A stretch of 64,000 nucleotides of DNA from Chelatococcus sp. YT9 (GTDB lineage Bacteria; Pseudomonadota; Alphaproteobacteria; Rhizobiales; Beijerinckiaceae). The stretch lies in the NCBI RefSeq assembly GCF_018398315.1, contig NZ_JAHBRW010000001.1, forward strand, positions 1,050,001 through 1,114,000, given 5' to 3'. The translations under genes were made by a program, and so were the position numbers. Shown piece by piece: positions 1 to 64,000 of the stretch; position 1 is the first letter of the stretch; the number at the start of each line of letters is the position of its first letter. The notes under the pieces were generated by a model that ran no database searches, had not been told where the DNA came from, and saw only the letters and a list, made by a program, of their open reading frames with translations.

Positions 1-948
1 TTCCTCGCCCGCGCGGCCGAACACCAAGGGATCTCCGGCCTTGAGACGGGCGACCTGCTTGCCCTCGCGGGCGAGCCGCACGAGCAGCGCATCAATCTCA
101 CGCTGGGGAACGGAGTGATGTCCCTTCGCTTTGCCGACGGAAATGCGTTCCGCATCGCGACGGCCCATCTCGACGACCTCGGCGGGGACGAGACGGTCAT
201 GGACGATCACATCAGCCTGCTGCAGCAGGCGCTGCGCTCTCAAGGTGAGGAGATCCGTCGCGCCGGGCCCCGCGCCAATCAACCAGACCACGCCTTCATT
301 GGCCTCAAAGCTTTCGCCCAGCACGGACAGCGCGGCGCGGCGGGCGCCAGCCAAGTCGCCCGACAAGGCGAGGTCGGCGCTTCGACCTTCGAACAGACGT
401 GCCCAGAAGCGGCGACGGTGGCGCGCGGTGCCAAGCGAGGCCATGACGGCACCCCGCAGGGAGGCGGCAAGCTCACCGAGCCTGCCGAATTCCGGGGGGA
501 GGATCATTTCGATGGCGGCGCGTACGCGCTGGGCGAGCACCGGCGCATAGCCATCGGTCGAGATCGCCACCGCCACCGGGGCGCGGTCAACGATCGCCGG
601 CACCGCAAAGTTGGACAGATGCGGCCGGTCTACCACATTCACCGGCACGCCGGCTTGCCGCCCGACAGCCGCAAGCGCTGCGTCCTGCGCCTCGTCCTCG
701 GTCGCAACAAAGAGAAGCGCGGCGCCGGTTAGATCCGCAAGCGTCAGGTCGCGGGCGAGATGCGGAATGCGATGCGCATTGACGAAGGCCGCCAGCTCGC
801 CGTCGATATATCGAGATACGAGCATCAGCCGCGCCTCGCTTCGCACAAGGAGGCGCAGCTTCGCGAGCGCGGGCTCTCCGCCGCCAGCCACGACCACGGC
901 CTTGCCGGCAACGTCATAGGATACGGGAAAGAAGCGCAAGCGAGGCAA
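1..948 (-). CDS. cysG: Siroheme synthase CysG, 3' end beyond the left edge
   Basis: Multifunctional enzyme that turns uroporphyrinogen III into siroheme, the cofactor of sulfite and nitrite reductases. The reverse strand is open from about 948 to the left edge without a stop. The N-terminal half is the precorrin-2 dehydrogenase/ferrochelatase domain (RFFPVSYDVAGK, then the nucleotide-binding VVVAGGGEPALAK). The second half is the uroporphyrinogen-III methyltransferase domain, with WLIGAGPGATDLLTLRA, VGKAKGHHSVPQ and, at the edge, RLKAGDPLVFGRAGEE. No ATG lies in frame near the start. The TTG at 948 is the best guess and another TTG lies at 939, both with weak ribosome sites. It lies downstream of the sulfate transporter genes on the same strand but has its own upstream palindrome, so it probably heads a sulfite-reduction operon. 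Confidence 0.93.
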   Translation of the reverse strand, partial: MPRLRFFPVSYDVAGKAVVVAGGGEPALAKLRLLVRSEARLMLVSRYIDGELAAFVNAHRIPHLARDLTLADLTGAALLFVATEDEAQDAALAAVGRQAGVPVNVVDRPHLSNFAVPAIVDRAPVAVAISTDGYAPVLAQRVRAAIEMILPPEFGRLGELAASLRGAVMASLGTARHRRRFWARLFEGRSADLALSGDLAGARRAALSVLGESFEANEGVVWLIGAGPGATDLLTLRAQRLLQQADVIVHDRLVPAEVVEMGRRDAERISVGKAKGHHSVPQREIDALLVRLAREGKQVARLKAGDPLVFGRAGEE

Positions 949-963
949 AATAACACCAACTTG

Positions 964-985
964 TCGTAGATTATATAATCTACGA
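964..985. promoter_or_regulatory. Perfect 22-bp palindrome upstream of cysG
   Basis: Each half is TCGTAGATTAT followed immediately by its exact complement, so the element has no spacer. It sits 16 bp upstream of the proposed cysG start, just after a candidate promoter (TTGACG, 16 bp, TATCGT on the minus strand). That position suits a repressor operator. The regulator cannot be named from sequence; a sulfur-responsive factor is the inference. Confidence 0.6.
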
Positions 986-1062
986 TAACACGCGTTAATT
1001 AAGCGTCAAATACAAAATTTACATGTATTAAAAGACGGACGCGTGGCGCCGGCGGAGGTGCC

Positions 1063-2151
1063 CTAGGAGCTCGGGAACAGGCGCGCCTTCAGGATATGCA
1101 GGCCAACGCGTTCACCAGGTGCGAGCGCCTTACCGCTGGGGAGCTCGACCTCGACCGATGCCGCGCCGACATCCGTGAGAACCTCGGCTCGGCGGCCATT
1201 CGCCGTGCGGCGAACGGCCACGACGGTGCCGCCGAGGACACCGCCCTCATCGCAACGGGTCAAGGCTAGGTTCGACGGGCGCAGATACAGCGCGGCCGGC
1301 CCATCCGGCGCGTCAGCCACATCTGCGTCCAACGGTGAGTCGCCAAAGAAGATGCGGCCGGCCCGCACCGCCACGGGGAGGCTCACGGTGTCGCCGACGA
1401 ACGACATCACGAAGGCAGAGGCAGGGTCTTCATAGACCTTGTCGGCGGTGCCGACCTGCTCAAGCCGTCCCTTGTTGAGGATCGCGACCCGATCGGCAAG
1501 CTCCATTGCCTCGTCCTGATCGTGGGTCACAAAGACGGTTGTGTGGCCGGTTCGATCGTGGATCTCACGCAACCAGCGGCGCAGATCCTTGCGGACCTTG
1601 GCGTCGAGCGCGCCAAAAGGCTCGTCGAGCAGGAGCACGCGCGGCTCGACCGCCAGCGCCCGCGCGAGCGCGACACGCTGCCGTTGCCCACCCGAGAGCT
1701 GGGAGGGATAACGCCGCTCCAGACCGCCGAGCTGCACGAGGTCGATGAGCGAGAGCACCCGCTCGCGGATTTCCGCCTTGGAGGGCCGCTCCGCGCGCGG
1801 TCGCACCTTCAAGCCGTAGGCGACGTTGTCGAACACTGTCATGTGCCGAAATAGCGCATAATGCTGGAAGACAAAGCCGACCCGCCGCTCCTGCACGGAG
1901 AGGCGCGTGGCATCGTCATGCCCGAAGAACACCTGTCCGGCGCTGGCATCCTCCAGGCCAGCAATGATTCGCAGCAGCGTCGTCTTGCCCGAACCGGAAG
2001 GTCCGAGCAGGGCGACGAGTTCGCCTGGCGCGATGTCGAGATCGACGCCCCGAAGCGCCGCGTCCCCTCCGAAATCCTTGGCAATCCCGACCAGGCGGAT
2101 CCCCGCGGGCGGATGCCCAACTCTAGTCCCGTGCGTCGAGGCTGTTACCAT
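1063..2151 (-). CDS. cysA: Sulfate/thiosulfate ABC transporter ATP-binding protein CysA
   Basis: ATPase that energises sulfate/thiosulfate import at the inner face of the cytoplasmic membrane. Walker A is GPSGSGKTT, the signature is LSGGQRQR, Walker B is [12 protein letters not shown] and the switch histidine follows in [17 protein letters not shown]-terminal TOBE-like regulatory domain covers roughly the last 110 residues. The start at 2151 (MVTASTHG) overlaps the end of cysW by 29 bp. The frame is open further upstream to 2247, but that part lies inside cysW and is unlike CysA. It is the last gene of sbp-cysT-cysW-cysA. The 114-bp gap to cysG holds no strong terminator. Confidence 0.96.
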
Positions 2152-3007
2152 ATCGCCATTCGAGAATTGATTTCCCTGCGAGAGTGACAAGGGCGAGGAG
2201 AGCGAGGAGCGAAGCAACGGCGAAGGCCGCGACGATGTTATATTCATTGTAGAGAATCTCCACCTGCAGCGGCATGGTGTTGGTCAGCCCCCGGATTCGG
2301 CCCGAGACCACCGAAACGGCGCCGAATTCCCCCATCGCACGCGCGTTGCAGAGCAGGACGCCGTAGAGCAGCGCCCAGCGGATGTTGGGCAGCGTAACGG
2401 TGCGGAAAGCCGTGAAGCCGGAAGCCCCCAGCGTCAGCGCCGCCTCTTCATCGCTCGTGCCCTGCTGCTGCATCAGGGGAATGAGTTCGCGCGCCACGAA
2501 GGGGAAAGTCACGAAGACGGTGGCGAGGACGATGCCGGGAACCGCAAAGATGATCTGCAGGCCATGTGATTTGAGATAGGGTCCGAGAAAGCCCTGCGCG
2601 CCAAACAGGAGCACATAGATCAGGCCGGCCACCACGGGCGAAACCGAAAACGGCAGATCGATGAGCGTGATCAGAAAGCTCTTGCCACGAAATTCGAATT
2701 TGGTGATGGCCCAGGATGCGGCGACGCCGAAGACAAGATTGAGCGGCACCGCAATGGCCGCAACAAGCAGCGTGAGACGGATGGCTGCCAGCGCATCGGG
2801 CTCGCGCAATGCCGCCCAATAGGTGCCGACGCCGGCGGAAAATGCCTGGGAGAAGACCGCAAACAGAGGCAGCAGCAGGAACAGGGCGAGAAAGCACAGC
2901 GTGCCCGCGATAAGCAGCCAGCGCGCTATCGGCGCTTCCGTGGTCGCGATGCGCGTGGCGGCGCTCGATCTCGCCACGCTGCCGGTGGACAGCGTCACGC
3001 TCGCCAT
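2123..3007 (-). CDS. cysW: Sulfate ABC transporter permease CysW
   Basis: Inner-membrane permease that forms the sulfate channel with CysT. The protein has 294 residues, about six membrane segments and the EAA loop typical of binding-protein-dependent permeases ([21 protein letters not shown]). The segment [18 protein letters not shown] is characteristic of CysW. The 3' end overlaps cysA and a 78-bp gap separates it from cysT. ATG at 3007 gives the usual length, with a somewhat long polar N-terminus of about 28 residues before the first membrane segment. Confidence 0.95.
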
Positions 3008-3085
3008 GGATGCCTCCCCACCGCCCGCGCGAGGATGAAAGCGGAGACGGCCGAACCGGCGATTGTTTGATTGCTGAAGGCCTGG

Positions 3086-3949
3086 CTAGACATGACCGAA
3101 CCTCCGCCGACTCCAGGCCTGAATAAGGTTGATGAGAAGCAGGCTCGAAAACGAGATCACGAGCATGATCAGCGCGATCGCCGTCGCGCCGGCGTAATCG
3201 AATTCCTCGAGCTTGATGACGATGAGAAGCGGGGCGATCTCGGATACATAAGGCAGGTTGCCCGCGATGAAGATGACCGAGCCATATTCGCCGACGGCCC
3301 GTGCAAAGCCGAGGGCGAATCCCGTGAGGGCTGCCGGCACGAGGGGCGGCAGCATCACCCGCCATACGGTTTGCAGACGGCTTGCGCCGAGCGTCGCGGA
3401 AGCTTCCTCGAGTTCCCTGTCGATCTCTTCGATCAGCGGCTGAACGGTACGCACCGCGAACGGAAGGCTTACAAAGACGAGCGCGACGAAGATGCCGAGC
3501 GGCGTGAAAGCGACCTTTATACCGAAGGGCGCGAGCTGTGCCCCCACCCAGCCGTTCGGCGCATAGATCGCGCCAAGCGCGATGCCGGCGACGGCGGTCG
3601 GCAAGGCGAAGGGCAGGTCAACCATCGCATCGATCAGGCGACGGCCTGGAAAATGATAGCGGGTCAAGACCCAGGCGATGGCGAGACCGAAGATGCTGGC
3701 GAAGCCCGCGGCTGCTAGCGACACGCCGAAGCTTGTCCGGAGTGCCGCGAGGGTCCGCTCCTCAGTGATGATGTCGATGAGCCCCGCAAGACCGAGCGAT
3801 GCCGCCTTGAGCGCCAGTCCGGCCATCGGTATCAACACAATCAAGACCAAATAGACGAGCGTGTAGCCGAAAGCGATGCCAAAGCCCGGAAGCGCGCTCG
3901 GCGCCCGCCAGCGGCGAGACCATGAACTGAGGGCACTGGCCGACGTCAT
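3086..3949 (-). CDS. cysT: Sulfate ABC transporter permease CysT
   Basis: Partner permease of CysW (CysT, also called CysU). About six hydrophobic segments are visible, with an EAA loop at [24 protein letters not shown] and the CysT-type stretch [16 protein letters not shown]. The ATG at 3949 ([10 protein letters not shown]) overlaps the sbp stop as ATGA, which implies translational coupling. An in-frame upstream start exists but would lie inside sbp. Product is 287 residues, normal for the family. Confidence 0.95.
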
Positions 3950-4983
3950 CGCTTGACCTTTACGATCTGATCGAAGATGCCGCCGTTGTCGAAGTGTTCC
4001 TTCTGCACCTTCGTCCAACCCCCAAAGACATCGTCGATGGTGAAGAGCTTGATCTCAGGCAAAGCGGCGAGATCTTCCTTGCGAGCGAATTCCGGCTTGG
4101 ACGGTCGATACTTGTGCTTGGCGATGATAGCCTGGGCCTCGGGCGTATAAAGGAAACTGAGATAGGCTTCTGCCTGCTTGCGGGTGCCCTTCTTGTCGAC
4201 ATTTCCATCGACCAGCGTGACAGGGGGCTCGGCGAGGATAGAGACCGACGGCACGATGATGTCGAATTTGTCGGCCCCGAACTCTGCGGAAGCCAGGAAC
4301 GCCTCGTTTTCCCAGGCAAGCAGCACGTCGCCGAGCTCACGCTGGGCAAAGGTGATCGTTGAGCCCCGCGCACCCGTATCGAGCACCGGCACATTCTTGA
4401 AGAGAGCCGCGACGAATTCCCTGGCCTTCTCCTCGCTCTTGGTCCGGCCAAGCTCGTAGCCCCAGGCCGCGAGATAGTTCCAGCGCGCCCCGCCTGAAGT
4501 TTTCGGGTTCGGGGTGATCACCTGTACGCCGGGCTTGATCAGATCATTCCAATCCTTGATGCCCTTGGGGTTTCCCTTGCGCACCAGGAAGACGATGGTC
4601 GAGGTATAGGGCGAGGAATTGTTGCCAAGCCGCTTTTGCCAATCCTTGGGAATAAGATCTGTGCGATTGGCAATCGCGTCGATATCCGCAGCCAGCGCGA
4701 GCGTGACCACATCGGCATCCAGGCCGTCGATGACCGTGCGTGCCTGGGATCCGGAGCCGCCGTGCGAGGCCCGAACAGCCACCTTCTCACCCGTCTTCTT
4801 CTCGTAATCTGCGGCAAAGGCGGCGTTGATATCGCGATAGAGTTCGCGCGTCGGATCATAGGATACATTGAGCAGCACGGTCTCCGCGCGCGCTTCCCCC
4901 ACGGGCAGAACCGCGGATGCGGCACCGAGGGCCGCGAGCGCCACGACAAACCGGCGCGAGAGCTTGAATGTATTCGTCACCAT
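3946..4983 (-). CDS. sbp: Sulfate-binding periplasmic protein
   Basis: Periplasmic receptor that delivers sulfate (perhaps thiosulfate) to CysTWA. Start at ATG 4983 ([11 protein letters not shown]) follows a strong GAGGAGG ribosome site. Residues 1-33 form a classic signal peptide ending near EARAE. Family signatures are SYDPTRELY at the mature N-terminus and [19 protein letters not shown] in the middle. It is the first gene of its operon. Sbp and CysP share this fold and the sequence alone does not settle sulfate versus thiosulfate preference. Confidence 0.95.
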
Positions 4984-5044
4984 GGCGGCCTCCTCAATGA
5001 TCCAGCTCGACGCGAACCAGTCTGACCGCATTGTTTACGCATAT

Positions 5045-5074
5045 TTCTACATAATCAATATAGAATTTGTAGAA
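5045..5074. promoter_or_regulatory. Inverted repeat in the sbp promoter region
   Basis: TTCTACA and TGTAGAA form perfect 7-bp arms separated by 16 AT-rich bases, 62 bp upstream of sbp. The arms overlap a candidate minus-strand promoter (TTGATT, 17 bp, AACAAT). The half-site resembles the GTAGAT/ATCTAC halves of the palindrome upstream of cysG, so one sulfur regulator might bind both. That link is inference. Confidence 0.4.
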
Positions 5075-5233
5075 TAACAAATTTTACACGACACGGCAGT
5101 TAATTCTCGAGTCCGATGCCTCTTTCCACGCCAGCTGGCCATCAGAGCGCATTATCGAACGCATGAGTGGCAAACTTGTGCCACGGCTGATATACAATGG
5201 ATATATGTGAAAAATCTAATTTTACAGAAACTG

Positions 5234-5262
5234 TTGACTTTCATGAGAGCGTCGTTATGTAT
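5234..5262 (+). promoter_or_regulatory. Candidate sigma-70 promoter of the cysteine-rich leader
   Basis: TTGACT at 5234-5239 is followed after 16-17 bases by TATGTA/ATGTAT at 5256-5262. Transcription would begin near 5268 and give a leader of about 115 nt before the small ORF at 5385. An inverted repeat TGGACC/GGTCCA (5262-5267 and 5287-5292) lies at the start of this transcript. Confidence 0.4.
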
Positions 5263-5340
5263 GGACCCGTGGGATCGGCGAAAGCTGGTCCACCGCGGGA
5301 ATTTGAAAGCAGCTTGCGCCGCGTCACCAAACGCTAAAGC

Positions 5341-5361
5341 GCCACGAAGTGTCTTCGTGGC
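5341..5361 (+). other. Stem-loop just upstream of the leader ORF
   Basis: GCCACGAAG, a TGT loop and CTTCGTGGC make a perfect 9-bp hairpin. It ends 12 bases before the AGGAG ribosome site of the ORF at 5385. There is no following T run, so it looks like a leader structure rather than a terminator. Confidence 0.5.
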
Positions 5362-5384
5362 TCCGGTCATTGCAGGAGATGCGC

Positions 5385-5519
5385 ATGGCACTTTCTCTCT
5401 TGGATCAGACGCCGCCGAGCAAGGCTCCGCGCGCAGCCGGTCTTACTCTCCGCTCCCTGCGAATGTGTCAGTGTCGCCGTAACGGCACACCCATGTGCTG
5501 TTGTAGCCAGCACATCTGA
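5385..5519 (+). CDS. Putative cysteine-rich leader peptide (44 aa)
   Basis: This small ORF has a good ribosome site (AGGAG at 5374-5378, 6 bases before ATG 5385; an in-frame ATG at 5379 is too close). The peptide begins MALSLLDQTPPSKAP and ends RMCQCRRNGTPMCCCSQHI. Five of its last 17 residues are cysteine, three of them consecutive, at codons TGT, TGT, TGC, TGT, TGT. It lies in a structured leader ahead of a 68-residue ORF and the methionine importer genes and diverges from the sulfate transporter. A cysteine-tract leader that senses Cys-tRNA supply, as polycysteine upstream ORFs do in mycobacteria, is the inference. It could also be a chance ORF. Confidence 0.45.
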   Translation: MALSLLDQTPPSKAPRAAGLTLRSLRMCQCRRNGTPMCCCSQHI

Positions 5520-5577
5520 CCAGCCATTCCAGACAATCTGAGCGAGAGAGGCGCCACAGCACGGGCGCAGAACCATC

Positions 5578-5784
5578 ATGTACGACAGTTATCTCATCGA
5601 GGTCGCAGGGCGGCCCGCAGGCATCGTTGCGCGGGACACCCATGGCTATCGGTTCCACGCGTCGGCGCGGCCGTTCTATAGCTTGAACGGGCAAGTCTTC
5701 GCCGATCCATGGGCTGCACAGAAGGCCGCGCAGCGCCATCTTAACGGAACCGGTCGACGTCATGTCCCGCACCGTGTCGACTGA
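5578..5784 (+). CDS. Small hypothetical protein (68 aa)
   Basis: Soluble, no signal peptide or membrane segment. It starts MYDSYLIEVAGRPAGIVARD and contains aromatic-rich FHASARPFYSLNGQVF and an alanine-rich AAQKAAQRH helix. Codon use is like that of neighbouring genes. It lies 58 bases after the cysteine-rich small ORF and 203 bases before metN, all on the plus strand, so it may share their transcript. No clear Shine-Dalgarno sequence precedes the ATG. I do not recognise a family. Confidence 0.5.
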   Translation: MYDSYLIEVAGRPAGIVARDTHGYRFHASARPFYSLNGQVFADPWAAQKAAQRHLNGTGRRHVPHRVD

Positions 5785-5835
5785 TCCCGCACGGTGTTGA
5801 TGGCCGCGCTGCCCCGATGCGCTTGTGGCAGCGCG
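5770..5835 (+). other. Two stem-loops between the 68-aa ORF and metN
   Basis: CACCGTG (5770-5776) pairs with CACGGTG (5790-5796) across the stop of the 68-aa ORF. CGCGCTGCC (5805-5813) pairs with GGCAGCGCG (5827-5835). Neither is followed by a T run. They may be mRNA-stability or attenuation structures ahead of metN. I found no recognisable SAM riboswitch in the remaining 150 bases. Confidence 0.35.
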
Positions 5836-5987
5836 CAAGCCGACGCGGGGCCGTGTTCCATCAAACCCGGTGGCAAGGTCAAGCGTAATCGAGGTGGCGT
5901 TGCGAGCTTATACTTTCGCAGCACAAGCAATCGGCGCGGCTCCACCCGTGTTATTCTGCACCAATCCTGTGAGAAACGAGATCAACC

Positions 5988-7154
5988 GTGAACGCTCTTC
6001 CATTCCATCCGCAGCACGCCGCTCAGCCGCCGTTGGCCGCTGATGATGCGGTCGTGCGTTTCGAGGGCGTCGCTAAGACATTCGCCGCCCGCGGTGGGCA
6101 GACCGCGGTCGCAGCCCTGGAAGATATCGATCTTGCAGTCCGGCGCGGCTCCATTCTCGGCGTCATCGGGCGCAGCGGCGCCGGCAAGTCCACCTTGATC
6201 CGCCTCGTCAATGGGCTGGAGAAGCCGACAGCGGGCCGCGTCTTGGTCGATGGCACCGACGTCGCGCGGCTGCCGGAGAAGGAACTGAGACAGATCAGAC
6301 GCACGATCGGCATGATCTTCCAGCACTTCAACCTGTTGTCCTCTCGCACGGTCTACGACAATGTCGCGCTGCCGCTCGAAATCGCAGGCGCCAGCCGGGA
6401 GGAGATCCGCAAGCGCGTCAGCCCGCTCATCGAACTCGTTGGCCTTGCTGACAAGCGTGACCGCTATCCGGCCGAGCTCTCCGGCGGGCAGAAGCAGCGC
6501 GTCGGCATCGCCCGCGCTCTCGCGACACGTCCCAAGGTCCTGCTGTCGGACGAAGCGACGTCCGCCCTCGATCCCGAGACCACCCACTCGATCCTCGACC
6601 TGCTCGCGACGATCAATGCCGAGCTCAAGCTCACAATTCTCCTGATCACCCATGAGATGGCCGTTATTCGAAGCATCGCGCGTGACGTTGCGGTGATCGA
6701 TAGCGGCCGCATCGTGGAGAAGGGAGACGTCTTTGACCTCTTCACAAGACCGCATCATGCGACGACCCGGACCTTCCTGGCCGCCGAAAGTGGCCGCGCC
6801 CTCCCCGCCTATGTGGCCGCTCGCGTGACCGCCGCGGCCACTCCCGACAGCCAGGCCGTCCTGCGCATCATTTTCAGGGGTTCGCATGCGACCGACCCCG
6901 TGCTGTCGCAGATCACGCGCAACTTCGCGATCGACGTCAATATCCTAGGTGGCACTGTCGACGAGATTGCCGGACGGCCGTTTGGCACATTGATCGTCGC
7001 GGTGCCTGACGACGCCAGCCTGCTGCAACGCATCACCGCCTTCCTCACCGCACGCGGGCTCGACGTAGAGACCTTGGGCTACATAGCACTCGGCGCCGAG
7101 CAAGCCCCGGCAGATGCCGCGCAGAACAAAGGGGGACACAGCCATGTCGCCTGA
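5988..7154 (+). CDS. metN: Methionine ABC transporter ATP-binding protein MetN
   Basis: ATPase of the D/L-methionine importer. Walker [10 protein letters not shown] lies near residue 62, with signature LSGGQKQR, Walker [13 protein letters not shown] and [12 protein letters not shown]-terminal NIL domain (about residues 290-370), the methionine-sensing domain that trans-inhibits MetNI, is present. The start is GTG at 5988 and the first 20 residues are variable. The gene overlaps metI by 11 bp, and metN-metI-metQ is one operon. Length, 388 residues, is slightly above the usual 340-370. Confidence 0.95.
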
Positions 7155-7809
7155 AATCATCCGTCTGATCGCCGCGTCGACGCTCGATACGCTCTATATG
7201 GTCGCAGCCGCGACGGCGATCGGCACGGTGATCGGTCTGCCACTCGGCGTGTTCCTGGCCACGAGCAAGCGCGGTGAACTGCTGTCGGCTCCGCTCGCCA
7301 ACAGTGTTCTCGGCATCATCGTGAATGCCACGCGCTCGACACCCTTCATCATTCTCACCGTGTCGATCATCCCGTTCACCCGCCTTGTCGCAGGCACATC
7401 GATCGGCACGACGGCGGCCATCGTCCCCCTCGCGGTGGCCGCCACCCCGTTCATCGCTCGCCTCGTTGAAGGCTCCATCCGCGAAGTCGACCAAGGCTTG
7501 ATTGAGGCGGCACGCGCCATGGGCGCAAGCCCGGTGCAAATCCTCGCGAAAGTGCTGGTGCCAGAAGCATTACCCGGGATCGTGCTCGGCCTGACGCTCG
7601 CCATCGTCAGCCTCATCGGGTTCTCCGCCATCGTCGGTGTGGTTGGCGGCGGCGGCCTCGGTGATCTCGGCATCCGCTATGGCTACCAGCGCTTCATGCC
7701 GGATGTGATGGCGGCTGTCGTCCTCGTCCTCATCCTTCTCGTGCAAGGCATTCAAAGCCTCGGCGACGCCCTGTCTCGCAAGCTCAACAAGCGCGTGCGC
7801 CACGGTTGA
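7144..7809 (+). CDS. metI: Methionine ABC transporter permease MetI
   Basis: Inner-membrane permease paired with MetN. The ATG at 7144 ([13 protein letters not shown]) follows a GGGGG ribosome site and gives a 221-residue protein, close to the family's 217. Five hydrophobic segments are visible, with the EAA-type loop [27 protein letters not shown] and the conserved stretch [27 protein letters not shown]. An in-frame ATG at 7114 lies inside metN and is less likely. Confidence 0.95.
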
Positions 7810-7851
7810 CGGCGCGCTCTACCCCGGAAACATCGTTCTACGGAGACCGCC

Positions 7852-8640
7852 ATGAAATTCTCGTTCTCGACCCTCGCCATCGTGGCCAGCTTTGCACTGG
7901 CGGCGACATCCCTGTCCGCTCAGGCGGAAACGATCAAGATTGGCGTGACGCCCGGTCCGCACGCGCAAATCCTGGAAGCGGTGAAGCCAATTGCCGCCAA
8001 GCAGGGTGTCACGATCGAGATCGTGGAATTCTCCGACTATGTCGTGCCCAATCAAGCGTTGGATTCTGGGGATATCCAGGCCAACTCGTTCCAGCATGAG
8101 CCTTTCCTGGATAACCAGAAAGCCGATCGGGGCTTCAAGATCGAAAATGTGGGCTCGACCGTGACCTTCCCTCTCAGCATCTACTCCAAGAAATACAAAT
8201 CGTGGAATGACATCCCCGACGGCTCCACGATAGCCATCCAGAACGACCCGACCAACGGCGGGCGCAGCCTCCTGCTCCTGCAGGCCAAAGGGCTGATCAA
8301 GCTGAAGGACGGCGTGGGCTTCAAGCCGAGCCCGCTTGACATCACGGATAATCCCAAGAAGCTGAAGTTCCTGGAAATCGAGGCGGCTCAGACCCCCCGC
8401 ACCCTCGATGACGTGGCGGCGGCCTCGATCAACACCAACTACGCGACCTCGGCAGGCATCGATCCGTCGGCGATCATCCTCACCGAGGATGCGAAAGGTC
8501 CCTATGTGAACATCATCGCGGTCCGTAGCGCCGACAAAGACAAGCCGTGGGTGAAGGTACTTGTCGACAGCTACCACACGCCCGAAGTGAAAAGCTTCAT
8601 CGAGAAAACCTTCAAGAACTCCGTGCTCGCGAGCTGGTAA
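7852..8640 (+). CDS. metQ: Methionine-binding protein MetQ (NlpA family)
   Basis: Periplasmic substrate receptor for MetNI. Residues 1-25 are a signal peptide ending SAQAE. The mature protein starts TIKIGVTPGPHAQ and carries family motifs such as GDIQANSFQHEPFLDN, AIQNDPTNGGRSLLLLQ and SINTNYA. Unlike E. coli MetQ it has no lipobox cysteine, so it should be free in the periplasm. It is the last gene of the operon and is followed by a strong terminator. Confidence 0.94.
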   Translation: MKFSFSTLAIVASFALAATSLSAQAETIKIGVTPGPHAQILEAVKPIAAKQGVTIEIVEFSDYVVPNQALDSGDIQANSFQHEPFLDNQKADRGFKIENVGSTVTFPLSIYSKKYKSWNDIPDGSTIAIQNDPTNGGRSLLLLQAKGLIKLKDGVGFKPSPLDITDNPKKLKFLEIEAAQTPRTLDDVAAASINTNYATSAGIDPSAIILTEDAKGPYVNIIAVRSADKDKPWVKVLVDSYHTPEVKSFIEKTFKNSVLASW

Positions 8641-8717
8641 TTCGGAAGCAACGGCCGCCGCGCGTGGCCGAGTCGATGTGACTCCCTACTCAACTATTCT
8701 CCGCCCGAGACTTGGCA

Positions 8718-8751
8718 AACCCGGATGGCCCTCCCATCCGGGTTCTTTTTT
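8718..8751 (+). terminator. Rho-independent terminator of metNIQ
   Basis: AACCCGGATGG and CCATCCGGGTT form a perfect 11-bp stem around a 5-base loop, followed by CTTTTTT. It lies 77 bases after the metQ stop. The next 214 bases to the cyclase gene hold nothing else that I recognise. Confidence 0.9.
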
Positions 8752-8965
8752 GCGTTGCCCCGGTGCGCCTCTCCGTGTGCGCCACCGCATAGCTCCAGGC
8801 AGCCCGAACCCCGATGCTGCCCCTTGCCGGGACGTTCCGCTGGAATTTGCAGTCCTTCACCAGCCGGCTGGGGCGCCGACATGTGCCGCACGCGGCCTCG
8901 CGCGTTTCCGATAGGCTGCCGGGGCGAAAAGGGTTAGTTTCCGCCTGCTATGGCGAGGAGCAATC

Positions 8966-10615
8966 GTGTTCGGTTTTCTGGTTTGGACGGCGCTATACTG
9001 TGTTCTCGCTGTCCTGGCGCATAATTATGGGGCCATTGCCAACGACATCACGGTGTTGTGGCCGGCAGGCGGCGTCGCACTTTACCTGATGCTGCGCTAC
9101 GGTCGCGCCAACCTCCTCATGGCTCTCGGGCCGACAGTCACCGGCGGTCTTCTCGCCGCCATCATAACGACCCTGCAGAAGGATCAACCGACCTTCGGGT
9201 TCTTCCTGACAGAGGTATTGCTCATCACCGCGGCAGTGATAGGCGCAATATCCGGCGCCGCCATGAGCAGGCTCTTCTTCCAGAATTGGGATGGCCCGAA
9301 GGATCCATTCAGCCATCCCCGGAGCATGGTCATCCTACTGGCGGCGGGCTGCGAGGCTTTCGCCTTCGGCAGCGCGCTGGTCGGCACCACGATATTGCGC
9401 GGTTCATTGGCCTTGCGGGGAATTGAGCCACTCGGAGGAGCCGCAGATTTCATAGGCAGCTTCATTCCTTGGCTCATCGGCGACCTCGCGAGTTGCGTGA
9501 TGGTGACGCCAGCCTTGATCGCCTGGAGCCAGCCCGGCCGATGGGAGCGCCCCCCGGTAACAGTGCTGACCCTCTGGGGTCTGACGATACTGACGGCGCT
9601 CGCGGCGCTTTTCGTCAACCTGCCCGCTATGCTCGAGAATGCCGCCATGCTGCTGTTGATCGGGCCAGCGCTGGCAGCCGCAGCCTTTTCCACCAGGCCG
9701 AGGCTCTTCTGCGCCATCGTGCTGACAACCGCCAGCCTCACCCTGATGGTGGTCGGCAGTCACGACAGCGACTCGAATTTCGAGCTTCCGATCCTCCTGC
9801 TGCTGGCTCAGCTCTACATTCTTACCGTCACATCGACGCAATTCGTGCTTTACGCCACGGTGGCGGAGAGCCGGCGCAGCGCGGCCGAGCGCATCAATCT
9901 CGCGCGCCATTTTTCACCCAACATGGTGGAACTCGTGGCGCGCCTGGGGCGTCCCTTCGCGAAACCCCGCAAGCTTCCGGCCACGGTGCTGTTCTGCGAT
10001 ATCCGCAACTTCACCAGCTTTTCGGAAGCGGCAGGGCCGGAGGAGACGATGGAACTCCTGCGGGATTTCCATAAGGCGATGGCCAAGGTCATCTTCGCCC
10101 ATCACGGCACGCTTGACCGTTTCCTCGGGGACGGGCTCATGGCGGTGTTTGGAATGCCCGAACCACGCAGCGACGACGCGCGACGGGCACTCGCCTGCGG
10201 ATTTGCGATGCTGGAGGCGCTCGACGGCCTCAATCGAAGCCGCGCTGGACGCGGGCTGCCTGAAATCGCGATGGGGATCGGGATCCACAAGGGCGACGTG
10301 ATGCTCGGGGACATCGGCGGTGAGCAGGCGCTCGCCATCACCGTAGTGGGCGACACGGTCAATGCCGCAAGCCGCCTGCAGGCCCTATGTCGAACCTACA
10401 ACGCCGCGCTCATCGTCAGCCAGGAAGCGCTCGATGCGGTGCGCAACTGTGACGGCGGCATTATTCCGCCGGCACTGGGCCAACTCAGCCATATCGGCAA
10501 CACGCTCTTGCGCGGCCGCAGTCAGGAAACAGAGATCTGGGGCCTGACCGAAGCGGCGCCTGTTCGGCCGCTCCTGCCGGCGGGAGAACCTCAGTCCTTC
10601 GCACGCTCGACATAG
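8966..10615 (+). CDS. Membrane class III adenylate/guanylate cyclase with MASE1-like sensor
   Basis: Makes a cyclic nucleotide, probably cAMP, at the cytoplasmic face of the membrane. Residues 1-300 hold about eight membrane segments with a MASE1-like [13 protein letters not shown] motif. A linker ([20 protein letters not shown]) precedes the catalytic domain at about 330-540. Metal-binding aspartates are in [14 protein letters not shown] and [12 protein letters not shown], and the transition-state Asn/Arg in [12 protein letters not shown]. The lysine that normally selects the purine is arginine here (LDRFLGD). GTG start at 8966 has a GAGGAG site. The 3' end overlaps convergent efp by 25 bp. 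Confidence 0.88.
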
Positions 10616-11157
10616 GTGTTGTCAGCCGTCATCACGACGATGCGCGTACCGGCGGAGATATGCGGCGGTACCATCACACGAATGCCGTTCGACATCTGAG
10701 CCGGCTTGTAGGATGAGGAAGCGGTCTGCCCCTTCACCGTCGGCTCCGTCTCCACCACCTCGAGCACCACGCGCTGCGGCAGCTCGATGGAAACAGCCAC
10801 GCCCTCGTGGATCGAGATCATGCAGGCCATGCCTTCCTGCAGATAGACGGCCTGATCGCCGACCACATCGGCCGGAACTGTAATCTGATCGAAGCTTTCC
10901 GGGTTCATGAAGACGTAGTCGGCACCATCCTGATAGAGATAGGTGTGCTCGCGATCCTCGACATAGGCGCGCTCGACCTGCTCGGTCGTGCGATAGCGCT
11001 GCGAGGTCTTCACACCGTCGGACAGGCGTCGCATGTCGATCTGTGTGGTAGGCGTTCCCTTGCCTGGAAAGAAGCTCTCGGCCGACAGCACGGCATACAG
11101 CGCCCCGTCCACCTCAAGAATATTGCCTTTGCGCACGGAGCTCGCGATAACCTTCAC
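10591..11157 (-). CDS. efp: Elongation factor P
   Basis: Relieves ribosome stalling at polyproline stretches by acting at the peptidyl-transferase centre. 188 residues is the normal length, and all three beta-barrel domains appear present. The modified lysine is Lys33 in [11 protein letters not shown], the residue that EpmA beta-lysylates. The closing stretch [20 protein letters not shown] is typical. It is divergent from epmA-epmB, so modifier and substrate genes are adjacent. Confidence 0.97.
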
Positions 11158-11300
11158 GGTGGTCGTCCTTAATTTATCGAATGGCTACAGACATCGGCGC
11201 GCCTTCAAGCCACCAATGCCGCTGAATTTCGGTGCACAATACCGATCTTGACGGCAAGCGCCATATCCCGCACCGAAAAAACGCTCCGGATCTCTTCAAA

Positions 11301-12359
11301 ATGCCGATGTTGCCGTCGTTCTCGCCGTCACCCTGGTGGTCCCGCGAACAGCACGCCCGCCGCCGTCCCGCTCTTCTCGCGCGACAAGCGATCATCCGAG
11401 CCCTGCGGGAACACTTCGCGGCGCAGGATTTCGTCGAGGTCGAGGCTGGCATTCTTCAAGTCTCACCGGGCAACGAAACACATTTGCATGCCTTTCGCAC
11501 CATGCTCGTGGGCCTGGACCAGGGCGACACCCCGCTTTATCTGCATACATCGCCGGAATTCGCCTGCAAGAAGCTGCTCGCCGCTGGCGAGGCGCGGATC
11601 TTCGACATCGCCCGTGTCTTCCGCAACCGGGAGCGCAGCCCGCTGCATCATCCCGAATTCACGATGCTGGAGTGGTACCGGGCCGGGGCGAGTTATGAAA
11701 GCCTGATGGCCGATTGCGCGGACATTCTGGCGATCGCCGCCGACGCCGCGTGCAGCACCGTCTTCCGGTATCGCGAGCACACGGCCGACCCGTACGCAGA
11801 CCCGGAGCGCCTCTCTGTCGCGGAGGCCTTCTCCCGCCATGCCGGCATCGATCTCGCCGCTGTTCTGCCGGGGAATGATCTGGGCGCGGCCCGTGACGCC
11901 TTCGCGGCCGCCGCGCGCGCGGCGGGCCTGCGCGTGGCGGAGGATGATGGGTGGAGCGACATCTTCAGCCGAGTCATCAGCGAATGCGTCGAACCCCGGC
12001 TTGGGCTGGGGCGCGCGTCCATCCTCCACGATTATCCCGTGAGCGAAGCCGCCCTCGCCCGCCCCAAGCCAACCGATCCACGCTTCGCGGAGCGCTTCGA
12101 GCTCTATGTCTGTGGCGTCGAGCTCGCCAATGCCTTCGGCGAACTGACAGACGCCGAGGAACAGCGCAGCCGCTTCATTCATGACATGGACGAGAAGGAG
12201 CGCATCTATGGCGAGCGTTATCCGCTCGATGAGGATTTTCTGGCGGCGCTGGCCGCGATGCCACCGGCGAGCGGCGCCGCGCTCGGCCTCGACCGCCTCG
12301 TGATGCTGGCTGTCGGTGCCCGCAGTATCGAAGACGTACTCTGGACACCCATGCCCTGA
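11301..12359 (+). CDS. epmA: EF-P--(R)-beta-lysine ligase EpmA
   Basis: Class II lysyl-tRNA-synthetase paralogue without an anticodon-binding domain; it attaches (R)-beta-lysine to EF-P. Motif 2 is FDIARVFRNRERSPLHHPEFTMLEWY without the break at 20 (FRNRERSPLHHPEFTMLEWY), and motif 3 is GLDRLVMLAVG. N-terminal PSPWWSREQHARRRP resembles the start of EpmA proteins. I chose ATG 11301 (MPMLPSFSPSPWW), giving 352 residues; a GTG in the same frame at 11232 would add 23 residues unlike the family. epmB starts 20 bases after its stop. Confidence 0.93.
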   Translation: MPMLPSFSPSPWWSREQHARRRPALLARQAIIRALREHFAAQDFVEVEAGILQVSPGNETHLHAFRTMLVGLDQGDTPLYLHTSPEFACKKLLAAGEARIFDIARVFRNRERSPLHHPEFTMLEWYRAGASYESLMADCADILAIAADAACSTVFRYREHTADPYADPERLSVAEAFSRHAGIDLAAVLPGNDLGAARDAFAAAARAAGLRVAEDDGWSDIFSRVISECVEPRLGLGRASILHDYPVSEAALARPKPTDPRFAERFELYVCGVELANAFGELTDAEEQRSRFIHDMDEKERIYGERYPLDEDFLAALAAMPPASGAALGLDRLVMLAVGARSIEDVLWTPMP

Positions 12360-12378
12360 AGGGGCACAACCGCTCTTG

Positions 12379-13473
12379 ATGAATTCACCCGTCAAACCAT
12401 ACCACCCCGGCGCCGCGCATGTGCGGCCCGCGCGCCAGATGACCCGCCCCGCGGAACTCGCGGCGGGCGGCCTCGTGGCGCCGGAGCGGATCGCCGCGCT
12501 CGATGCTGTCGCCGCCCGCTATGCCGTGGCGGTGACGCCGGCCATGGCGGATCTGATCGACGCCGCCGATCCCGACGATCCCATCGCCCGGCAGTTCATT
12601 CCCGATCCCGCCGAACTCAACCGCCGGGCCGGGGAGATCGACGACCCGATCGGCGACGAACCTCACGCCGCCGCGCCCGGCATCGTGCATCGCTATCCTG
12701 ATCGCGCGCTGCTCAAGCTGGTGCATGTCTGCGCCGTCTATTGCCGCTTCTGCTTTCGCCGGGAGATAGTGGGCCCGGGCGCCAAGATGCTGACGCCGGA
12801 CGAGATGGCGGCCGCCCTCGCTTATATCAGGGGGACGCCTGCCATCTGGGAGGTGGTGATCACAGGCGGGGACCCGCTGGTCGTCTCGCCCCGCCGTATC
12901 GCCGAAGCAGTGAAGGGCTTGGCCGCCATCGACCATGTCAAGGTCATCCGTTGGCACACCCGCCTGCCCGTCGTCGATCCCGCGCGGATCACGCCGGCGT
13001 TGGTGAACGCGCTCAAGGCCGAGGGCAAGGCGAGCTATGTGGTGCTGCATGCGAACCATGCGCGGGAGCTGACGCCCGCCGCCCGCGCCGCCTGCGGGCG
13101 CCTCGTCGATGCGGGTATCCCGATGCTCAGCCAGTCCGTGCTCTTGAAGGGCATCAACGACACGCCGGAGGCGCTGGCTGAACTCCTGCGCGCACTCGTC
13201 GAGAGCCGCGTCAAACCTTATTACCTGCACCAAGGGGATCTCGCGCCCGGCACCAGTCATCTCCGCACGACCATCGCAGAGGGCCAGGCGCTGATGCGCG
13301 CTTTGCGTGGCCATGTCTCTGGCATCTGCCAGCCGACCTACGTCCTCGACATTCCAGGCGGCCACGGCAAGGTGCCGGTCGGCCCCGGATATCTCTGCGA
13401 GAGCGTCGAAGCAGGCAGTTACGACGTCACGGACTATCAGGGCGTGACCCACCGTTATCCACCAAAGGCCTGA
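12379..13473 (+). CDS. epmB: EF-P beta-lysylation protein EpmB (lysine 2,3-aminomutase-like)
   Basis: Radical SAM/PLP enzyme that converts L-lysine into (R)-beta-lysine for EpmA. The [4Fe-4S] motif is CAVYCRFC (CxxxCxxC) after VHVCAVY. The SAM-contact stretch is VVITGGDPLVVS. The PLP lysine is expected in the C-terminal DIPGGHGKVPVGP. The ATG at 12379 (MNSPVKPYHPG) lies 20 bases after epmA. The frame is open upstream, but only inside epmA. The 364-residue length fits EpmB rather than the longer KamA. Confidence 0.93.
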   Translation: MNSPVKPYHPGAAHVRPARQMTRPAELAAGGLVAPERIAALDAVAARYAVAVTPAMADLIDAADPDDPIARQFIPDPAELNRRAGEIDDPIGDEPHAAAPGIVHRYPDRALLKLVHVCAVYCRFCFRREIVGPGAKMLTPDEMAAALAYIRGTPAIWEVVITGGDPLVVSPRRIAEAVKGLAAIDHVKVIRWHTRLPVVDPARITPALVNALKAEGKASYVVLHANHARELTPAARAACGRLVDAGIPMLSQSVLLKGINDTPEALAELLRALVESRVKPYYLHQGDLAPGTSHLRTTIAEGQALMRALRGHVSGICQPTYVLDIPGGHGKVPVGPGYLCESVEAGSYDVTDYQGVTHRYPPKA

Positions 13474-13498
13474 AGCTCCACGACAAGGCTTCACCTCA

Positions 13499-13561
13499 CC
13501 CGACCTCGCCGCCTCGATCCCTGCCCTCAGGGGAAGGTGGCCTCGCGCCAGCGAGGTCGGG
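13499..13561. repeat. Intergenic palindromic element after epmB
   Basis: CCCGACCTCGC (13499-13509) and its exact complement GCGAGGTCGGG (13551-13561) flank a centre with CCCTCAGGGG. The sequence is typical of the short C/G-rich repeats spread between alphaproteobacterial genes. It could also end transcription of epmB and of convergent arfB. Comparable cores occur near 54030 and 55791. Confidence 0.5.
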
Positions 13562-13716
13562 CGGGGGGTCAGAGGCCGGGAGCGATGCTCGGTTGGCCAT
13601 GCAACTGTTGTCTTGCTTGCTGGCCGGCCAGCACTAGGCCCCACCCGGCGCCTACGGCCCCCAAGGGAGGGATCGGCGCTGCACTTCCACCGTTTCATCC
13701 CGGCGGCGCGCCAGTC

Positions 13717-14139
13717 TCACTCCTCTCCCGGCTTGCGTCCACGTAATCCCTTGATGGCGCTCCGGCGGCTCTTGCTTTCCAGTCGCCGCGCCTTCGAGGC
13801 CAGCGTCGGCTTCGTCGCGCGCCGGGGCTTGTCCACATGGGTCGCCTGCCGGATGAGCTCGATGAGCCGTTCGAGCGCCTCCTCGCGGTTGCGCTGTTGG
13901 CTCCGGTGGGCCTGCGCGGTGATCACGATCACGCCATCGTTGGTCAACCGGCTGCCGGCCAGCTTCATCATGCGGATCGCGACGTCGTTGGGGAGCGAAG
14001 GCGAGCGCCGGATGTCGAACCTGAGCTGAACCGCCGTCGAGACCTTGTTGACGTTCTGCCCGCCCGGGCCAGCCGCGCGGACAAAGCTTTCCTCGATCTC
14101 CCGTTCGTCGAGCTCGATGCGATCGGTAATGCGGATCAT
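13717..14139 (-). CDS. arfB: Ribosome rescue hydrolase ArfB (YaeJ)
   Basis: Codon-independent peptidyl-tRNA hydrolase that frees ribosomes stalled on non-stop mRNA. The catalytic GGQ motif is at residues 26-28 (AAGPGGQNVNKVST). The basic C-terminal tail that enters the empty mRNA channel is obvious (KARRLESKSRRSAIKGLRGRKP). ATG at 14139 (MIRITDRIEL) gives 140 residues, the normal size. The open frame upstream to 14283 does not look like ArfB. Confidence 0.95.
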   Translation of the reverse strand: MIRITDRIELDEREIEESFVRAAGPGGQNVNKVSTAVQLRFDIRRSPSLPNDVAIRMMKLAGSRLTNDGVIVITAQAHRSQQRNREEALERLIELIRQATHVDKPRRATKPTLASKARRLESKSRRSAIKGLRGRKPGEE

Positions 14140-14308
14140 CGCCTGCCTGCCATTTGCCTCATCCGGCATAACGCGCCGGCCCAGATCTGCAAGCCCACGG
14201 ATCTCAATACCACTGTCACGCCGATCTTCGGCGAGATGGTCGATTCTGTCGCAGGCACAGCCCTTGAATTTTTGACAGCACACGATAACTTCTTGATATC
14301 AAAGACTT

Positions 14309-14325
14309 TTTTGAACGATTCTAAA
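14309..14325. promoter_or_regulatory. Irr-type iron control element upstream of bfd
   Basis: TTTTGAACGATTCTAAA matches the inverted-repeat form TTTAGAA-N3-TTCTAAA with one mismatch. It ends 11 bases before the bfd start codon and overlaps the probable -10 region. In rhizobia Irr binds such ICE boxes under low iron. Repression of bfd is the inference. Confidence 0.6.
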
Positions 14326-14336
14326 CTGGACCGGTA

Positions 14337-14639
14337 ATGATCGTCTGCCACTGCAACGTCGTGACCGATGCTGATATACGCAGCACATTGGCAGACGAGG
14401 ACCCGATGAAGCCGCGCAGCCCCGCGCAGGCTTATCGCTGCCTCGGTTGCAGCCCTGACTGCGGCCGGTGTCTCGTAACCGTGCGCCGCATCCTGTCTGA
14501 CGCCCGTGCCGCTGCCTGCCCGGTTGGCTGCGCGATTTGTCCCGGCGCCGCTCATAACCAGCACGATCATGACCATAACGAAGCCGCTCAGCCCGATATA
14601 GGCCTGCCGGAACAGGTTGCGCTGGTCGCGGCCGAGTAG
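14337..14639 (+). CDS. bfd: Bacterioferritin-associated ferredoxin (Bfd-like)
   Basis: Small [2Fe-2S] protein that reduces bacterioferritin to mobilise stored iron. The Bfd domain covers residues 1-55 with cysteines in VCHCNVV and CLGCSPDCGRC, one more than the four ligands needed. The extra C-terminal part, to residue 100, has CPVGCAICPG and a histidine-rich HNQHDHDHNE, which is unusual for Bfd and might bind metal. An Irr-like box lies directly upstream and bfr 319 bases downstream, supporting a joint iron-release role. Confidence 0.85.
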   Translation: MIVCHCNVVTDADIRSTLADEDPMKPRSPAQAYRCLGCSPDCGRCLVTVRRILSDARAAACPVGCAICPGAAHNQHDHDHNEAAQPDIGLPEQVALVAAE

Positions 14640-14910
14640 GGTCGTTGTGCCGGCGTGAAGCCGGCGCCGGTTCGGACTGAAACGCTTCCCTTTCGCCTCG
14701 CATGAGAGGCGATCTACCTTTTCAAAAATGCACGACCGATCAGCCCTCGGGGCGGCGCGTCATCTCGCGATTATCTCCCTCAGGCGGGTGCACGTTCGTT
14801 CGCCTCGCTGAGGGGTTGTGCGGCAATTCGGATTGCCGATTCCTTCATGTCGCGCCTTGCCTGAAAACGCATTTTGTCTGGCTCGTCGGGCTTGATCTTT
14901 CGAATCCAAA

Positions 14911-14927
14911 TTTATAATTATTCTAAA
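14911..14927. promoter_or_regulatory. Irr-type iron control element upstream of bfr
   Basis: TTTATAATTATTCTAAA matches TTTAGAA-N3-TTCTAAA with one mismatch. A perfect -10 TATAAT (14913-14918) lies inside it, with TTGATC about 15 bases upstream, so binding would block the promoter. The rest of the 319-base gap after bfd holds only a weak hairpin, CGCCTC/GAGGCG at 14694-14711, that may end bfd transcription. Confidence 0.65.
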
Positions 14928-14958
14928 TTGAGATTGCCTGCCAACGGAGCTGGATGCC

Positions 14959-15438
14959 ATGAAAGGCGACGCGAAGGTCATAGAATATCTAAACCGTGGG
15001 CTGCGTAGCGAACTGACCGCGATCAACCAGTACTGGCTGCATTATCGCATGCTTGATAACTGGGGCTACAAGGCCATGGCCAAGAAGTGGCGCGCGGAAT
15101 CGATCGAGGAAATGGTGCATGCCGACAAATTCGTCGATCGCATCCTCTTCCTCGATGGCCACCCGAATCTCCAAGTGCTGGACCCGCTGCAGATCGGTCA
15201 GACCGTCAAGGAAGTCATCGAATGCGACTTGGCCGCGGAAGTAGGGGCTCGTGCGCTCTACCAGGAGGCCGCAGCCTATTGCGAGACGCAAAAGGACTAT
15301 CCGTCACGCGATCTCTTCATCGAGCTGATGACCGACGAAGAAGGCCACATTGACTTTCTGGAGACGCAGCTTGAGCTCATCAAGCAACTCGGTGAGCAGC
15401 TCTATGCGCAGAACCATATCGGCGAACTCGAAGACTGA
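14959..15438 (+). CDS. bfr: Bacterioferritin
   Basis: Haem-containing ferritin that stores iron in a 24-subunit shell. Ferroxidase ligands are visible: Glu18 ([11 protein letters not shown]), the Glu and His of [10 protein letters not shown], Glu94 in [13 protein letters not shown], and the Glu and His of [12 protein letters not shown]. Met52 in EEMVH is the haem ligand. 159 residues is the normal length. Its promoter overlaps an Irr-like box, which predicts repression under low iron. Confidence 0.97.
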
Positions 15439-15627
15439 GTAAGCCCCTCGCAAGCTTTCGACATTGCGTCGCCCCGGCTTGAAACGACACACCGGCCCGC
15501 CCCCCTCCGGATGGCGGGTCATCATCGGTTGATGGCGGCTGATTTGGAACCTTGCTCGGAATAAGGCATCCTCTGGCGAATGGATGGCGCACCATCCGAG
15601 CCTGGTGATGGTTTGAGCGAGCCGACG

Positions 15628-16275
15628 ATGATCGACCTTTATTACTGGACCACCCCGAACGGCCATAAAATAACGATTTTCCTTGAGGAAGCCGGCCTAC
15701 CTTACCGGATCTACCCGGTGAATATCGGCAAGGGAGAACAGTTCAACCCGGATTTTCTCAAGATCGCACCGAACAACCGGATTCCCGCCATCGTGGATCA
15801 CGAGCCTTCCGGCGGTGGCGCACCGATTTCCCTGTTCGAATCCGGCGCGATTCTTCTCTATCTCGCCGAGAAAGTTCATCGCTTCATCCCAGCCGAGATC
15901 ACCGGCCGATCCGAAGTCTTGCAATGGCTGTTCTGGCAGATGGGCGGCCTTGGTCCAATGGCAGGTCAGAACCATCACTTCAGCAATGTGGCCCCTGAAA
16001 AGATACCCTATGCCATTGAGCGCTATGTCAAGGAAACGGCCCGACTCTATGGCGTGATGGACAAACGCCTCGCCAATAGACCGTTTCTAGCCGGCGAATA
16101 TTCGATCGCCGACATGGCGTGCTACCCCTGGGTCGTGCCTCACGAACGCCATGGGCAAAGCCTCGACGATTTTCCCAATCTCTCGCGTTGGTTCAAGACG
16201 ATTGCCGAAAGGCCTGCGGTCATCCGCGCCTTCGCGAAGGCTGACGCCATACGGGCCCAGCAGGCTCAAGGCTGA
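15628..16275 (+). CDS. Glutathione S-transferase, YfcG/YghU-like
   Basis: Thiol transferase or disulfide reductase of the Nu class. The N-terminal thioredoxin fold starts MIDLYYWTTPNGHKITIFLEE without the last residue of that stretch being decisive, and contains the glutathione-contact motif FESGAILLYLAEK. The C-terminal helical domain holds WQMGGLGPMAGQNHHF, typical of YfcG-like enzymes, and the N-capping motif SIADMACYPWV. ATG 15628 gives 215 residues; an in-frame ATG at 15580 adds an unconserved extension. It converges on the MarR gene. Confidence 0.92.
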   Translation: MIDLYYWTTPNGHKITIFLEEAGLPYRIYPVNIGKGEQFNPDFLKIAPNNRIPAIVDHEPSGGGAPISLFESGAILLYLAEKVHRFIPAEITGRSEVLQWLFWQMGGLGPMAGQNHHFSNVAPEKIPYAIERYVKETARLYGVMDKRLANRPFLAGEYSIADMACYPWVVPHERHGQSLDDFPNLSRWFKTIAERPAVIRAFAKADAIRAQQAQG

Positions 16276-16281
16276 GGCAAG

Positions 16282-16313
16282 GGGACCTGCGTCACCAACG
16301 GCGCGCAGGTCCC
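16282..16313. terminator. Bidirectional stem-loop between the GST and MarR genes
   Basis: GGGACCTGCG and CGCAGGTCCC form a perfect 10-bp stem around a 12-base loop, in the 44 bases between two convergent stops. There is no clear T run on either strand, so termination is likely but not certain. Confidence 0.6.
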
Positions 16314-16319
16314 GGCACT

Positions 16320-16922
16320 TTATACGAGCCTCGCCTCGCCGTAGCGGGCGGCATTGGTCCAGATATGCTCGAGCCGTCGTAACGTCGTGAAAGTGATGCC
16401 AAATTCCCGCATCTGCTCGTCATCCCGCACCGCCAGACGATGGTATCCATCATCGATCTTGCGAATGAGATCGCACAGGTGCCGCCCTTGGTCCGACAAC
16501 CGGATACGGGCCGCGCGCTTGTCACGCGGGGAGGCACTGCGCTCGACGTAACCGCATTCCACGAGCCGCTTGAGGTTATAGGACGCGTTTGAGCCGAGGT
16601 AGTGCCCGCGATCGATGAGGTCGCGTACCGATAGATCGTCCCCACCGATCGTGAAGAGCATCATCACCTGCGATGGGCTTACATCGTCAACACCCAGCCG
16701 CGTCAGATCATTGCGCAGAAGATCGAGATAGCGTCGATAAACACGCTCTACAATGCGCACGAGCTCCAGATGGGGCACGTGCCCGGGCTCCAGATCGTCG
16801 TTATCCTGATCGACGGGCGGCAACTGATCGATCGAAAAGTCGTGGACAGCACCACTTTCGATACGACTTGCACAAGGCGCGATCGACGCGCCTGCCTTGG
16901 GGCCTCTTGCTCTTTCTTCCAT
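16320..16922 (-). CDS. MarR-family winged-helix regulator (LdtR-like)
   Basis: DNA-binding regulator. The winged helix covers about residues 75-165: helix-turn-helix VRDLIDRGHYLGSNASYNLKR without its final residues is followed by the wing VERSASPRDKRAARIRLSDQG. The ATG at 16922 (MEERARGPKAG) follows a GGAGAGG site and gives 200 residues with a polar N-terminal extension of about 35. The pattern resembles LdtR of Liberibacter and rhizobia, which controls L,D-transpeptidase and stress genes. No LD-transpeptidase gene is nearby, so that assignment is tentative. A 523-bp AT-rich region lies upstream. Confidence 0.8.
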   Translation of the reverse strand: MEERARGPKAGASIAPCASRIESGAVHDFSIDQLPPVDQDNDDLEPGHVPHLELVRIVERVYRRYLDLLRNDLTRLGVDDVSPSQVMMLFTIGGDDLSVRDLIDRGHYLGSNASYNLKRLVECGYVERSASPRDKRAARIRLSDQGRHLCDLIRKIDDGYHRLAVRDDEQMREFGITFTTLRRLEHIWTNAARYGEARLV

Positions 16923-17445
16923 CCTCTCCTTACTCCACGCTCGCCACTCCAGATATGTCGTTTTGATTTTACTGTTAGCGCCAATACTTAGGAGCAAACC
17001 GTCACCATAGCAATATCTCTGGCATGGCTACAATCTAATAACATCGTGCTCACGCCATATTATATGTTCATATCAGCCAATTACAACCGGTCATATAAAA
17101 AGTAATTGCTCAGGATTTTGTTTATTGTCGATATCTCGACTTCATAATTAATTACAAACATATTTATATGCAAAAGGTTACCCGAATACACTGCAATATT
17201 CGACGGAAATCGAGGGCATCGGCATGCCCCCCGCAAACGCCAATATGCGACAAGGACTGGAACTGCGGCTGGGTGCGTGCAGTGTTGTTGCCGGAAGAGC
17301 GTCACGGCCCGCTGAGAAGCCGCGCCGCTTCATGAGCTGAAGGCAAAGGCGGCCATTGCGGTTGGCACGGTTTATTCTCGCACCGTGTTCGCCTAAAACG
17401 TGACTGTATGCTTCGTTATGTAGCGTCCATGGAGGAAGTCAGTCT
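16923..17445. other. Gene-free AT-rich intergenic region
   Basis: 523 bases between the MarR gene and the lipoprotein gene. Positions 16960-17185 are clearly AT-rich (for example ATATTATATG, TATAAAAAGTAATT, CATAATTAATTAC) against a high-GC background. The only open frames are short and codon-poor. It may hold MarR autoregulatory sites and promoters for both flanking genes, or be a remnant of inserted DNA. I see no defined element. Confidence 0.5.
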
Positions 17446-17706
17446 ATGAAAAAGCTATTGGCCGTCAGCGCTTTGGCGCTTGGTCTCGCAGCTTGCAACC
17501 CCAACAATCCAACGGATCGCACGGTTGGTGGCGCCCTCATTGGCGGCGGCGCAGGCGCTCTTGTTGGCGGCCTCGCGACAGGAACCGCTGGCGGTGCCCT
17601 GGCCGGCGCCGCCATCGGCGGTGTCGGCGGCGCAATCGTGGGCAATGCCACCACGCCCCGCTGCGACTATTACTGGTACCGTGGTCGCCGCTATCAGCAG
17701 TGCTGA
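17446..17706 (+). CDS. Small glycine-zipper lipoprotein
   Basis: Residues 1-17 form a lipoprotein signal with lipobox LAAC (Cys17). The body is a glycine zipper with two hairpin-like segments (GGALIGGGAGALVGGL and GGALAGAAIGGVGGAIVG), the pattern of the YMGG/OmpA-type glycine-zipper proteins thought to insert in the outer membrane. It ends RCDYYWYRGRRYQQC. GGAGG at 17431-17435 is the ribosome site. It converges on the SGNH-like gene with 35 bases between stops. Function unknown. Confidence 0.88.
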   Translation: MKKLLAVSALALGLAACNPNNPTDRTVGGALIGGGAGALVGGLATGTAGGALAGAAIGGVGGAIVGNATTPRCDYYWYRGRRYQQC

Positions 17707-17741
17707 CGCGACGCGGCGGGCGCATCCATGCGCCCGCCCCT

Positions 17742-19205
17742 CTATCTGCTTCCGCAGTCTACCGTGAATGATTGCAGGTTGAACTTCAGAAGCCGTGGAT
17801 CGTTGCCTTGGCCGAGCTGCAGCGGCGACTTCACTTTACGATGCCTTAGATGGAGCAGGGCGACGCCCCTCGCCTCTGCGGGCACGTCGACCGGCTCCGA
17901 TGCCGATTGCCAAGCCTGCGATGGGGAGAGCCTGACCAGACTGTCCTCTTGATCCCCGTGGAGAAAATGGCCGAGTGTCAGCCGGCAGCGACTCTCAGGC
18001 AAACGGATGGCCAAGACGGATTCCAGCCCATCCGACCAGATGAAGCTGTTGGCTTCGGGCTGCGACCAGCCCCGGCCGAACAGGATGTTGTTCTGAATGG
18101 CCGTCTGATCGATCACGTGCTTGCCGTTACTGGCCGGAATCCGGCCCCAGTAAGCCGCTCCAGCGAGCGCAGCATCGACAGCCTCCAGCCGCTGTTGAGC
18201 GAGTTCGGTGGACGACCGGAACTCCGGCGCTAGAATTCCCGCCTCTGCCATCTGCTCGGCCAAACGGCGCGTGCGGATACGCGCGCCCTCCGCGATGGGG
18301 TGGTAGTATGTGTCGAGCATATAGCGCTCGTCGGCGAAATAGTAGTCACGTGGACTGCCGATGATGGGAATGCCGACGCGCCCCATCGCAGCCCGCAGCG
18401 CGTTTTCGGCAGGGCGGAAATCTCTCTCATAGTCATCGTAACAATCTTTTCCGATCACGACTGGCCAGGTGAGCGCGATCTTTGCCCGCCGGGCGCGCGC
18501 GATCCCAGCCAGTCTGTCTGCCAGCCGCTCCAGATCAGGCGCCCCGTTCTTTTGTCCGAACAGCAACATGCTGCGGCAGTCAAAAAAGCCGATATAGCGC
18601 GGGACGGGTCCATCGTTGAGCGCCGAGCCAAAGGGCGAATGCTCCAGCTGAGAATACCATCCGGATACAATGGCCTGAGAGCTCGGCGGCGCCTCGCCAA
18701 GCGCGCGGGAACGCATATACTTGAATATTGAGGAAAACCTCATGCCCTTGAAAAAGAACTTCATCCGATCCCAAAAGGACAAGGCACGGTAATAGTGCTT
18801 CAATGTCATAAAAACGTTATCTGTGAACGTCGGATCACTAAATTGGCCGACGTAGTAGTTCCACTCGAGCGGCATGATCAGAACGTCACCCGCATGGAGA
18901 TACTTCTCCAGCCGAGCGAGCTTCATATCGAGCGGATAGCCCGCGTGATCTGCAAGCAGCACGGTCTGACGCCCGAACTTGCGTTCGAGAATCTCCGGAT
19001 CAAGCCCCACATAGGCGTTGGATCCCGCATCGATGATGATCCGAGGACCGGTCGTTTGCTCAAAAAGAACCTGCCTCACAGACAGCGGAGGATCTTGGAC
19101 TGGCAGGACCAGCAGGCGATCGAAGAGCAGGAAGCTCGCGATGGCGAGCGCCAGGAAGGTGACCACACCCGCCAGCAGGAATTGGCCGTTGCGGCTCGGT
19201 GACAT
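17742..19205 (-). CDS. SGNH-like O-acetylation partner protein
   Basis: Single-pass membrane protein (anchor near residues 8-30, LLAGVVTFLALAIASFLLF) with a large periplasmic part. About residues 50-310 have SGNH-hydrolase-like blocks: IIIDAGSNAYVGLDP with the candidate serine, and DTYYHPIAEGARIRTRRL with a candidate Asp/His pair, one residue wider than the usual DxxH. About 350-487 form a separate beta-rich domain containing GRGWSQPEANSFIWSDGLES. It is 13 bases downstream of the MBOAT gene. Such pairs O-acylate cell-surface glycans: MBOAT carries the acyl group across and the SGNH partner transfers it. The glycan is unknown. Confidence 0.75.
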   Translation of the reverse strand: MSPSRNGQFLLAGVVTFLALAIASFLLFDRLLVLPVQDPPLSVRQVLFEQTTGPRIIIDAGSNAYVGLDPEILERKFGRQTVLLADHAGYPLDMKLARLEKYLHAGDVLIMPLEWNYYVGQFSDPTFTDNVFMTLKHYYRALSFWDRMKFFFKGMRFSSIFKYMRSRALGEAPPSSQAIVSGWYSQLEHSPFGSALNDGPVPRYIGFFDCRSMLLFGQKNGAPDLERLADRLAGIARARRAKIALTWPVVIGKDCYDDYERDFRPAENALRAAMGRVGIPIIGSPRDYYFADERYMLDTYYHPIAEGARIRTRRLAEQMAEAGILAPEFRSSTELAQQRLEAVDAALAGAAYWGRIPASNGKHVIDQTAIQNNILFGRGWSQPEANSFIWSDGLESVLAIRLPESRCRLTLGHFLHGDQEDSLVRLSPSQAWQSASEPVDVPAEARGVALLHLRHRKVKSPLQLGQGNDPRLLKFNLQSFTVDCGSR

Positions 19206-19218
19206 CGGCGGCGGTCCT

Positions 19219-20631
19219 CTAAAAGTTGAAATAGAGGAACGGCGATGTTTCGCCGCCGCCTGCGTGGATGAGAGCGAGGAAGATTGCAACGCCCGTCGCC
19301 ACGCCGCTCACCCAGCCGATGCGCCAGCGGCCGCCAAGAACGATCGTCTGGGAATTCGGGAGCGTCCAGACTATCCCTGCGCATAGCAGGAGCAGGGCGA
19401 CAAGCCATTGCCAATCCATGGCAAAGAGGCTCATAGCATCGGGCGATTGGGCGTGGCCCACCATGGCGGAGAGGATGCCGGCCGCCGCCGCGCCATCCGG
19501 CGCGCGAAACGGCACCCAGGCTGCATTGACGAACAGGAACGTCAGCGGCAGCGCGAGGGCCGGGGTCATGCGCATCCCGGCTTGCACCCAAAGCCGATGC
19601 AGCACGATGGCGGTGCCATGCATGGCGCCCCAGATCACAAAGGTCCAAGCTGCGCCATGCCAGAGGCCGCCGACCAGAAAGACGATGAAGAGATTGCCGA
19701 GCGTCCGGGATTCGGTGCCGCGGTTACCGCCGAGTGGAATATAGAGATAATCTCTCAGCCAGCGTGACAGCGTCATATGCCAGCGGCGCCAGAAATCCTG
19801 GATATTAAGTGCCTTGTAGGGCGAATTGAAGTTGAATGGCAGGAGGTTGCCGAACATCAGCGCGAGCCCGACCGCCATATCGGCATAGCCCGAGAAGTCG
19901 AAGTAGAGCTGGAAGGTATAAGCGAGGCTCGCGAGCCAGGCATCCCCGATGCCGAGCACGGCTTTCGAAGCAAATCCGCGATCGGCGAACAGTGCGAGTG
20001 TATCGGCAACCGCGAGTTTCTTGAACAATCCGATCGCGAACAGGAGCCAGCCCTGCGCCATTTCGTCGGAGAAGATCGAGATCCGCCGCCGCGCGTGAAA
20101 CTGCGGCATCATCTCTTTGTGATGGATGATAGGCCCGGCAACGAGATGCGGAAAAAAGGTTACGAAGAGAACATAGGGAATGAAGGGTTCATGATCGTGA
20201 CGCTTGAGATAGACATCTGAGATGTAAGCGATCTGCGTGAATGTATAAAAAGAGATACCGACGGGCAGCGCGATTTGAAAGGCCGCGCCGTGCCAGCCGG
20301 TGAGATCATTCGCCGTGCGAATAAGGAAATCGAGATATTTGAAGACGGCCAGCAGCCCGACATCGAAGACCACGCCGGCGAGAAAGATCATGCGCGCCAT
20401 GCGGGGATTGTCCCGCGCGCGCATCAGTGCGGCCCCGACAATCCAGTTGACGATGATCGACAGACCCAACAGCGCGCCGTGGCGCCAACCGTCCTGGACG
20501 TAGAAGACCACCGAGGCAACTGCGAGCCACGGCACAACGAACACAGCGCCGCGAACGCGCGAAAGAAACAACGCACCGGCCAGTACGATGGGCAGGAAGA
20601 CGAAGAGGAACGACTGGGAAAAGAAGAGCAC
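19219..20631 (-). CDS. MBOAT-family membrane O-acyltransferase (AlgI/PatA/DltB-like)
   Basis: Polytopic protein with about 11 membrane segments. MBOAT signatures are FFPHLVAGPIIHHKEMMPQF, DFSGYADMAVGLALMFG, FWRRWHMTLSRWLRDYLYIP and the catalytic-histidine stretch FLVGGLWHGAAWTFVIWG. I prefer the GTG at 20631, where VLFFSQSFLFVFLP matches the usual MBOAT N-terminus (470 residues). ATG 20712 would add 27 basic residues unlike the family. It is followed by the SGNH-like partner, so the pair probably O-acetylates an exported glycan. No glycan-synthesis genes lie nearby. Confidence 0.9.
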   Translation of the reverse strand: MLFFSQSFLFVFLPIVLAGALFLSRVRGAVFVVPWLAVASVVFYVQDGWRHGALLGLSIIVNWIVGAALMRARDNPRMARMIFLAGVVFDVGLLAVFKYLDFLIRTANDLTGWHGAAFQIALPVGISFYTFTQIAYISDVYLKRHDHEPFIPYVLFVTFFPHLVAGPIIHHKEMMPQFHARRRISIFSDEMAQGWLLFAIGLFKKLAVADTLALFADRGFASKAVLGIGDAWLASLAYTFQLYFDFSGYADMAVGLALMFGNLLPFNFNSPYKALNIQDFWRRWHMTLSRWLRDYLYIPLGGNRGTESRTLGNLFIVFLVGGLWHGAAWTFVIWGAMHGTAIVLHRLWVQAGMRMTPALALPLTFLFVNAAWVPFRAPDGAAAAGILSAMVGHAQSPDAMSLFAMDWQWLVALLLLCAGIVWTLPNSQTIVLGGRWRIGWVSGVATGVAIFLALIHAGGGETSPFLYFNF

Positions 20632-20879
20632 GCGTGGCCAAGTTTCTCGAGTGAGTCGTCGACTTCGCCATCGGCGAGTATGATTTTTCCATACGCCGCG
20701 CTGCGAAGACAATCAAGGCGCGGTCATCGCAGATTGGAGGCAGAGGCGGCGTAAGGGAAGATGGTTGTCGGACGCGACGTTTCGCGACAGAGTGCGCGCC
20801 GACTGAAAGGTCGCGCCATGGGCCCAACCGCGAATGGAACCGATGAGCGGCCCGCGCCGGGCCAGGGAATATCAACGTC

Positions 20880-22589
20880 ATGACCGCCAACGCCTCGCTT
20901 CCCGGTCTGCCCACCGTCTCCCCCGCGCTCTTATGCGAGAAGACACCGGTTCGCGCAACGAAGGGGATGGTCGTCACCAACCATCCGCTCGCGTCGCAGG
21001 CGGCGAGCCAGATGCTGCTCTCCGGCGGCAACGCCATTGACGCGGCGGTGGCCGCCCTCTTCGCCCTTACCGTCGTCGAGCCGATGATGGTCGGCGTGCT
21101 CGGCGGCGGTCTGCTCCATATTCGGCAGGCAGACGGATCGCACTGCGTCATCGATGCCTTGTCAACCGCGCCGGCAGCCGCCCGCGCTGGCATGTACGAG
21201 ACGGTGTCGGATGTACTGCCCGACTATCAACTCACCGTCGGTCGCCGGAATGAGACGGGCGCCGGCGCGGTCGCAGTGCCCGGGGCCCTAGCTGGCTGGT
21301 GCGAAGCCCTTAGGCGATTCGGCAAGCTGCCGCTTGGCGACGTCGTGGCCCCCGCGATCCAGCTTGCGACGCGCGGCTTCACCGTCACACCCTATCTTGT
21401 CGATTGCATCACCGACGCTGCCGCCGACCTTGCGCGCGACGCCGGCCTGGCTGGGCTTTATCTGCCAGGAGGGATGGCCCTGCAAACGGGGGATCGTCTC
21501 ATTCAGGGCGACTATGCGGCGACGCTTCAAACCATCGCGGATGAGGGGGCGCCTGCGCTTTACCAAGGTGTGCTGGGGGCCGCCTTGGCATCGGCGACAT
21601 CAGCTGGTGGAGGCTCCCTCGCGATGGAGGACCTCGCCAGTTATGCGACCGTCACCCGCGAAGTGATTCGCAGCCACTATCGCGGCTTCGAGATCGTCGG
21701 GCCACCGCCCCCCTCCTCCGCCGGTGTGCATATCGCCCAGATGCTCAATATCCTCGAGGCTTACGACATCGGCGCGCTGGGCTTCGGCTCGGCGGACAGT
21801 GTGCATCTCCTGGCCGAAGTATTGAAGATCGCCTTCGCCGACCGCGCCGTCGCCACAGCGGATCCGGCCTTCATCGAAGTGCCGGTCGGCCGCCTCATCG
21901 ATCCCGACTATGCGGCGGAGCGCCGGGCGGCCCTGTCTATGGAGCAGGCGAAGGACTGGCTGCCCGGCATTCCCGCCGGCCGCGGCCTCATGCCGCCGGA
22001 ATCGCCCAACACGACGCATGTCACGACCGCGGATAGCGAGGGCAACGTGGTTGCCGCCACGCAGACGATCAATTCCGTCTTTGGTGCGCGAGTGATGGTG
22101 CCCGGCACGGGCATGGTCGCCAACAACTACATGTTCAATTTCGACCCACATCCCGGCAGGGCGCTGTCGATCGCCCCCGGCAAGCGCGTCTTCACCTCGC
22201 AGGCCCCGATGATGGCGCTCAGGGACGGGCGGATCGCCTATGCGCTCGGCCTTCCCGGCGGGCTGCGCATCTTCGGCTCGGCGATGCAGGCGCTCATCAA
22301 CCTCATCGATCATGGAATGGGGTTGCAGGAAGCGGTGGAAGCGCCACGTGTGTGGACGCAGGGGTGGGACCTCGAAATCGAACGCGGCATTGATGAAGCG
22401 GTGCAAGAGGAGCTAACCCGCCGTGGCCATCGCGTCACCCGCGTGGGACGCGTGGCCGGCGGGATGAACGCCATCGCCTTCCATCCCGACGGCTCCATGA
22501 CGGGCGCGGCCTGTTGGCGGGCTGACGGCACCGTTCTCGGCATCGGCGGCGGCCTTGCCCGTCCGGGTGTCCGCTTTTCAGCTCACTGA
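20880..22589 (+). CDS. Gamma-glutamyltransferase-family Ntn hydrolase, substrate uncertain
   Basis: Self-cleaving amidohydrolase of the GGT family. The nucleophile is expected at Thr378 in PNTTHVTTADSEGN, and the C-terminal GLPGGLRIFG matches the family's GSPGG region. The motif that binds the gamma-glutamyl carboxylate, normally DFRExAP, reads DALSTAPAAARAGMY: the arginine is missing. There is no signal peptide, whereas classical GGT is exported. Both points argue against a periplasmic glutathione hydrolase; an amidase such as the oxamate hydrolase HpxW or an acylase is possible. A hydroxyacid dehydrogenase gene follows after 8 bases. Confidence 0.85.
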   Translation: MTANASLPGLPTVSPALLCEKTPVRATKGMVVTNHPLASQAASQMLLSGGNAIDAAVAALFALTVVEPMMVGVLGGGLLHIRQADGSHCVIDALSTAPAAARAGMYETVSDVLPDYQLTVGRRNETGAGAVAVPGALAGWCEALRRFGKLPLGDVVAPAIQLATRGFTVTPYLVDCITDAAADLARDAGLAGLYLPGGMALQTGDRLIQGDYAATLQTIADEGAPALYQGVLGAALASATSAGGGSLAMEDLASYATVTREVIRSHYRGFEIVGPPPPSSAGVHIAQMLNILEAYDIGALGFGSADSVHLLAEVLKIAFADRAVATADPAFIEVPVGRLIDPDYAAERRAALSMEQAKDWLPGIPAGRGLMPPESPNTTHVTTADSEGNVVAATQTINSVFGARVMVPGTGMVANNYMFNFDPHPGRALSIAPGKRVFTSQAPMMALRDGRIAYALGLPGGLRIFGSAMQALINLIDHGMGLQEAVEAPRVWTQGWDLEIERGIDEAVQEELTRRGHRVTRVGRVAGGMNAIAFHPDGSMTGAACWRADGTVLGIGGGLARPGVRFSAH

Positions 22590-22597
22590 GGTCCAGC

Positions 22598-23581
22598 ATG
22601 CGCATCCACATCCAGAACACCGGCAATTTCAATCCCCTCTATGCCGTCGACGGGGCCCTGTGGACAGCGGCGCTGGCCCGCAACGGCGAGGACGCGGCCG
22701 ATTATGAGGTCACTTTCGGCAAGACGCTGGACGACTATGCCAGCAACATCAGGGACGCCGAGCTCCTGCTCAGCCACAACCGCAGCATTCCAGACCTGTT
22801 TCCCGTCGAGGCGCCCAAGCTGAAATTCGTCATGTGCGGCAATGCCGGCCTCGATTCGCTCGCCCCCTTCGATTGGCTGCCACGTGGCGTGACCCTGTTG
22901 ACGAACAGCGGCACCCATGCCGACAAGGCCGGAGAATACGCGATCATGGCGCTCCTGATGCTGGCGAACGGCGTCCCGGCCTTTGTCACGGCACAGGCCG
23001 CTGCACGCTGGAACAGGAAAACCGGCCGGCTTCTGCGTGATGGTCGCCTTACCGTCGTTGGCCTTGGCGCCCTCGGTGGGGCGGCCGCCCACCACGGTAA
23101 GGCCTTCGGCATGCATGTCACGGGGGTGCGCACCAGCGCCTCACCTCACCCTGCCTGCGATCGTGTGGTCGCAACGGGCGATATCGACAGCGTTCTGCCG
23201 GAAACCGACTATCTCGTCCTCGCTTGCCCGCTGACGCCGGCCACCCGCAACATCCTTGACCGCCGCCGCCTCGCCCTGCTGCCTTCGAACGCGGGCGTGG
23301 TCAACATCGGGCGCGGGGCACTCGTCGACGAGCCGGCGCTCTGCGATGCCCTCGATGCGGGCGCACTCGCCGGCGCGGTGCTGGATGTGTTCGTTGAGGA
23401 ACCGCTGCCGCCGGATGCCCGCATCTGGACGACGCCCAATGTGGTGATCACACCGCATATGTCGGCGGACGATCCCACCCGTTACATGGCGAACACGCTG
23501 GACGTGCTCTTCGCCAATCTGAAGGCCCTGCGCGAAGGGCGCTCCTTGCCGAACGCCTTCGACATCACACGGGGTTACTGA
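22598..23581 (+). CDS. D-isomer 2-hydroxyacid dehydrogenase
   Basis: NAD(P)-dependent reductase of 2-oxoacids such as glyoxylate or hydroxypyruvate. The nucleotide-binding motif is VVGLGALGGAAAHHGKAFG. Catalytic residues follow the family order: Arg in NIGRGALVDEPAL, Glu in DVFVEEPLPPDAR and His in ITPHMSADDP. 327 residues is normal. It lies 8 bases after the GGT-family gene and is very likely co-transcribed, so the dehydrogenase may act on an oxoacid related to the hydrolase's product. It converges on the YmdB gene with a 9-base gap. Confidence 0.9.
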   Translation: MRIHIQNTGNFNPLYAVDGALWTAALARNGEDAADYEVTFGKTLDDYASNIRDAELLLSHNRSIPDLFPVEAPKLKFVMCGNAGLDSLAPFDWLPRGVTLLTNSGTHADKAGEYAIMALLMLANGVPAFVTAQAAARWNRKTGRLLRDGRLTVVGLGALGGAAAHHGKAFGMHVTGVRTSASPHPACDRVVATGDIDSVLPETDYLVLACPLTPATRNILDRRRLALLPSNAGVVNIGRGALVDEPALCDALDAGALAGAVLDVFVEEPLPPDARIWTTPNVVITPHMSADDPTRYMANTLDVLFANLKALREGRSLPNAFDITRGY

Positions 23582-23590
23582 GCCGGCGGG

Positions 23591-24418
23591 TCAGGTCCTC
23601 TCCCAGAAGGCCGGACGATTCTCAGCCAGATGCGGGCCGATGGACACCGCCGAGACCTTCACCGCGAGGCCCGTCCGGTCATCGGTCTCGACGGCGAGGC
23701 CCGTGAGCGTCCCCTCTCCCGTCGCGGGCTCCAGCCGCGCCCCCGGGGTCTTCTGCACGAAGCGGCGGACCGCCTCCTCATGCTGCATGCCGAGGATGGA
23801 CTGGTAGTCCCCGCACATGCCGGCGTCGGACTGGTACGCCGTGCCACCCGGCAGAATGCGTGCGTCAGCTGTCGGCACATGGGTATGGGTACCCACGACG
23901 ATGCTGACGCGCCCGTCGAGAAAATGGCCCATGGCCTGCTTCTCGCTGGTCGCCTCGGCGTGGACATCCACAACGATCGCGTCCGCGCCGAGGCCGAGGG
24001 GACATTCGCCGACCACACGCTCCATCGCCGCGAAGGGATCGTCGAGCGCGTCCATGAACAGGCGCCCCATGACATTGGCCACAAGAACACGCGCGCCTGT
24101 CGCGGTCTCGACCATGGCGACGCCCCGCCCAGGCGTGCCCGGCGGAAAATTCACCGGCCGCAGCAGGCGCGGCTGCCTTTCGATGAAAACGAGGGCTTCG
24201 CGCTGATCGAAGGAGTGATTGCCGAGGGTGACGACGTCAGCCCCGGCTCCCAGGAGATCGTCGCAGATCGCCTCCGTGAGCCCGAAACCGCCAGCGGCGT
24301 TCTCACCATTGATGATCACGCAATCGAGCGCCCACGCCTGTCTGAGACCCGGCAGAAGGCGTGTGACTGCGGAACGGCCAGGACGCCCCACGACATCTCC
24401 AAGAAACAGCAGACGCAT
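23591..24418 (-). CDS. YmdB-type metallophosphoesterase (TIGR00282)
   Basis: Calcineurin-like phosphoesterase of the YmdB family, whose Bacillus member hydrolyses 2',3'-cyclic nucleotides. Metal ligands are visible in LFLGDVVGRPGR, INGENAAGGFG, LGNHSFDQ, VDVHAEATSEK and VGTHTHVPTAD. ATG at 24418 (MRLLFLGDVVG) starts right at the first metal motif, as in the family, and gives 275 residues; the open frame upstream is not conserved. It lies downstream of fthC on the same strand, a common order. Confidence 0.92.
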   Translation of the reverse strand: MRLLFLGDVVGRPGRSAVTRLLPGLRQAWALDCVIINGENAAGGFGLTEAICDDLLGAGADVVTLGNHSFDQREALVFIERQPRLLRPVNFPPGTPGRGVAMVETATGARVLVANVMGRLFMDALDDPFAAMERVVGECPLGLGADAIVVDVHAEATSEKQAMGHFLDGRVSIVVGTHTHVPTADARILPGGTAYQSDAGMCGDYQSILGMQHEEAVRRFVQKTPGARLEPATGEGTLTGLAVETDDRTGLAVKVSAVSIGPHLAENRPAFWERT

Positions 24419-24529
24419 GGCTCCCCTCGAAAAGCTTGTGTCGATCATCACGTCTTGCAGGGTTCGTCGCAGCGGCGCAAGCGACACCTGTCACGGCGGA
24501 AAAGTAATCAAAGGGAAGTGAACTGCGAT

Positions 24530-25153
24530 TCACCTGCCGTCACGCCCGGCGGCGAGGACCCCGTGCTCTGTGGCGACATAGTCCAGAGGCTGGTCGTGGG
24601 GCTCGGTCGGCACCACCGGCACCTCCTGCATGGCATAGGCGAGACCTATCGTCGTCAGCGGTCCGCTTGCCCTGAGCCTTGCTATCACCCGGTCGAAGAA
24701 GCCGCGGCCATAGCCGAGCCTGTGGCCACGTCGGTCGAAAGCGACGAGGGGAACGAGAAGGATCGCCGGCCGCACCGACGGAGCCCCCGCGTGGGGGCCG
24801 AAGGTACCGAGCCCCACGGATTGAAGCGGATCACCCTCCCTCCACAGATGGAATGAAAGGTCATCATCCACGATCACCGGCAGAGCGGTCGGGACGCGCC
24901 GTTCGGCAAGCGCCGACAGCAAGGGTTTCGGATCGATCTCGCCCCTGATCGGCCAGTAACCGCCGACGGCATCCTGCGGACGAAAAATTGAGAGCTCCAG
25001 CACCCGCCCGGCAAGGGCGGTGCTGGCGGCGACGCCGTGAGAGGATGCAAAGATTTTGCGGGCAGCAAGGACGGAGGCGCGAAGGTCGGACTTGCGCGCC
25101 GCGATCGTTCGATCGTTCAAAGGCTTGACCCGTTGAAAGAAGCGCGGAGCCAC
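24530..25153 (-). CDS. fthC: 5-formyltetrahydrofolate cyclo-ligase
   Basis: ATP-dependent conversion of 5-formyl-THF to 5,10-methenyl-THF, returning folate to one-carbon metabolism. Features are the N-terminal basic helix (RTIAARKSDLRASVLAARK), the substrate region GYWPIRGEIDPKPL and the ATP/phosphate motif VPLVAFDRRGHRLGYGRGFFDR without its last residues. The start is GTG at 25153; a TTG at 25120 is an alternative. The 6S RNA gene ends only 20 bases upstream, the same arrangement as ssrS-ygfA in gammaproteobacteria. Confidence 0.93.
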   Translation of the reverse strand: MAPRFFQRVKPLNDRTIAARKSDLRASVLAARKIFASSHGVAASTALAGRVLELSIFRPQDAVGGYWPIRGEIDPKPLLSALAERRVPTALPVIVDDDLSFHLWREGDPLQSVGLGTFGPHAGAPSVRPAILLVPLVAFDRRGHRLGYGRGFFDRVIARLRASGPLTTIGLAYAMQEVPVVPTEPHDQPLDYVATEHGVLAAGRDGR

Positions 25154-25172
25154 GAAGGCCGTTGGAGTGACG

Positions 25173-25330
25173 ATCCCGGGAACCTACATAAGTAGGTGGG
25201 CGCCGTATGCCCAGGTCCACGGACCCGGCCAGGGACAGCTCCCTAGGAGATCGTAAGGCCCCGGGGAATATGTCTCCTGACGCGCCCCATAGCCCCGCAA
25301 GGACGAAGATAATCGCCCCTTGCCCGGAAT
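25173..25330 (-). ncRNA. ssrS: 6S RNA
   Basis: On the minus strand AUUCCGGG at 25330-25323 pairs fully (one G-U) with CCCGGGAU at 25180-25173 and closes a 158-nt rod-like RNA. The 3' part CUGGGCAUACGGCGCCCACC, then ACUUAUGU-type bases and UAGGUUCCCGGG, resembles alphaproteobacterial 6S RNA. Position between zapA and the cyclo-ligase gene is the classical ssrS position. 6S binds sigma-70 RNA polymerase and damps transcription in stationary phase. The exact ends are inferred from the closing stem. Confidence 0.75.
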
Positions 25331-25494
25331 GCTAGAGCCCACCGCTATCAGAAATGACGTGAGGCAGCGACGTCGGGACGGCACAACCGCAGATCGCTCC
25401 GTCATTAGCGTCCTCTCTCCCGGCGGAAGAAGAACAGGGTGAGGGGAAAGGGTGAAAGTCCTTCACCCCCGCCTCCGGCGCGGCCTCTCAAGCA

Positions 25495-25866
25495 TTACCC
25501 GTTCTGTTGCGGTGAATTGAGCTCGCGGGCTATGCGCTCGATGCGCTGGGCGGCGGAAGCGACTGCCTCGGTGAGTTCGGCCTCCATGGTACCAACGCGT
25601 TCGTCGCCGGCTCCGACCGCCTCCTTGAGCTTGGCCACCTCGGCTTCGAGATTGGCGATACCCCGTTTTGCCTCGGACAATTCGTCTGCGATCGTGAGCG
25701 CGGCCATGACATGGAGACGCATGTCGCCAATCTCACCGAAGGATTGCCTCAGTTCGAGAATGCGGCCATCAAGCAAACCGGCCAAAGCGGCGATATGCTC
25801 TTCTTCGCCAGGCCCGCAAGCCATGCGATAGTTGCGCCCGGCGATGCTGACATTGACTTCTGCCAT
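25495..25866 (-). CDS. zapA: Cell division protein ZapA
   Basis: Bundles FtsZ filaments at the Z-ring. The N-terminal globular part (VNVSIAGRNYRMACGPGEEEHI, here split as VNVSIAGRNYRMAC and GPGEEEH) is typical, followed by LLDGRILELRQSF and a long coiled coil (about residues 55-115). 123 residues is near normal. It lies downstream of the DUF4164 gene and upstream of 6S RNA. The 165 bases between zapA and the 6S gene include a C-rich hairpin-like stretch but no clear terminator. Confidence 0.92.
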   Translation of the reverse strand: MAEVNVSIAGRNYRMACGPGEEEHIAALAGLLDGRILELRQSFGEIGDMRLHVMAALTIADELSEAKRGIANLEAEVAKLKEAVGAGDERVGTMEAELTEAVASAAQRIERIARELNSPQQNG

Positions 25867-25996
25867 TCAGCCCTCCCCGCCCCGAGACCATGAAGCGGAT
25901 CCCACATTACCCTTCAAAGATATACTCCACAAATGCACGGCAAAACCGGCTGCGAGATCACCATGTCTGCCGCATCCGGCCGGGATGAGGAACAGT

Positions 25997-26269
25997 CTAC
26001 CGCCGCCCGGCCTCGGCGAGGATGGACCCGACGACGCTCGTGGCGCGGGCAAGCCGCTTGTCGACGTCATCGGTGACGGCCTCCAGATTGTTCAGACGCG
26101 CCAGCGTTCCGTCGAGTTCCACAGCCATGCGCGCCCGATCGTCCTGCATCAGCGACAGCTCGGTCTCGAGGTCGCCGCGGCGGCGTTCGGTCTCCAGCCG
26201 GCGCATGGTGGTGGCCTCCAGCGTTCCGATGGCCGCCTCGAGTCGCTTCAGCGCCTCAGCAAGCGTCAT
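25997..26269 (-). CDS. DUF4164 coiled-coil protein
   Basis: 90-residue, almost wholly helical protein starting MTLAEALKRLEAAIGTLEATT and rich in charged heptads (ETERRRGDLETELSLMQDDRA split across the middle). It matches the DUF4164 family that lies next to zapA in rhizobia. The ATG at 26269 was preferred over the open frame to 26386, which has no family similarity. Adjacent zapA suggests a link to division or nucleoid organisation. This is inference from context. Confidence 0.82.
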   Translation of the reverse strand: MTLAEALKRLEAAIGTLEATTMRRLETERRRGDLETELSLMQDDRARMAVELDGTLARLNNLEAVTDDVDKRLARATSVVGSILAEAGRR

Positions 26270-26435
26270 GTCGATCGCCCTCCCTGGCCTTTGAGTTACG
26301 CATCCGCGGCAGGGTGCGTGGATCCTTTCAACCGATCTCGCGGCGCAATACGGCGCGCACCCGAATCTCTGCCATATCCCTGCCAATTCTCCGCGACAGG
26401 GTGGCGGGTGCGAGATAGAACGTCAATGAGCCTCT

Positions 26436-26463
26436 TTGACTTGCCCATATCTACTGCTATCAA
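26436..26463 (+). promoter_or_regulatory. Candidate promoter of tkt
   Basis: TTGACT at 26436-26441, a 16-base spacer and TATCAA at 26458-26463, about 90 bases before the tkt ATG. It lies in the 284-base divergent region between the DUF4164 gene and tkt. Confidence 0.45.
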
Positions 26464-26553
26464 GCCCTCAACGTGCCAGGCGCTCCCACGCCCCACGTCC
26501 ATCGCGCGATTTTTCGCGATCGCAGTGACCTCCGAACGCGTGCAGGCGAAACA

Positions 26554-28542
26554 ATGACATCCCAGGTAGAACACGACCGTCTGGCCAATGCGCTCCGCGC
26601 CCTTTCCATGGATGGCGTGGAGAAGGCCAAGTCCGGCCACCCCGGCCTGCCAATGGGCATGGCCGACGTCGCGACGGTCCTGTTTTCGCGCTTCCTGAAG
26701 TTTGATGCCGCCGATCCGTTCTGGCCAGACCGCGACCGCTTCGTGCTGTCGGCCGGCCATGGCTCAATGCTGCTCTATTCCCTGCTGCATCTGACCGGCT
26801 ATGAGAGCGTCACCCTCGACGAGATCAAGCGTTTTCGCCAGCTGCACTCGAAGACCCCCGGCCATCCCGAAAATTTCGTGACCCCGGGCGTCGAAACGAC
26901 CACCGGTCCGCTCGGACAGGGGCTCGCCACTGCGATCGGCATGGCAATGGCTGAGCGCATGCTCGCCGCTGAATTCGGCGACGATCTCGTCGACCACTAT
27001 ACCTATGTGATCGCCTCCGACGGTGACCTCATGGAAGGCATCAGCCACGAGGCAATCGCCCTCGCCGGCCATCTCAAGCTTTCCCGGCTCATTGTCCTCT
27101 ATGATGACAATGGCATCTCCATCGATGGGCCGCTCTCTCTCGCCGACACCGTGGACCAGGTGAAGCGCTTCGAGGCGGCCGGCTGGCTCGCTTCTCGCGT
27201 CGACGGGCATGATCCCCAGGCTGTCGCTGTGGCTCTCGCCAACGCGCGCACCGCCGACAGGCCTGTGATGATCGCCTGCCGCACCACCATCGGTTTCGGT
27301 GCGCCGAAGAAAGCGGGAACGTCCAAGGCCCATGGCGAGCCTCTCGGTGCGGAGGAACTGGCAGGCGCCAAGGCCGCCCTGAAATGGGAATACGGCCCGT
27401 TTGAAATCCCCTCCGATATCGCAAGCGCCTGGCGGGCGATCGGTGAGCGCGGACGCGCCGCGCGCGAGGAGTGGCAGCGCCGCCTCGCAGCCGCGCCGCA
27501 GAACACCCGGGACGATTTCGCGCGGCGGCTCGTCGGCGAACGGCCGAAGGCGCTGGCGCCCGCGATCTCGGCGCTCAAGGGCAAGCTGATCGCCGAAGCG
27601 CCCGCCATCGCCACCCGTAAGGCGAGCGAGCTCGTCCTCGAAGCCGTCGTGCCACTGCTCCCGGAACTGGCGATCGGGTCGGCGGACCTCACGCCCTCGA
27701 ACAACACCCGGACCAAGACGGCCAAGGCCATCAATGCCACCGATTTCAGCGGCCGCTACATCCACTACGGCATCCGTGAATTCGGCATGGCCGCGGCCAT
27801 GAACGGCATCGCCCTGCATGGCGGCTTCCTGCCTGCCGGAGCCACCTTCATGGTGTTCACCGATTACGCCCGCCCAGCCATGCGCCTCGCGGCGCTGATG
27901 GGGACGAGCGTAGTCTATATCATGACCCACGACTCGATTGGTCTTGGCGAGGATGGCCCGACCCACCAGCCTGTGGAGCATCTGGCGGCGCTACGCGCCA
28001 TGCCGAACATGCGCGTCTTCCGTCCGGCCGACGCCGTCGAGACCGCTGAAGTCTGGCAGCTCGCGCTCACCCGTAAGGACGGCCCGACGGTGCTGGCTTT
28101 GACGCGCCAGAATCTGCCTCTGCTGCGCAAGGAAGCCGTCGAGAGCAACCTCTGCGCCACGGGTGCCTATGAGCTGTCACCGGCAGGTGGGAAAGCGATC
28201 GCGACACTTTTCGCGTCAGGCTCAGAGGTCGAGATCGCCATGGCGGCACAGGCGAAGCTGGCCGAGAAGGGCATCCATGCCCGCGTGGTATCCGTACCGT
28301 CGCTCGAGCTGTTCCTCGAACAGCCGGAAGACGTGCAGAAGGCCGTGGTTGGCGATGCGCCCATCAAAGTCGCTATCGAGGCCGCAGTCCGCTTCGGCTG
28401 GGATGCTGTCATCGGCCATGACGGCATCTTCGTCGGCATGGCGAGCTTTGGCGCCAGCGGGCCCTATAAGGATCTTTACGCTTATTTCGGCATTACGGCT
28501 GAAAGCGTTGTGGAGCGTGTCACCGCGCGCCACAACGGCTGA
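26554..28542 (+). CDS. tkt: Transketolase
   Basis: TPP-dependent transfer of two-carbon ketol groups in the pentose phosphate pathway (and the Calvin cycle where present). Key motifs are [34 protein letters not shown], the TPP motif [13 protein letters not shown] ending DDN, and [20 protein letters not shown] (given here to 20). The second half has the pyrimidine-binding and C-terminal domains. ATG 26554 ([15 protein letters not shown]) gives 662 residues, the family norm; the frame is open upstream to 26473. It heads the central-carbon cluster with gap, pgk and fba. Confidence 0.97.
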
Positions 28543-28610
28543 CAGCGGTCAGTATTATCGGATACGGAAAGGCATTCCTGCCCAGGGATGTCCAGCGGAG
28601 GAGTAAGGTT

Positions 28611-29618
28611 ATGGCGGTTCGGGTCGCGATCAATGGGTTCGGGCGTATCGGGCGCAATGTGCTGCGCGCCATCGTGGAAAGCGGACGCACGGACATCGAA
28701 GTCGTGGCGATCAACGATCTCGGCCCCGTCGAGACGAACGCCCATCTGCTGCGTTTTGACTCGGTGCATGGCCGCTTTCCGCACCAAGTGACGGTCGAAG
28801 GCGATACCATCAACGTCGGCCGCGGGCCGATCAAGGTCACTGCCATCCGCAACCCCGCCGAGCTGCCGCACAAGGATCTCGGGGTCGACATCGCCCTCGA
28901 ATGCACGGGCATCTTCACAAGCCGCGAGAAAGCAGCCGCGCATCTCACCGCCGGTGCCAAGCGCGTCCTCGTCTCCGCCCCGGCCGATGGTGCCGATCTC
29001 ACCGTCGTCTACGGCGTCAATCACGACAAGCTGACCAAAGATCATCTGGTCGTTTCGAATGCGTCCTGCACCACGAACTGCCTCGCGCCCTTGGCCATGG
29101 TGCTCGACGAAGCCTTCGGCATCGAGCAGGGCTTCATGACGACGATCCACGCCTATACCGGCGACCAGCCCACGCTCGACACGATGCACAAGGATCTCTA
29201 CCGCGCCCGCGCGGCCGCGATGTCGATGATTCCGACCTCCACAGGCGCTGCCAAGGCCGTTGGGCTCGTGCTGCCGCAGCTAGCCGGAAAGCTTGATGGC
29301 ACCTCGATCCGCGTGCCGACGCCGAATGTCTCGGTCATCGACTTCAAATTCGTGCCGAGCCGCGCCGTCACGAAGGACGAAGTGAACGCCGCTCTCAAGG
29401 CGGCCGCTGAAGGCCCATTGAAGGGCATTCTCGCCTACACGACGGCGCCCAATGTCTCGATCGACTTCAACCACGATCCGCATTCCTCGACCTTCGCCCT
29501 CGACCAGACGAAAGTGCTGGATGGCAAGCTGGTGCGCGTGATGTCCTGGTACGACAACGAATGGGGCTTCTCCAACCGCATGTCCGACACCGCAGTTGCG
29601 ATGGCGAAGCTGCTCTGA
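28611..29618 (+). CDS. gap: Glyceraldehyde-3-phosphate dehydrogenase, type I
   Basis: Catalyses G3P + NAD + Pi to 1,3-bisphosphoglycerate. The nucleotide-binding [14 protein letters not shown] lies at the N-terminus, catalytic cysteine in [13 protein letters not shown] near residue 155, and the downstream active-site histidine in [15 protein letters not shown] with 6-base spacing precedes ATG 28611. 335 residues is normal. A terminator follows, so pgk and the gene before it probably have their own promoter. Confidence 0.98.
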
Positions 29619-29635
29619 GACAGCTTTATTGTAAG

Positions 29636-29662
29636 AAGGCATCGGCAAAGCCGGTGCCTTTT
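29636..29662 (+). terminator. Rho-independent terminator of gap
   Basis: AAGGCATCGG and CCGGTGCCTT (one G-T pair) form a 10-bp stem around CAAAG and are followed by TTTTG-type bases. It starts 17 bases after the gap stop. Confidence 0.8.
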
Positions 29663-29774
29663 GCGTTCTGAGATACGAGCGTACCTGCCACGGTAAGAGA
29701 GCTTTGGTGAGGACGCTTCGATCGCGAACAGCCGGCGGATCCCCCATCCGCTATCTCTTCTCGCAACTGGATGG

Positions 29775-30311
29775 ATGCCCATGAGCGACCCCCGGACGAG
29801 TGGACGTATCGAACCCAGCCTTTCGACACCTGAGGCGGAGGTCCCGCCGCCCCCGCCGGCACCACAGCCTGACCCTCGTCCGGCGCCGCCGCCTCAGCCG
29901 GTGCCCGAAGCACGGGTAGCGCCCGCGGCCCAGCCGGCACCTCAGACAGCTCCACGCCCGGCGCCGGCGTCGGCACCGCAGACCGCCCAGCCGCAGCCAT
30001 CCGCACAAGCCGTCCCAGCGAGCCAGCGTTCTGGCCTCGACCAGCTGGCACGCATCGAGGAGAAAGCGGCGCGCATCGAGGAAAAATTCGCGCGTTCCGA
30101 AGCCTTGATGCTGCGGCTCGAAGCGCAGATCGAGAAATCGACCGGCATCACCGGCTCCCTCGCGCGCCAGGAGGATGTCTCTGCGGTTGACTACCGCGTC
30201 AGCCGTCTTCCCGGCTACGGAGCTCTCATTGTCGTCGCAGCACTGGCCGCCATCGGCGGCGCTGTGCTCGCCGTCATCCTTCTCCGCTACGCAGGAGGCC
30301 TTGGCCTATGA
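29775..30311 (+). CDS. Proline-rich, coiled-coil, C-terminally membrane-anchored protein
   Basis: 178 residues with three parts: a disordered Pro/Ala-rich region (about 20-80), a coiled coil (about 88-120, [20 protein letters not shown]) and one C-terminal membrane segment (about 150-172, [20 protein letters not shown]). It has no signal peptide, so the bulk should face the cytoplasm. Its stop overlaps the pgk start as ATGA, implying coupled translation. A second ATG at 29781 could be the true start. The family is not one I can name. It may tether something to the membrane, with no evidence as to what. Confidence 0.75.
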
Positions 30312-31504
30312 CCTCGTTCCGCACCCTCGACGAAGCGCCGGTAAAGGGGCAGCGCGTCCTCGTACGCGTCGACATCAATGTCCCCATGGAAGATGGCAAG
30401 GTGACCGATGCCACGCGCATCGAGCGAGTGGTGCCGACGCTGCGCGAGATTGCCGATCGTGGCGGCAAGGTGATCCTGCTCGCCCATTTCGGCCGCCCGA
30501 AAGGCAAGCGCGAGCCGAAGGACAGCCTGAAACCCGTGGCGAAGGCCGTGGCGGCAGCAATGGGGAAGCCGGTTGCCTTCGCCGAGGACTGCATCGGCGA
30601 GACAGCCCAGCAAGCAATCGCCAAGCTCCACGATGGGGATGTCCTTCTCCTTGAAAACACCCGCTTTCACGCAGGTGAGGAAAAGAATGACAAGGCCTTC
30701 GTCGACGAGCTCGCCAAGCTTGGTGACATCTATGTCAACGATGCCTTTTCGGCTGCCCATCGCGCCCATGCCTCGACAGAGGGCCTGGCCCATGTGCTCC
30801 CGGCCTATGTCGGCCGCAGCATGCAGGCTGAGCTCGAGGCGCTGCGCAAAGGCCTGGAAAAGCCCGCCCGCCCTGTCGTGGCCATCGTCGGCGGTGCCAA
30901 GGTATCGACAAAGCTCGATCTCTTGGAAAACTTGGTCGCCAAGGTCGACGCGCTCGTCATCGGCGGTGGCATGGCGAACACGTTTCTGCATGCCCAGGGC
31001 GTCAATATCGGCAAATCACTCGCTGAGAAGGACCTAGCCGATACAGCCCGCCGCATTCTCTCGGTCGCGCAAGAAAAGAACTGCGCCATCATCCTGCCGG
31101 TGGATGGCGTCGTCGCTTATGAGTTCAAGGCGAACGCCCCCCACCACGCCTATGGCTTCGACGCCGTGCCGACCGACGGCATGATTCTCGATGTCGGCCC
31201 GCAATCGATCGAGCGCATCAAATCCGCGATCGACGATGCGGCCACCATCGTGTGGAACGGCCCGCTCGGCGCGTTCGAGTTGAACCCCTTCGACCATGGC
31301 ACGGTCGTCGCCGCGCGGCATGCCGCCGAGCGAACGAAGCAGGGCAAGCTCGTGTCGATCGCCGGGGGTGGTGACACCGTCGCGGCTTTGAACCAAGCCG
31401 GCGTGGGCGGTGATTTTACCTACGTGTCGACGGCCGGCGGGGCCTTCCTCGAATGGCTCGAGGGCAAGGACCTGCCGGGTGTCAGCGCTCTGAAGGCGTC
31501 CTGA
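30308..31504 (+). CDS. pgk: Phosphoglycerate kinase
   Basis: ATP-generating step from 1,3-bisphosphoglycerate to 3-phosphoglycerate. The N-terminal substrate motif is [18 protein letters not shown], followed by [25 protein letters not shown] and the C-terminal nucleotide stretch [18 protein letters not shown] and [12 protein letters not shown]. 398 residues, family norm. Start overlaps the previous gene by 4 bases. fba follows after 80 bases. Confidence 0.98.
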
Positions 31505-31584
31505 TCCGCAATTCGGGCCCAGTCGGCCCTGCCGCTCCCATCCCCTAGTGGCCGCTGGCCACCGTCGCATAGGAGATCTGAACC

Positions 31585-32649
31585 GTGTCTCGCATTACCC
31601 TGCGCCAGTTGCTCGATCACGCCGCGGAAAACGGCTATGGCGTTCCCGCCTTCAACATCAACAACATGGAGCAGGGCCTCGCCATCATGGCGGCGGCTGA
31701 TGCAGCCGATGCCCCTGTCATCATTCAGGCGAGCCGCGGCGCGCGCTCCTACGCCAATGACCTCGTTCTCGCGAAACTGATCGAGGGCCTCGCCGAGCTC
31801 TATCCGCACATCCCGCTGTGCATGCATCTCGACCACGGCAACAACGAAGCCACCTGCGCCACCGCTATCCAATACGGCTTCACCTCCGTGATGATGGACG
31901 GCTCTCTCAAAGCCGACGGCAAGACCGCCGCCGACTGGGACTATAACGTCGGCATCACCCGCAAGGTGGTGGAGATGGCCCATTGGGGCGGCGTGTCGGT
32001 CGAGGGGGAGCTTGGCGTGCTCGGCTCTCTGGAGCATGGCGGCGGCGAGCAGGAGGACGGCCACGGCGTCGAGGGCGAGATCAGCCACGACCAGCTGCTG
32101 ACCGACCCCGAAGAGGCCGTGAAATTCGTCAAGGAAACCCAGGTCGACGCGCTCGCGATCGCCATGGGCACGTCCCACGGTGCCTATAAGTTCACGCGCA
32201 AGCCCGATGGCGCCATCCTCGCCATGCACGTGATCGAGGAAATCCACCGCCGCCTGCCGGACACGCATCTCGTCATGCACGGCTCATCCTCGGTGCCGCA
32301 GGATCTCCAGGACATCATCAACGCCTATGGCGGCGAGATGCCCCAGACCTGGGGTGTTCCGGTGGAAGAAATCCAGCGCGGCATCAAGCACGGCGTGCGC
32401 AAGATCAACATCGACACCGACAACCGTATGGCCATGACCGGACAGATCCGGAAGGTGCTGAGCGAGAACAAGGGCGAATTTGACCCGCGCAAATATCTGA
32501 AGCCCGCCATGGAGGCCATGACGAAGCTCTGCAAGCAGCGCTTTGAGGAGTTCGGCACGGCTGGCCAGGCCGGCAAGATCAAGCCGCTTTCCCTCGCCGC
32601 CATGGCGAAGCGGTATGAGAAGGGCGAGCTTGCCCCCAAGATCGGCTGA
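31585..32649 (+). CDS. fba: Class II fructose-bisphosphate aldolase
   Basis: Zn-dependent reversible cleavage of fructose-1,6-bisphosphate. Metal and substrate motifs are [38 protein letters not shown] and [13 protein letters not shown]. 354 residues matches the Calvin-cycle-type class II enzymes (CbbA) found in rhizobia. Start is GTG 31585 ([16 protein letters not shown]). Together with tkt, gap and pgk it covers the shared part of glycolysis and the Calvin cycle, but no rubisco or phosphoribulokinase gene is in the window. Confidence 0.97.
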
Positions 32650-32691
32650 TAGTCCAAGGCCGGCTGACATATCACGATCAGCCGACCGAAG

Positions 32692-32716
32692 GATGGCGCG
32701 CCACTCTCGCGCCATC
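32692..32716 (+). terminator. Stem-loop after fba
   Basis: GATGGCGCG and CGCGCCATC form a perfect 9-bp stem with a 7-base loop. A second hairpin, CGGCTGA/TCAGCCG, lies just upstream at 32661-32684. Neither has a T run, so they may stabilise the fba mRNA rather than stop transcription. Confidence 0.5.
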
Positions 32717-32789
32717 ATCAACGGCAGAATCACGTTATGCTCCGCCCTATCAGCGGAGCATCGCCGCATTTGCGGCATTGAGTGAATGA

Positions 32790-33446
32790 ATGACCGAACC
32801 TTTCTGCCGTCTCTATCTCGTCAGCCCTGCAGTCGCTGCCCCTGAAGCCTTCGCGCCCGTACTGAAGGCCGCTTGCGCCGCTGGCGACATCGCCGCCGTA
32901 TTGCTGCGGCTCGATGTGGGCGACGAACGGGCTGCCATCAACATCGTCAAGGAACTGGCGCCTGTTGCTCAGGACGCCGGGGCGGCGCTGGTCGTGGCAG
33001 GCCCTGCGGGCGTCGCGGTGCGCGGCGGCGCCGACGGTGCTCATATCGATATCCGTGGCGAGGAAGAGCCGGAGCGCATTCTCGATGACGCCGGAGAGCA
33101 GCTCCGCCCGCAACGTATCCTCGGGGTGGGCGGCCTCAAGAGCCGGCATGCCGCCATGCAGGCCGGTGAGGCCGACGTGGATTATGTGATGTTCGGCGAG
33201 CCTCGCCCCGATGGCAGCGTGCCGACCGCCGCCGAGACGCTGGAGCGCGCCGGCTGGTGGGCCTCGATCTTTGCGACGCCTTGCGTTGCTTACGCTGAGA
33301 GCCTCGGGGATGTCGGCCCGTTGGCCGCGGCCGGCGTCGAATTCGTCGCGCTTGGAGACGCAGTCTGGAGACATCCGGACGGCCCGGCGGCCGCAGTCAC
33401 GGAGGCCCTTGCGCAGATAGCCGCCAACGTACCGGAAGAACCATGA
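32790..33446 (+). CDS. ThiE-like (thiamine phosphate synthase superfamily) protein
   Basis: TIM-barrel protein of 218 residues with TENI/ThiE-like order: VAAVLLRLD-type strand, GAALVVAGPAGVAVRGGADG and HIDI (matching the ADGVHLG region), then GVGGLKSRHAAMQAGEADVDYVMFGE (in two parts under 20) like the phosphate-binding end. The catalytic Q-x-R-x-K signature of ThiE is replaced by LLRLDVGDE, and there is no ThiE proline-rich pyrimidine loop. True thiamine synthesis is therefore doubtful. It lies 140 bases after fba and overlaps the Sel1-repeat gene by 4 bases. Confidence 0.75.
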   Translation: MTEPFCRLYLVSPAVAAPEAFAPVLKAACAAGDIAAVLLRLDVGDERAAINIVKELAPVAQDAGAALVVAGPAGVAVRGGADGAHIDIRGEEEPERILDDAGEQLRPQRILGVGGLKSRHAAMQAGEADVDYVMFGEPRPDGSVPTAAETLERAGWWASIFATPCVAYAESLGDVGPLAAAGVEFVALGDAVWRHPDGPAAAVTEALAQIAANVPEEP

Positions 33447-34600
33447 CGCTGCGGACGCTCATCCTCGGCGGGCTCGCGATCACCACCGTTGCATGGGTGG
33501 GAGCGGAAGCGACCGCACAGGAGAGGGCGCAGTCCCCCGCGCGCGCACCCTCTCCGCCGACGGCGTCATCAGGATCGACCGGGGACGGCAACGTCCAGAA
33601 CCAGCGACCTCGCCAGTTGCCATCAACGGTGATGCCGAACTTCGATGGCCCGGGATCGTTGGATAGTCCCTTCGGCAGCCCCACCCAACGCGGCTTCGGT
33701 CAGGCTCCGCAATCGGCTATTCCGACGCTGCCGACCTTGCCCGACCCAAATGCGGACATCGCTTATGGCGCCTACCAACGTGGCCTCTACCGCCGCGCCT
33801 ATGACGAGGCCAAGCAGCGAGCCGACCGCAACCCGCGCGACGCCGCCGCCCTGACCTTGCTGGCCGAGCTCACCTATCAAGGCCTCGGCATACGTCAGGA
33901 CTTCGCGAAAGCAGCCGAGTGGTACAAGCTGGCGGACGCCCAAGGCGATCCCAATGCCTCCTTCGGCCTGGCGATGATGATGCTTGCGGGGCGCGGCGTG
34001 CCTAAGAACGAGATGGCCGCCCTCGGCTATCTCGAGAAGGCTGCCAAGGCCGGCCAGGGACCAGCCGCGTATAATCTGGCCGTGGCGCTCATCAGCACAG
34101 GCAAGCCGGAGGACCTGAAGCGCGCGATCGACCTGCTGCGCACCGCCGCTCAGGCGGAAATCGGCGACGCCCAATATGCTCTTGCCGTGCTGACGAAGCA
34201 GGGCCGCGGCATCCCTCAGAACGACGCCGAAGCCGCCCAGTGGATGGCGCGTGCCGCCGCGAACGACAACATCAGCGCCCAGGTTGAATATGCGATCATG
34301 CTGTTCAACGGCGAGGGGGTTAAGGCGGATGAGAAGCGGGCCGCGCAGCTGTTTGCGCTGGCAGCCGGTCGCGGCAACGCCATCGCGCAAAATCGATATG
34401 CGCGTCTCCTGGCAACGGGCCGGGGCGTGGCGAAGAACCGCGTCGAAGCCGCTGCCTGGAATCTGATGGCGACGCAGCAAGGCCTCGCCGACAGATGGCT
34501 TGACGATACCCTGAAGGATCTCTCCTCCGCGGAGAGGATCAAGGCAGAAGGGCTCGCACGCCAGCGCAATGCCGATCTCTCCGCCAATCTGCAGCCTTGA
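33443..34600 (+). CDS. Exported Sel1-repeat (TPR-like) protein
   Basis: Signal peptide about residues 1-26 (LGGLAITTVAWVGAEATAQ) then a Pro/Ser-rich linker to about 110. Six or so Sel1-like repeats follow, each about 36 residues, e.g. DAQGDPNASFGLAMMMLAGRG, AKAGQGPAAYNLAVAL and AANDNISAQVEYAIMLFNGEG (partial citations). The C-terminus ends in a charged helix. Such proteins are periplasmic scaffolds. The ATG overlaps the ThiE-like stop, so translation is coupled. Partner unknown. Confidence 0.85.
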   Translation: MTLRTLILGGLAITTVAWVGAEATAQERAQSPARAPSPPTASSGSTGDGNVQNQRPRQLPSTVMPNFDGPGSLDSPFGSPTQRGFGQAPQSAIPTLPTLPDPNADIAYGAYQRGLYRRAYDEAKQRADRNPRDAAALTLLAELTYQGLGIRQDFAKAAEWYKLADAQGDPNASFGLAMMMLAGRGVPKNEMAALGYLEKAAKAGQGPAAYNLAVALISTGKPEDLKRAIDLLRTAAQAEIGDAQYALAVLTKQGRGIPQNDAEAAQWMARAAANDNISAQVEYAIMLFNGEGVKADEKRAAQLFALAAGRGNAIAQNRYARLLATGRGVAKNRVEAAAWNLMATQQGLADRWLDDTLKDLSSAERIKAEGLARQRNADLSANLQP

Positions 34601-34631
34601 CGGGCGGGCGGCGGGCAGGCACACAGCGGCA

Positions 34632-34829
34632 TCAATATCCGGCGCCGATCTCGTTGGGCTTGGTCACCTTCTTGCGGCCAAACCCCAGAGACCGGTTCAC
34701 CGGATCAATTCCCTGGGTTAGTGTCCGCAGGCCAGCCTCTCCGCCTGGCGCCCCTTGGACATATCCCTCCGGACACAATCCAAATTTACCGATGGCGTCG
34801 CGACACGGCGCGAAGGCAGACCCAAGCAA
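34632..34829 (-). CDS. Possible small antisense-side ORF (65 aa)
   Basis: Runs on the minus strand between the Sel1-repeat gene and the phosphatase gene and ends NRSLGFGRKKVTKPNEIGAGY (21 residues, so cite as SLGFGRKKVTKPNEIGAGY). The last 30 codons have third-position GC like real genes here. The start is unclear: ATG 34829 overlaps the ATG of the plus-strand gene. No family recognised. It may be spurious. Confidence 0.25.
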   Translation of the reverse strand: MLGSAFAPCRDAIGKFGLCPEGYVQGAPGGEAGLRTLTQGIDPVNRSLGFGRKKVTKPNEIGAGY

Positions 34830-35638
34830 TGATTCGCTCCCCGCTCATCACCGTCATGTCGGAGGCCGTCATCAAGGCCTCGCGTTCCCTCAAGCGCGAT
34901 TTCGGCGAAGTCGAAGCGCTCCAGGTGTCCATCAAGGGGCCAGGCGATTTCGTCTCCAACGCCGACCGCAAGGCCGAAACCATTCTCCGCGAGGCCCTGG
35001 AGAAAGCCCGGCCCGGCTATGGACTGGTGATGGAGGAAAGCGGGATCATCGAGGGTAGCGACACCTCGCATCGCTGGCATATCGACCCGCTGGACGGCAC
35101 CACAAACTTTCTGCACGGCATTCCGCATTTCTGCATCTCCGTCGGCCTTGAGCGCGACGGGCAGATGGTTGCCGGCATCATCTATGATCCGATCAAGGAC
35201 GAGATGTTCATCGCCGAGAAGGGCAAGGGCGCATTTCTCAACAACCGCCGTGTCCGCGTCGCCGCGCGCCGGGAGCTGAGCGCGTCGGTCGTCGGCTGCG
35301 ATATTCCGCATCTCGGCGAGCGCACCCAGGCGACCACGCTCCGCGAGATTGCGACTATGAGCGCGCGCGCCGCCGGCCTGCGCTCCTATGGCGCGGCTGC
35401 CCTTGATATCGCCTATGTTGCCTGCGGCCGCTTCGACGCCTTTTTCGGGCGCGGCCTCAAAAGCTGGGACATGGCCGCTGGCCTCGCCATCCTGCGCGAG
35501 GCGGGCGCCTTTGCAAGCGACGCCGAGGGCGGCCCCGATCCCGTCGCGAAGGGCCACATCGCCTGCGGCAACGAAGCCTTGCACCGCGAATTGCTCGACG
35601 TTCTGAAAACCGCGCGCGCGCCCCAGCCCGCCTCCTGA
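34829..35638 (+). CDS. suhB: Inositol monophosphatase family protein (SuhB-like)
   Basis: Mg-dependent phosphatase of inositol or related sugar phosphates. Motif 1 is HIDPLDGTTNFLHG, the upstream metal glutamate is in VMEESGIIEG, and motif 2 is SWDMAAGLAILREAGA. ATG 34829 (MIRSPLITVMSEA) gives 269 residues, as in the family. The frame is open upstream from 34721 without similarity. In many bacteria SuhB also associates with the transcription machinery. This cannot be judged here. Confidence 0.92.
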   Translation: MIRSPLITVMSEAVIKASRSLKRDFGEVEALQVSIKGPGDFVSNADRKAETILREALEKARPGYGLVMEESGIIEGSDTSHRWHIDPLDGTTNFLHGIPHFCISVGLERDGQMVAGIIYDPIKDEMFIAEKGKGAFLNNRRVRVAARRELSASVVGCDIPHLGERTQATTLREIATMSARAAGLRSYGAAALDIAYVACGRFDAFFGRGLKSWDMAAGLAILREAGAFASDAEGGPDPVAKGHIACGNEALHRELLDVLKTARAPQPAS

Positions 35639-35771
35639 GGCAAGATCGGGCTGAGACGAGAGTGGCGTTCAGATTTGCGCGGCCAAGAATTGCCGGGCGG
35701 GCTCGTCATGGACGGATCATCACGCTTCATCCAAGCGGATGATCTCCATATGGGAGGCCTCCGACGCTTGC

Positions 35772-35791
35772 GGGACGGGTCTCGCCGTCCC
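35772..35791 (+). terminator. Stem-loop after the inositol phosphatase gene
   Basis: GGGACGG and CCGTCCC make a 7-bp stem with a 6-base loop, followed by a pyrimidine-rich stretch. The rest of the 323-base gap to the MotA-like gene holds another inverted repeat, GATCATC/GATGATC, near 35720-35750 and otherwise nothing recognisable. Confidence 0.4.
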
Positions 35792-35961
35792 CCACCCTCT
35801 AATTCATCAAAACCACGCGTACAAAAATAGCACGCTCAAGACCCGGATGCATAAAGCTCTCGGGATGGCGGGGGCTCGCCGCCCTAAAGGCTTGATTGCG
35901 AACGCCGCGCCAGCGAACATGCAGCCACTCTCTTGATTGCCGTGAGCACGCGGGTGGATGC

Positions 35962-36948
35962 ATGGTTGCCGATGACTCCCTGAAGCTGACCCCTCCCCGG
36001 ATCCACGTGATCCGCATGCTCGTATTCATCGTGCTCGTCGGCTTCCTGGCCTTTGTGCTGCACCGGCAGATCACAACGGCCTTCATGACGAATCCGGGGC
36101 TGAACGGCCTCATCATCGGCGCTCTTCTCATCGGCATCGTTCTCGCCTTCCGCCAGGTGATCCGGCTGTTCCGCTCGGTTCGCTGGGTCAACGAGTTGCG
36201 CCGTTCGAACCCGAATGCGACGCTTGATTCGCCGCCGAGCCTCCTCGGGCCTACCGCGAAGCTCTTCGGCAACAAGAACTCATCGCGGGGGGTCAGCACC
36301 CATACGTTCCGGGCGATCCTCGAGTCGATCGGCGCGCGCCTTGACGAGAACCGGGAGAATCTGCGCTATCTCGCCGGGCTCCTCGTCTTCCTCGGCCTGC
36401 TTGGCACCTTCTGGGGCCTCCTCGAGACCGTCAGCTCGGTTGGCGGGGTCATATCGTCCATGCGGACGGGCGCGGAGGCCGGCGTTCTCTTCGAGGAACT
36501 GAAAAGCGGGCTCGCTGCGCCGCTTGCGGGCATGGGCATTTCCTTTTCCTCGTCGCTGTTCGGCCTCGCCGGCTCTCTCGTCCTCGGTTTCCTCGACCTG
36601 CAGCTCGGTCAAGCACAGGGCCGCTTCTACACGGAGCTTGAGGATTGGCTGTCCGCCCATGTCGTGGATAATCCCAATCCCATGTCCGGCAGGCTGCCAC
36701 CGGCCCTCGGCGGCTCCGACCAGGACGTGGCAGCGGCTCTCGAGAAGCTCGCCACCGTGATCAATGACGGGCAGGGCGGCCGCGCGGCCACCCACGCCAT
36801 GGCCAATCTCGCAGAGGGCGTCCAGGGCTTGGTACAGCACATGCGCTCCGAGCAGCAGATGATCCGTGATTGGGTGGAGGCCCAGGCCAGCCAGCAGCGT
36901 GAGCTGAAGCGGCTCCTGGAACGCCTCGTCGACGAGCGGATCCGCTGA
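35962..36948 (+). CDS. MotA/TolQ/ExbB-like proton-channel protein
   Basis: 328-residue inner-membrane protein with segments near 18-36 and 48-66, then a longer MotA/ExbB-like region (about 125-230) including LRYLAGLLVFLGLLGTFWGL and GMGISFSSSLFGLAGSLVLGF (cited in part). The C-terminus (about 260-328) is a polar coiled coil. It is directly followed, one base later, by an OmpA-domain protein with one membrane anchor, a stator-like pairing. No flagellar or tonB genes are nearby. Such pairs are conserved in rhizobia and probably use proton flow to act on the cell wall or envelope. ATG 35962 was chosen over 35896. Confidence 0.85.
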   Translation: MVADDSLKLTPPRIHVIRMLVFIVLVGFLAFVLHRQITTAFMTNPGLNGLIIGALLIGIVLAFRQVIRLFRSVRWVNELRRSNPNATLDSPPSLLGPTAKLFGNKNSSRGVSTHTFRAILESIGARLDENRENLRYLAGLLVFLGLLGTFWGLLETVSSVGGVISSMRTGAEAGVLFEELKSGLAAPLAGMGISFSSSLFGLAGSLVLGFLDLQLGQAQGRFYTELEDWLSAHVVDNPNPMSGRLPPALGGSDQDVAAALEKLATVINDGQGGRAATHAMANLAEGVQGLVQHMRSEQQMIRDWVEAQASQQRELKRLLERLVDERIR

Positions 36949-36949
36949 C

Positions 36950-37981
36950 ATGGCTCTGTCCCGCGCACGCCGCTCCGAGCGCCGGCTCGACTACTGGCCG
37001 GGCTTTGTCGACGCCCTGTCGACACTGGTGCTGTCGATCATCTTCATCCTGACCGTCTTCGTGCTGGGGCAGTTTTTCCTCTCCCAGGAAATTTCCGGGC
37101 GCGACAGCGCCCTGCAGCGGCTCAATCGCCAGATTCTTGAGCTGAACGAGCTCCTCGCGCTTGAGCGCGCCAACCGCCAGGATGCCGAGGATAATCTCGC
37201 CGCGCTGCAGTCCACCCTGCAAACGGCCGAGGCCGACAGACAACGCCTGCAAGGCCTCTTGAGCTCAGGCTCGGCCACCAGCACCGCCGCGAATGCCCGC
37301 ATCGGCCAGCTGACCGCCGAAATCGATAAGGAAAAGGCTATCTCCGCCCGGGCGATGTCGCAGGTCGAGTTGCTTAACCAGCAACTCGCCGCATTGCGGC
37401 GCCAGCTAGCGGCGCTGGAGGATGCCCTCGCGGCCTCCGAAGCGCGCGACAAGGAAAGCCAGGCGCGCGTTGCCGACCTCGGCAGCCGCCTCAATGTCGC
37501 GCTGGCGCAGCGTGTCCAGGAACTGGCTCGCTTCCGCTCGGACTTCTTCGGTCGCCTGCGGCAGATCCTGGGCGAGCGGCCGGACATCCGCGTCGTCGGC
37601 GATCGCTTCGTTTTCCAGTCGGAGGTCTTTTTCGACGCAGGCTCTGCCGCCCTTCTGCCCGCGGGCGCGGCCGAACTCGACAAGGTGGCTAGCGCGCTGA
37701 TCGATCTCGATAAGGAAATCCCGGCGGATATCCCATGGATCATCCGCGTCGACGGCCACACGGACAAACGTCCGGTGTCGGGCTTTGGCGAGTTCAAGAG
37801 CAACTGGGCCCTGTCCGCCGCACGTGCCATCGCCGTCGTGCAATATTTCGTGAGCAAAGGCGTGCCGCCCCAACGGCTCCTCGCCGCCGGCTTCGGCGAG
37901 TACCAGCCGATCGAGCTCGGCGATAATGACGACGCTTACCGCCGCAATCGCCGCATCGAACTGAAGCTTACGGAACGGTGA
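36950..37981 (+). CDS. MotB-like protein with OmpA peptidoglycan-binding domain
   Basis: 343 residues: a short cytoplasmic N-terminus, one membrane helix (about 20-44, FVDALSTLVLSIIFILTVFV), a long coiled coil (about 50-185) and a C-terminal OmpA domain (about 215-343). The OmpA domain binds peptidoglycan via VDGHTDKRPV, NWALSAARAIAVVQYF and RRNRRIELKL. The FVDALSTLVL helix has the plug-like acidic residue (Asp) expected of a proton-driven stator. It starts one base after the MotA-like stop. It ends 14 bases inside the convergent ABC exporter gene. Confidence 0.88.
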   Translation: MALSRARRSERRLDYWPGFVDALSTLVLSIIFILTVFVLGQFFLSQEISGRDSALQRLNRQILELNELLALERANRQDAEDNLAALQSTLQTAEADRQRLQGLLSSGSATSTAANARIGQLTAEIDKEKAISARAMSQVELLNQQLAALRRQLAALEDALAASEARDKESQARVADLGSRLNVALAQRVQELARFRSDFFGRLRQILGERPDIRVVGDRFVFQSEVFFDAGSAALLPAGAAELDKVASALIDLDKEIPADIPWIIRVDGHTDKRPVSGFGEFKSNWALSAARAIAVVQYFVSKGVPPQRLLAAGFGEYQPIELGDNDDAYRRNRRIELKLTER

Positions 37982-39818
37982 GCCCACCGCCGCCTGCCGC
38001 TACAGCAACCCGCTCGGGCGTGGCATGGCTGAATTGGAGCCGCGCCAGGCGTGCATAGAGCCCGCCGCGGGCGACAAGGCTTTGATGCGTTCCTTCTTCC
38101 ACGATGCGCCCCTCGTCGATCACGAGAATGCGGTCGGCCGAGAGCACGGTTGCCAGGCGGTGGGCCACCACGAGTGTCGTGCGCCCTTCCATCAGACGAT
38201 CCAGCGCGTGTTGCACGAGCTGCTCGCTCTCGGCATCGAGAGCCGAGGTCGCCTCGTCGAGCACCAGGATCGGCGCGTCCTTCAACACCGCCCGGGCGAT
38301 GGCGATGCGCTGCCGCTGGCCGCCGGATAGCGTCACGCCCCGCTCCCCGACAAGGGTGTCATAAGCCTGGGGCAGCGCCTGAATGAAACCGTCGGCAGCT
38401 GCAAAAGCAGCGGCCTGCCGCGCCTCGGCCTCACTCGCGTCGGGACGCCCATAGCGGATGTTGTCGATCACGCTGGTGCCGAAGACGACCGGATCCTGGG
38501 GCACGAACGCGATGCGCCGCCGCACCGCGGCGGGGTCAGCGGCGGCAATGTCGACGCCATCAACGCGCACAATGCCCTCTTGTGGATCGTAAGCACGCAA
38601 CAGAAGCTGGATCACCGTGCTCTTGCCAGCCCCCGAAGGACCAACGAGCGCCACCCGCTCACCCCGGCGGATCTCGAAGCTCAGTCCATCGACCGAGGGC
38701 GTCTCGGGGCGGGTTGGGTAGGCGAAACGCACGCGCTCGAAAGCAACCGTGCCCAGTGGCGGCTCTGGCAGCTCCACCGGCCGTGCCGGAGCCGTCACCG
38801 CAGGTTTGGTCGCCAGGAGCTCGGCAAGCCGCCCAGCCGCACCAGCGGCTTGGGAAACCTCCCCCCACACCTGGCTGAGCTCGCCGAGCGATGACGCGGC
38901 AAGAACGGCATAAATGACGAATTGAGACAGGCGTCCCGCCGTCATGCGGCCGGCGAGCACATCCTGCGCGCCATACCACAGCACCGCGACCACACTCGCC
39001 GAAACAAGGAACAGGGCGATGGCAGTCAGGATGGCGCGGGCCGTCACCGAAGCCCGTGCCGCCTCGAATGTCTCCTCCGCCGCCCTGCTGAAACGCGACG
39101 CGGTCGCATCCTCGGCGTTAAAGGCCTGCATGATGCGCACGGCGCCGATGGCCTCCACCGCATAGGCTGAGACCGCCGCGAGCTTGTCCTGGGCAATGCG
39201 CGAGCGTCGCCGGACACCACGGCCGGATGCCACAAGCGGAATAACGATGATCGGAATGACGATGAGAACCAGGCTCGACAGGCGGGGGCTGGTGATCACC
39301 ATCATCGTCGCCGCGCCCAGGAACAGCACGAGATTGCGCAGGGCGACCGAAGCGCTGGCGCCAAAGGCGGCCTTGATCATCGTGGTGTCGGCTGTGAGAC
39401 GGGAGGTGATCTCACCACTCTTGGTCCGGTCGTAAAAGCCGGCGTCGAGTTGCGTGAGGTGCCGAAAGACGGCGGACCGCAGATCCGCGACCACCCGCTC
39501 GCCCAGCGTCGTCACGAAATAATAGCGTGTGGCGCTGGCAAGCGCGAGAACCCCGACCACGACGACGAGCACGGCGAAGTAGCTGTCGATCATCCCGGCG
39601 CCGTCCGTCGAGAAGCCATGGTCGATCACACGGCGTACGGCAAGCGGCAAGGCGAGTGTCGCAGCAGAAGCCATCAGCAGGGCGAAACAGGCCGCGGCAA
39701 TGAGGCCCCGATAACGCAGGGCAAAAGGCAACAGTGGCCTGAGGGCGCTCAGCGGTGCCCGCGGCCTGGCTTCGCTTCCAAGTTCGTCCATCTGGCTTGC
39801 CGAACGGCGTGCCATCAT
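37968..39818 (-). CDS. MsbA-type ABC exporter, fused permease and ATPase
   Basis: Half-transporter that works as a homodimer. Six membrane helices occupy about residues 30-320 and the ATPase about 355-595. Walker A GPSGAGKST, signature LSGGQRQR, Walker [13 protein letters not shown] and VVAHRLATVLSADR are intact. ATG 39818 follows GGAGG at 5-base spacing (ATGATG start); the frame is open upstream to 40085 but unconserved. 616 residues. It belongs to the MsbA-related group often next to rpmE in alphaproteobacteria. Lipid or drug export is possible, but the substrate is unknown. Confidence 0.9.
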   Translation of the reverse strand: MMARRSASQMDELGSEARPRAPLSALRPLLPFALRYRGLIAAACFALLMASAATLALPLAVRRVIDHGFSTDGAGMIDSYFAVLVVVVGVLALASATRYYFVTTLGERVVADLRSAVFRHLTQLDAGFYDRTKSGEITSRLTADTTMIKAAFGASASVALRNLVLFLGAATMMVITSPRLSSLVLIVIPIIVIPLVASGRGVRRRSRIAQDKLAAVSAYAVEAIGAVRIMQAFNAEDATASRFSRAAEETFEAARASVTARAILTAIALFLVSASVVAVLWYGAQDVLAGRMTAGRLSQFVIYAVLAASSLGELSQVWGEVSQAAGAAGRLAELLATKPAVTAPARPVELPEPPLGTVAFERVRFAYPTRPETPSVDGLSFEIRRGERVALVGPSGAGKSTVIQLLLRAYDPQEGIVRVDGVDIAAADPAAVRRRIAFVPQDPVVFGTSVIDNIRYGRPDASEAEARQAAAFAAADGFIQALPQAYDTLVGERGVTLSGGQRQRIAIARAVLKDAPILVLDEATSALDAESEQLVQHALDRLMEGRTTLVVAHRLATVLSADRILVIDEGRIVEEGTHQSLVARGGLYARLARLQFSHATPERVAVAAGGGGLTVP

Positions 39819-39953
39819 CAATCCTCCGAATTTGCTTCCTTTTGTCCGCTTGTCCTTCGCTTGGCGCTGCGCTATAGGGTCGCGACCCTGAGACAACCTG
39901 CCGACGATGTGCGTGGTTGCCGCCGCTTGCGGTGACTTCGAAAGGATTTTGCC

Positions 39954-40184
39954 ATGAAGGCCGACATTCACCCGCAATACCATTTTATCAAGGTCACGCA
40001 GACCGACGGTTCCACCTACGTCACACGCTCGACTTATGGCGAAGAGGGCGCGAACCTCAACCTCGATATTGACAATCTCACCCATCCGGCCTGGACCGGT
40101 GGCACGCAGCAGCTGCTCGATCGTGGCGGCCGCCTGTCGCGGTTCAACAACCGCTTCGCTGGTCTGAGCTTCGGTAAGAAGTAA
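39954..40184 (+). CDS. rpmE: Ribosomal protein L31 (zinc-free type)
   Basis: 76-residue protein of the large subunit: [19 protein letters not shown], then [21 protein letters not shown] and a basic tail. It has no cysteine, so it is the C-minus form that does not bind zinc. AAGGA precedes the ATG. Divergent from the ABC exporter gene, with a 135-base shared promoter region. Confidence 0.96.
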
Positions 40185-40317
40185 GCTGCTGGGTTCTGCG
40201 CCGGGTCACACCGGCGCGACCTCGTAGGCAGACTCCTCCCCAAAAACCTCTGACAGGTCGAGCGGCCGATGAGGCCTGCACCCTGCCGGAGGGTCTGCGC
40301 TCGACAGTTACGAAATG

Positions 40318-40348
40318 AAACGGCGGCTGGACGATCCAGCCGCCGTTT
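40318..40348 (+). terminator. Terminator after rpmE
   Basis: AAACGGCGGCTGG and CCAGCCGCCGTTT form a perfect 13-bp stem with an ACGAT loop, followed by CGTT. It lies 134 bases after the rpmE stop and could serve the convergent DUF1465 gene as well. The remainder of this gap is unremarkable. Confidence 0.75.
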
Positions 40349-40477
40349 CGTTCTGCCATAGATAACCGCGCCGCATTGCACTGGAGCCCCGCTCGGCGGC
40401 ATCTCGCCTTGCGGGGCTCCAGCAATTCCGGCTCGCTGCTCCGAAGAGCCGCAAGCCGGCCCCCCAACCTTATTCTG

Positions 40478-40999
40478 CTAAAGCAAAACTGATTGTACGC
40501 GTTTGACTTGAGTCAAAGGCGCCTGCGTGGTGACGAAAGCCATGTCGTCGTCGCCTGTTGCGAGCACATGCTCCAGATGTTTGATGCGTGTGAAGAGACG
40601 TTGAGCCCGCACCAGCAGCTCACAAAGTCGTGGCGGCAACGCCTCATCCATGGCGGGAACTTCATTCGGCTCGGCATTGGCGAGCCGCACCTTGGATTTC
40701 TCGCTACGCGCCTCGCGCATGCTGATCTCGCCATCTGCGACCGCCCGATGCAGCAACAGCCAGGAAGCCATCTGCATCAAGCGTGTCGTGAGGCGCATAC
40801 TCTCGGTCGCATAGGCGAGCGCGGCCTGTCGGCGTAGTGCGCGAGCCTCGGCGCGCCCCGCCCCTTCCAGGTAGGCGGCCGTCTCCTCGATCAGGGCCAT
40901 GCCTTCGCGGAACAAGCGGCGGAACTGCTCCGAAGCAACGAAATGCACGCCGAAGGGGATCGGCGTCGTTGCCTGCCGAGTCATGTCTACGCTTGCCAT
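40478..40999 (-). CDS. DUF1465 family protein
   Basis: 173-residue, mainly helical cytoplasmic protein with FVASEQFRRLFREGMALIEE (20), a middle helix LALAYATESMRLTTRLMQMASW-type stretch (YATESMRLTTRLMQMASWLL) and C-terminal ELLVRAQRLFTRIKHLEHVL. It is a conserved alphaproteobacterial family without a settled function, sometimes linked to cell-cycle regulons. ATG 40999 has an AGGTGAG site. Upstream 437 bases to the DUF1192 gene contain no other gene. Confidence 0.85.
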   Translation of the reverse strand: MASVDMTRQATTPIPFGVHFVASEQFRRLFREGMALIEETAAYLEGAGRAEARALRRQAALAYATESMRLTTRLMQMASWLLLHRAVADGEISMREARSEKSKVRLANAEPNEVPAMDEALPPRLCELLVRAQRLFTRIKHLEHVLATGDDDMAFVTTQAPLTQVKRVQSVLL

Positions 41000-41250
41000 A
41001 CCTCACCTTTCCGGCTCCGGCCGGACGCCGACGTCTCGTAATGAAACATCGACTCCCACCTGGATCCGATATCGCAAGGAGAGCGCCAGTTGCGGCCAGG
41101 CGTAGCGGCCGCCAGGCGGTTTCGGAGCGGGCCAATATCTTGGCCACGAAGGCGAGACGGACGATTGACGCCGCCGGGCGTGTCGGGCCGAAGACGCTGC
41201 CCGGCTCGGTACGATGGCGGAGAGACAGCTTGACGCGCCGGCGACGCCGC

Positions 41251-41276
41251 AAAAAAAAGCCGCCCTGAGGGCGGCT
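41251..41276 (-). terminator. Terminator of the DUF1192 gene
   Basis: On the minus strand AGCCGCCC, a TCA loop and GGGCGGCT are followed by eight T. It lies about 160 bases after the DUF1192 stop. The rest of the 41000-41436 gap holds no recognisable gene or element. Confidence 0.85.
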
Positions 41277-41436
41277 GAAGGTCGAAGCAGGGAGGCGTCA
41301 AAAAGAGTGGACAGGGCCACTCAGCGTCCAGGAAATGGACAGCCTAGTCATATATCGGAAACCTTAATGGACCGTTGCCTGCCAACTCCCGTCAGATGCA
41401 CGCGTCAAAAAGATACAGACAGGGGCCTCAGCCCGT

Positions 41437-41631
41437 TCAAGAGCGGAACACCGAATCCGCTTGTGCCCGGGAGGCTTCCTTCGCGGCTCGCGCCGCCGTC
41501 AGTCGCTCGATCTCCGCCCGGAGCAGTGCGATGCGCTCGGTCAATTCATGGAGCGAGAGGGCGCTGAGATCTTGACCGAGAACATGCTGAGTCACGGGTC
41601 GGGGAGCTTCATCATCGAAGAGGCCAACCAT
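41437..41631 (-). CDS. DUF1192 family protein
   Basis: 64-residue protein: MVGLFDDEAPRPVTQHVLGQ, then DLSALSLHELTERIALLRAE and a charged helix ending ADSVFRS. This matches DUF1192, a short alphaproteobacterial family with a C-terminal coiled coil. ATG 41631 has a GAGGAG ribosome site 8 bases upstream; a TTG at 41637 is an alternative. Function unknown. Confidence 0.85.
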   Translation of the reverse strand: MVGLFDDEAPRPVTQHVLGQDLSALSLHELTERIALLRAEIERLTAARAAKEASRAQADSVFRS

Positions 41632-41637
41632 CGGCAA

Positions 41638-42080
41638 TTCTCCTCATGCTGCCATCGCGGGGGCCACGCCCATCGTTCATGGAACACTTACTCCGATATG
41701 GCAATCAAGGCCGATAAGGCAACCGGAGCCTGCATGGGAGAGACATTTACGCGCCCAACATCGCTTTCTCGCTGTTGGCCATTTGCCAGCGACCGTTGCA
41801 GCGCCTATATTCCGCCAGTTCCCCTTCATCGGTGGTGACGTCCCGCCCTGGCCGGTTAGCCTGGCCGGAAGCCCGCGGAAGGTTTACCTAGAGCGCTTGT
41901 GGGCCGGGTGGTATCATCCGATCCGCAGGAAATCGCTCCAGATCAATAACTTGGAGCCAAATTGGCGGCGAATTGCGGGCGCTCAAGCGTCCCGCCACCT
42001 GCCAAATGGGCTCTGGCGCTTGACCTCACAGGCGTCGTCGTGAAGACGATGCTAGAAATAAGACCTTTAAGGAGCTCCCT
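41638..42080. other. Gene-free region upstream of trcR
   Basis: 443 bases between the divergent DUF1192 gene and trcR. It contains a degenerate inverted repeat around 41889-41935 (AGAGCG ... CGCTC) that resembles rhizobial dispersed intergenic elements, and TTGACC at 42021 that might be a -35 box for trcR. Short open frames here have no coding character. Confidence 0.4.
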
Positions 42081-42800
42081 ATGTCCACGGGCCCCCTGAT
42101 GCCGAAAGCGACCGCCGTCTGGTTGGTCGAGAACACGGCATTGACCTTTGAGCAGATCGCTGAGTTCTGCAAATTGCACCCGCTCGAGGTGAAGGGCATC
42201 GCCGATGGCGAAGTCGCGATCGGCATCAAGGGTCTTGATCCGACGAGCACGGGCCAATTGAGCCGCGAGGAAATCAGCCGTGCGGAAAAGGACGAAAACC
42301 ACGTCCTGCGCATGGCGGCGCCCAAGGTCAAGCTGCCGGAACAGAAGCGCAAGAAGGGCCCGCGCTACACGCCGGTTTCGCGGCGCCAGGACCGTCCCAA
42401 TGCCATCCTCTGGCTGCTGCGCAACCATCCGGAGTTGAAGGATGCGCAAATCATGCGGCTGATCGGGACCACCAAGACGACGATCCAGCAGATCCGCGAG
42501 CGGACTCACTGGAATGCGGCCAGCCTTGCGCCCATGGACCCGGTCACTTTGGGACTTTGCTCCCAGATCGATCTTGATTTCGAGGTCGCGCGTTCCGCCA
42601 AGGATCGCCCCGCCCAGCTGGATGCCGGCCAGACATTGCTCTCGCCGGAGGAGACGACCGCACCGCTCCCCGAAGACGCGATTGATCCTTTCGGCGACAT
42701 GAACCGTCCCAGGAAGGAAGAGGATGACGCGATCGACGCGGACAGCGTTTTCGCTAAGCTCAAGCAACTCCGGCCTCGGGACGACGAGGACGAGGATTGA
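42081..42800 (+). CDS. trcR: TrcR-type cell-cycle transcriptional regulator (DUF1013)
   Basis: 239 residues. The N-terminal part (PLMPKATAVWLVENTALTFE, 20 residues) looks like a small helix-turn-helix and is followed by KGIADGEVAIGIKGLDP. A second HTH-like part contains RPNAILWLLRNHPELKDAQI and GTTKTTIQQIRERTHW. The acidic C-terminus ends in RPRDDEDED. DUF1013 proteins are named TrcR after work on alphaproteobacterial cell-cycle transcription. AAGGAG precedes the ATG. It is single and ends at a clear terminator. Confidence 0.9.
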   Translation: MSTGPLMPKATAVWLVENTALTFEQIAEFCKLHPLEVKGIADGEVAIGIKGLDPTSTGQLSREEISRAEKDENHVLRMAAPKVKLPEQKRKKGPRYTPVSRRQDRPNAILWLLRNHPELKDAQIMRLIGTTKTTIQQIRERTHWNAASLAPMDPVTLGLCSQIDLDFEVARSAKDRPAQLDAGQTLLSPEETTAPLPEDAIDPFGDMNRPRKEEDDAIDADSVFAKLKQLRPRDDEDED

Positions 42801-42860
42801 GCATCCCGCGCCAATGCGCTTGAGGCTTCGGGAGAATTTGCGCTCCCAGCTCCGGATTCC

Positions 42861-42886
42861 AGGGCGTCCAGTTGGGCGCCCTTTTT
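42861..42886 (+). terminator. Terminator of trcR
   Basis: AGGGCG and CGCCCT enclose a 10-base loop and run into TTTTT. It starts 60 bases after the trcR stop. Confidence 0.75.
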
Positions 42887-43021
42887 GCTGAAATGCACCG
42901 GCTCGGCAAGTACTGCGCCACTGCAATGCATTGAAACGCGCTGCAACGCCGCTGTCATTCCCCCGGGGGCGCGGGGCGATATGGTGTGCCTGCTGGCAGC
43001 GCCATAGCAGGTACGGTGGTT

Positions 43022-43240
43022 ATGCTCATTGCACAGTGGATTGCGACCGCAATCGCCGGTTTGTCCTTTTGGCTGGCCATGGGCTACACGCTCTGGCGCG
43101 GCCTCGGTCCGGTGGCCTGGTGCGCAGAGATCGCTGCCAAATTTGAAGCCCGCGGGAAAGCTTCAGCGAGAGCGGCTTCTCAAACCTGTGCGCTCGGCGC
43201 GCATATGTTCGCGAGGCGGGACGAGGCCATCAAGCGCTGA
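43022..43240 (+). CDS. Possible small membrane protein (72 aa)
   Basis: One hydrophobic helix near the N-terminus (MLIAQWIATAIAGLSFWLAM) then an amphipathic, basic, alanine-rich tail (AKFEARGKASARAASQ). Third codon positions are GC-rich in the first part, as in real genes here. The same frame is open from ATG 42986. No clear ribosome site and no recognised family. Confidence 0.35.
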   Translation: MLIAQWIATAIAGLSFWLAMGYTLWRGLGPVAWCAEIAAKFEARGKASARAASQTCALGAHMFARRDEAIKR

Positions 43241-43421
43241 GGACGGCCAGACAGGCTCTCCCGCCGCTTTGCACGCCGCATCGAGCAGCCCTGTGGCGGG
43301 GCTTGTACGCTGGATCTCCAGCGAACGGAGCCGGCTTGGATGAAGCAGACCTCCCTTCCCCTGGACGCTGACTGGCCCGCCCTTTCTCAAGCAAAGCAAA
43401 TCCGGACAGACGGACTCGGCC

Positions 43422-44324
43422 CTAGCCGAAGAGGCCGCCGCCGCCTTGAACACGGCGGAGCCCCTGCTTGGCGACATCATTATTCGGATCGACCGAAATG
43501 GCGCGCTGATAGGATTCGATCGCCTCGTTCTTCCTGCCGAGACGTTCGTAGGCCATGCCCCGGCCTGCCCATGCATCGGCGTTGCGGTTGTCGACATTGA
43601 GCGAGGCATTGAAGTCCTCGACCGCCTTGTCATATTGGCCCACCGCGAGGAGGCTCTGGCCTCGTCCTGTGTATGGCGCCGCGACAAAGGGGTTGCGGTC
43701 GAGAGCCGCGTCGAAATCCTTGATGGCCAATTGGTTCTGGCCCTGCCTTTGGTAGACGAGCGCACGGGCGTGGAAGGATTCGGCCGATTCGGGGTTGAGC
43801 TGGATCGCCCGGCTCAAATCGGCCTGGGCCTGATCGAAGCGCCCCTGCACGCGAAGCAGATTGGCACGCCCGACATAGGCGGGAGCATAGTTTGGATCGG
43901 ACGCGATCGCGCGGTCGAAATCGCCCAGCGCCTGCTGGTCGCGGCCGGTCTGGCGATAGGCCAGGGCGCGATTCGTATAGGCCGGCGCGTAGTTGGGGTT
44001 AAGCTTAACGGCCTGAGAGAAATCAGCGATGGCTTCAGAGAACTGCCCTGTGCGGGCATAGGCAGCACCGCGGGTGTTGTAAGCTCCGGGATCGCTGGGA
44101 TTGGCCTTGATCACATCCGTCAGCGACGCGATGTTGGTCGATGTCGCGGCCGAGTTATCCTTGACGAGCTCAGCGACCCTGGCCGACTGCGGAGCTACTG
44201 TTTCACAGGCCACAAGACCACCCATCAGGCCCGCAGCCGCAACCAGCCGAGCGCCAACCCAGAAGCGATATCCCGCCGTGCCATGAAAACGGCGAGGAGA
44301 GGCCTGCGCCGCGCGCTGATTCAT
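43422..44324 (-). CDS. TPR-repeat lipoprotein
   Basis: Lipoprotein signal with lipobox GLVAC (Cys near residue 40), preceded by an unusually long basic N-terminus. About seven TPR units fill residues 65-295 (for example NPSDPGAYNTRGAAYARTGQ and NPNYAPAYTNRALAYRQTGR), a protein-interaction scaffold at the outer or inner membrane. AGGAGA precedes two GTGs (44330, 44327) and ATG 44324, any of which may be the start. A similar gene is common in rhizobia. Partner unknown. Confidence 0.88.
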   Translation of the reverse strand: MNQRAAQASPRRFHGTAGYRFWVGARLVAAAGLMGGLVACETVAPQSARVAELVKDNSAATSTNIASLTDVIKANPSDPGAYNTRGAAYARTGQFSEAIADFSQAVKLNPNYAPAYTNRALAYRQTGRDQQALGDFDRAIASDPNYAPAYVGRANLLRVQGRFDQAQADLSRAIQLNPESAESFHARALVYQRQGQNQLAIKDFDAALDRNPFVAAPYTGRGQSLLAVGQYDKAVEDFNASLNVDNRNADAWAGRGMAYERLGRKNEAIESYQRAISVDPNNDVAKQGLRRVQGGGGLFG

Positions 44325-44432
44325 CACCACAGATTCTCCTACCCTTGATACCGGTCAACACCCGGCATCCCACACGAGGCCGCTCTGCCGCCATGACGGG
44401 GATGCCAGCCGGGACGCAATAAACACCGCTCT

Positions 44433-44447
44433 GGTTAACCCTTAACC
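44433..44447. promoter_or_regulatory. GGTTAA-CCC-TTAACC palindrome upstream of the TPR lipoprotein gene
   Basis: Perfect 6-bp arms with a 3-base centre, 109 bases upstream of the gene, extended on the right to TTAACCAT, the octamer half-site of CtrA. The TTAA spacing of 3 differs from the CtrA consensus of 7, so the factor is uncertain. The rest of the 44325-44750 gap holds an inverted repeat CAATTTCC/GGAAATTG at 44516-44562 and no gene. Confidence 0.35.
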
Positions 44448-44750
44448 ATCATTCTGGCGAAATCCGGTTTCTGATTCATGCAGTGTGTTCAGCTGGAAAC
44501 ATTTCGACATCGCTGCAATTTCCAAAGACACGACCCGCGTTCTCTGCAGGAGTGGGAAATTGTCTTTTATTGACAACGCCCTATGGGCATGGGCCTTCCT
44601 CTGCAAGGCAGAGTTTGAACTGATTGCATTGTGATCCCTGACCTGCGGCGCGACGGATTGTCTCGACGTGCGCCACATGCAGACCAGCGTAGCAGTCAGG
44701 ACATGCGTCCAGCAGCCCCTTTCGGGCGGCGTTGAAGCGTCGCGCGGCGG

Positions 44751-44785
44751 AAAAAGGAAAAGGCGCCCAGGAGAGCCGGGGCGCC
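44751..44785 (-). terminator. Terminator of rpsU
   Basis: On the minus strand GGCGCCC and GGGCGCC close a 10-base loop and run into TTTTCCTTTTT. It lies about 150 bases after the rpsU stop. Confidence 0.75.
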
Positions 44786-44932
44786 GCATAGCCTATCTGT
44801 CAATTTACGACGCCAAGACACTGCGCATCATCGATGCAGCCACGCCATGGGCCGCTGCCGAAACACGATAGCCCTGCCGCCGATCATCGGCATCGACGCA
44901 GCAATCCTGGCTGTGCCGTGCTCGGTGATGAA

Positions 44933-45163
44933 TCAGCGCGTGGGCTTCGGCTTCGAAGGCAGGAGGCCTTCACGCTGAAGACGCTTGCGCATCAGCTTGC
45001 GCGCGCGGCGCACGGCTTCGGCCTTTTCGCGAGCCCGCTTTTCAGAGGGCTTCTCGTAATGTCCGCGAAGCTTCATCTCACGAAAGATGCCTTCACGCTG
45101 CATCTTCTTTTTCAGCGCACGCAGCGCTTGATCGACATTGTTGTCGCGAACGAGAACCTGCAC
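44933..45163 (-). CDS. rpsU: Ribosomal protein S21
   Basis: Small, very basic 30S protein needed for initiation complex formation. [20 protein letters not shown], then [20 protein letters not shown] and a lysine/arginine helix ending [13 protein letters not shown] at 45163 places QVLVRDNN right after the start, as in other alphaproteobacteria (76 residues); an ATG at 45199 would add 12 residues. Confidence 0.95.
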
Positions 45164-45326
45164 GCCTTCATCCCGTATTCTGAGTAGTAGGTTTGGCAAA
45201 AGCCGAAAGCGGCGCCGAAACGCGCCGCCACAAAGGATGGTTGCGAATAGCAGATGTCATCACGGCTGTCCACCATCCCAGCCATGATTCCGGTATCAAA
45301 TACCGTCAGCCTGTCACATCCGCATG

Positions 45327-46439
45327 TCATTCGGGCAGGACGCGGGTCACGTGGCCCATCTTGCGTCCGGGGCGCGCGCTCGCCTTGCCGTAGAGGTGAA
45401 GGTGCAAGCCGGGCTGCGCGACGATGTCAGCCCATGCCTCGACATCGGCCCCTATCAGATTGCGCATCTCCACCCGGCCGTTGCGACGGGTAGAGCCCAA
45501 AGGCCAGCCGCAGACCGCGCGGATATGCTGCGCAAATTGCGAGGTGACCGCCCCTTCGATTGTCCAGTGGCCGGAATTGTGCACCCGCGGCGCAATCTCA
45601 TTGACGACGATCGGGCTGCCCTCACCTTCGAGAACGAACATTTCGACGGCGAGCACCCCGACATAAGACAGGGCGTCGGCGATAGCCTTTGCGGCCGCAA
45701 TGGCCTCCGCGGTCCGCTCCGCGGACAGCGCACTTGGCACTGTCGTGATATCAAGGATGTGATGACGGTGGACGTTCTCGCAGACATCGTAAGCCGCAAA
45801 GGCACCCGCCTGGTCGCGCGCACCGACCACAGACACTTCACGCACGAAAGGGACGAACCCTTCCAGAATGGCCGGCGCATGGCCGATAGCCGCGAGAGCC
45901 GCATCTAGATCTGTTCCCGCCTCGATCTTTACCTGCCCCTTGCCGTCATAGCCGAAACGGCGCGTCTTCAGGATCGCGGGCGTGCCGAGGTCGGCCAAGG
46001 CCTCAACCAGGTCTTGCCTGCTGGCAACGTCCCTAAACGGCGCGGTCGGAATACCGAGCTCCGCGACGAACCGTTTCTCGAGCAAACGGTCCTGGGTGGT
46101 TGCGAGGGCCGTTTGATCCGGGAAGAGCGGCACGTGCCGACGAAGAAGGTCCACGCTCTCAGCCGGGATATTCTCGAATTCATAGGTGACGACATCGACC
46201 GCGGCCGCGAAGGCAACAAGCGCCGCCTCATCCTCATAGCTGGCCACGGTGTGCTTGCCAGCAACCTCGAACGCCGGACTGTCCGCGTCAGGCGCGAAGA
46301 TGTGGGTTTTCAACCCGTAGGAGGCGGCGGCGATCGCCATCATACGGCCGAGTTGTCCGCCGCCGAGAATCCCGACAGTCGCGCCAGGGGAAAGCAAGCC
46401 CGCCTTAGCTGCACCGCCAGCAGAAGAACTCGTGCTCAT
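45327..46439 (-). CDS. purK: N5-carboxyaminoimidazole ribonucleotide synthase PurK
   Basis: ATP-grasp enzyme that carboxylates AIR with bicarbonate in purine synthesis. It starts with the nucleotide/substrate motif [17 protein letters not shown], followed by [13 protein letters not shown]-type ATP-grasp loop ([14 protein letters not shown]) and [20 protein letters not shown] 46439 overlaps the purE stop as ATGA; the frame is open upstream to 46490 within purE. 370 residues. Its product goes directly to PurE. Confidence 0.97.
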
Positions 46440-46939
46440 GACGTGATCTCGGGGACATCCGCTACGGCGGCTGTTTGCCGCTCGCGCCATGTCTTGAGGC
46501 GCGCCGTCAGCTCGGCATCGTTGAGGGCCAGAACTGCAGCCGCGAGCAACGCCGCATTCACGGCGCCAGCCCGGCCGATCGCCAGTGTCCCGACAGGAAT
46601 CCCAGCCGGCATCTGCACGATCGACAGCAGGCTGTCCTGCCCGGAGAGCGCCTTTGACTCAACAGGCACGCCGAATACAGGCAAATGCGTCAGCGCGGCC
46701 GCCATGCCGGGCAGATGTGCCGCCCCGCCCGCGCCAGCGATAATGATCTTGTAGCCGGCATCGGCCGCGCCCTTCGCAAAGTCATACAGCCTGTCCGGCG
46801 TACGATGGGCCGATACGATCCTGGCATCAAACGCGACGCCCAGCGCTTCGAGGGTCTCGGTGGCATGACGCATGGTCGCCCAGTCCGACTGGCTTCCCAT
46901 GATGACGGCAACCGGTGCTTTGCCCGCTTTTCCATTCAT
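46436..46939 (-). CDS. purE: N5-CAIR mutase PurE
   Basis: Converts N5-CAIR to CAIR. Class I PurE signatures are [14 protein letters not shown] and [14 protein letters not shown], then [17 protein letters not shown] and GVPV. ATG 46939 ([12 protein letters not shown]) has GGAAGGGG 11 bases upstream; ATG 46960 is an in-frame alternative. 167 residues. It heads the purE-purK operon. Confidence 0.97.
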
Positions 46940-47117
46940 CGGGTGATCATCCCCTTCCAAAGCGGGCGAATGCCGTAGCCGGCGCTTCCCATACGTTTGC
47001 GCTCCTCTGAAAATCGCGCCATAGCGGGTGTGGAGGCCCTACGCAAGGGCAGACTTGCTCACACCGCCTTGCCCTGCCCGCCCACGCCAGGCAGCGCCGG
47101 TCGGCAAGCCCCCGCCC

Positions 47118-47426
47118 TCACGCGATGATGTCCGGGGTCAACTGGTCCTCGATGAAGGAAATGCGGTCTTTCAAGACGAGTTTCCGCTTCTTCAGCCGCT
47201 GGATCTGTAACTGGTCGGCGGGACCCACATGCTCCAAGGCGCCGATCGCCATGTCGAGATCACGATGCTCTTCCCGCAGCCGCGACAATTCGGCCGCGAG
47301 GACATCCAGCTCATTGCCTTCGAACAGTCCAGCCACCGACGGCTTATCGGAGTTCTCAGCCCTCGGCGGAGGAGTTCCTCCACCTTGCAGCGACACAATC
47401 GAGGGCGGCAACCGCACGTCGTTCAC
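47118..47426 (-). CDS. DUF465 (YdcH-like) protein with N-terminal extension
   Basis: The DUF465 helical hairpin occupies about residues 42-98 (LAAELSRLREEHRDLDMAIG, QIQRLKKRKLVLKDRISFIE). It is preceded by some 40 disordered residues (PPSIVSLQGGGTPPPRAENS) not usual in this 60-80 residue family. The start is GTG 47426 behind a good GGAGG site. Function of the family is unknown. It is the last minus-strand gene before rluD. Confidence 0.82.
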   Translation of the reverse strand: MNDVRLPPSIVSLQGGGTPPPRAENSDKPSVAGLFEGNELDVLAAELSRLREEHRDLDMAIGALEHVGPADQLQIQRLKKRKLVLKDRISFIEDQLTPDIIA

Positions 47427-47816
47427 CCGCGCCTCCGCGTCTGTCCTCGCCGAGGTGCTGCACCAGCGCCCATATGATCACCCCTGCAACACGTCGATTG
47501 CGTGTCCATGCTGGTCCGAAATTCTCTCACGACAACGAATCCCACCGGGACCGCGTGGTATCCTTTGGACCAAGAGCCTCAGACAGTGATTAGCTGTCAA
47601 GGCGCCTGCTGTGCCCGGCGCGCATCATACGCCGGAGCGCAAGAACGTTCCACCGTAACGATGGCGCAGCCGCTGCTTCAAGGCGTTGCAGTGACTATCC
47701 GTCACGGCGGAACTGCGATGGGGATTGGGTTCACTTCGCTCATGGGGCCTCTGTAGCGATGCCGGCTTGGTGAGGCCTTGCCCTGCTGGATGGTGCTTGC
47801 CCCGTTGGCGGGACTG
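47427..47816. other. Intergenic region between the DUF465 gene and rluD
   Basis: 390 bases in a divergent arrangement. Short open frames on the plus strand (for example 47502-47756) lack coding character. I see no hairpin terminator, RNA gene or repeat, only space for two promoters. Confidence 0.4.
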
Positions 47817-48881
47817 ATGCATGCCTTCCCGATGCACGCTTCCTCCGACCTAGCTCAGACCGCGTCCACTCAGGTGCAGACCGTTACCGTAGCGGACAAC
47901 CTCGCCGGCGACCGCCTGGATCGATTTCTCGCGTCGGCTTTCGCTGATCTCTCCCGGTCTCGCTTGCAGCAACTGGTTCGGGCTGGGCAGGTCCGCATCA
48001 ATGGCGCAGTCGTGGAGGATCCGAAGCACAAGGTGACTGCTGGTGCGAAGGTCACCCTCGTGATACCGCCTGCTGCGCCGGCAGAGCCCGAACCGGAGTC
48101 GATCCCCCTCACGGTGCTCTACGAGGACAATCACATCATTGTCATCGACAAGCCGGCAGGCTTGGTCGTGCATCCCGCGCCCGGTCACTCGAGCGGAACG
48201 CTCGTCAATGCCTTGCTTGCCCATTGCGGTGAGAGCCTTTCGGGGATCGGCGGCGTGCGGCGTCCGGGCATCGTGCATCGACTGGACAAGGACACGTCCG
48301 GAGTCATGGTGGTGGCCAAGACTGATCAGGCGCATGCCGCGCTGTCCCAGCAGTTCGCCGACCATGGCCGCACGGGGCCGCTGGAACGGGTCTATACAGC
48401 TGTGGTCTGGGGCCTCCTGCCGACCGCGAAGGGGACCATCGACAAGCCGATTGAACGCGCGATGCATAATCGGGAGAAGATGACCGTGACCCGCGAGGGG
48501 CGCGGACGGATCGCCATCACCCACTATGAGGTTGATGGGATCTTCAGCGGCGATACGGAGCGGGGCATGGAACCCATAGGAAGCTTCGTCCGTTGTCGTC
48601 TTGAAACAGGGCGAACCCACCAGATCCGCGTTCACATGGCCCACATCGGCCATCCCCTGCTGGGCGACCAGCTGTATGGGCGGGGCTTCAAGACGAAGGA
48701 GAGCCTGCTCAGTCCTGCCGCCCGCTCCGCACTCGAGGCGCTTGGACGGCAGGCGTTGCATGCGCGCACCTTGGGCTTTGCCCATCCGGCAACGGGCGAG
48801 TTCATGTGCTTTGAAAGTGCGCCGCCGGGTGATCTGTCACGACTGGTATCGGCTTTGCCGAGAGCAAGGCCCGAACAGTAG
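47817..48881 (+). CDS. rluD: Ribosomal large-subunit pseudouridine synthase RluD
   Basis: Isomerises uridines in helix 69 of 23S rRNA. An S4 RNA-binding domain lies at about residues 30-85 (RLDRFLASAFADLSRSRLQQ). The RsuA/RluA catalytic domain contains the aspartate in GIVHRLDKDTSGVMVVAKT, with LETGRTHQIRVHMAHIGHP downstream. I chose ATG 47817; other in-frame starts are 47778 and 47832. rluD followed by rpoH is a conserved alphaproteobacterial order. Confidence 0.93.
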   Translation: MHAFPMHASSDLAQTASTQVQTVTVADNLAGDRLDRFLASAFADLSRSRLQQLVRAGQVRINGAVVEDPKHKVTAGAKVTLVIPPAAPAEPEPESIPLTVLYEDNHIIVIDKPAGLVVHPAPGHSSGTLVNALLAHCGESLSGIGGVRRPGIVHRLDKDTSGVMVVAKTDQAHAALSQQFADHGRTGPLERVYTAVVWGLLPTAKGTIDKPIERAMHNREKMTVTREGRGRIAITHYEVDGIFSGDTERGMEPIGSFVRCRLETGRTHQIRVHMAHIGHPLLGDQLYGRGFKTKESLLSPAARSALEALGRQALHARTLGFAHPATGEFMCFESAPPGDLSRLVSALPRARPEQ

Positions 48882-48975
48882 ATCATGTGCGGAAACGCAC
48901 TGCATTCAGTGCCTTCGCACTGCAATATGCTCCAGACGCAGAAAGGTGCCTCGCCCGCTCAGGTCGAGACCTATA

Positions 48976-48984
48976 TGCTACAAT
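48976..48984 (+). promoter_or_regulatory. Candidate extended -10 element of rpoH
   Basis: TGCTACAAT is an extended -10, 66 bases before the rpoH start; no good -35 is seen. The palindrome AGGTCGAGACCT lies directly upstream at 48961-48972 and could bind a regulator. Confidence 0.35.
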
Positions 48985-49050
48985 ACGGAGCCGGCCAGAT
49001 AGGCGGCTCTAAGACAACCTGCCTTAAAGGGGGTTGGTTAGGAGGTTTTC

Positions 49051-49950
49051 ATGGCTTCGACGGTTCTTCCCGCGCTGCTGAACGAAGGTGGCCTGTCGCG
49101 CTATCTCGATGAGATCCGCCGGTTTCCGATGCTGAAACCGGAAGAGGAATTCATGCTCGCCAAACGTTGGCGCGAGCAGGATGATCGCGAAGCGGCCCAT
49201 AAGCTTGTCACGTCCCATTTGCGGCTCGTAGCCAAGATCGCCATGGGCTATCGTGGCTACGGCCTGCCAATTTCGGAAGTCGTCTCGGAGGGTAACGTTG
49301 GCCTTATGCAGGCCGTTAAACGCTTCGAGCCCGATAAAGGCTTCCGCTTGGCCACCTATGCGATGTGGTGGATCAAGGCCGCGATTCAAGAGTACATCCT
49401 TCGCTCGTGGTCGTTGGTCAAAATGGGAACCACGGCCAATCAGAAGAAGCTGTTCTTCAATCTGCGCAAGGCCAAGAGCCACATTTCGGCTTACGAGGAA
49501 GGGGATCTTCGCCCCGACCAGGTCAAGACGATCGCCACGCGTCTCGGCGTCTCCGAGCAGGACGTCATCGACATGAATCGTCGTCTCAGCGGCGATACGT
49601 CGTTGAATGCCCCCTTGCGGCAGGAAGGCGAAGGCGAGTGGCAGGATTGGCTCGTGGACGACAGCGCCGACCAGGAGACGATCCTGGCCAACGAAGAGGA
49701 AGGGCGGAACCGCCTTTCAGCTTTGCGCGACGCGCTCGGCGTCCTCAACGACCGCGAACGGCGGATCTTCGAGGCCCGGCGCCTCCAGGACGAGCCCGTG
49801 ACCCTTGAAGATCTGTCTGGTGAGTTCGGCGTCTCGCGTGAACGTGTCCGGCAGATTGAAGTCCGCGCCTTCGAGAAGGTGCAGGAAGCGGTGAAAAAAG
49901 GTTTGGCCAAGCTCGAGATGGCTAGCCCGGCCGCCCTGCCCGCGATGTGA
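49051..49950 (+). CDS. rpoH: RNA polymerase sigma factor RpoH (sigma-32)
   Basis: Directs transcription of heat-shock genes. Region 2 has GYRGYGLPISEVVSEGNVGL and RLATYAMWWIKAAIQEYIL; the RpoH box is QKKLFFNLRKAK; region 4.2 ends VSRERVRQIEVRAFEKVQ. 299 residues is normal. A strong AGGAGG site is 6 bases from ATG 49051. The protein's substrate link to FtsH (gene at 61.6-63.5 kb), which degrades RpoH in other bacteria, puts both partners in this window. It is single-gene with a strong terminator. Confidence 0.97.
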   Translation: MASTVLPALLNEGGLSRYLDEIRRFPMLKPEEEFMLAKRWREQDDREAAHKLVTSHLRLVAKIAMGYRGYGLPISEVVSEGNVGLMQAVKRFEPDKGFRLATYAMWWIKAAIQEYILRSWSLVKMGTTANQKKLFFNLRKAKSHISAYEEGDLRPDQVKTIATRLGVSEQDVIDMNRRLSGDTSLNAPLRQEGEGEWQDWLVDDSADQETILANEEEGRNRLSALRDALGVLNDRERRIFEARRLQDEPVTLEDLSGEFGVSRERVRQIEVRAFEKVQEAVKKGLAKLEMASPAALPAM

Positions 49951-49982
49951 TACAAGCAGCCTGGCTGATTGCCGGTATGACG

Positions 49983-50012
49983 AAAATGGCCCCTTCCGGG
50001 GCCATTTTTTTT
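49983..50012 (+). terminator. Terminator of rpoH
   Basis: ATGGCCCC and GGGGCCAT with A and T flanks form a 12-bp stem around TTCC, followed by eight T. It starts 32 bases after the rpoH stop. Confidence 0.92.
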
Positions 50013-50094
50013 GTCTCATATCCGGCCTTGCTGAAAGTCAGATGCTGGAATAGCGGGGCCTTTGAGCTCGGGGTCGGCTCCGACCGGCGAACTG

Positions 50095-51369
50095 CTATTG
50101 CCAGAGGCGGAAGGCCTCGTTGATGGCTTGATCGCCCGATACACCCTTCTCGAACGCGAGCACGGCGCGGCGCCCGTTGGCGAAGCGAAGCGGTAGGTCG
50201 ATCCATGCCTGGCTTTTCAGCAGAGAGGCGTTGCGCTCCATATCCGCGCTGAGGTTCGATAACCCGATCAGGAAAATGTTTTCAGTGACCGGCACGGGCA
50301 GGCCGGCGAGCGGCGTGCCGCGGCCGCCCTCGTCCGCCTTCAGCTGCATCACGCCGACATCGCGGACCGAGCGCGCCGGGTCGCCGGATGTGTTGCGGAA
50401 CGTGAGCTCGACCGTATGGGACGCTGGCAGCGTCGTATCGCGGTTGCGTCGGAGCACAAGCGCAAGCGAGAGGCCCGCTTCCGGGACCTCGACATCTGCG
50501 TGAACGACACTCTCGAGAGGCTCGCCCTGCCCGGGATTGATGCTGTCGATCCGCCATGTCGTGCGCCCCGCCCGCACCAACGGTGCCCCCTGAGGGTTAT
50601 CAGGCGATTCCTCATAGAGGCTCGCGCGCTGCGCGACGGCAACACCCCCTTGAGGTGCCTGTTGCTGCGCGGGAGGCTGCTGCGGGCTGGCGGTTTGGAC
50701 CGGCGGCGCCGCGGGCGGTGCGGCCGGCGCAGCCTCGCCACCCAGACGCTCCGTGAATTTGCCGTCACCTTGCTCTTGGGGCGCGGCCTGCTCTTCCTCG
50801 CGGGGAATTTCGACGGGCCTGTCGCGCAGCACGACCGCAACGCCCGCTATCGCCGCAACAACTGCGGCAAGCACGCCCGCGACGACGAAAGTGCGCATGT
50901 GGCTGCGCCAGTCCCGCTTTGGGCGAACCGGGGCCAGCCGCGGCCGCTCACGGCCTGGCGATCCGTTTCCATCTGCATCCGCAGACCTGAGATCAGATTG
51001 CGGGGTTCCAGCCGGGTACGGCTCAAGATGCTCATCCTGCGACGGCGAAGCTTCGCTCGCTGAGGCGTGGCCTTCGTCAAACGCCTGGGGCACTTGCTCG
51101 AAGGCGTGCAGGTTCTCTTGATCGGGCCAGTTGTCCTGCGGCCAAGCGGGCTCTTCGCGCGGCCGAGCCTCCGCTTCGATTCGCGCAATGACAAGATCGA
51201 GCGCGGCGTATTCGCGATCGATATCCGCGTCGGCAAGCGGCGGCTCGACATTGCGCAACTGCTGAACGAGCACGGTACGCGCTCGCTCGTAGATGGCTCC
51301 GCGAGTCTCGGGCGTATTCTCCGGCAGACCAGAAATTGCCCGCTGCAGCAGGGTGTAATAATCGGCCAT
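50095..51369 (-). CDS. Conserved single-pass membrane protein, function unknown
   Basis: 424 residues. The N-terminal cytoplasmic part (about 1-70, YYTLLQRAISGLPENTPETR, RARTVLVQQLRNVEPPLADA) is helical and conserved-looking. A disordered acidic linker leads to a membrane helix (about 160-182, MRTFVVAGVLAAVVAAIAGV). Beyond it are a Pro/Gln-rich stretch and a C-terminal beta-rich domain (about 250-424) containing ATWRIDS-like and ENIFLIGLSNLSADMERNAS motifs. It lies 31 bases downstream of purA. I know such genes next to purA in rhizobia only as hypothetical. Confidence 0.8.
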   Translation of the reverse strand: MADYYTLLQRAISGLPENTPETRGAIYERARTVLVQQLRNVEPPLADADIDREYAALDLVIARIEAEARPREEPAWPQDNWPDQENLHAFEQVPQAFDEGHASASEASPSQDEHLEPYPAGTPQSDLRSADADGNGSPGRERPRLAPVRPKRDWRSHMRTFVVAGVLAAVVAAIAGVAVVLRDRPVEIPREEEQAAPQEQGDGKFTERLGGEAAPAAPPAAPPVQTASPQQPPAQQQAPQGGVAVAQRASLYEESPDNPQGAPLVRAGRTTWRIDSINPGQGEPLESVVHADVEVPEAGLSLALVLRRNRDTTLPASHTVELTFRNTSGDPARSVRDVGVMQLKADEGGRGTPLAGLPVPVTENIFLIGLSNLSADMERNASLLKSQAWIDLPLRFANGRRAVLAFEKGVSGDQAINEAFRLWQ

Positions 51370-51400
51370 TCAGGTCGAATGTCTCGAATCGGTCGCCACG

Positions 51401-52693
51401 TCAACCTTCGAAGGGGTTATGCACCAGGATCGTGTCATCACGCTCGGGGCTGGTCGAGAGAAGCGCAACTGGCGCGCCGATCAATTCCTCGATACGTCTG
51501 ACATACTTAATGGCCTGAGCGGGGAGATCGGCCCAGGAACGGGCCCCCGCTGTCGAGCCTTCCCATCCCTCGATTGTCTCGTAAATCGGCTCCACGCGGG
51601 CCTGCTGCGCCTGCCCGGCGGGCAGATAATCGTATTCTTTGCCGTCGAGGCGGTAGCCTACGCAGACATTGATTGTCTTGAAGCCGTCGAGGATGTCGAG
51701 CTTGGTCAAGGCAATGCCGTCGATGCCTGAGGTCTTCACCGTCTGCCGGACGAGGACAGCATCGAACCAGCCGCAGCGACGTTTGCGGCCGGTCACGGTG
51801 CCGAACTCATGGCCGCGGGTCCCGAGCATATCGCCGATCTCGTTGTCTTGCTCGGTTGGGAACGGGCCCCCGCCTACACGGGTCGTATAGGCCTTTGCGA
51901 TGCCCAGCACATAGCCGATGGCGTTGGGGCCGAGTCCTGAGCCGGCGGCCGCCTGGCCCGCCACGGTGTGGGAGGATGTGACGAAGGGGTAGGTGCCGTG
52001 GTCGACATCAAGCAGGGCGCCCTGCGCACCCTCAAACAGGATGCGCTTCCCAGCGCGGCGATGCTCATCGAGCAGCATCCACGTCACGCCCATATAAGGA
52101 ACGATCTCGGAGGCGATATCCTTGAGTTCGGCAAAGATCTCGCCTGCGTTGAACTCCGGCAGCCCGAAGCCCCGCCTCAAGGCATTGTGATGGACGAGAA
52201 GCCGCTCGATCTTTTCCTCGAGCGTGTCGAGATCCGCCAGATCCATCACGCGAATCGCACGGCGGCCGACCTTGTCTTCATAGGCCGGCCCAATGCCCCG
52301 GCGGGTGGTGCCGATCTTTGTACCGCTGTTGGAGTTTTCCCGCAGCGCATCAAGCTCGCGATGCAGCGACAGGATCAGAGCAGCATTGTCGGCAACGCGG
52401 AGGTTCTCCGGCGAGATCGTGAGCCCCTGCTCCTTCAGGCGCGAGATCTCGGAGATCAGGGCCTGAGGGTCGAGAACAACGCCATTGCCGATGACGCCCA
52501 GCTTGCCGGGCCGCACGACGCCCGACGGCAGGAGGGAAAGCTTGTAGGTCGTGCCATCGATGACAAGCGTATGACCGGCATTATGACCGCCCTGGAAGCG
52601 AACGACCACGTCGGCCTGTTCGCTCAACCAGTCAACGATCTTGCCTTTACCTTCATCGCCCCACTGGGCACCGACTACAACGACGTTCGCCAT
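51401..52693 (-). CDS. purA: Adenylosuccinate synthetase PurA
   Basis: GTP-dependent condensation of IMP and aspartate, the first step to AMP. Motifs are [44 protein letters not shown] and the C-terminal [18 protein letters not shown] 52693 ([15 protein letters not shown]) gives 430 residues, the norm; the frame is open to 52726. Third purine gene in the window with purE and purK, but in a separate transcription unit. Confidence 0.98.
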
Positions 52694-52733
52694 ATCCTTC
52701 AAGCCGGCCGAAAGCCGACCCCTCACATGACAA

Positions 52734-52754
52734 ACCCCGGCGCAAGGCCGGGGT
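52734..52754. other. Stem-loop in the purA leader
   Basis: ACCCCGGC and GCCGGGGT form a perfect 8-bp stem with a 5-base loop, 41 bases upstream of the purA start on the minus strand. It could be a leader structure of purA. It has no T run. The other 280 bases of this divergent gap hold nothing I recognise. Confidence 0.35.
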
Positions 52755-53034
52755 CCTTACAGCCTCTCTTCGACGATTAGGCCCGCGAGGTCAAGCCACA
52801 GCGTCGCCGCGCCCTCCCCTGGCAGTTCACAACCCGCGTTACCCGTCGCCGGACGAAACTTGTGACGGTGTTTATGCATGTCTGCCTTGCGCCGGGCCTG
52901 CTAACCCTGGTCTTGCCCTATTGGCTATCGTCGCGCCTCGAATAGCCCTTCTCCGTGGATCAGCTACCATCGGGGAACATCGCGCGCAGGAGTGCCTCTT
53001 CCCATGATCGTGACCACAAGCGCGTCGAGCAGCA

Positions 53035-53952
53035 ATGCCTGATACGAACTCCCCGATCGGCCGCGCCACACAGTGGTTGTTCAATCAAGCCTATGTGCTG
53101 CTTCCCCTCACGATGCTGATGTGGGCGGGCAATGTCACCGCCAGCAAATTCGCTGTCGACCAGGTCTCGCCCATGGCGATCGTGTGCCTGCGCTGGGCCA
53201 TTGTCTGCGTCGTGCTGCTCAGCTTCAGCCGGAAGGATATCATCCGCGATCTGCCCGTGTTGAAATCCCGCTGGCCGATCATCGCCGGCATGGGAACATT
53301 GGCTTTCACGGGGTTCAACGCCCTGTTCTACATCTCGGCCTACGAGACCACCGCCGTCAACATGACGATCATCCAGAGCGCGATACCCGTCTTCGTGGTC
53401 CTCGGCGCGATCCTGTTCTTCGGCCAGCGGATCAATCTGGGCCAGGCCGCCGGCCTCGTCCTGACGATTCTCGGCGTGCTGGTGACCGCATCCCACGGTA
53501 ACCTCGAGACGCTGCTGAACCTCTCTGTTAATCGCGGCGATCTCTTCATGCTGATCGCCTGTGCGTTCTATGCGGCCTACGCCTTGCATCTGCGCAGCCG
53601 GCCCAAGGTCTCCGACACAGCCTATTTCGCGGCTCTGGCCTTGGCCGCGTTCGTCTCCTCCCTGCCGCTGCTCGCCATCGAGATCGCCCAAGGCAAGGCC
53701 TATTGGCCTACACCGACCGGCTGGCTCACCCTTCTTTATATCGGGATCTTTCCGTCTCTCCTCGGGCAGATCTTCTTTATCCGTTCCGTGCAGCTCATCG
53801 GTCCGAGCCGCGCCGGTCTGTTCAACAATCTGATGCCCGTCTTCGGCATCATCCTGTCCATCGTGCTTCTTGGCGAAGCCTTCGGTCTCTACCAGATGGC
53901 GGCCATGGTGCTGGTGATCGGCGGCATCCTCATTGCCGAACGCCTGCGTTAG
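53035..53952 (+). CDS. EamA/DMT-family transporter
   Basis: Ten-helix drug/metabolite transporter made of two EamA repeats. The first starts LLPLTMLMWAGNVTASKFAV, the second about residue 160 (RGDLFMLIACAFYAAYALHL). The second repeat ends with the typical PVFGIILSIVLLGEAFGLYQ and GGILIAERL. 305 residues. Export of amino acids or related metabolites is usual for the family, but the substrate is not predictable. Confidence 0.88.
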   Translation: MPDTNSPIGRATQWLFNQAYVLLPLTMLMWAGNVTASKFAVDQVSPMAIVCLRWAIVCVVLLSFSRKDIIRDLPVLKSRWPIIAGMGTLAFTGFNALFYISAYETTAVNMTIIQSAIPVFVVLGAILFFGQRINLGQAAGLVLTILGVLVTASHGNLETLLNLSVNRGDLFMLIACAFYAAYALHLRSRPKVSDTAYFAALALAAFVSSLPLLAIEIAQGKAYWPTPTGWLTLLYIGIFPSLLGQIFFIRSVQLIGPSRAGLFNNLMPVFGIILSIVLLGEAFGLYQMAAMVLVIGGILIAERLR

Positions 53953-54029
53953 GATCGATCGACATGAGTGGCGCCTTTCCGAGTGGCCCCGGCCCCTGTG
54001 TCATCGGCTCAGTCACGCGACGAGGATTG

Positions 54030-54046
54030 CCTCCCCTGAGGGGAGG
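54030..54046. repeat. Intergenic GC-rich palindrome after the EamA gene
   Basis: CCTCCCC, TGA, GGGGAGG, a 7-bp stem with a 3-base loop. It shares its core with the stem at 55791-55810 and resembles the 13499 element, so all three may belong to one dispersed family. Confidence 0.4.
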
Positions 54047-54098
54047 GATCGATGCGGCGCGACTGACTTGGTGACCCCTCGTGGCTCTCAGCCAGGGC

Positions 54099-54129
54099 AA
54101 AAAAATGACGGCCCTGTAAGGCCGTCATT
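54099..54129 (-). terminator. Terminator of serA
   Basis: On the minus strand AATGACGGCC and GGCCGTCATT enclose a 6-base loop and run into seven T. It starts 55 bases after the serA stop. Confidence 0.9.
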
Positions 54130-54183
54130 GATAGCGCATGGAAAGGAAGTCGGGCCGCGAGGCCTCTGTCGCCGGCAGCCGCC

Positions 54184-55773
54184 TCAGAACGTGAGCGGCT
54201 TGACCTGCTTGACGCCTGGGATGGTCTGGACGCTGGAGAGCACGTCGTCAGGCACGGCTCCGTCCACCTCGACAAGCGCGATGGCCGAGCCACCCTGCCG
54301 GTCGCGGCCCAACGCAAAAGTCGCGATATTGACACCGGCATCGCCGAGCACGCTCGCGAAACGGCCGATGAAGCCGGGCTTGTCCTCGTTCGTCACATAG
54401 ATCATCGACGGCGCGAACTCCGCATCCACCTTGATGCCCTTGATCGCGACGATGCGCGGCGCCCCGTCAGCGAAGACTGTGCCGACCACGGAACGCTCCT
54501 GCTTCTCCGTGACGACCGTCAGCGTGATTAGCGCATCATGCTCGCCCTGGGCCTCGCGCGTCGTCTCTTCGATGACGATGCCGCGCTCCTTGGCAACGCT
54601 CGGCGCCGAGACGACATTGATATCCGCCAGCATCGGGCGCAGCAGGCCAGCGACCGCCGCCGAGGTGAGCGCCTTGATCTTCAGCGAGGCGACCGTGCCC
54701 TCATACGTGATGTGGACGCTCTTGATCCCCGTTTCCGTCAACTGACCCGCGAAGGACCCAAGATTCTCAGCCAGCGCGATGAAGGGCTTCAGCTTCGGCG
54801 CTTCCTCGGCAGTGATGGACGGGAAGTTCACCGCATTGGAGATAGCGCCACGCAGCAGGTACTCGGACATCTGCTCGGCGACCTGGAGCGCGACATTCTC
54901 TTGCGCCTCTGTCGTTGCCGCGCCGAGATGCGGCGTGCAGACCACGTTCGGATGGCCAAACAGCGGGTTTTCCTTGGCGGGCTCCTCGACGAACACGTCG
55001 AAGGCAGCGCCTGCGACATGGCCGGAGTCGAGGGCCGCACGCAGGGCCGCCTCGTCGACGAGACCGCCGCGGGCGCAGTTGATGATGCGCACGCCTTTCT
55101 TCGTCCTGGCCAGCGCCTCGGCAGACAGAACATTCTTCGTCTTTTCCGTCAGCGGCGTATGCAGCGTGATGAAATCCGCGCGGGCCAGAAGATCATCGAG
55201 CTCAACCTTCTCGACACCGAGGTCCAGCGCCCTCTCCGGTGAGAGGAAGGGATCGTAGGCGATGACTTTCATCCTCAAGCCGATGGCGCGCTCGGCGACG
55301 ATGGAGCCGATGTTGCCGCAACCGATGATGCCGAGCGTCTTGGCCGTGATCTCGACGCCCATGAAGCGGTTCTTCTCCCACTTGCCGGCCTGGGTGGAAG
55401 CATCGGCGGCGGGGATCTCGCGGGCCAGCGCGAACATCATGGCGATGGCGTGCTCGGCGGTCGTGATCGAATTGCCGAAGGGCGTGTTCATCACGATGAT
55501 ACCCTTGGCGGTCGCCGCCGGGATATCGACGTTGTCGACGCCGATGCCAGCGCGGCCGATGACCTTCAGCGATTTCGCCTCTTCAAGGATCTTGGGCGTG
55601 ACCTTGGTGGCGGAGCGGATCGCGAGACCATCGTAGTTGCCGATGATGGCGGCGAGCTTGTCCTTGTCCTTGCCGAGATCCGGCTGGAAATCGACCTCGA
55701 TGCCGCGATCCCGAAAGATCTGCACGGCTGCGGGAGACAGAGCGTCGGAAATGAGAACCTTGGGAGCAGGCAT
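54184..55773 (-). CDS. serA: D-3-phosphoglycerate dehydrogenase SerA (long type)
   Basis: First step of serine synthesis, 3-phosphoglycerate to 3-phosphohydroxypyruvate with NAD. The NAD motif is LGIIGCGNIGSIVAERA; catalytic Arg in NCARGGLVDEAAL, Glu in VFVEEPAKE, His in VCTPHLGAATTEAQ. An ASB domain (about 320-450) and a C-terminal ACT domain (about 455-529, YVTNEDKPGFIGRFASVLGD) are present, so serine may act as allosteric inhibitor. 529 residues. It lies 211 bases downstream of serC on the same strand. Confidence 0.98.
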   Translation of the reverse strand: MPAPKVLISDALSPAAVQIFRDRGIEVDFQPDLGKDKDKLAAIIGNYDGLAIRSATKVTPKILEEAKSLKVIGRAGIGVDNVDIPAATAKGIIVMNTPFGNSITTAEHAIAMMFALAREIPAADASTQAGKWEKNRFMGVEITAKTLGIIGCGNIGSIVAERAIGLRMKVIAYDPFLSPERALDLGVEKVELDDLLARADFITLHTPLTEKTKNVLSAEALARTKKGVRIINCARGGLVDEAALRAALDSGHVAGAAFDVFVEEPAKENPLFGHPNVVCTPHLGAATTEAQENVALQVAEQMSEYLLRGAISNAVNFPSITAEEAPKLKPFIALAENLGSFAGQLTETGIKSVHITYEGTVASLKIKALTSAAVAGLLRPMLADINVVSAPSVAKERGIVIEETTREAQGEHDALITLTVVTEKQERSVVGTVFADGAPRIVAIKGIKVDAEFAPSMIYVTNEDKPGFIGRFASVLGDAGVNIATFALGRDRQGGSAIALVEVDGAVPDDVLSSVQTIPGVKQVKPLTF

Positions 55774-55790
55774 GATGTGGCCTCTCTACT

Positions 55791-55810
55791 CCCCTCCCCT
55801 TACGGAGGGG
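55791..55810. repeat. GC-rich palindrome between serC and serA
   Basis: CCCCTCC and GGAGGGG close a 6-base loop, 17 bases upstream of the serA start. A second pairing, GGGGGA/TCCCCCC near 55882-55913, lies in the same 211-base gap. They may control serA translation or be repeat copies. Confidence 0.4.
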
Positions 55811-55984
55811 TTTGGGTGGGGTCGATGGCCCGAGCGCGACGACGAAGCGTTCAGCGCCGGCCTTGAGAATGTTCATCAGCAAGGACGGGGGATGATCATG
55901 AGGATCCTGTCCCCCCGCCCTTCTCTTCCGGGGACAAGGAAGAGAGTCTCTGGCGGCGCGCGTGCCGCCTCAGGCGAAGCTGAT

Positions 55985-57151
55985 TCAGGCGAGCTTGGCC
56001 TTTTCCTGGGCAAAGGCCCAGTCGAGCCATTCGGTCAACGCCGTCACATCGGCGGTGTCGACTGTCGCGCCGCACCAGATCCTGAGGCCGGGAGGGGCAT
56101 CGCGATAAGCGCCGATGTCATAGGCGACATCAAGCTTGTCGAGGGCGGCGGCGAGGCCCTTGGCGACGGCGGCGACAGCCTCCGGACCCTTGGCGACCAC
56201 ATCGGCATCGACGATCGACAGGCAGACCGACGTGTTGGACTGCGTCTCGGCGACTTTGGCGAGATTGGCGACCCACGGGGTCTTCGCCACCCAGTCGGCA
56301 ATCGCTTTGGCGTTGGCATCAGCCCGCGCGACCAGCGCATCAAGGCCACCGAGCGACTTCGCCCATTCCAACGCGTCGATATAGTCCTCGACGCAGAGCA
56401 TCGACGGGGTGTTGATGGTCTCGCCCTGGAAGATGCCCTCCACGATCTTGCCGCCCTTGGTCATGCGGAAGATCTTCGGCAGCGGCCAGGCCGGCGTGTA
56501 GCTCTCAAGCCGGGCGACGGCGCGCGGCGAGAGAATGAGGATGCCATGGGCGCCCTCGCCACCGAGCACCTTCTGCCAGGAGAAGGTGACAACATCGAGC
56601 TTCGGCCAGTCGAGGCGCTGGGCGAAGGCAGCCGAGGTGGCGTCGCAGATCGTGAGACCTTCCCGATCGGCGGCGATCCAGTCCGCATTAGGGACGCGCA
56701 CGCCGGAAGTGGTGCCGTTCCAGGTGAAGACAACGTCGCGGGTCTTGGTATCGACTTGCGTCAGATCCGGCAGTTCGCCGTACCCAGCCTTGATGATGCG
56801 GGCATCGGCGAGCTTGAGCTGCTTGACCACATCGGTCACCCAACCTTCGCCAAAGGATTCCCAGGCGAGCATGTCGACCGGGCGGGCGCCGAGCAGCGAC
56901 CACAGCGCCATCTCGACCGCGCCTGTATCCGACGCAGGCACGATGCCGATGCGGTAGTCGGCAGGCACCTGCAAGATTTCACGGGTGAGATCGATCGCCT
57001 GCTTGAGCTTGGCTTTGCCAATCTTGGCGCGGTGTGAGCGGCCTAGCGAACTCGTATCGAGGGCGGCGGCATCCCAGCCGGGGCGCTTCGCGCAAGGGCC
57101 AGACGAAAAATGAGGCCGCGCGGGGCGCACGGCGGGCAGCGTCTCTGTCAT
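55985..57151 (-). CDS. serC: Phosphoserine aminotransferase SerC
   Basis: PLP enzyme that makes phosphoserine from 3-phosphohydroxypyruvate and glutamate. The PLP lysine is in [18 protein letters not shown]-terminal [13 protein letters not shown], then [16 protein letters not shown] and [20 protein letters not shown] are typical. 388 residues is the rhizobial length, longer than the E. coli enzyme (362). It is preceded by a conserved leader RNA and promoter. serC-serA share direction, and both substrates come from the glycolytic genes at 28-32 kb. Confidence 0.97.
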
Positions 57152-57157
57152 GTCATT

Positions 57158-57203
57158 CCATCCTTACAGATGGGCGCCTTCCGTTGGGGGAAGGTGTCCC
57201 GCG
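57158..57203 (-). ncRNA. serC leader RNA motif
   Basis: Two adjacent small hairpins in the 50-nt serC leader: CCTTCC/GGAAGG (57194-57189 with 57182-57177) and CATC/GATG-type CCATC/GATGG (57173-57169 with 57162-57158). They are flanked by GGGACA and the serC start 6 bases away. This fits the serC motif described upstream of serC in alphaproteobacteria, whose ligand is not known. Assigned from memory of the motif's shape. Confidence 0.6.
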
Positions 57204-57207
57204 GATG

Positions 57208-57236
57208 GAGATACGGGAGATGGGACCGACAGTCAA
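57208..57236 (-). promoter_or_regulatory. Promoter of serC
   Basis: TTGACT at 57236-57231, exactly 17 bases, TATCTC at 57213-57208. Transcription should start near 57201, so the whole leader is the two-hairpin motif and little else. Confidence 0.65.
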
Positions 57237-57390
57237 CGGGCGATTGGTACGAAGCTTTCAGACCCACCTTTGCCAACCGCCCGTCGCGTTGATGGGAGAC
57301 TCCGGCTGCACCTGGCCAGGACAGGGGGGCTCACAGGGCTTGGCTGCTCCTCCGTGTCACCTGCGTCGCCAAGGACGCCTTGCTCGGCAT

Positions 57391-58275
57391 CTAGAATTTC
57401 ACGCCAACCGCGCCGCGCAAGGCATTGATATCCGCGCGAGCCTTCGAGAACGACATGAAGCGGATGTATTCATACTCACCACGCAAGAAGACGCCGTCGG
57501 TCAGAAGCATATCAACGCCCAGCCCCGCCGCCATGCCATAAGCGAATTCGTTGTTCTTTTTCTCGGATAGTGTGGTTGGATTGGGGTCGAGACTAGCCAT
57601 AGGCCTTCCCATGCCGGAATAATCATAGGCTGTCACTGCCACCGACGCGGACCGATCAATGCTGGCCCGGCCGACTGCCACGCCCATCATCGCATAGGGC
57701 ATAATAGAGCCAAAGGCATAGCCGGCGCGCGCGCGTAAGGTCATGTAATCCGTCAGTTTGACGGTAGATCGCGTATCCAAACCGACGTTATAACTGTATC
57801 GATCCGAAGCAAGATAACTGCGCTGCAGTTGATCCCGCGCCGTTATATCGAGCGCGGTGTGATTGTAGTTGGCTTCAATACCAAGGACCACGTCATCCCA
57901 CTGGCTGTTATAACCCAGAAAGCCTCCGAAAATCCCCCGCCGCGCATCGCGCTCGGGGAGCGCCGTCCATCCCGAGACGGCGGCTTCGGCCTCGATGATC
58001 GTATCCCGAAGCACATGCGCGATGAGATCGCCAGTTGCCCTGCCAAAGTCGACATTCGTATTGGCATAACCGGCCTGCGCACCGACATAGACGCCACTCC
58101 AGTCCGCCGCATCGGCTGGCTTGTCATCCATGATCGCGCCGCGCAACGAGGAGTAGTCGAGATCCGCGGCCTGCGCCCCTGTCAATTGGCATGTGAGCGC
58201 GCTTCCAGCCAGCAGATACACCATGGTCAGCCGGTTACGCGCCGAAAGATTCATCCCCAAGAATGCCGCCCGCAT
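57391..58275 (-). CDS. Outer-membrane beta-barrel protein (Omp31/Omp25-like)
   Basis: Signal peptide about residues 1-36 ending AQAADL. The barrel begins WSGVYVGAQAGYANTNVDFG, with alternating aromatic strands (GIFGGFLGYNSQWDDVVLGI) and an end strand ALRGAVGVKF with the terminal phenylalanine used for BAM recognition. 294 residues. ATG 58275 has an AGGA site. It resembles the 25-31 kDa porin-like proteins of rhizobia and Brucella. A second barrel gene lies upstream in the same direction, with a terminator between them. Confidence 0.9.
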   Translation of the reverse strand: MRAAFLGMNLSARNRLTMVYLLAGSALTCQLTGAQAADLDYSSLRGAIMDDKPADAADWSGVYVGAQAGYANTNVDFGRATGDLIAHVLRDTIIEAEAAVSGWTALPERDARRGIFGGFLGYNSQWDDVVLGIEANYNHTALDITARDQLQRSYLASDRYSYNVGLDTRSTVKLTDYMTLRARAGYAFGSIMPYAMMGVAVGRASIDRSASVAVTAYDYSGMGRPMASLDPNPTTLSEKKNNEFAYGMAAGLGVDMLLTDGVFLRGEYEYIRFMSFSKARADINALRGAVGVKF

Positions 58276-58607
58276 GGTCCTGTCTTCCTCGAAGCGTGTT
58301 TCACGCAGCGCGGCGACACCCCTCCGGTCGTCGCCGCGCGCTCCAACTCACAACGACTCATTACGGCCAGCGGATACTTGACTTTTATGTTTAACGAACG
58401 ACTAAAGCAAATGCGATAAAAATATCGAAAAGGAAAAACTTATATGCAACGTGTTATTCATAAGAATATCATCTTCGGAATTATCAGAAGATTGCCAATA
58501 TTTCAGATCCATATACGTCAAAACGACAAATGAAGAACGCTATCCTCATCAGGAATTCTAAATCTGAAATCGACCCATCAGGAACAGCTTTCGCATTGGA
58601 TACACCA
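58276..58607. other. Upstream region of the 57.4-kb barrel gene
   Basis: AT-rich from about 58380 to 58560. TTAA-CGAACGA-CTAA at 58391-58405 is a one-mismatch relative of the CtrA box TTAA-N7-TTAA. No gene is apparent. Confidence 0.35.
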
Positions 58608-58671
58608 GGCCAAAAAGGAATGGAGCCTGTTGCGTGGAAAGCTGCCTCAGCTCTCAACGCAAACAGGCTCC
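58608..58671 (-). terminator. Terminator of the 58.7-kb barrel gene
   Basis: GGAGCCTGTTTGCGT and ACGCAACAGGCTCC on the minus strand pair with one bulge around a 21-base loop (itself with a short AGCTGAGGCAGCT hairpin), followed by ATTCCTTTTT. Confidence 0.75.
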
Positions 58672-58726
58672 ATGCGATCATAGGCGCCGGCGTCCCGTCC
58701 CGCGGAACGCCGCCGGCAGAGCGCGC

Positions 58727-59548
58727 TTAATAGCTGCGCATCAGAGGCTCATCGACAGCCGCGTAGCTCGGACCGCCCAGCATCCAGCGCAGGCCGATCT
58801 TGATGTCGTGCGAGCTCAAATCCTTGAACTTCATCGGGTTATAGACCGAGTTATAACCCGTATAGGTGATCAGGTCACCTGACTCGGCATCGCCCAGATT
58901 GAGGTAGCGATAGGCAAGTTCGACAGTGAAATTCGGCGTCACTTCATAGCCCAGGCCGGCGTAGAGTGCCCAGGCGAGATTCCATTTGGACTTATCACGC
59001 CCGTAAGCAAGTCCCTGCGTGATGATGTTGGTATCCGTGAACCCCGTGATCGTGTTGCGTGTGACGCCGATGCCCGCGCCAACGAAAGGCGTGATGCCTG
59101 ACCACGTCCCGAGATCGAAATAAGCATTGAGCAGCGTCGTCCACTCCGTCTTGCCGCCGGAGTATTGGTCTGTCGCATAGCCGGTCGAAAGATAAGGAGC
59201 CTCGTATATATCGAGCCCCTTGAAGTTAGCTCTCGCACGATATTCCGTTGTCAGATCGGTGCGGAACCAGTTGTTGAACTTGTAACCGACGCCGACGCCA
59301 GCAAAAGGCGCAGCATCAAAGTCTTTATTGATATTGACGACGGTTGTGCCCTGATAGAGCACGTTATCGAGCTTATCGACCTGCTGGTTGCTGAAACCGA
59401 TATCGCCGCGCAGATACCATCCGCTCATGTCGAGCGGCACCGGAGGCGCTAGCGGGGGTGGCGGTGGCAAGAGATCCGCGGCGAGACCAGCCCCCATGCT
59501 CCCCACAACAAAGCTGCCCGCCAGGACGAGAGATTTCATGCCACGCAT
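58727..59548 (-). CDS. Outer-membrane beta-barrel protein (Omp25-like)
   Basis: Signal peptide about residues 1-24 (SLVLAGSFVVGSMGAGLAAD), a proline-rich linker LLPPPPPLAPPVPLDMSG, then a barrel starting WYLRGDIGFSNQQVDKLDN and ending SSHDIKIGLRWMLG. Strand features include GVGVGYKFNNWFRTDLTTEY and VTPNFTVELAYRYLNLGD. 273 residues. The last 15 residues after WMLG extend past the barrel. ATG 59548 has an AAGGA site. A perfect CtrA-type box lies 80 bases upstream, as for omp25 of Brucella, which depends on CtrA. Confidence 0.92.
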   Translation of the reverse strand: MRGMKSLVLAGSFVVGSMGAGLAADLLPPPPPLAPPVPLDMSGWYLRGDIGFSNQQVDKLDNVLYQGTTVVNINKDFDAAPFAGVGVGYKFNNWFRTDLTTEYRARANFKGLDIYEAPYLSTGYATDQYSGGKTEWTTLLNAYFDLGTWSGITPFVGAGIGVTRNTITGFTDTNIITQGLAYGRDKSKWNLAWALYAGLGYEVTPNFTVELAYRYLNLGDAESGDLITYTGYNSVYNPMKFKDLSSHDIKIGLRWMLGGPSYAAVDEPLMRSY

Positions 59549-59628
59549 GAACGAAGTTCCTTCTTGTCAGGGAAGGGTCCGATTGTGGAGCTCCCCACTG
59601 CACATGAAGGGACACTCGCATAAAACTC

Positions 59629-59643
59629 TTAAACAGATCTTAA
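59629..59643. promoter_or_regulatory. CtrA-type box upstream of the 58.7-kb barrel gene
   Basis: TTAA-ACAGATC-TTAA followed by CC: exactly TTAA-N7-TTAAC, the consensus of the cell-cycle regulator CtrA. It lies 81 bases upstream of the start codon. Another TTAACCTTAA follows at 59640. Confidence 0.65.
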
Positions 59644-59948
59644 CCTTAATACTTCACCATAATGAGTATTCAGCTTATCGCCTTTCATCGGTGCACAGGA
59701 CGAGCGGATTTATCCACGATCCCGCCAAGGCGTCGCGAAACACGTTCTTCTTAACAACCTGATTTCACTTAAATTTTTACGAGAGCCTGCGGACGGCGAG
59801 GCATAATCGAGAACGCTTGGGTCCGGCACGCCGTTGGCGTGCAAACAACCGGCCCGGAGTACAACGGGTCCGGTTCATCACCAGAACTACCGAAAATGGT
59901 AAAGAAGGGGGTCCGCGTAACCTACGCGGCGCGCCCGGACCGGTCGAA
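59644..59948. other. Intergenic region between the barrel gene and glmM
   Basis: Positions 59644-59780 are AT-rich. GCACGCC/GGCGTGC (59826-59842) is a hairpin without T run. CCGCGTA/TACGCGG (59913-59929) is a 7-bp stem with a 3-base loop which, read on the minus strand, runs into ACCCCCTTCTTT and may end glmM transcription. No gene is seen. Confidence 0.45.
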
Positions 59949-61298
59949 TCACGCTGCCGCAGCGGCCCGCGTGAAAGCCTCAACGACCTCGTCTACGACG
60001 CTCTCGACGAGAGCACGATCGTCACCCTCTCCCATCACGCGGATGAGAGGCTCGGTGCCTGAAGGCCGTATGACCAGGCGCCCGCCTGCGCCGAGCTTCT
60101 TACGTGCAGCGTCAACCACCGGCCCGACCAGCTCTTCGGAGAGGGCCTGATCTCTGCGGTAGCGCACATTCTTCAAAATTTGCGGCAACCGCTCGAAGCA
60201 CTGGCAGATTTCGCTCACCGGGCGGTTGCGTCCCTTGACCACGGCCAGAAGCTGAAGAGCCGCGACGAGCCCGTCGCCGGTGGTCGCATGGTCCGGCATA
60301 ATGATGTGCCCGGATTGCTCGCCACCGAGATTGTAGCCATCCTGGCGCATACGCTCGAGTACATAGCGATCACCCACCGCGGTACGGACGAGATCAATGC
60401 CAATGCCCTGAAGATAACGCTCAAGCCCCAGATTGGACATGATCGTCGCAACGATCCCCGGCCGGGACAGGCGCCCGTCCTCCTTCCAGGAGGTGGCGAT
60501 GGCCGCCATCAGGCTGTCGCCGTCCACGAGGTGCCCCTTCTCGTCGACGATGATGACTCGATCAGCATCACCATCGAGCGCAATTCCGATGTCCGCACGC
60601 GTTTCCCGGACCTTGGCAATCAACGCGGCCGGTGCCGTTGATCCCACATCTCGGTTGATGTTGAAACCGTCGGGCTCGACGCCGATGGAAATAACATCCG
60701 CACCAAGCTCCCACAGGGCTTCGGGCGCCACTTTGTAGGCCGCACCGTTGGCGCAGTCGACCACAATACGCAGCCCGTCGAGATCAAGCTGTCGCGGCAA
60801 CGTCCGCTTGGCAAATTCGATATAGCGCGCATGCACGCTCTCGATACGCTTCGCACGGCCAAGACTGTCGGGTTTTGAGAGGCGCAGGCGGAGATCAGCG
60901 TCGATCAACCCTTCGATTTCCTCCTCGACCTCATCGCTCAGCTTGTAGCCATCGGGACCGAACAGCTTGATGCCGTTGTCCTCGTAAGGGTTATGCGAGG
61001 CGGAGATCATGACGCCGAGATCACAGCGCATGGAGCGGGTGAGCATCGCAACGGCCGGCGTCGGCATCGGACCGAGCAGCAGCACGTCCATGCCGACGGA
61101 GGTGAAACCTGCCACCAGCGCATATTCGATCATATAGCCGGACAGACGCGTATCCTTGCCGATCACCACACGATGGCGATGCTCACCGCGCTGGAACAGA
61201 AGTCCCGCCGCCTGCCCGACCTTCAGGGCGAGCTCAGGCGTGATAACGGCATTGGCCAAGCCGCGAATGCCATCTGTTCCGAAATACGCGCGTCTCAT
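59949..61298 (-). CDS. glmM: Phosphoglucosamine mutase GlmM
   Basis: Isomerises glucosamine-6-P to glucosamine-1-P for peptidoglycan and LPS precursors. The phosphoserine is in [19 protein letters not shown] (Ser of SASHNP); the metal motif is [14 protein letters not shown]; the sugar loop [10 protein letters not shown]; the phosphate-binding end [15 protein letters not shown] 61298 ([13 protein letters not shown]) gives 449 residues, the family norm. An ATG at 61370 in the same frame has a far better ribosome site (GGGGAGG) and would add 24 basic residues, so the true start may be there. ftsH-glmM order is conserved. Confidence 0.96.
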
Positions 61299-61512
61299 AT
61301 CGGCAGCCTTCTGCTTGTCCTCGGCGGGAGATTCCATCTCAAGGCGCGTTTTACGTCCCTTGCGCGCCATCGCAACCTCCCCAGCCCATACCGCTAGAAC
61401 CGTACGGATTCTGACGCTTATAGCAGCGCCGTCCGCCGACAGTGACCGAACTTCGTTCAAAAAATATGAGCGAATCTTTCAAGGCGGCCGTCAACGACTG
61501 TGTCTCCCAAAC

Positions 61513-61543
61513 AAAAACCTCCGCCGGATGAAACCGGCGGAGG
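61513..61543 (-). terminator. Terminator of ftsH
   Basis: On the minus strand CCTCCGCCGG and CCGGCGGAGG form a perfect 10-bp stem around a 6-base loop, followed by TTTTTGTTT. It starts 27 bases after the ftsH stop. Confidence 0.92.
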
Positions 61544-61569
61544 CTTGAAGAGGCTCTTTGGACCAGCAG

Positions 61570-63492
61570 TCAGACCTGCGGCTGAGGCTCCAGCCCCGTG
61601 TCCGGCTCACCACGCGGCCTGTTGCGACCCGTGGTCGGCACGGCTGAGCTACGGCTCGGCGTCTTCGGCTCGCCACTGTCTCGGGTTGGCGGCTTGCCGT
61701 TCAGGAGATCACGGATCTCCTCACCGGACAGCGTTTCATACTCCAGAAGAGCCTGCGCCAGCGTTTCCCAATCATCGCGCTTCTCGATGAGGATGCGCCG
61801 AGCCTCGTTCTCGCCGTCCTCTATCAATTTGCGGATCTCAGCGTCGATGAGCTTCGCCGTTTCATCGGACATGTTCTGGCTTTGCGCCACCGAATGGCCG
61901 AGGAATACCTCCTGCTCGTTGGACTGGTAGCGGACGCGACCGAGCTTGTCGGACATGCCCCATTCCATGATCATCGCTCGTGCGAGGCGGGTGGCCTGCT
62001 GGATATCGCCGCTCGCTCCGTTGGTGACCTTGTTGGGGCCGAACTTGAGGATCTCAGCCTCGCGGCCGCCGAAGGTCATGGCGATGCGCGAGACACACCA
62101 TTCGCGCGTATAGGAGTGACGATCACTTTCCGGTAGCGACATCACCATGCCGAGCGCGCGGCCGCGCGGAATGATAGTCGCCTTGTGGATCGGATCATGG
62201 CTCGGCACGTTGAGGCCGACGATCGCATGGCCTGCCTCGTGATAGGCGGTGAGTTCCTTCTCCTCCTGGGTCATGGCCATGGAGCGGCGCTCGGCGCCCA
62301 TCATCACCTTGTCCTTGGCATCCTCGAACTCGGCCTGAGTGACGATGCGCTTTCCACGCCTCGCCGCGAGAAGTGCACCTTCGTTCACGAGGTTCATCAG
62401 GTCGGCGCCGGAAAAGCCGGGCGTGCCGCGCGCGATGGTCTTGAGATCGACGTCGGGCGCCAGCGGAACCTTGCGGACGTGGACGCGCAGGATCTTCTCG
62501 CGGCCTGCGACATCCGGGTTCGGGATGACGATCTGGCGATCGAAACGGCCGGGGCGCAGCAAGGCGGGGTCGAGCACGTCCGGACGGTTGGTCGCGGCGA
62601 TGATGATGATGCCTTCGTTCTGCTCGAAGCCGTCCATCTCGACGAGGAGCTGGTTCAGCGTCTGCTCGCGCTCGTCATTGCCGCCGCCGAGGCCGGCGCC
62701 GCGATGGCGGCCGACCGCGTCGATCTCATCGATGAAGATGATGCAGGGGGCGTTCTTCTTGGCCTGCTCGAACATGTCGCGCACGCGGCTCGCGCCGACG
62801 CCCACGAACATCTCGACGAAGTCCGAGCCCGAGATCGTGAAGAACGGCACGTTGGCTTCGCCCGCGACGGCACGCGCCGTGAGCGTCTTACCCGTGCCGG
62901 GCGGGCCTACGAGCAGCACGCCGCGCGGAATACGGCCGCCGAGCCGCTGGAACTTCTGCGGATCGCGGAGGAACTCCACGATCTCCTGCAGGTCTTCCTT
63001 GGCCTCGTCGATGCCGGCGACGTCCTCGAAGGTTACGCGGCCATGCGCTTCCGTCAGGAGCTTGGCCTTGGACTTGCCGAAGCCCATGGCGCGGCCGGCG
63101 CCGCTCTGCATCTGACGCGACAGGAAGATCCACGCGCCGATGAAAACAAGCAATGGCAACCAGTTGAATAGAAGCGCGATGAACCAAGGCGTCGAATCCG
63201 ACGGCGGCTTGGCGGTGATCTGCACGCCCTTCTGGGAAAGCTTGCCCACCAATGAGGGATCATTCGGCGCGAAGGTGCGGAAGGATCCGCCGTTCGTATA
63301 GGTGCCTGTAATGTCCTGGCCGGAAATCACCACGCTCGTGATCCGCCCCGCATCAGCATCGTTCAGGAGCTGCGAGTAAGGGATCTCGTTGGCGGTTCCG
63401 CGCGAGCCCGGATTCTGGAAGAGCGTGACGAGCGCAAGCACCAATAGGAATATGATGACCCACAGGGCGAAATTGCGGAAATTGGGGTTCAT
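61570..63492 (-). CDS. ftsH: ATP-dependent zinc metalloprotease FtsH
   Basis: Membrane-bound AAA protease that removes misfolded membrane proteins and, in other bacteria, RpoH and LpxC. Two membrane helices (about 6-25 and 103-122) flank a periplasmic domain. The AAA module has Walker A GPPGTGKT, Walker [12 protein letters not shown] and the [23 protein letters not shown] (20 residues). The protease zinc motif is HEAGH in [11 protein letters not shown]. 640 residues with a disordered, charged C-terminal tail. tilS lies upstream (167 bases) and glmM downstream, the normal alphaproteobacterial order. Confidence 0.98.
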
Positions 63493-63658
63493 CGGATTAG
63501 GTCTTCCTCGTCACTCGGTGGCGGCGTTGTTGTCTGCGAAAGCCGCCGTACGCGCTAATCTAGGGCTCACATCCATGCTTGCCAAGGGAAGAGCCCGAGG
63601 AAGTTGGCTTGCGCGCCTGAAAACAGCCGGCGATTGTCTCAGATGCTCGGTCAAAAAG

Positions 63659-64000
63659 TCAAATATTCCGTATCTTTCCTCGCCGACGTGGGCCTTCCCC
63701 GCTCATATGGATGTGACCGCTCCTCGATAGCCTTATCACCGCCCCCCCAAGAGTTCGTTTAAGCGCCTCCCCCCGCGCACGCGCCGCGGAAAGCGCCTCC
63801 GTCAACGCTTCAAGGCGCTCGAGGCGCAGGTGGGGACCATCGGCAAGTGACCCAGCCATCCGCGCGATGCCACGCCGCAAAAGGCGTAATTGCACCTCCT
63901 CGGGCTCCAGGAAGAACGCTGGAGAAAGCCGGACTTCAGCCATCGCCGCGCCGGCATCGGTCAGCTCGCAGCGACGCGCCGCATCGTCGGTTGCCCGCTC
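63659..64000 (-). CDS. tilS: tRNA(Ile)-lysidine synthetase TilS, 5' end beyond the right edge
   Basis: Only the C-terminal 113 residues are in the window; the frame is open to the edge. The segment AEVRLSPAFFLEPEEVQLRL, then LRRGIARMAG, RLERLEALTEALSAARARGE and ALKRTLGGAVIRLS ending EGPRRRGKIRNI matches the C-terminal domain of alphaproteobacterial TilS. TilS modifies cytidine 34 of tRNA-Ile(CAU) to lysidine. The N-terminal ATPase with its PP-loop is outside the window. Position just before ftsH supports the call. Confidence 0.85.
   Translation of the reverse strand, partial: ERATDDAARRCELTDAGAAMAEVRLSPAFFLEPEEVQLRLLRRGIARMAGSLADGPHLRLERLEALTEALSAARARGEALKRTLGGAVIRLSRSGHIHMSGEGPRRRGKIRNI

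Follow-up and report, generated by a model that had tools for sequence, protein, structure and literature searches.

A candidate SAM-II-like riboswitch that may gate a cysteine-codon leader of sulfur-import operons: a proposed two-input RNA device at the metNIQ leader of Chelatococcus

SAM-II riboswitches (SAM_alpha, RF00521; metA motif) bind SAM and are located 5′ of methionine genes (PMC1273637). A survey of 199 proteobacterial genomes from 2014 reported SAM_alpha from no orders other than Rhizobiales and Rhodobacterales, its core target being metY, and the available part of that survey does not name metNIQ among the SAM_alpha targets (PMC4239095); metX, metY, and metZ are known SAM-II targets (PMC4239095; PMC9373788). 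The SAM-II switches of S. meliloti, likewise rhizobial, precede the met genes metA and metZ, the Shine–Dalgarno (SD) sequence within the metA switch is needed for translation, and the accessible text mentions no Cys leader (PMC9373788). SAM-V switches have a SAM-II-like pocket and, in most cases, a two-pair P2a that holds the SD, and they act on translation (PMC6061858). Actinobacterial Cys leaders are short ORFs with Cys codons by the stop, which precede cys genes without a terminator and for which Rho has been suggested; the locus described here resembles them in its short ORF with Cys codons by the stop, but this ORF is preceded by an SD and a SAM-II-like aptamer, whereas no aptamer is mentioned in the available part of that report (PMC1262725). 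Riboswitch-controlled upstream ORFs (uORFs) are also known in M. tuberculosis, namely Mbox-pe20 and B12-ppe2, with Rho acting in the Mbox case, but their ligands are other ones and the accessible portions of the reports describe no run of codons for the regulated amino acid (PMC12810186; PMC11260477). Furthermore, CruR shares with the leaders described here a uORF with Cys and a C>G bubble, and it uses Rho, a factor only proposed for these leaders but backed in CruR by bicyclomycin and in vitro data; it differs in responding to copper and in being a DUF2946 protein of 145 aa with a predicted export and the arrest motif RAPP (PMC9426467).

Here, we describe a leader in Chelatococcus sp. YT9 that can be regarded as a junction of three known kinds, i.e., a SAM-II-like riboswitch, a Cys leader attenuator, and a riboswitch-controlled uORF. 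It lies in a 64,000-nucleotide stretch of contig NZ_JAHBRW010000001.1 (positions 1,050,001 to 1,114,000; hereafter the window, to which all coordinates refer). We consider it probable, at roughly 60%, that a SAM-II-like riboswitch gates the translation of a leader with Cys codons, which in turn attenuates operons for sulfur import, the metNIQ leader thus being a two-input RNA device. At the level of sequence, this reading is supported by the aptamer likeness, a covarying pseudoknot pair, in-frame Cys codons, rare codons, a C>G bubble, and the sulfur genes downstream.

The leader ORF (MALSLLDQTPPSKAPRAAGLTLRSLRMCQCRRNGTPMCCCSQHI; 5385–5519, + strand), called from the window sequence, comprises 44 codons with five Cys codons among the last 17 (starting at 5466, 5472, 5496, 5499, and 5502), just as the original prediction had described it, and the good ribosome site claimed for it is found as AGGAG at 5374–5378 (+), six bases 5′ of the ATG at 5385. 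Likewise present is the 9-bp hairpin (GCCACGAAG/CTTCGTGGC; 5341–5361, +), situated between the aptamer and the leader SD; by eye, hairpins with differing loops occupy the equivalent place in many relatives and are missing from loci L074 and L076. The promoter that had been called strong, TTGACT-N16-TATGTA at 5234–5261 (+), should be termed a candidate, as it is absent from the list of a consensus promoter scan, though TTGAC(T/A), 16 nt, and TA(T/A)GTA are kept by eye in an alignment of four Chelatococcus species. A terminator scan of 4980–6000 returned zero terminators. The remaining predicted layout was borne out, with family matches for metNIQ and for the divergent sulfate-binding protein. 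A small ORF of 68 codons (5578–5784, +) is the first operon gene and encodes an uncharacterized protein with homologues placed after the leader at many loci; metN (5988–7154, +) matches ABC_tran and NIL, its top NCBIfam match being MetN at 392.5 bits, below the cut-off of 499.7; metI (7147–7809, +) matches NF008049 above the cut-off; metQ (7852–8640, +) matches PF03180 and, above the cut-off, TIGR00363; and the divergent sulfate-binding protein (3946–5031, −) matches NF008022 and TIGR00971 above their cut-offs. The locus shows two features of a Cys attenuator, namely a short ORF with an SD and Cys codons near its end and, downstream, genes of the same pathway (MetN, MetI, and MetQ). Two minor observations concern the same region: ATGTGCTG and CAGCACAT at 5493–5515 could pair in a stretch that spans the final Cys codons and the stop codon, one pair becoming G-U in two congeners by eye, and a block around GAGCTTATACTTTCGCAGCACAAGCAATC (5905–5936), 5′ of metN, is near-identical among the four congeners.

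Conservation of the ORF and of its Cys codons, which had been proposed as a check on the original prediction, is indeed found. Among 60 relatives, the ORF is kept by all three genomes of the same genus (G001–G003; E 3e-12, 9e-10, and 7e-7), and in relatives from other genera Cys codons are retained close to the stop. In the four-species alignment, the first codons and parts of the last third are conserved and the middle is variable; Cys28, Cys30, Cys38, and Cys39 are present in 4/4, and Cys40 is confined to the window. A tblastn search of plasmids with the leader peptide returned only two weak matches (E 0.6 and 0.9). About 90–100 nt 5′ of the leader start codon are near-identical in the four species and exceed the ORF in conservation; this part holds the aptamer, likely the first input, whose conservation within the genus surpasses that of the leader ORF. 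The proposal that the leader senses charged Cys-tRNA has thus gained comparative backing from in-frame Cys codons by the stop, the choice of TGT, and the sulfur genes, but it had missed a SAM-II-like aptamer as the likely first input. Polycysteine ORFs, with which the leader had been compared, are said to have been described in mycobacteria by Canestrari in 2020. The comparison holds insofar as the peptide resembles the actinobacterial Cys leaders as presented in the available text (PMC1262725), but here too the aptamer upstream had escaped notice.

The variant SAM-II-like aptamer is placed at 5290–5346 (+; about 5290–5343 by the SAM-II likeness). No Rfam family matches the leader locus at gathering scores; the best open match is SAM_alpha (RF00521) at 5285–5357 with 20.3 bits (E 0.023; gathering 36), and the second is SAM-II (RF01726) with E 2.8. 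The other Rfam matches in the window all lie on the − strand (6S RNA, 25143–25298; BjrC1505 sRNA, 41250–41385; serC leader, 57153–57204). A SAM_alpha search of the whole genome, in which 150 of 933 candidates were scored, did not recover the aptamer. In 16 of 19 relatives' loci, SAM_alpha matched at the aptamer position with 21.5–30.3 bits, all below the cut-off of 36, and in the other 3/19 it gave no match at E 2. Because the gathering score is not reached, the element is treated as SAM-II-like and not as a SAM-II member. The covariance model R1, whose training set includes the window site, scores the window with 75.5 bits at 5290–5346. The likeness to SAM-II lies in P1 and the pseudoknot, in UUU, UUGC, and GCUAAA, and in the methionine genes that follow in part of the class sample, whereas the sub-gathering score, the two-pair outer P2, the Cys leader that comes next in most sampled loci, and the position before metNIQ, sbp, and other genes set the element apart. 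The two pairs of the outer P2 segment in the alphaproteobacterial aptamer recall P2a of SAM-V (PMC6061858).

The P1 5′ strand CGCGG (5294–5298, +) pairs with CCGCG (5319–5323) in 59/59 distinct alignment rows, and since P1 is invariant, it receives no support from covariation. L1 UUU (5302–5304, +) is invariant in alignment A3, as is UUGC, and is read as U10–U12 of SAM-II in the register adopted here. In SAM-II, U11 and U12 belong to triples of the ligand pocket (PMC3764141), and in the same register the pocket bases U11, U12, U20, U21, A45, and A46 of these triples are all present in the window. The P2 5′ strand GCUUGCG (5312–5318, +), placed partly by hand, would form the pseudoknot through GC with 5339–5340 and GCG with 5332–5334, the P2 3′ strand being CGCUAAAGC (5332–5340, +), which includes GCUAAA; the conservation of GCTAA in our sets is partly by construction because loci were anchored on it. 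Both P1 and the H-type pseudoknot are possible in the window, and in the 61-row alignment A3 the paired cells amount to 96.3%. Cells with both sides changed number 11 against 2.8 in shuffles, all within one pair; by the count of pairs with both-side changes (1/10), 480 of 500 shuffles do as well, and by the covariation score none of the 500 does. Among 137 loci that were not chosen by pattern, this varying pseudoknot pair holds in 115, compared with 81.6 under column independence (GC 90, AU 14, CG 8, UA 1, wobbles 2; unpaired 22), and outside GC only 25 of 47 loci pair.

Regarding the ligand, the aptamer occurs directly before metX-, metY-, and metZ-like genes, which are known SAM-II targets, so SAM is the likely ligand. 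The position of G8 in SAM-II is A in the window by the same register and GCUAAG replaces GCUAAA in 13/218 loci; the ligand or the affinity could therefore differ in part of the family. The position changed in GCUAAG aptamers contacts the amino acid end of the ligand in SAM-V by our own alignment to the published element (PMC6061858). Such aptamers, possibly with altered specificity, were seen in L150, L152, L143, L147, and L155 (near 290).

The element is widespread. BLAST with window positions 5270–5400 located it in 78 of 248 family genomes and 20 of 43 genera, its own included. Model R1 gave matches with E ≤0.01 in 176/397 genomes of the order, with bit scores from 86 downward among the matches listed, and matches with E 1e-9 in 67/385 genomes of the class, its own included; the variant is also present in Azospirillum and Niveispirillum. 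Canonical SAM-II switches (GTGGTGATTTG type) account for 13 of the 19 fetched order matches below 40 bits, and several of them precede genes that we read as metZ, metA, or metX. The two aptamer types coexist in single genomes (G448, G439, and G036). The window's own genome carries one strong R1 copy, the next match having E 0.08.

Leaders were called as the ORF with the best SD after the aptamer at each locus, a rule blind to Cys and to the product. A Cys in the last 12 residues was found in 181 of 193 short ORFs (12/193 without), comprising 78/82 in the family sample, 34/37 in the order sample, and 69/74 in the named sample; among the named loci non-identical to earlier ones, the Cys tail is present in 46/50. 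By comparison, the short ORFs after the 13 canonical SAM-II switches have a Cys tail in 1/5. Among non-redundant leaders, e.g., MTGFPLRPAEQLRRSMMCCCRR, MTKTCRR, and MTCLCCCR, 108/118 are Cys-tailed, whereas 200 base shuffles give 39.7 on average and 56 at most, and 68 have two or more Cys compared with 7.2 by shuffling. Within the last 12 codons, TGY triplets are distributed over the three frames as 221:62:16 (p 1e-46), implying that conservation concerns the reading frame and not just the RNA letters. For the final Cys codon, 97 leaders use TGT and 18 use TGC, against TGT 4 and TGC 64 in downstream first genes of at least 150 aa (p 1e-27). Rare codons at a control site suit a sensor of decoding. 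CGA provides 38/104 Arg codons after Cys, 62/352 elsewhere in leaders, and 44/1692 downstream; as CGA is elevated throughout the leaders, its use after Cys is only partly special.

The loci behind these counts were gathered as follows. The 230 loci before the non-redundant count include 24 without a match to the variant pattern, one without an ORF (L238), and 12 with ORFs outside 4–65 aa. The 24 consist of the 13 canonical SAM-II switches, L098 (metA-like gene), L082 (no aptamer in the stretch used), L174 (off type), L167 and L172 (another type), and L077, L086, L128, L130, L144, and L165 (variants that the pattern missed); the 12 consist of apparent direct genes (L052, L120, L203, L222, and L235), wrong starts (L061, L092, L100, and L229), and ambiguous cases (L117, L122, and L241). 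Doubtful leader starts, e.g., L068, L078, L094, and L139, were retained. The named sample used 80 stretches among at least 120, with 25/80 duplicating loci already fetched, and the 60 order-search and 20 class-search loci were hand-picked from longer lists.

The junction of aptamer and leader suggests how the two could be coupled. L150 and L152 have GCTAAGGAGC followed by ATG, with the leader SD inside the pseudoknot (P2 3′) strand, and L074 and L076 have GCTAAAGCGGAG, again with the leader SD inside the P2 3′ strand; in these four loci, judging from the sequence, the leader's SD is the first one within reach of masking by P2. In many other loci, including the window, where the leader SD lies 34 nt 3′ of the aptamer core, a hairpin intervenes with CUCC 5′ of GGAG. 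CUCC at 5361–5364 (+) is thus a candidate anti-SD to GGAG at 5375–5378, and an anti-SD 4-mer occurs in 53 of 104 leaders where shuffling gives 24.4. SAM binding, gating of the leader, ribosome stalling, and the Rho step are the inferred parts of the following scheme. The SAM-II-like aptamer (P1 and pseudoknot) would set whether ribosomes start on the leader ORF. At high SAM, the leader SD would be masked, the leader would not be translated, and the transcript would end early. At low SAM with sufficient Cys-tRNA, the ribosome would run through the leader and leave the C-rich spacer open to Rho, and at low SAM with scarce Cys-tRNA it would stall on the rare TGT codons near the stop and transcription would proceed through the sulfur genes. 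Expression of the operon would accordingly require that SAM and cysteine are both low.

The step after the leader is where the closest competing explanation parts from the proposed one. The post-leader spacer (5520–5577, +) belongs to a region that is C-rich and rut-like set-wide, the C excess being a figure of the whole set and not of this locus: the 60 nt after the stop of 111 leaders contain 38.0% C and 26.7% G, and C minus G after the leader stop is +11.2 points, compared with 1.36 (sd 0.87) at random downstream places, which are mostly coding sequence and not other spacers. TTTTT occurs within 140 nt after the leader in 14/193 loci and within 190 nt of canonical SAM-II aptamers in 8/13, the lengths searched being different. 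By analogy with the actinobacterial Cys leaders, CruR, and the Mbox uORF, a Rho-dependent attenuator perhaps fits best here. Alternatively, the stalled ribosome might rearrange a hairpin before the next SD and so attenuate translation without Rho, which differs from the preferred reading only in the last step and which we regard as doubtful. A hairpin directly 5′ of the next start speaks for it; in the four congeners, it belongs to their consensus fold (GCGCC/GGCGC; 5551–5568, +, coordinates by hand), and one can be made out by eye in Bosea and in Methylobacterium. The set-wide C>G bubble speaks against it, as does the result that no alternative fold common to the groups was detected that would connect the next SD with the Cys codons; from rough alignments, RNAalifold returned none for the groups Bosea, Methylobacterium, and Microvirga.

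Other explanations dispense with Cys-tRNA. The aptamer alone might be the SAM riboswitch of the operon, the short ORF serving only coupling or ribosome loading and its Cys codons sensing nothing. That the element stands directly before some genes with no Cys leader (see below) is in its favor, as is the existence of riboswitch-controlled uORFs (PMC12810186; PMC11260477), but this explanation would leave the in-frame Cys near the stop and the choice of TGT without a reason, and we judge it unlikely. A little less likely still is sensing by the peptide itself, in which the nascent Cys-rich chain would bind a metal (copper) or be oxidized and thereby set arrest and Rho access in a CruR-like manner. 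CruR does combine a CXXC motif with a C>G bubble and Rho, although it is a 145-aa DUF2946 protein with RAPP (PMC9426467). Cys-Arg within the last 12 residues of 79/118 leaders likewise exceeds what a pure codon sensor would need, but the number and spacing of Cys vary among leaders from one Cys to CCCC, the recognized downstream genes serve sulfur, and the choice of TGT points to decoding. Copper sensing by the leader peptide was accordingly considered and ranked low; identity with CruR (DUF2946) was rejected, the leader having 44 aa with neither CXXC nor RAPP and no match in an NCBIfam search. Finally, the variable middle of the ORF would agree with an origin by chance within a conserved 5′ UTR, which the frame test, the shuffles, and the Cys tails in 46/50 non-identical named loci render hardly credible.

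The genes downstream of the leader were also compared beyond the window. By an automatic caller, with Pfam on representatives, 200 first genes include 91 homologues of the 68-aa protein, 26 of MetQ type, 24 MetN-type ATPases, 7 FMN reductases, 6 of sulfate-binding type, 4 flavin reductases, and others; these counts include repeated loci, and three of the four loci of the genus fall in the MetN class since the caller skipped the 68-aa ORF. A further 14/200 we take to be sulfonate-type solute-binding proteins, their 110-aa starts matching no family. The 68-aa protein has no Pfam or NCBIfam family match, only weak Pfam matches, and its AlphaFold model is compact (mean pLDDT 89.9), with no solved relative in a structure search (best E 1.8); at many loci in alphaproteobacteria, one of its homologues separates the leader from metNIQ or sbp. 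The class sample consists of 20 loci from 19 families of other orders, with gene names read from the sequence and not from a family search. In it, the aptamer precedes, with no Cys leader, genes that we read as metZ (L303 and L305; L297 after a 13-aa ORF), metX (L304), metY (L307), cysG (L308), sbp (L296), and cysI (L311). The Cys leader is present in 7/8 operons that begin with metN or the 68-aa (P0002-like) gene and in 0/5 metX/Y/Z loci (p 0.005), a comparison grouped after the loci had been seen and leaving out the other 7 of the 20.

On balance, we lean toward regarding the arrangement as an undescribed module spread across the Alphaproteobacteria, in which a SAM-II-derived riboswitch would regulate an attenuator peptide and not an enzyme, SAM and Cys-tRNA in series would constitute a NOR gate on sulfur import, and the leader would stand before import operons, being absent at the five metX/Y/Z loci. 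A literature search, with most subscription journals outside its reach, turned up no description of a Cys leader that follows a SAM-II aptamer. If the reading is correct, a metabolite aptamer and codon-based attenuation would be united in one leader common to many genera, and this would explain alphaproteobacterial control of methionine, sulfate, and perhaps sulfonate import. It also points to a SAM-II-like subfamily hidden by the cut-off of Rfam, and the natural variants with and without the leader provide a test set for riboswitch gating of an attenuator. A separate aptamer subtype, GGGATTTGC...GCTAAAAGC, was observed in L097, L105, L109, L110, and L111 with Cys-poor leaders such as MVYVLYFATRQLRRLSAFLLWTRS. 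The leaders of L105, L109, and L110 have one Cys or zero, and their first gene is presumably a Met-sulfoxide reductase, its first 110 aa having no NCBIfam match. L097 lies 5′ of a flavin-reductase type gene and L111 lies 5′ of a P0002-like gene.
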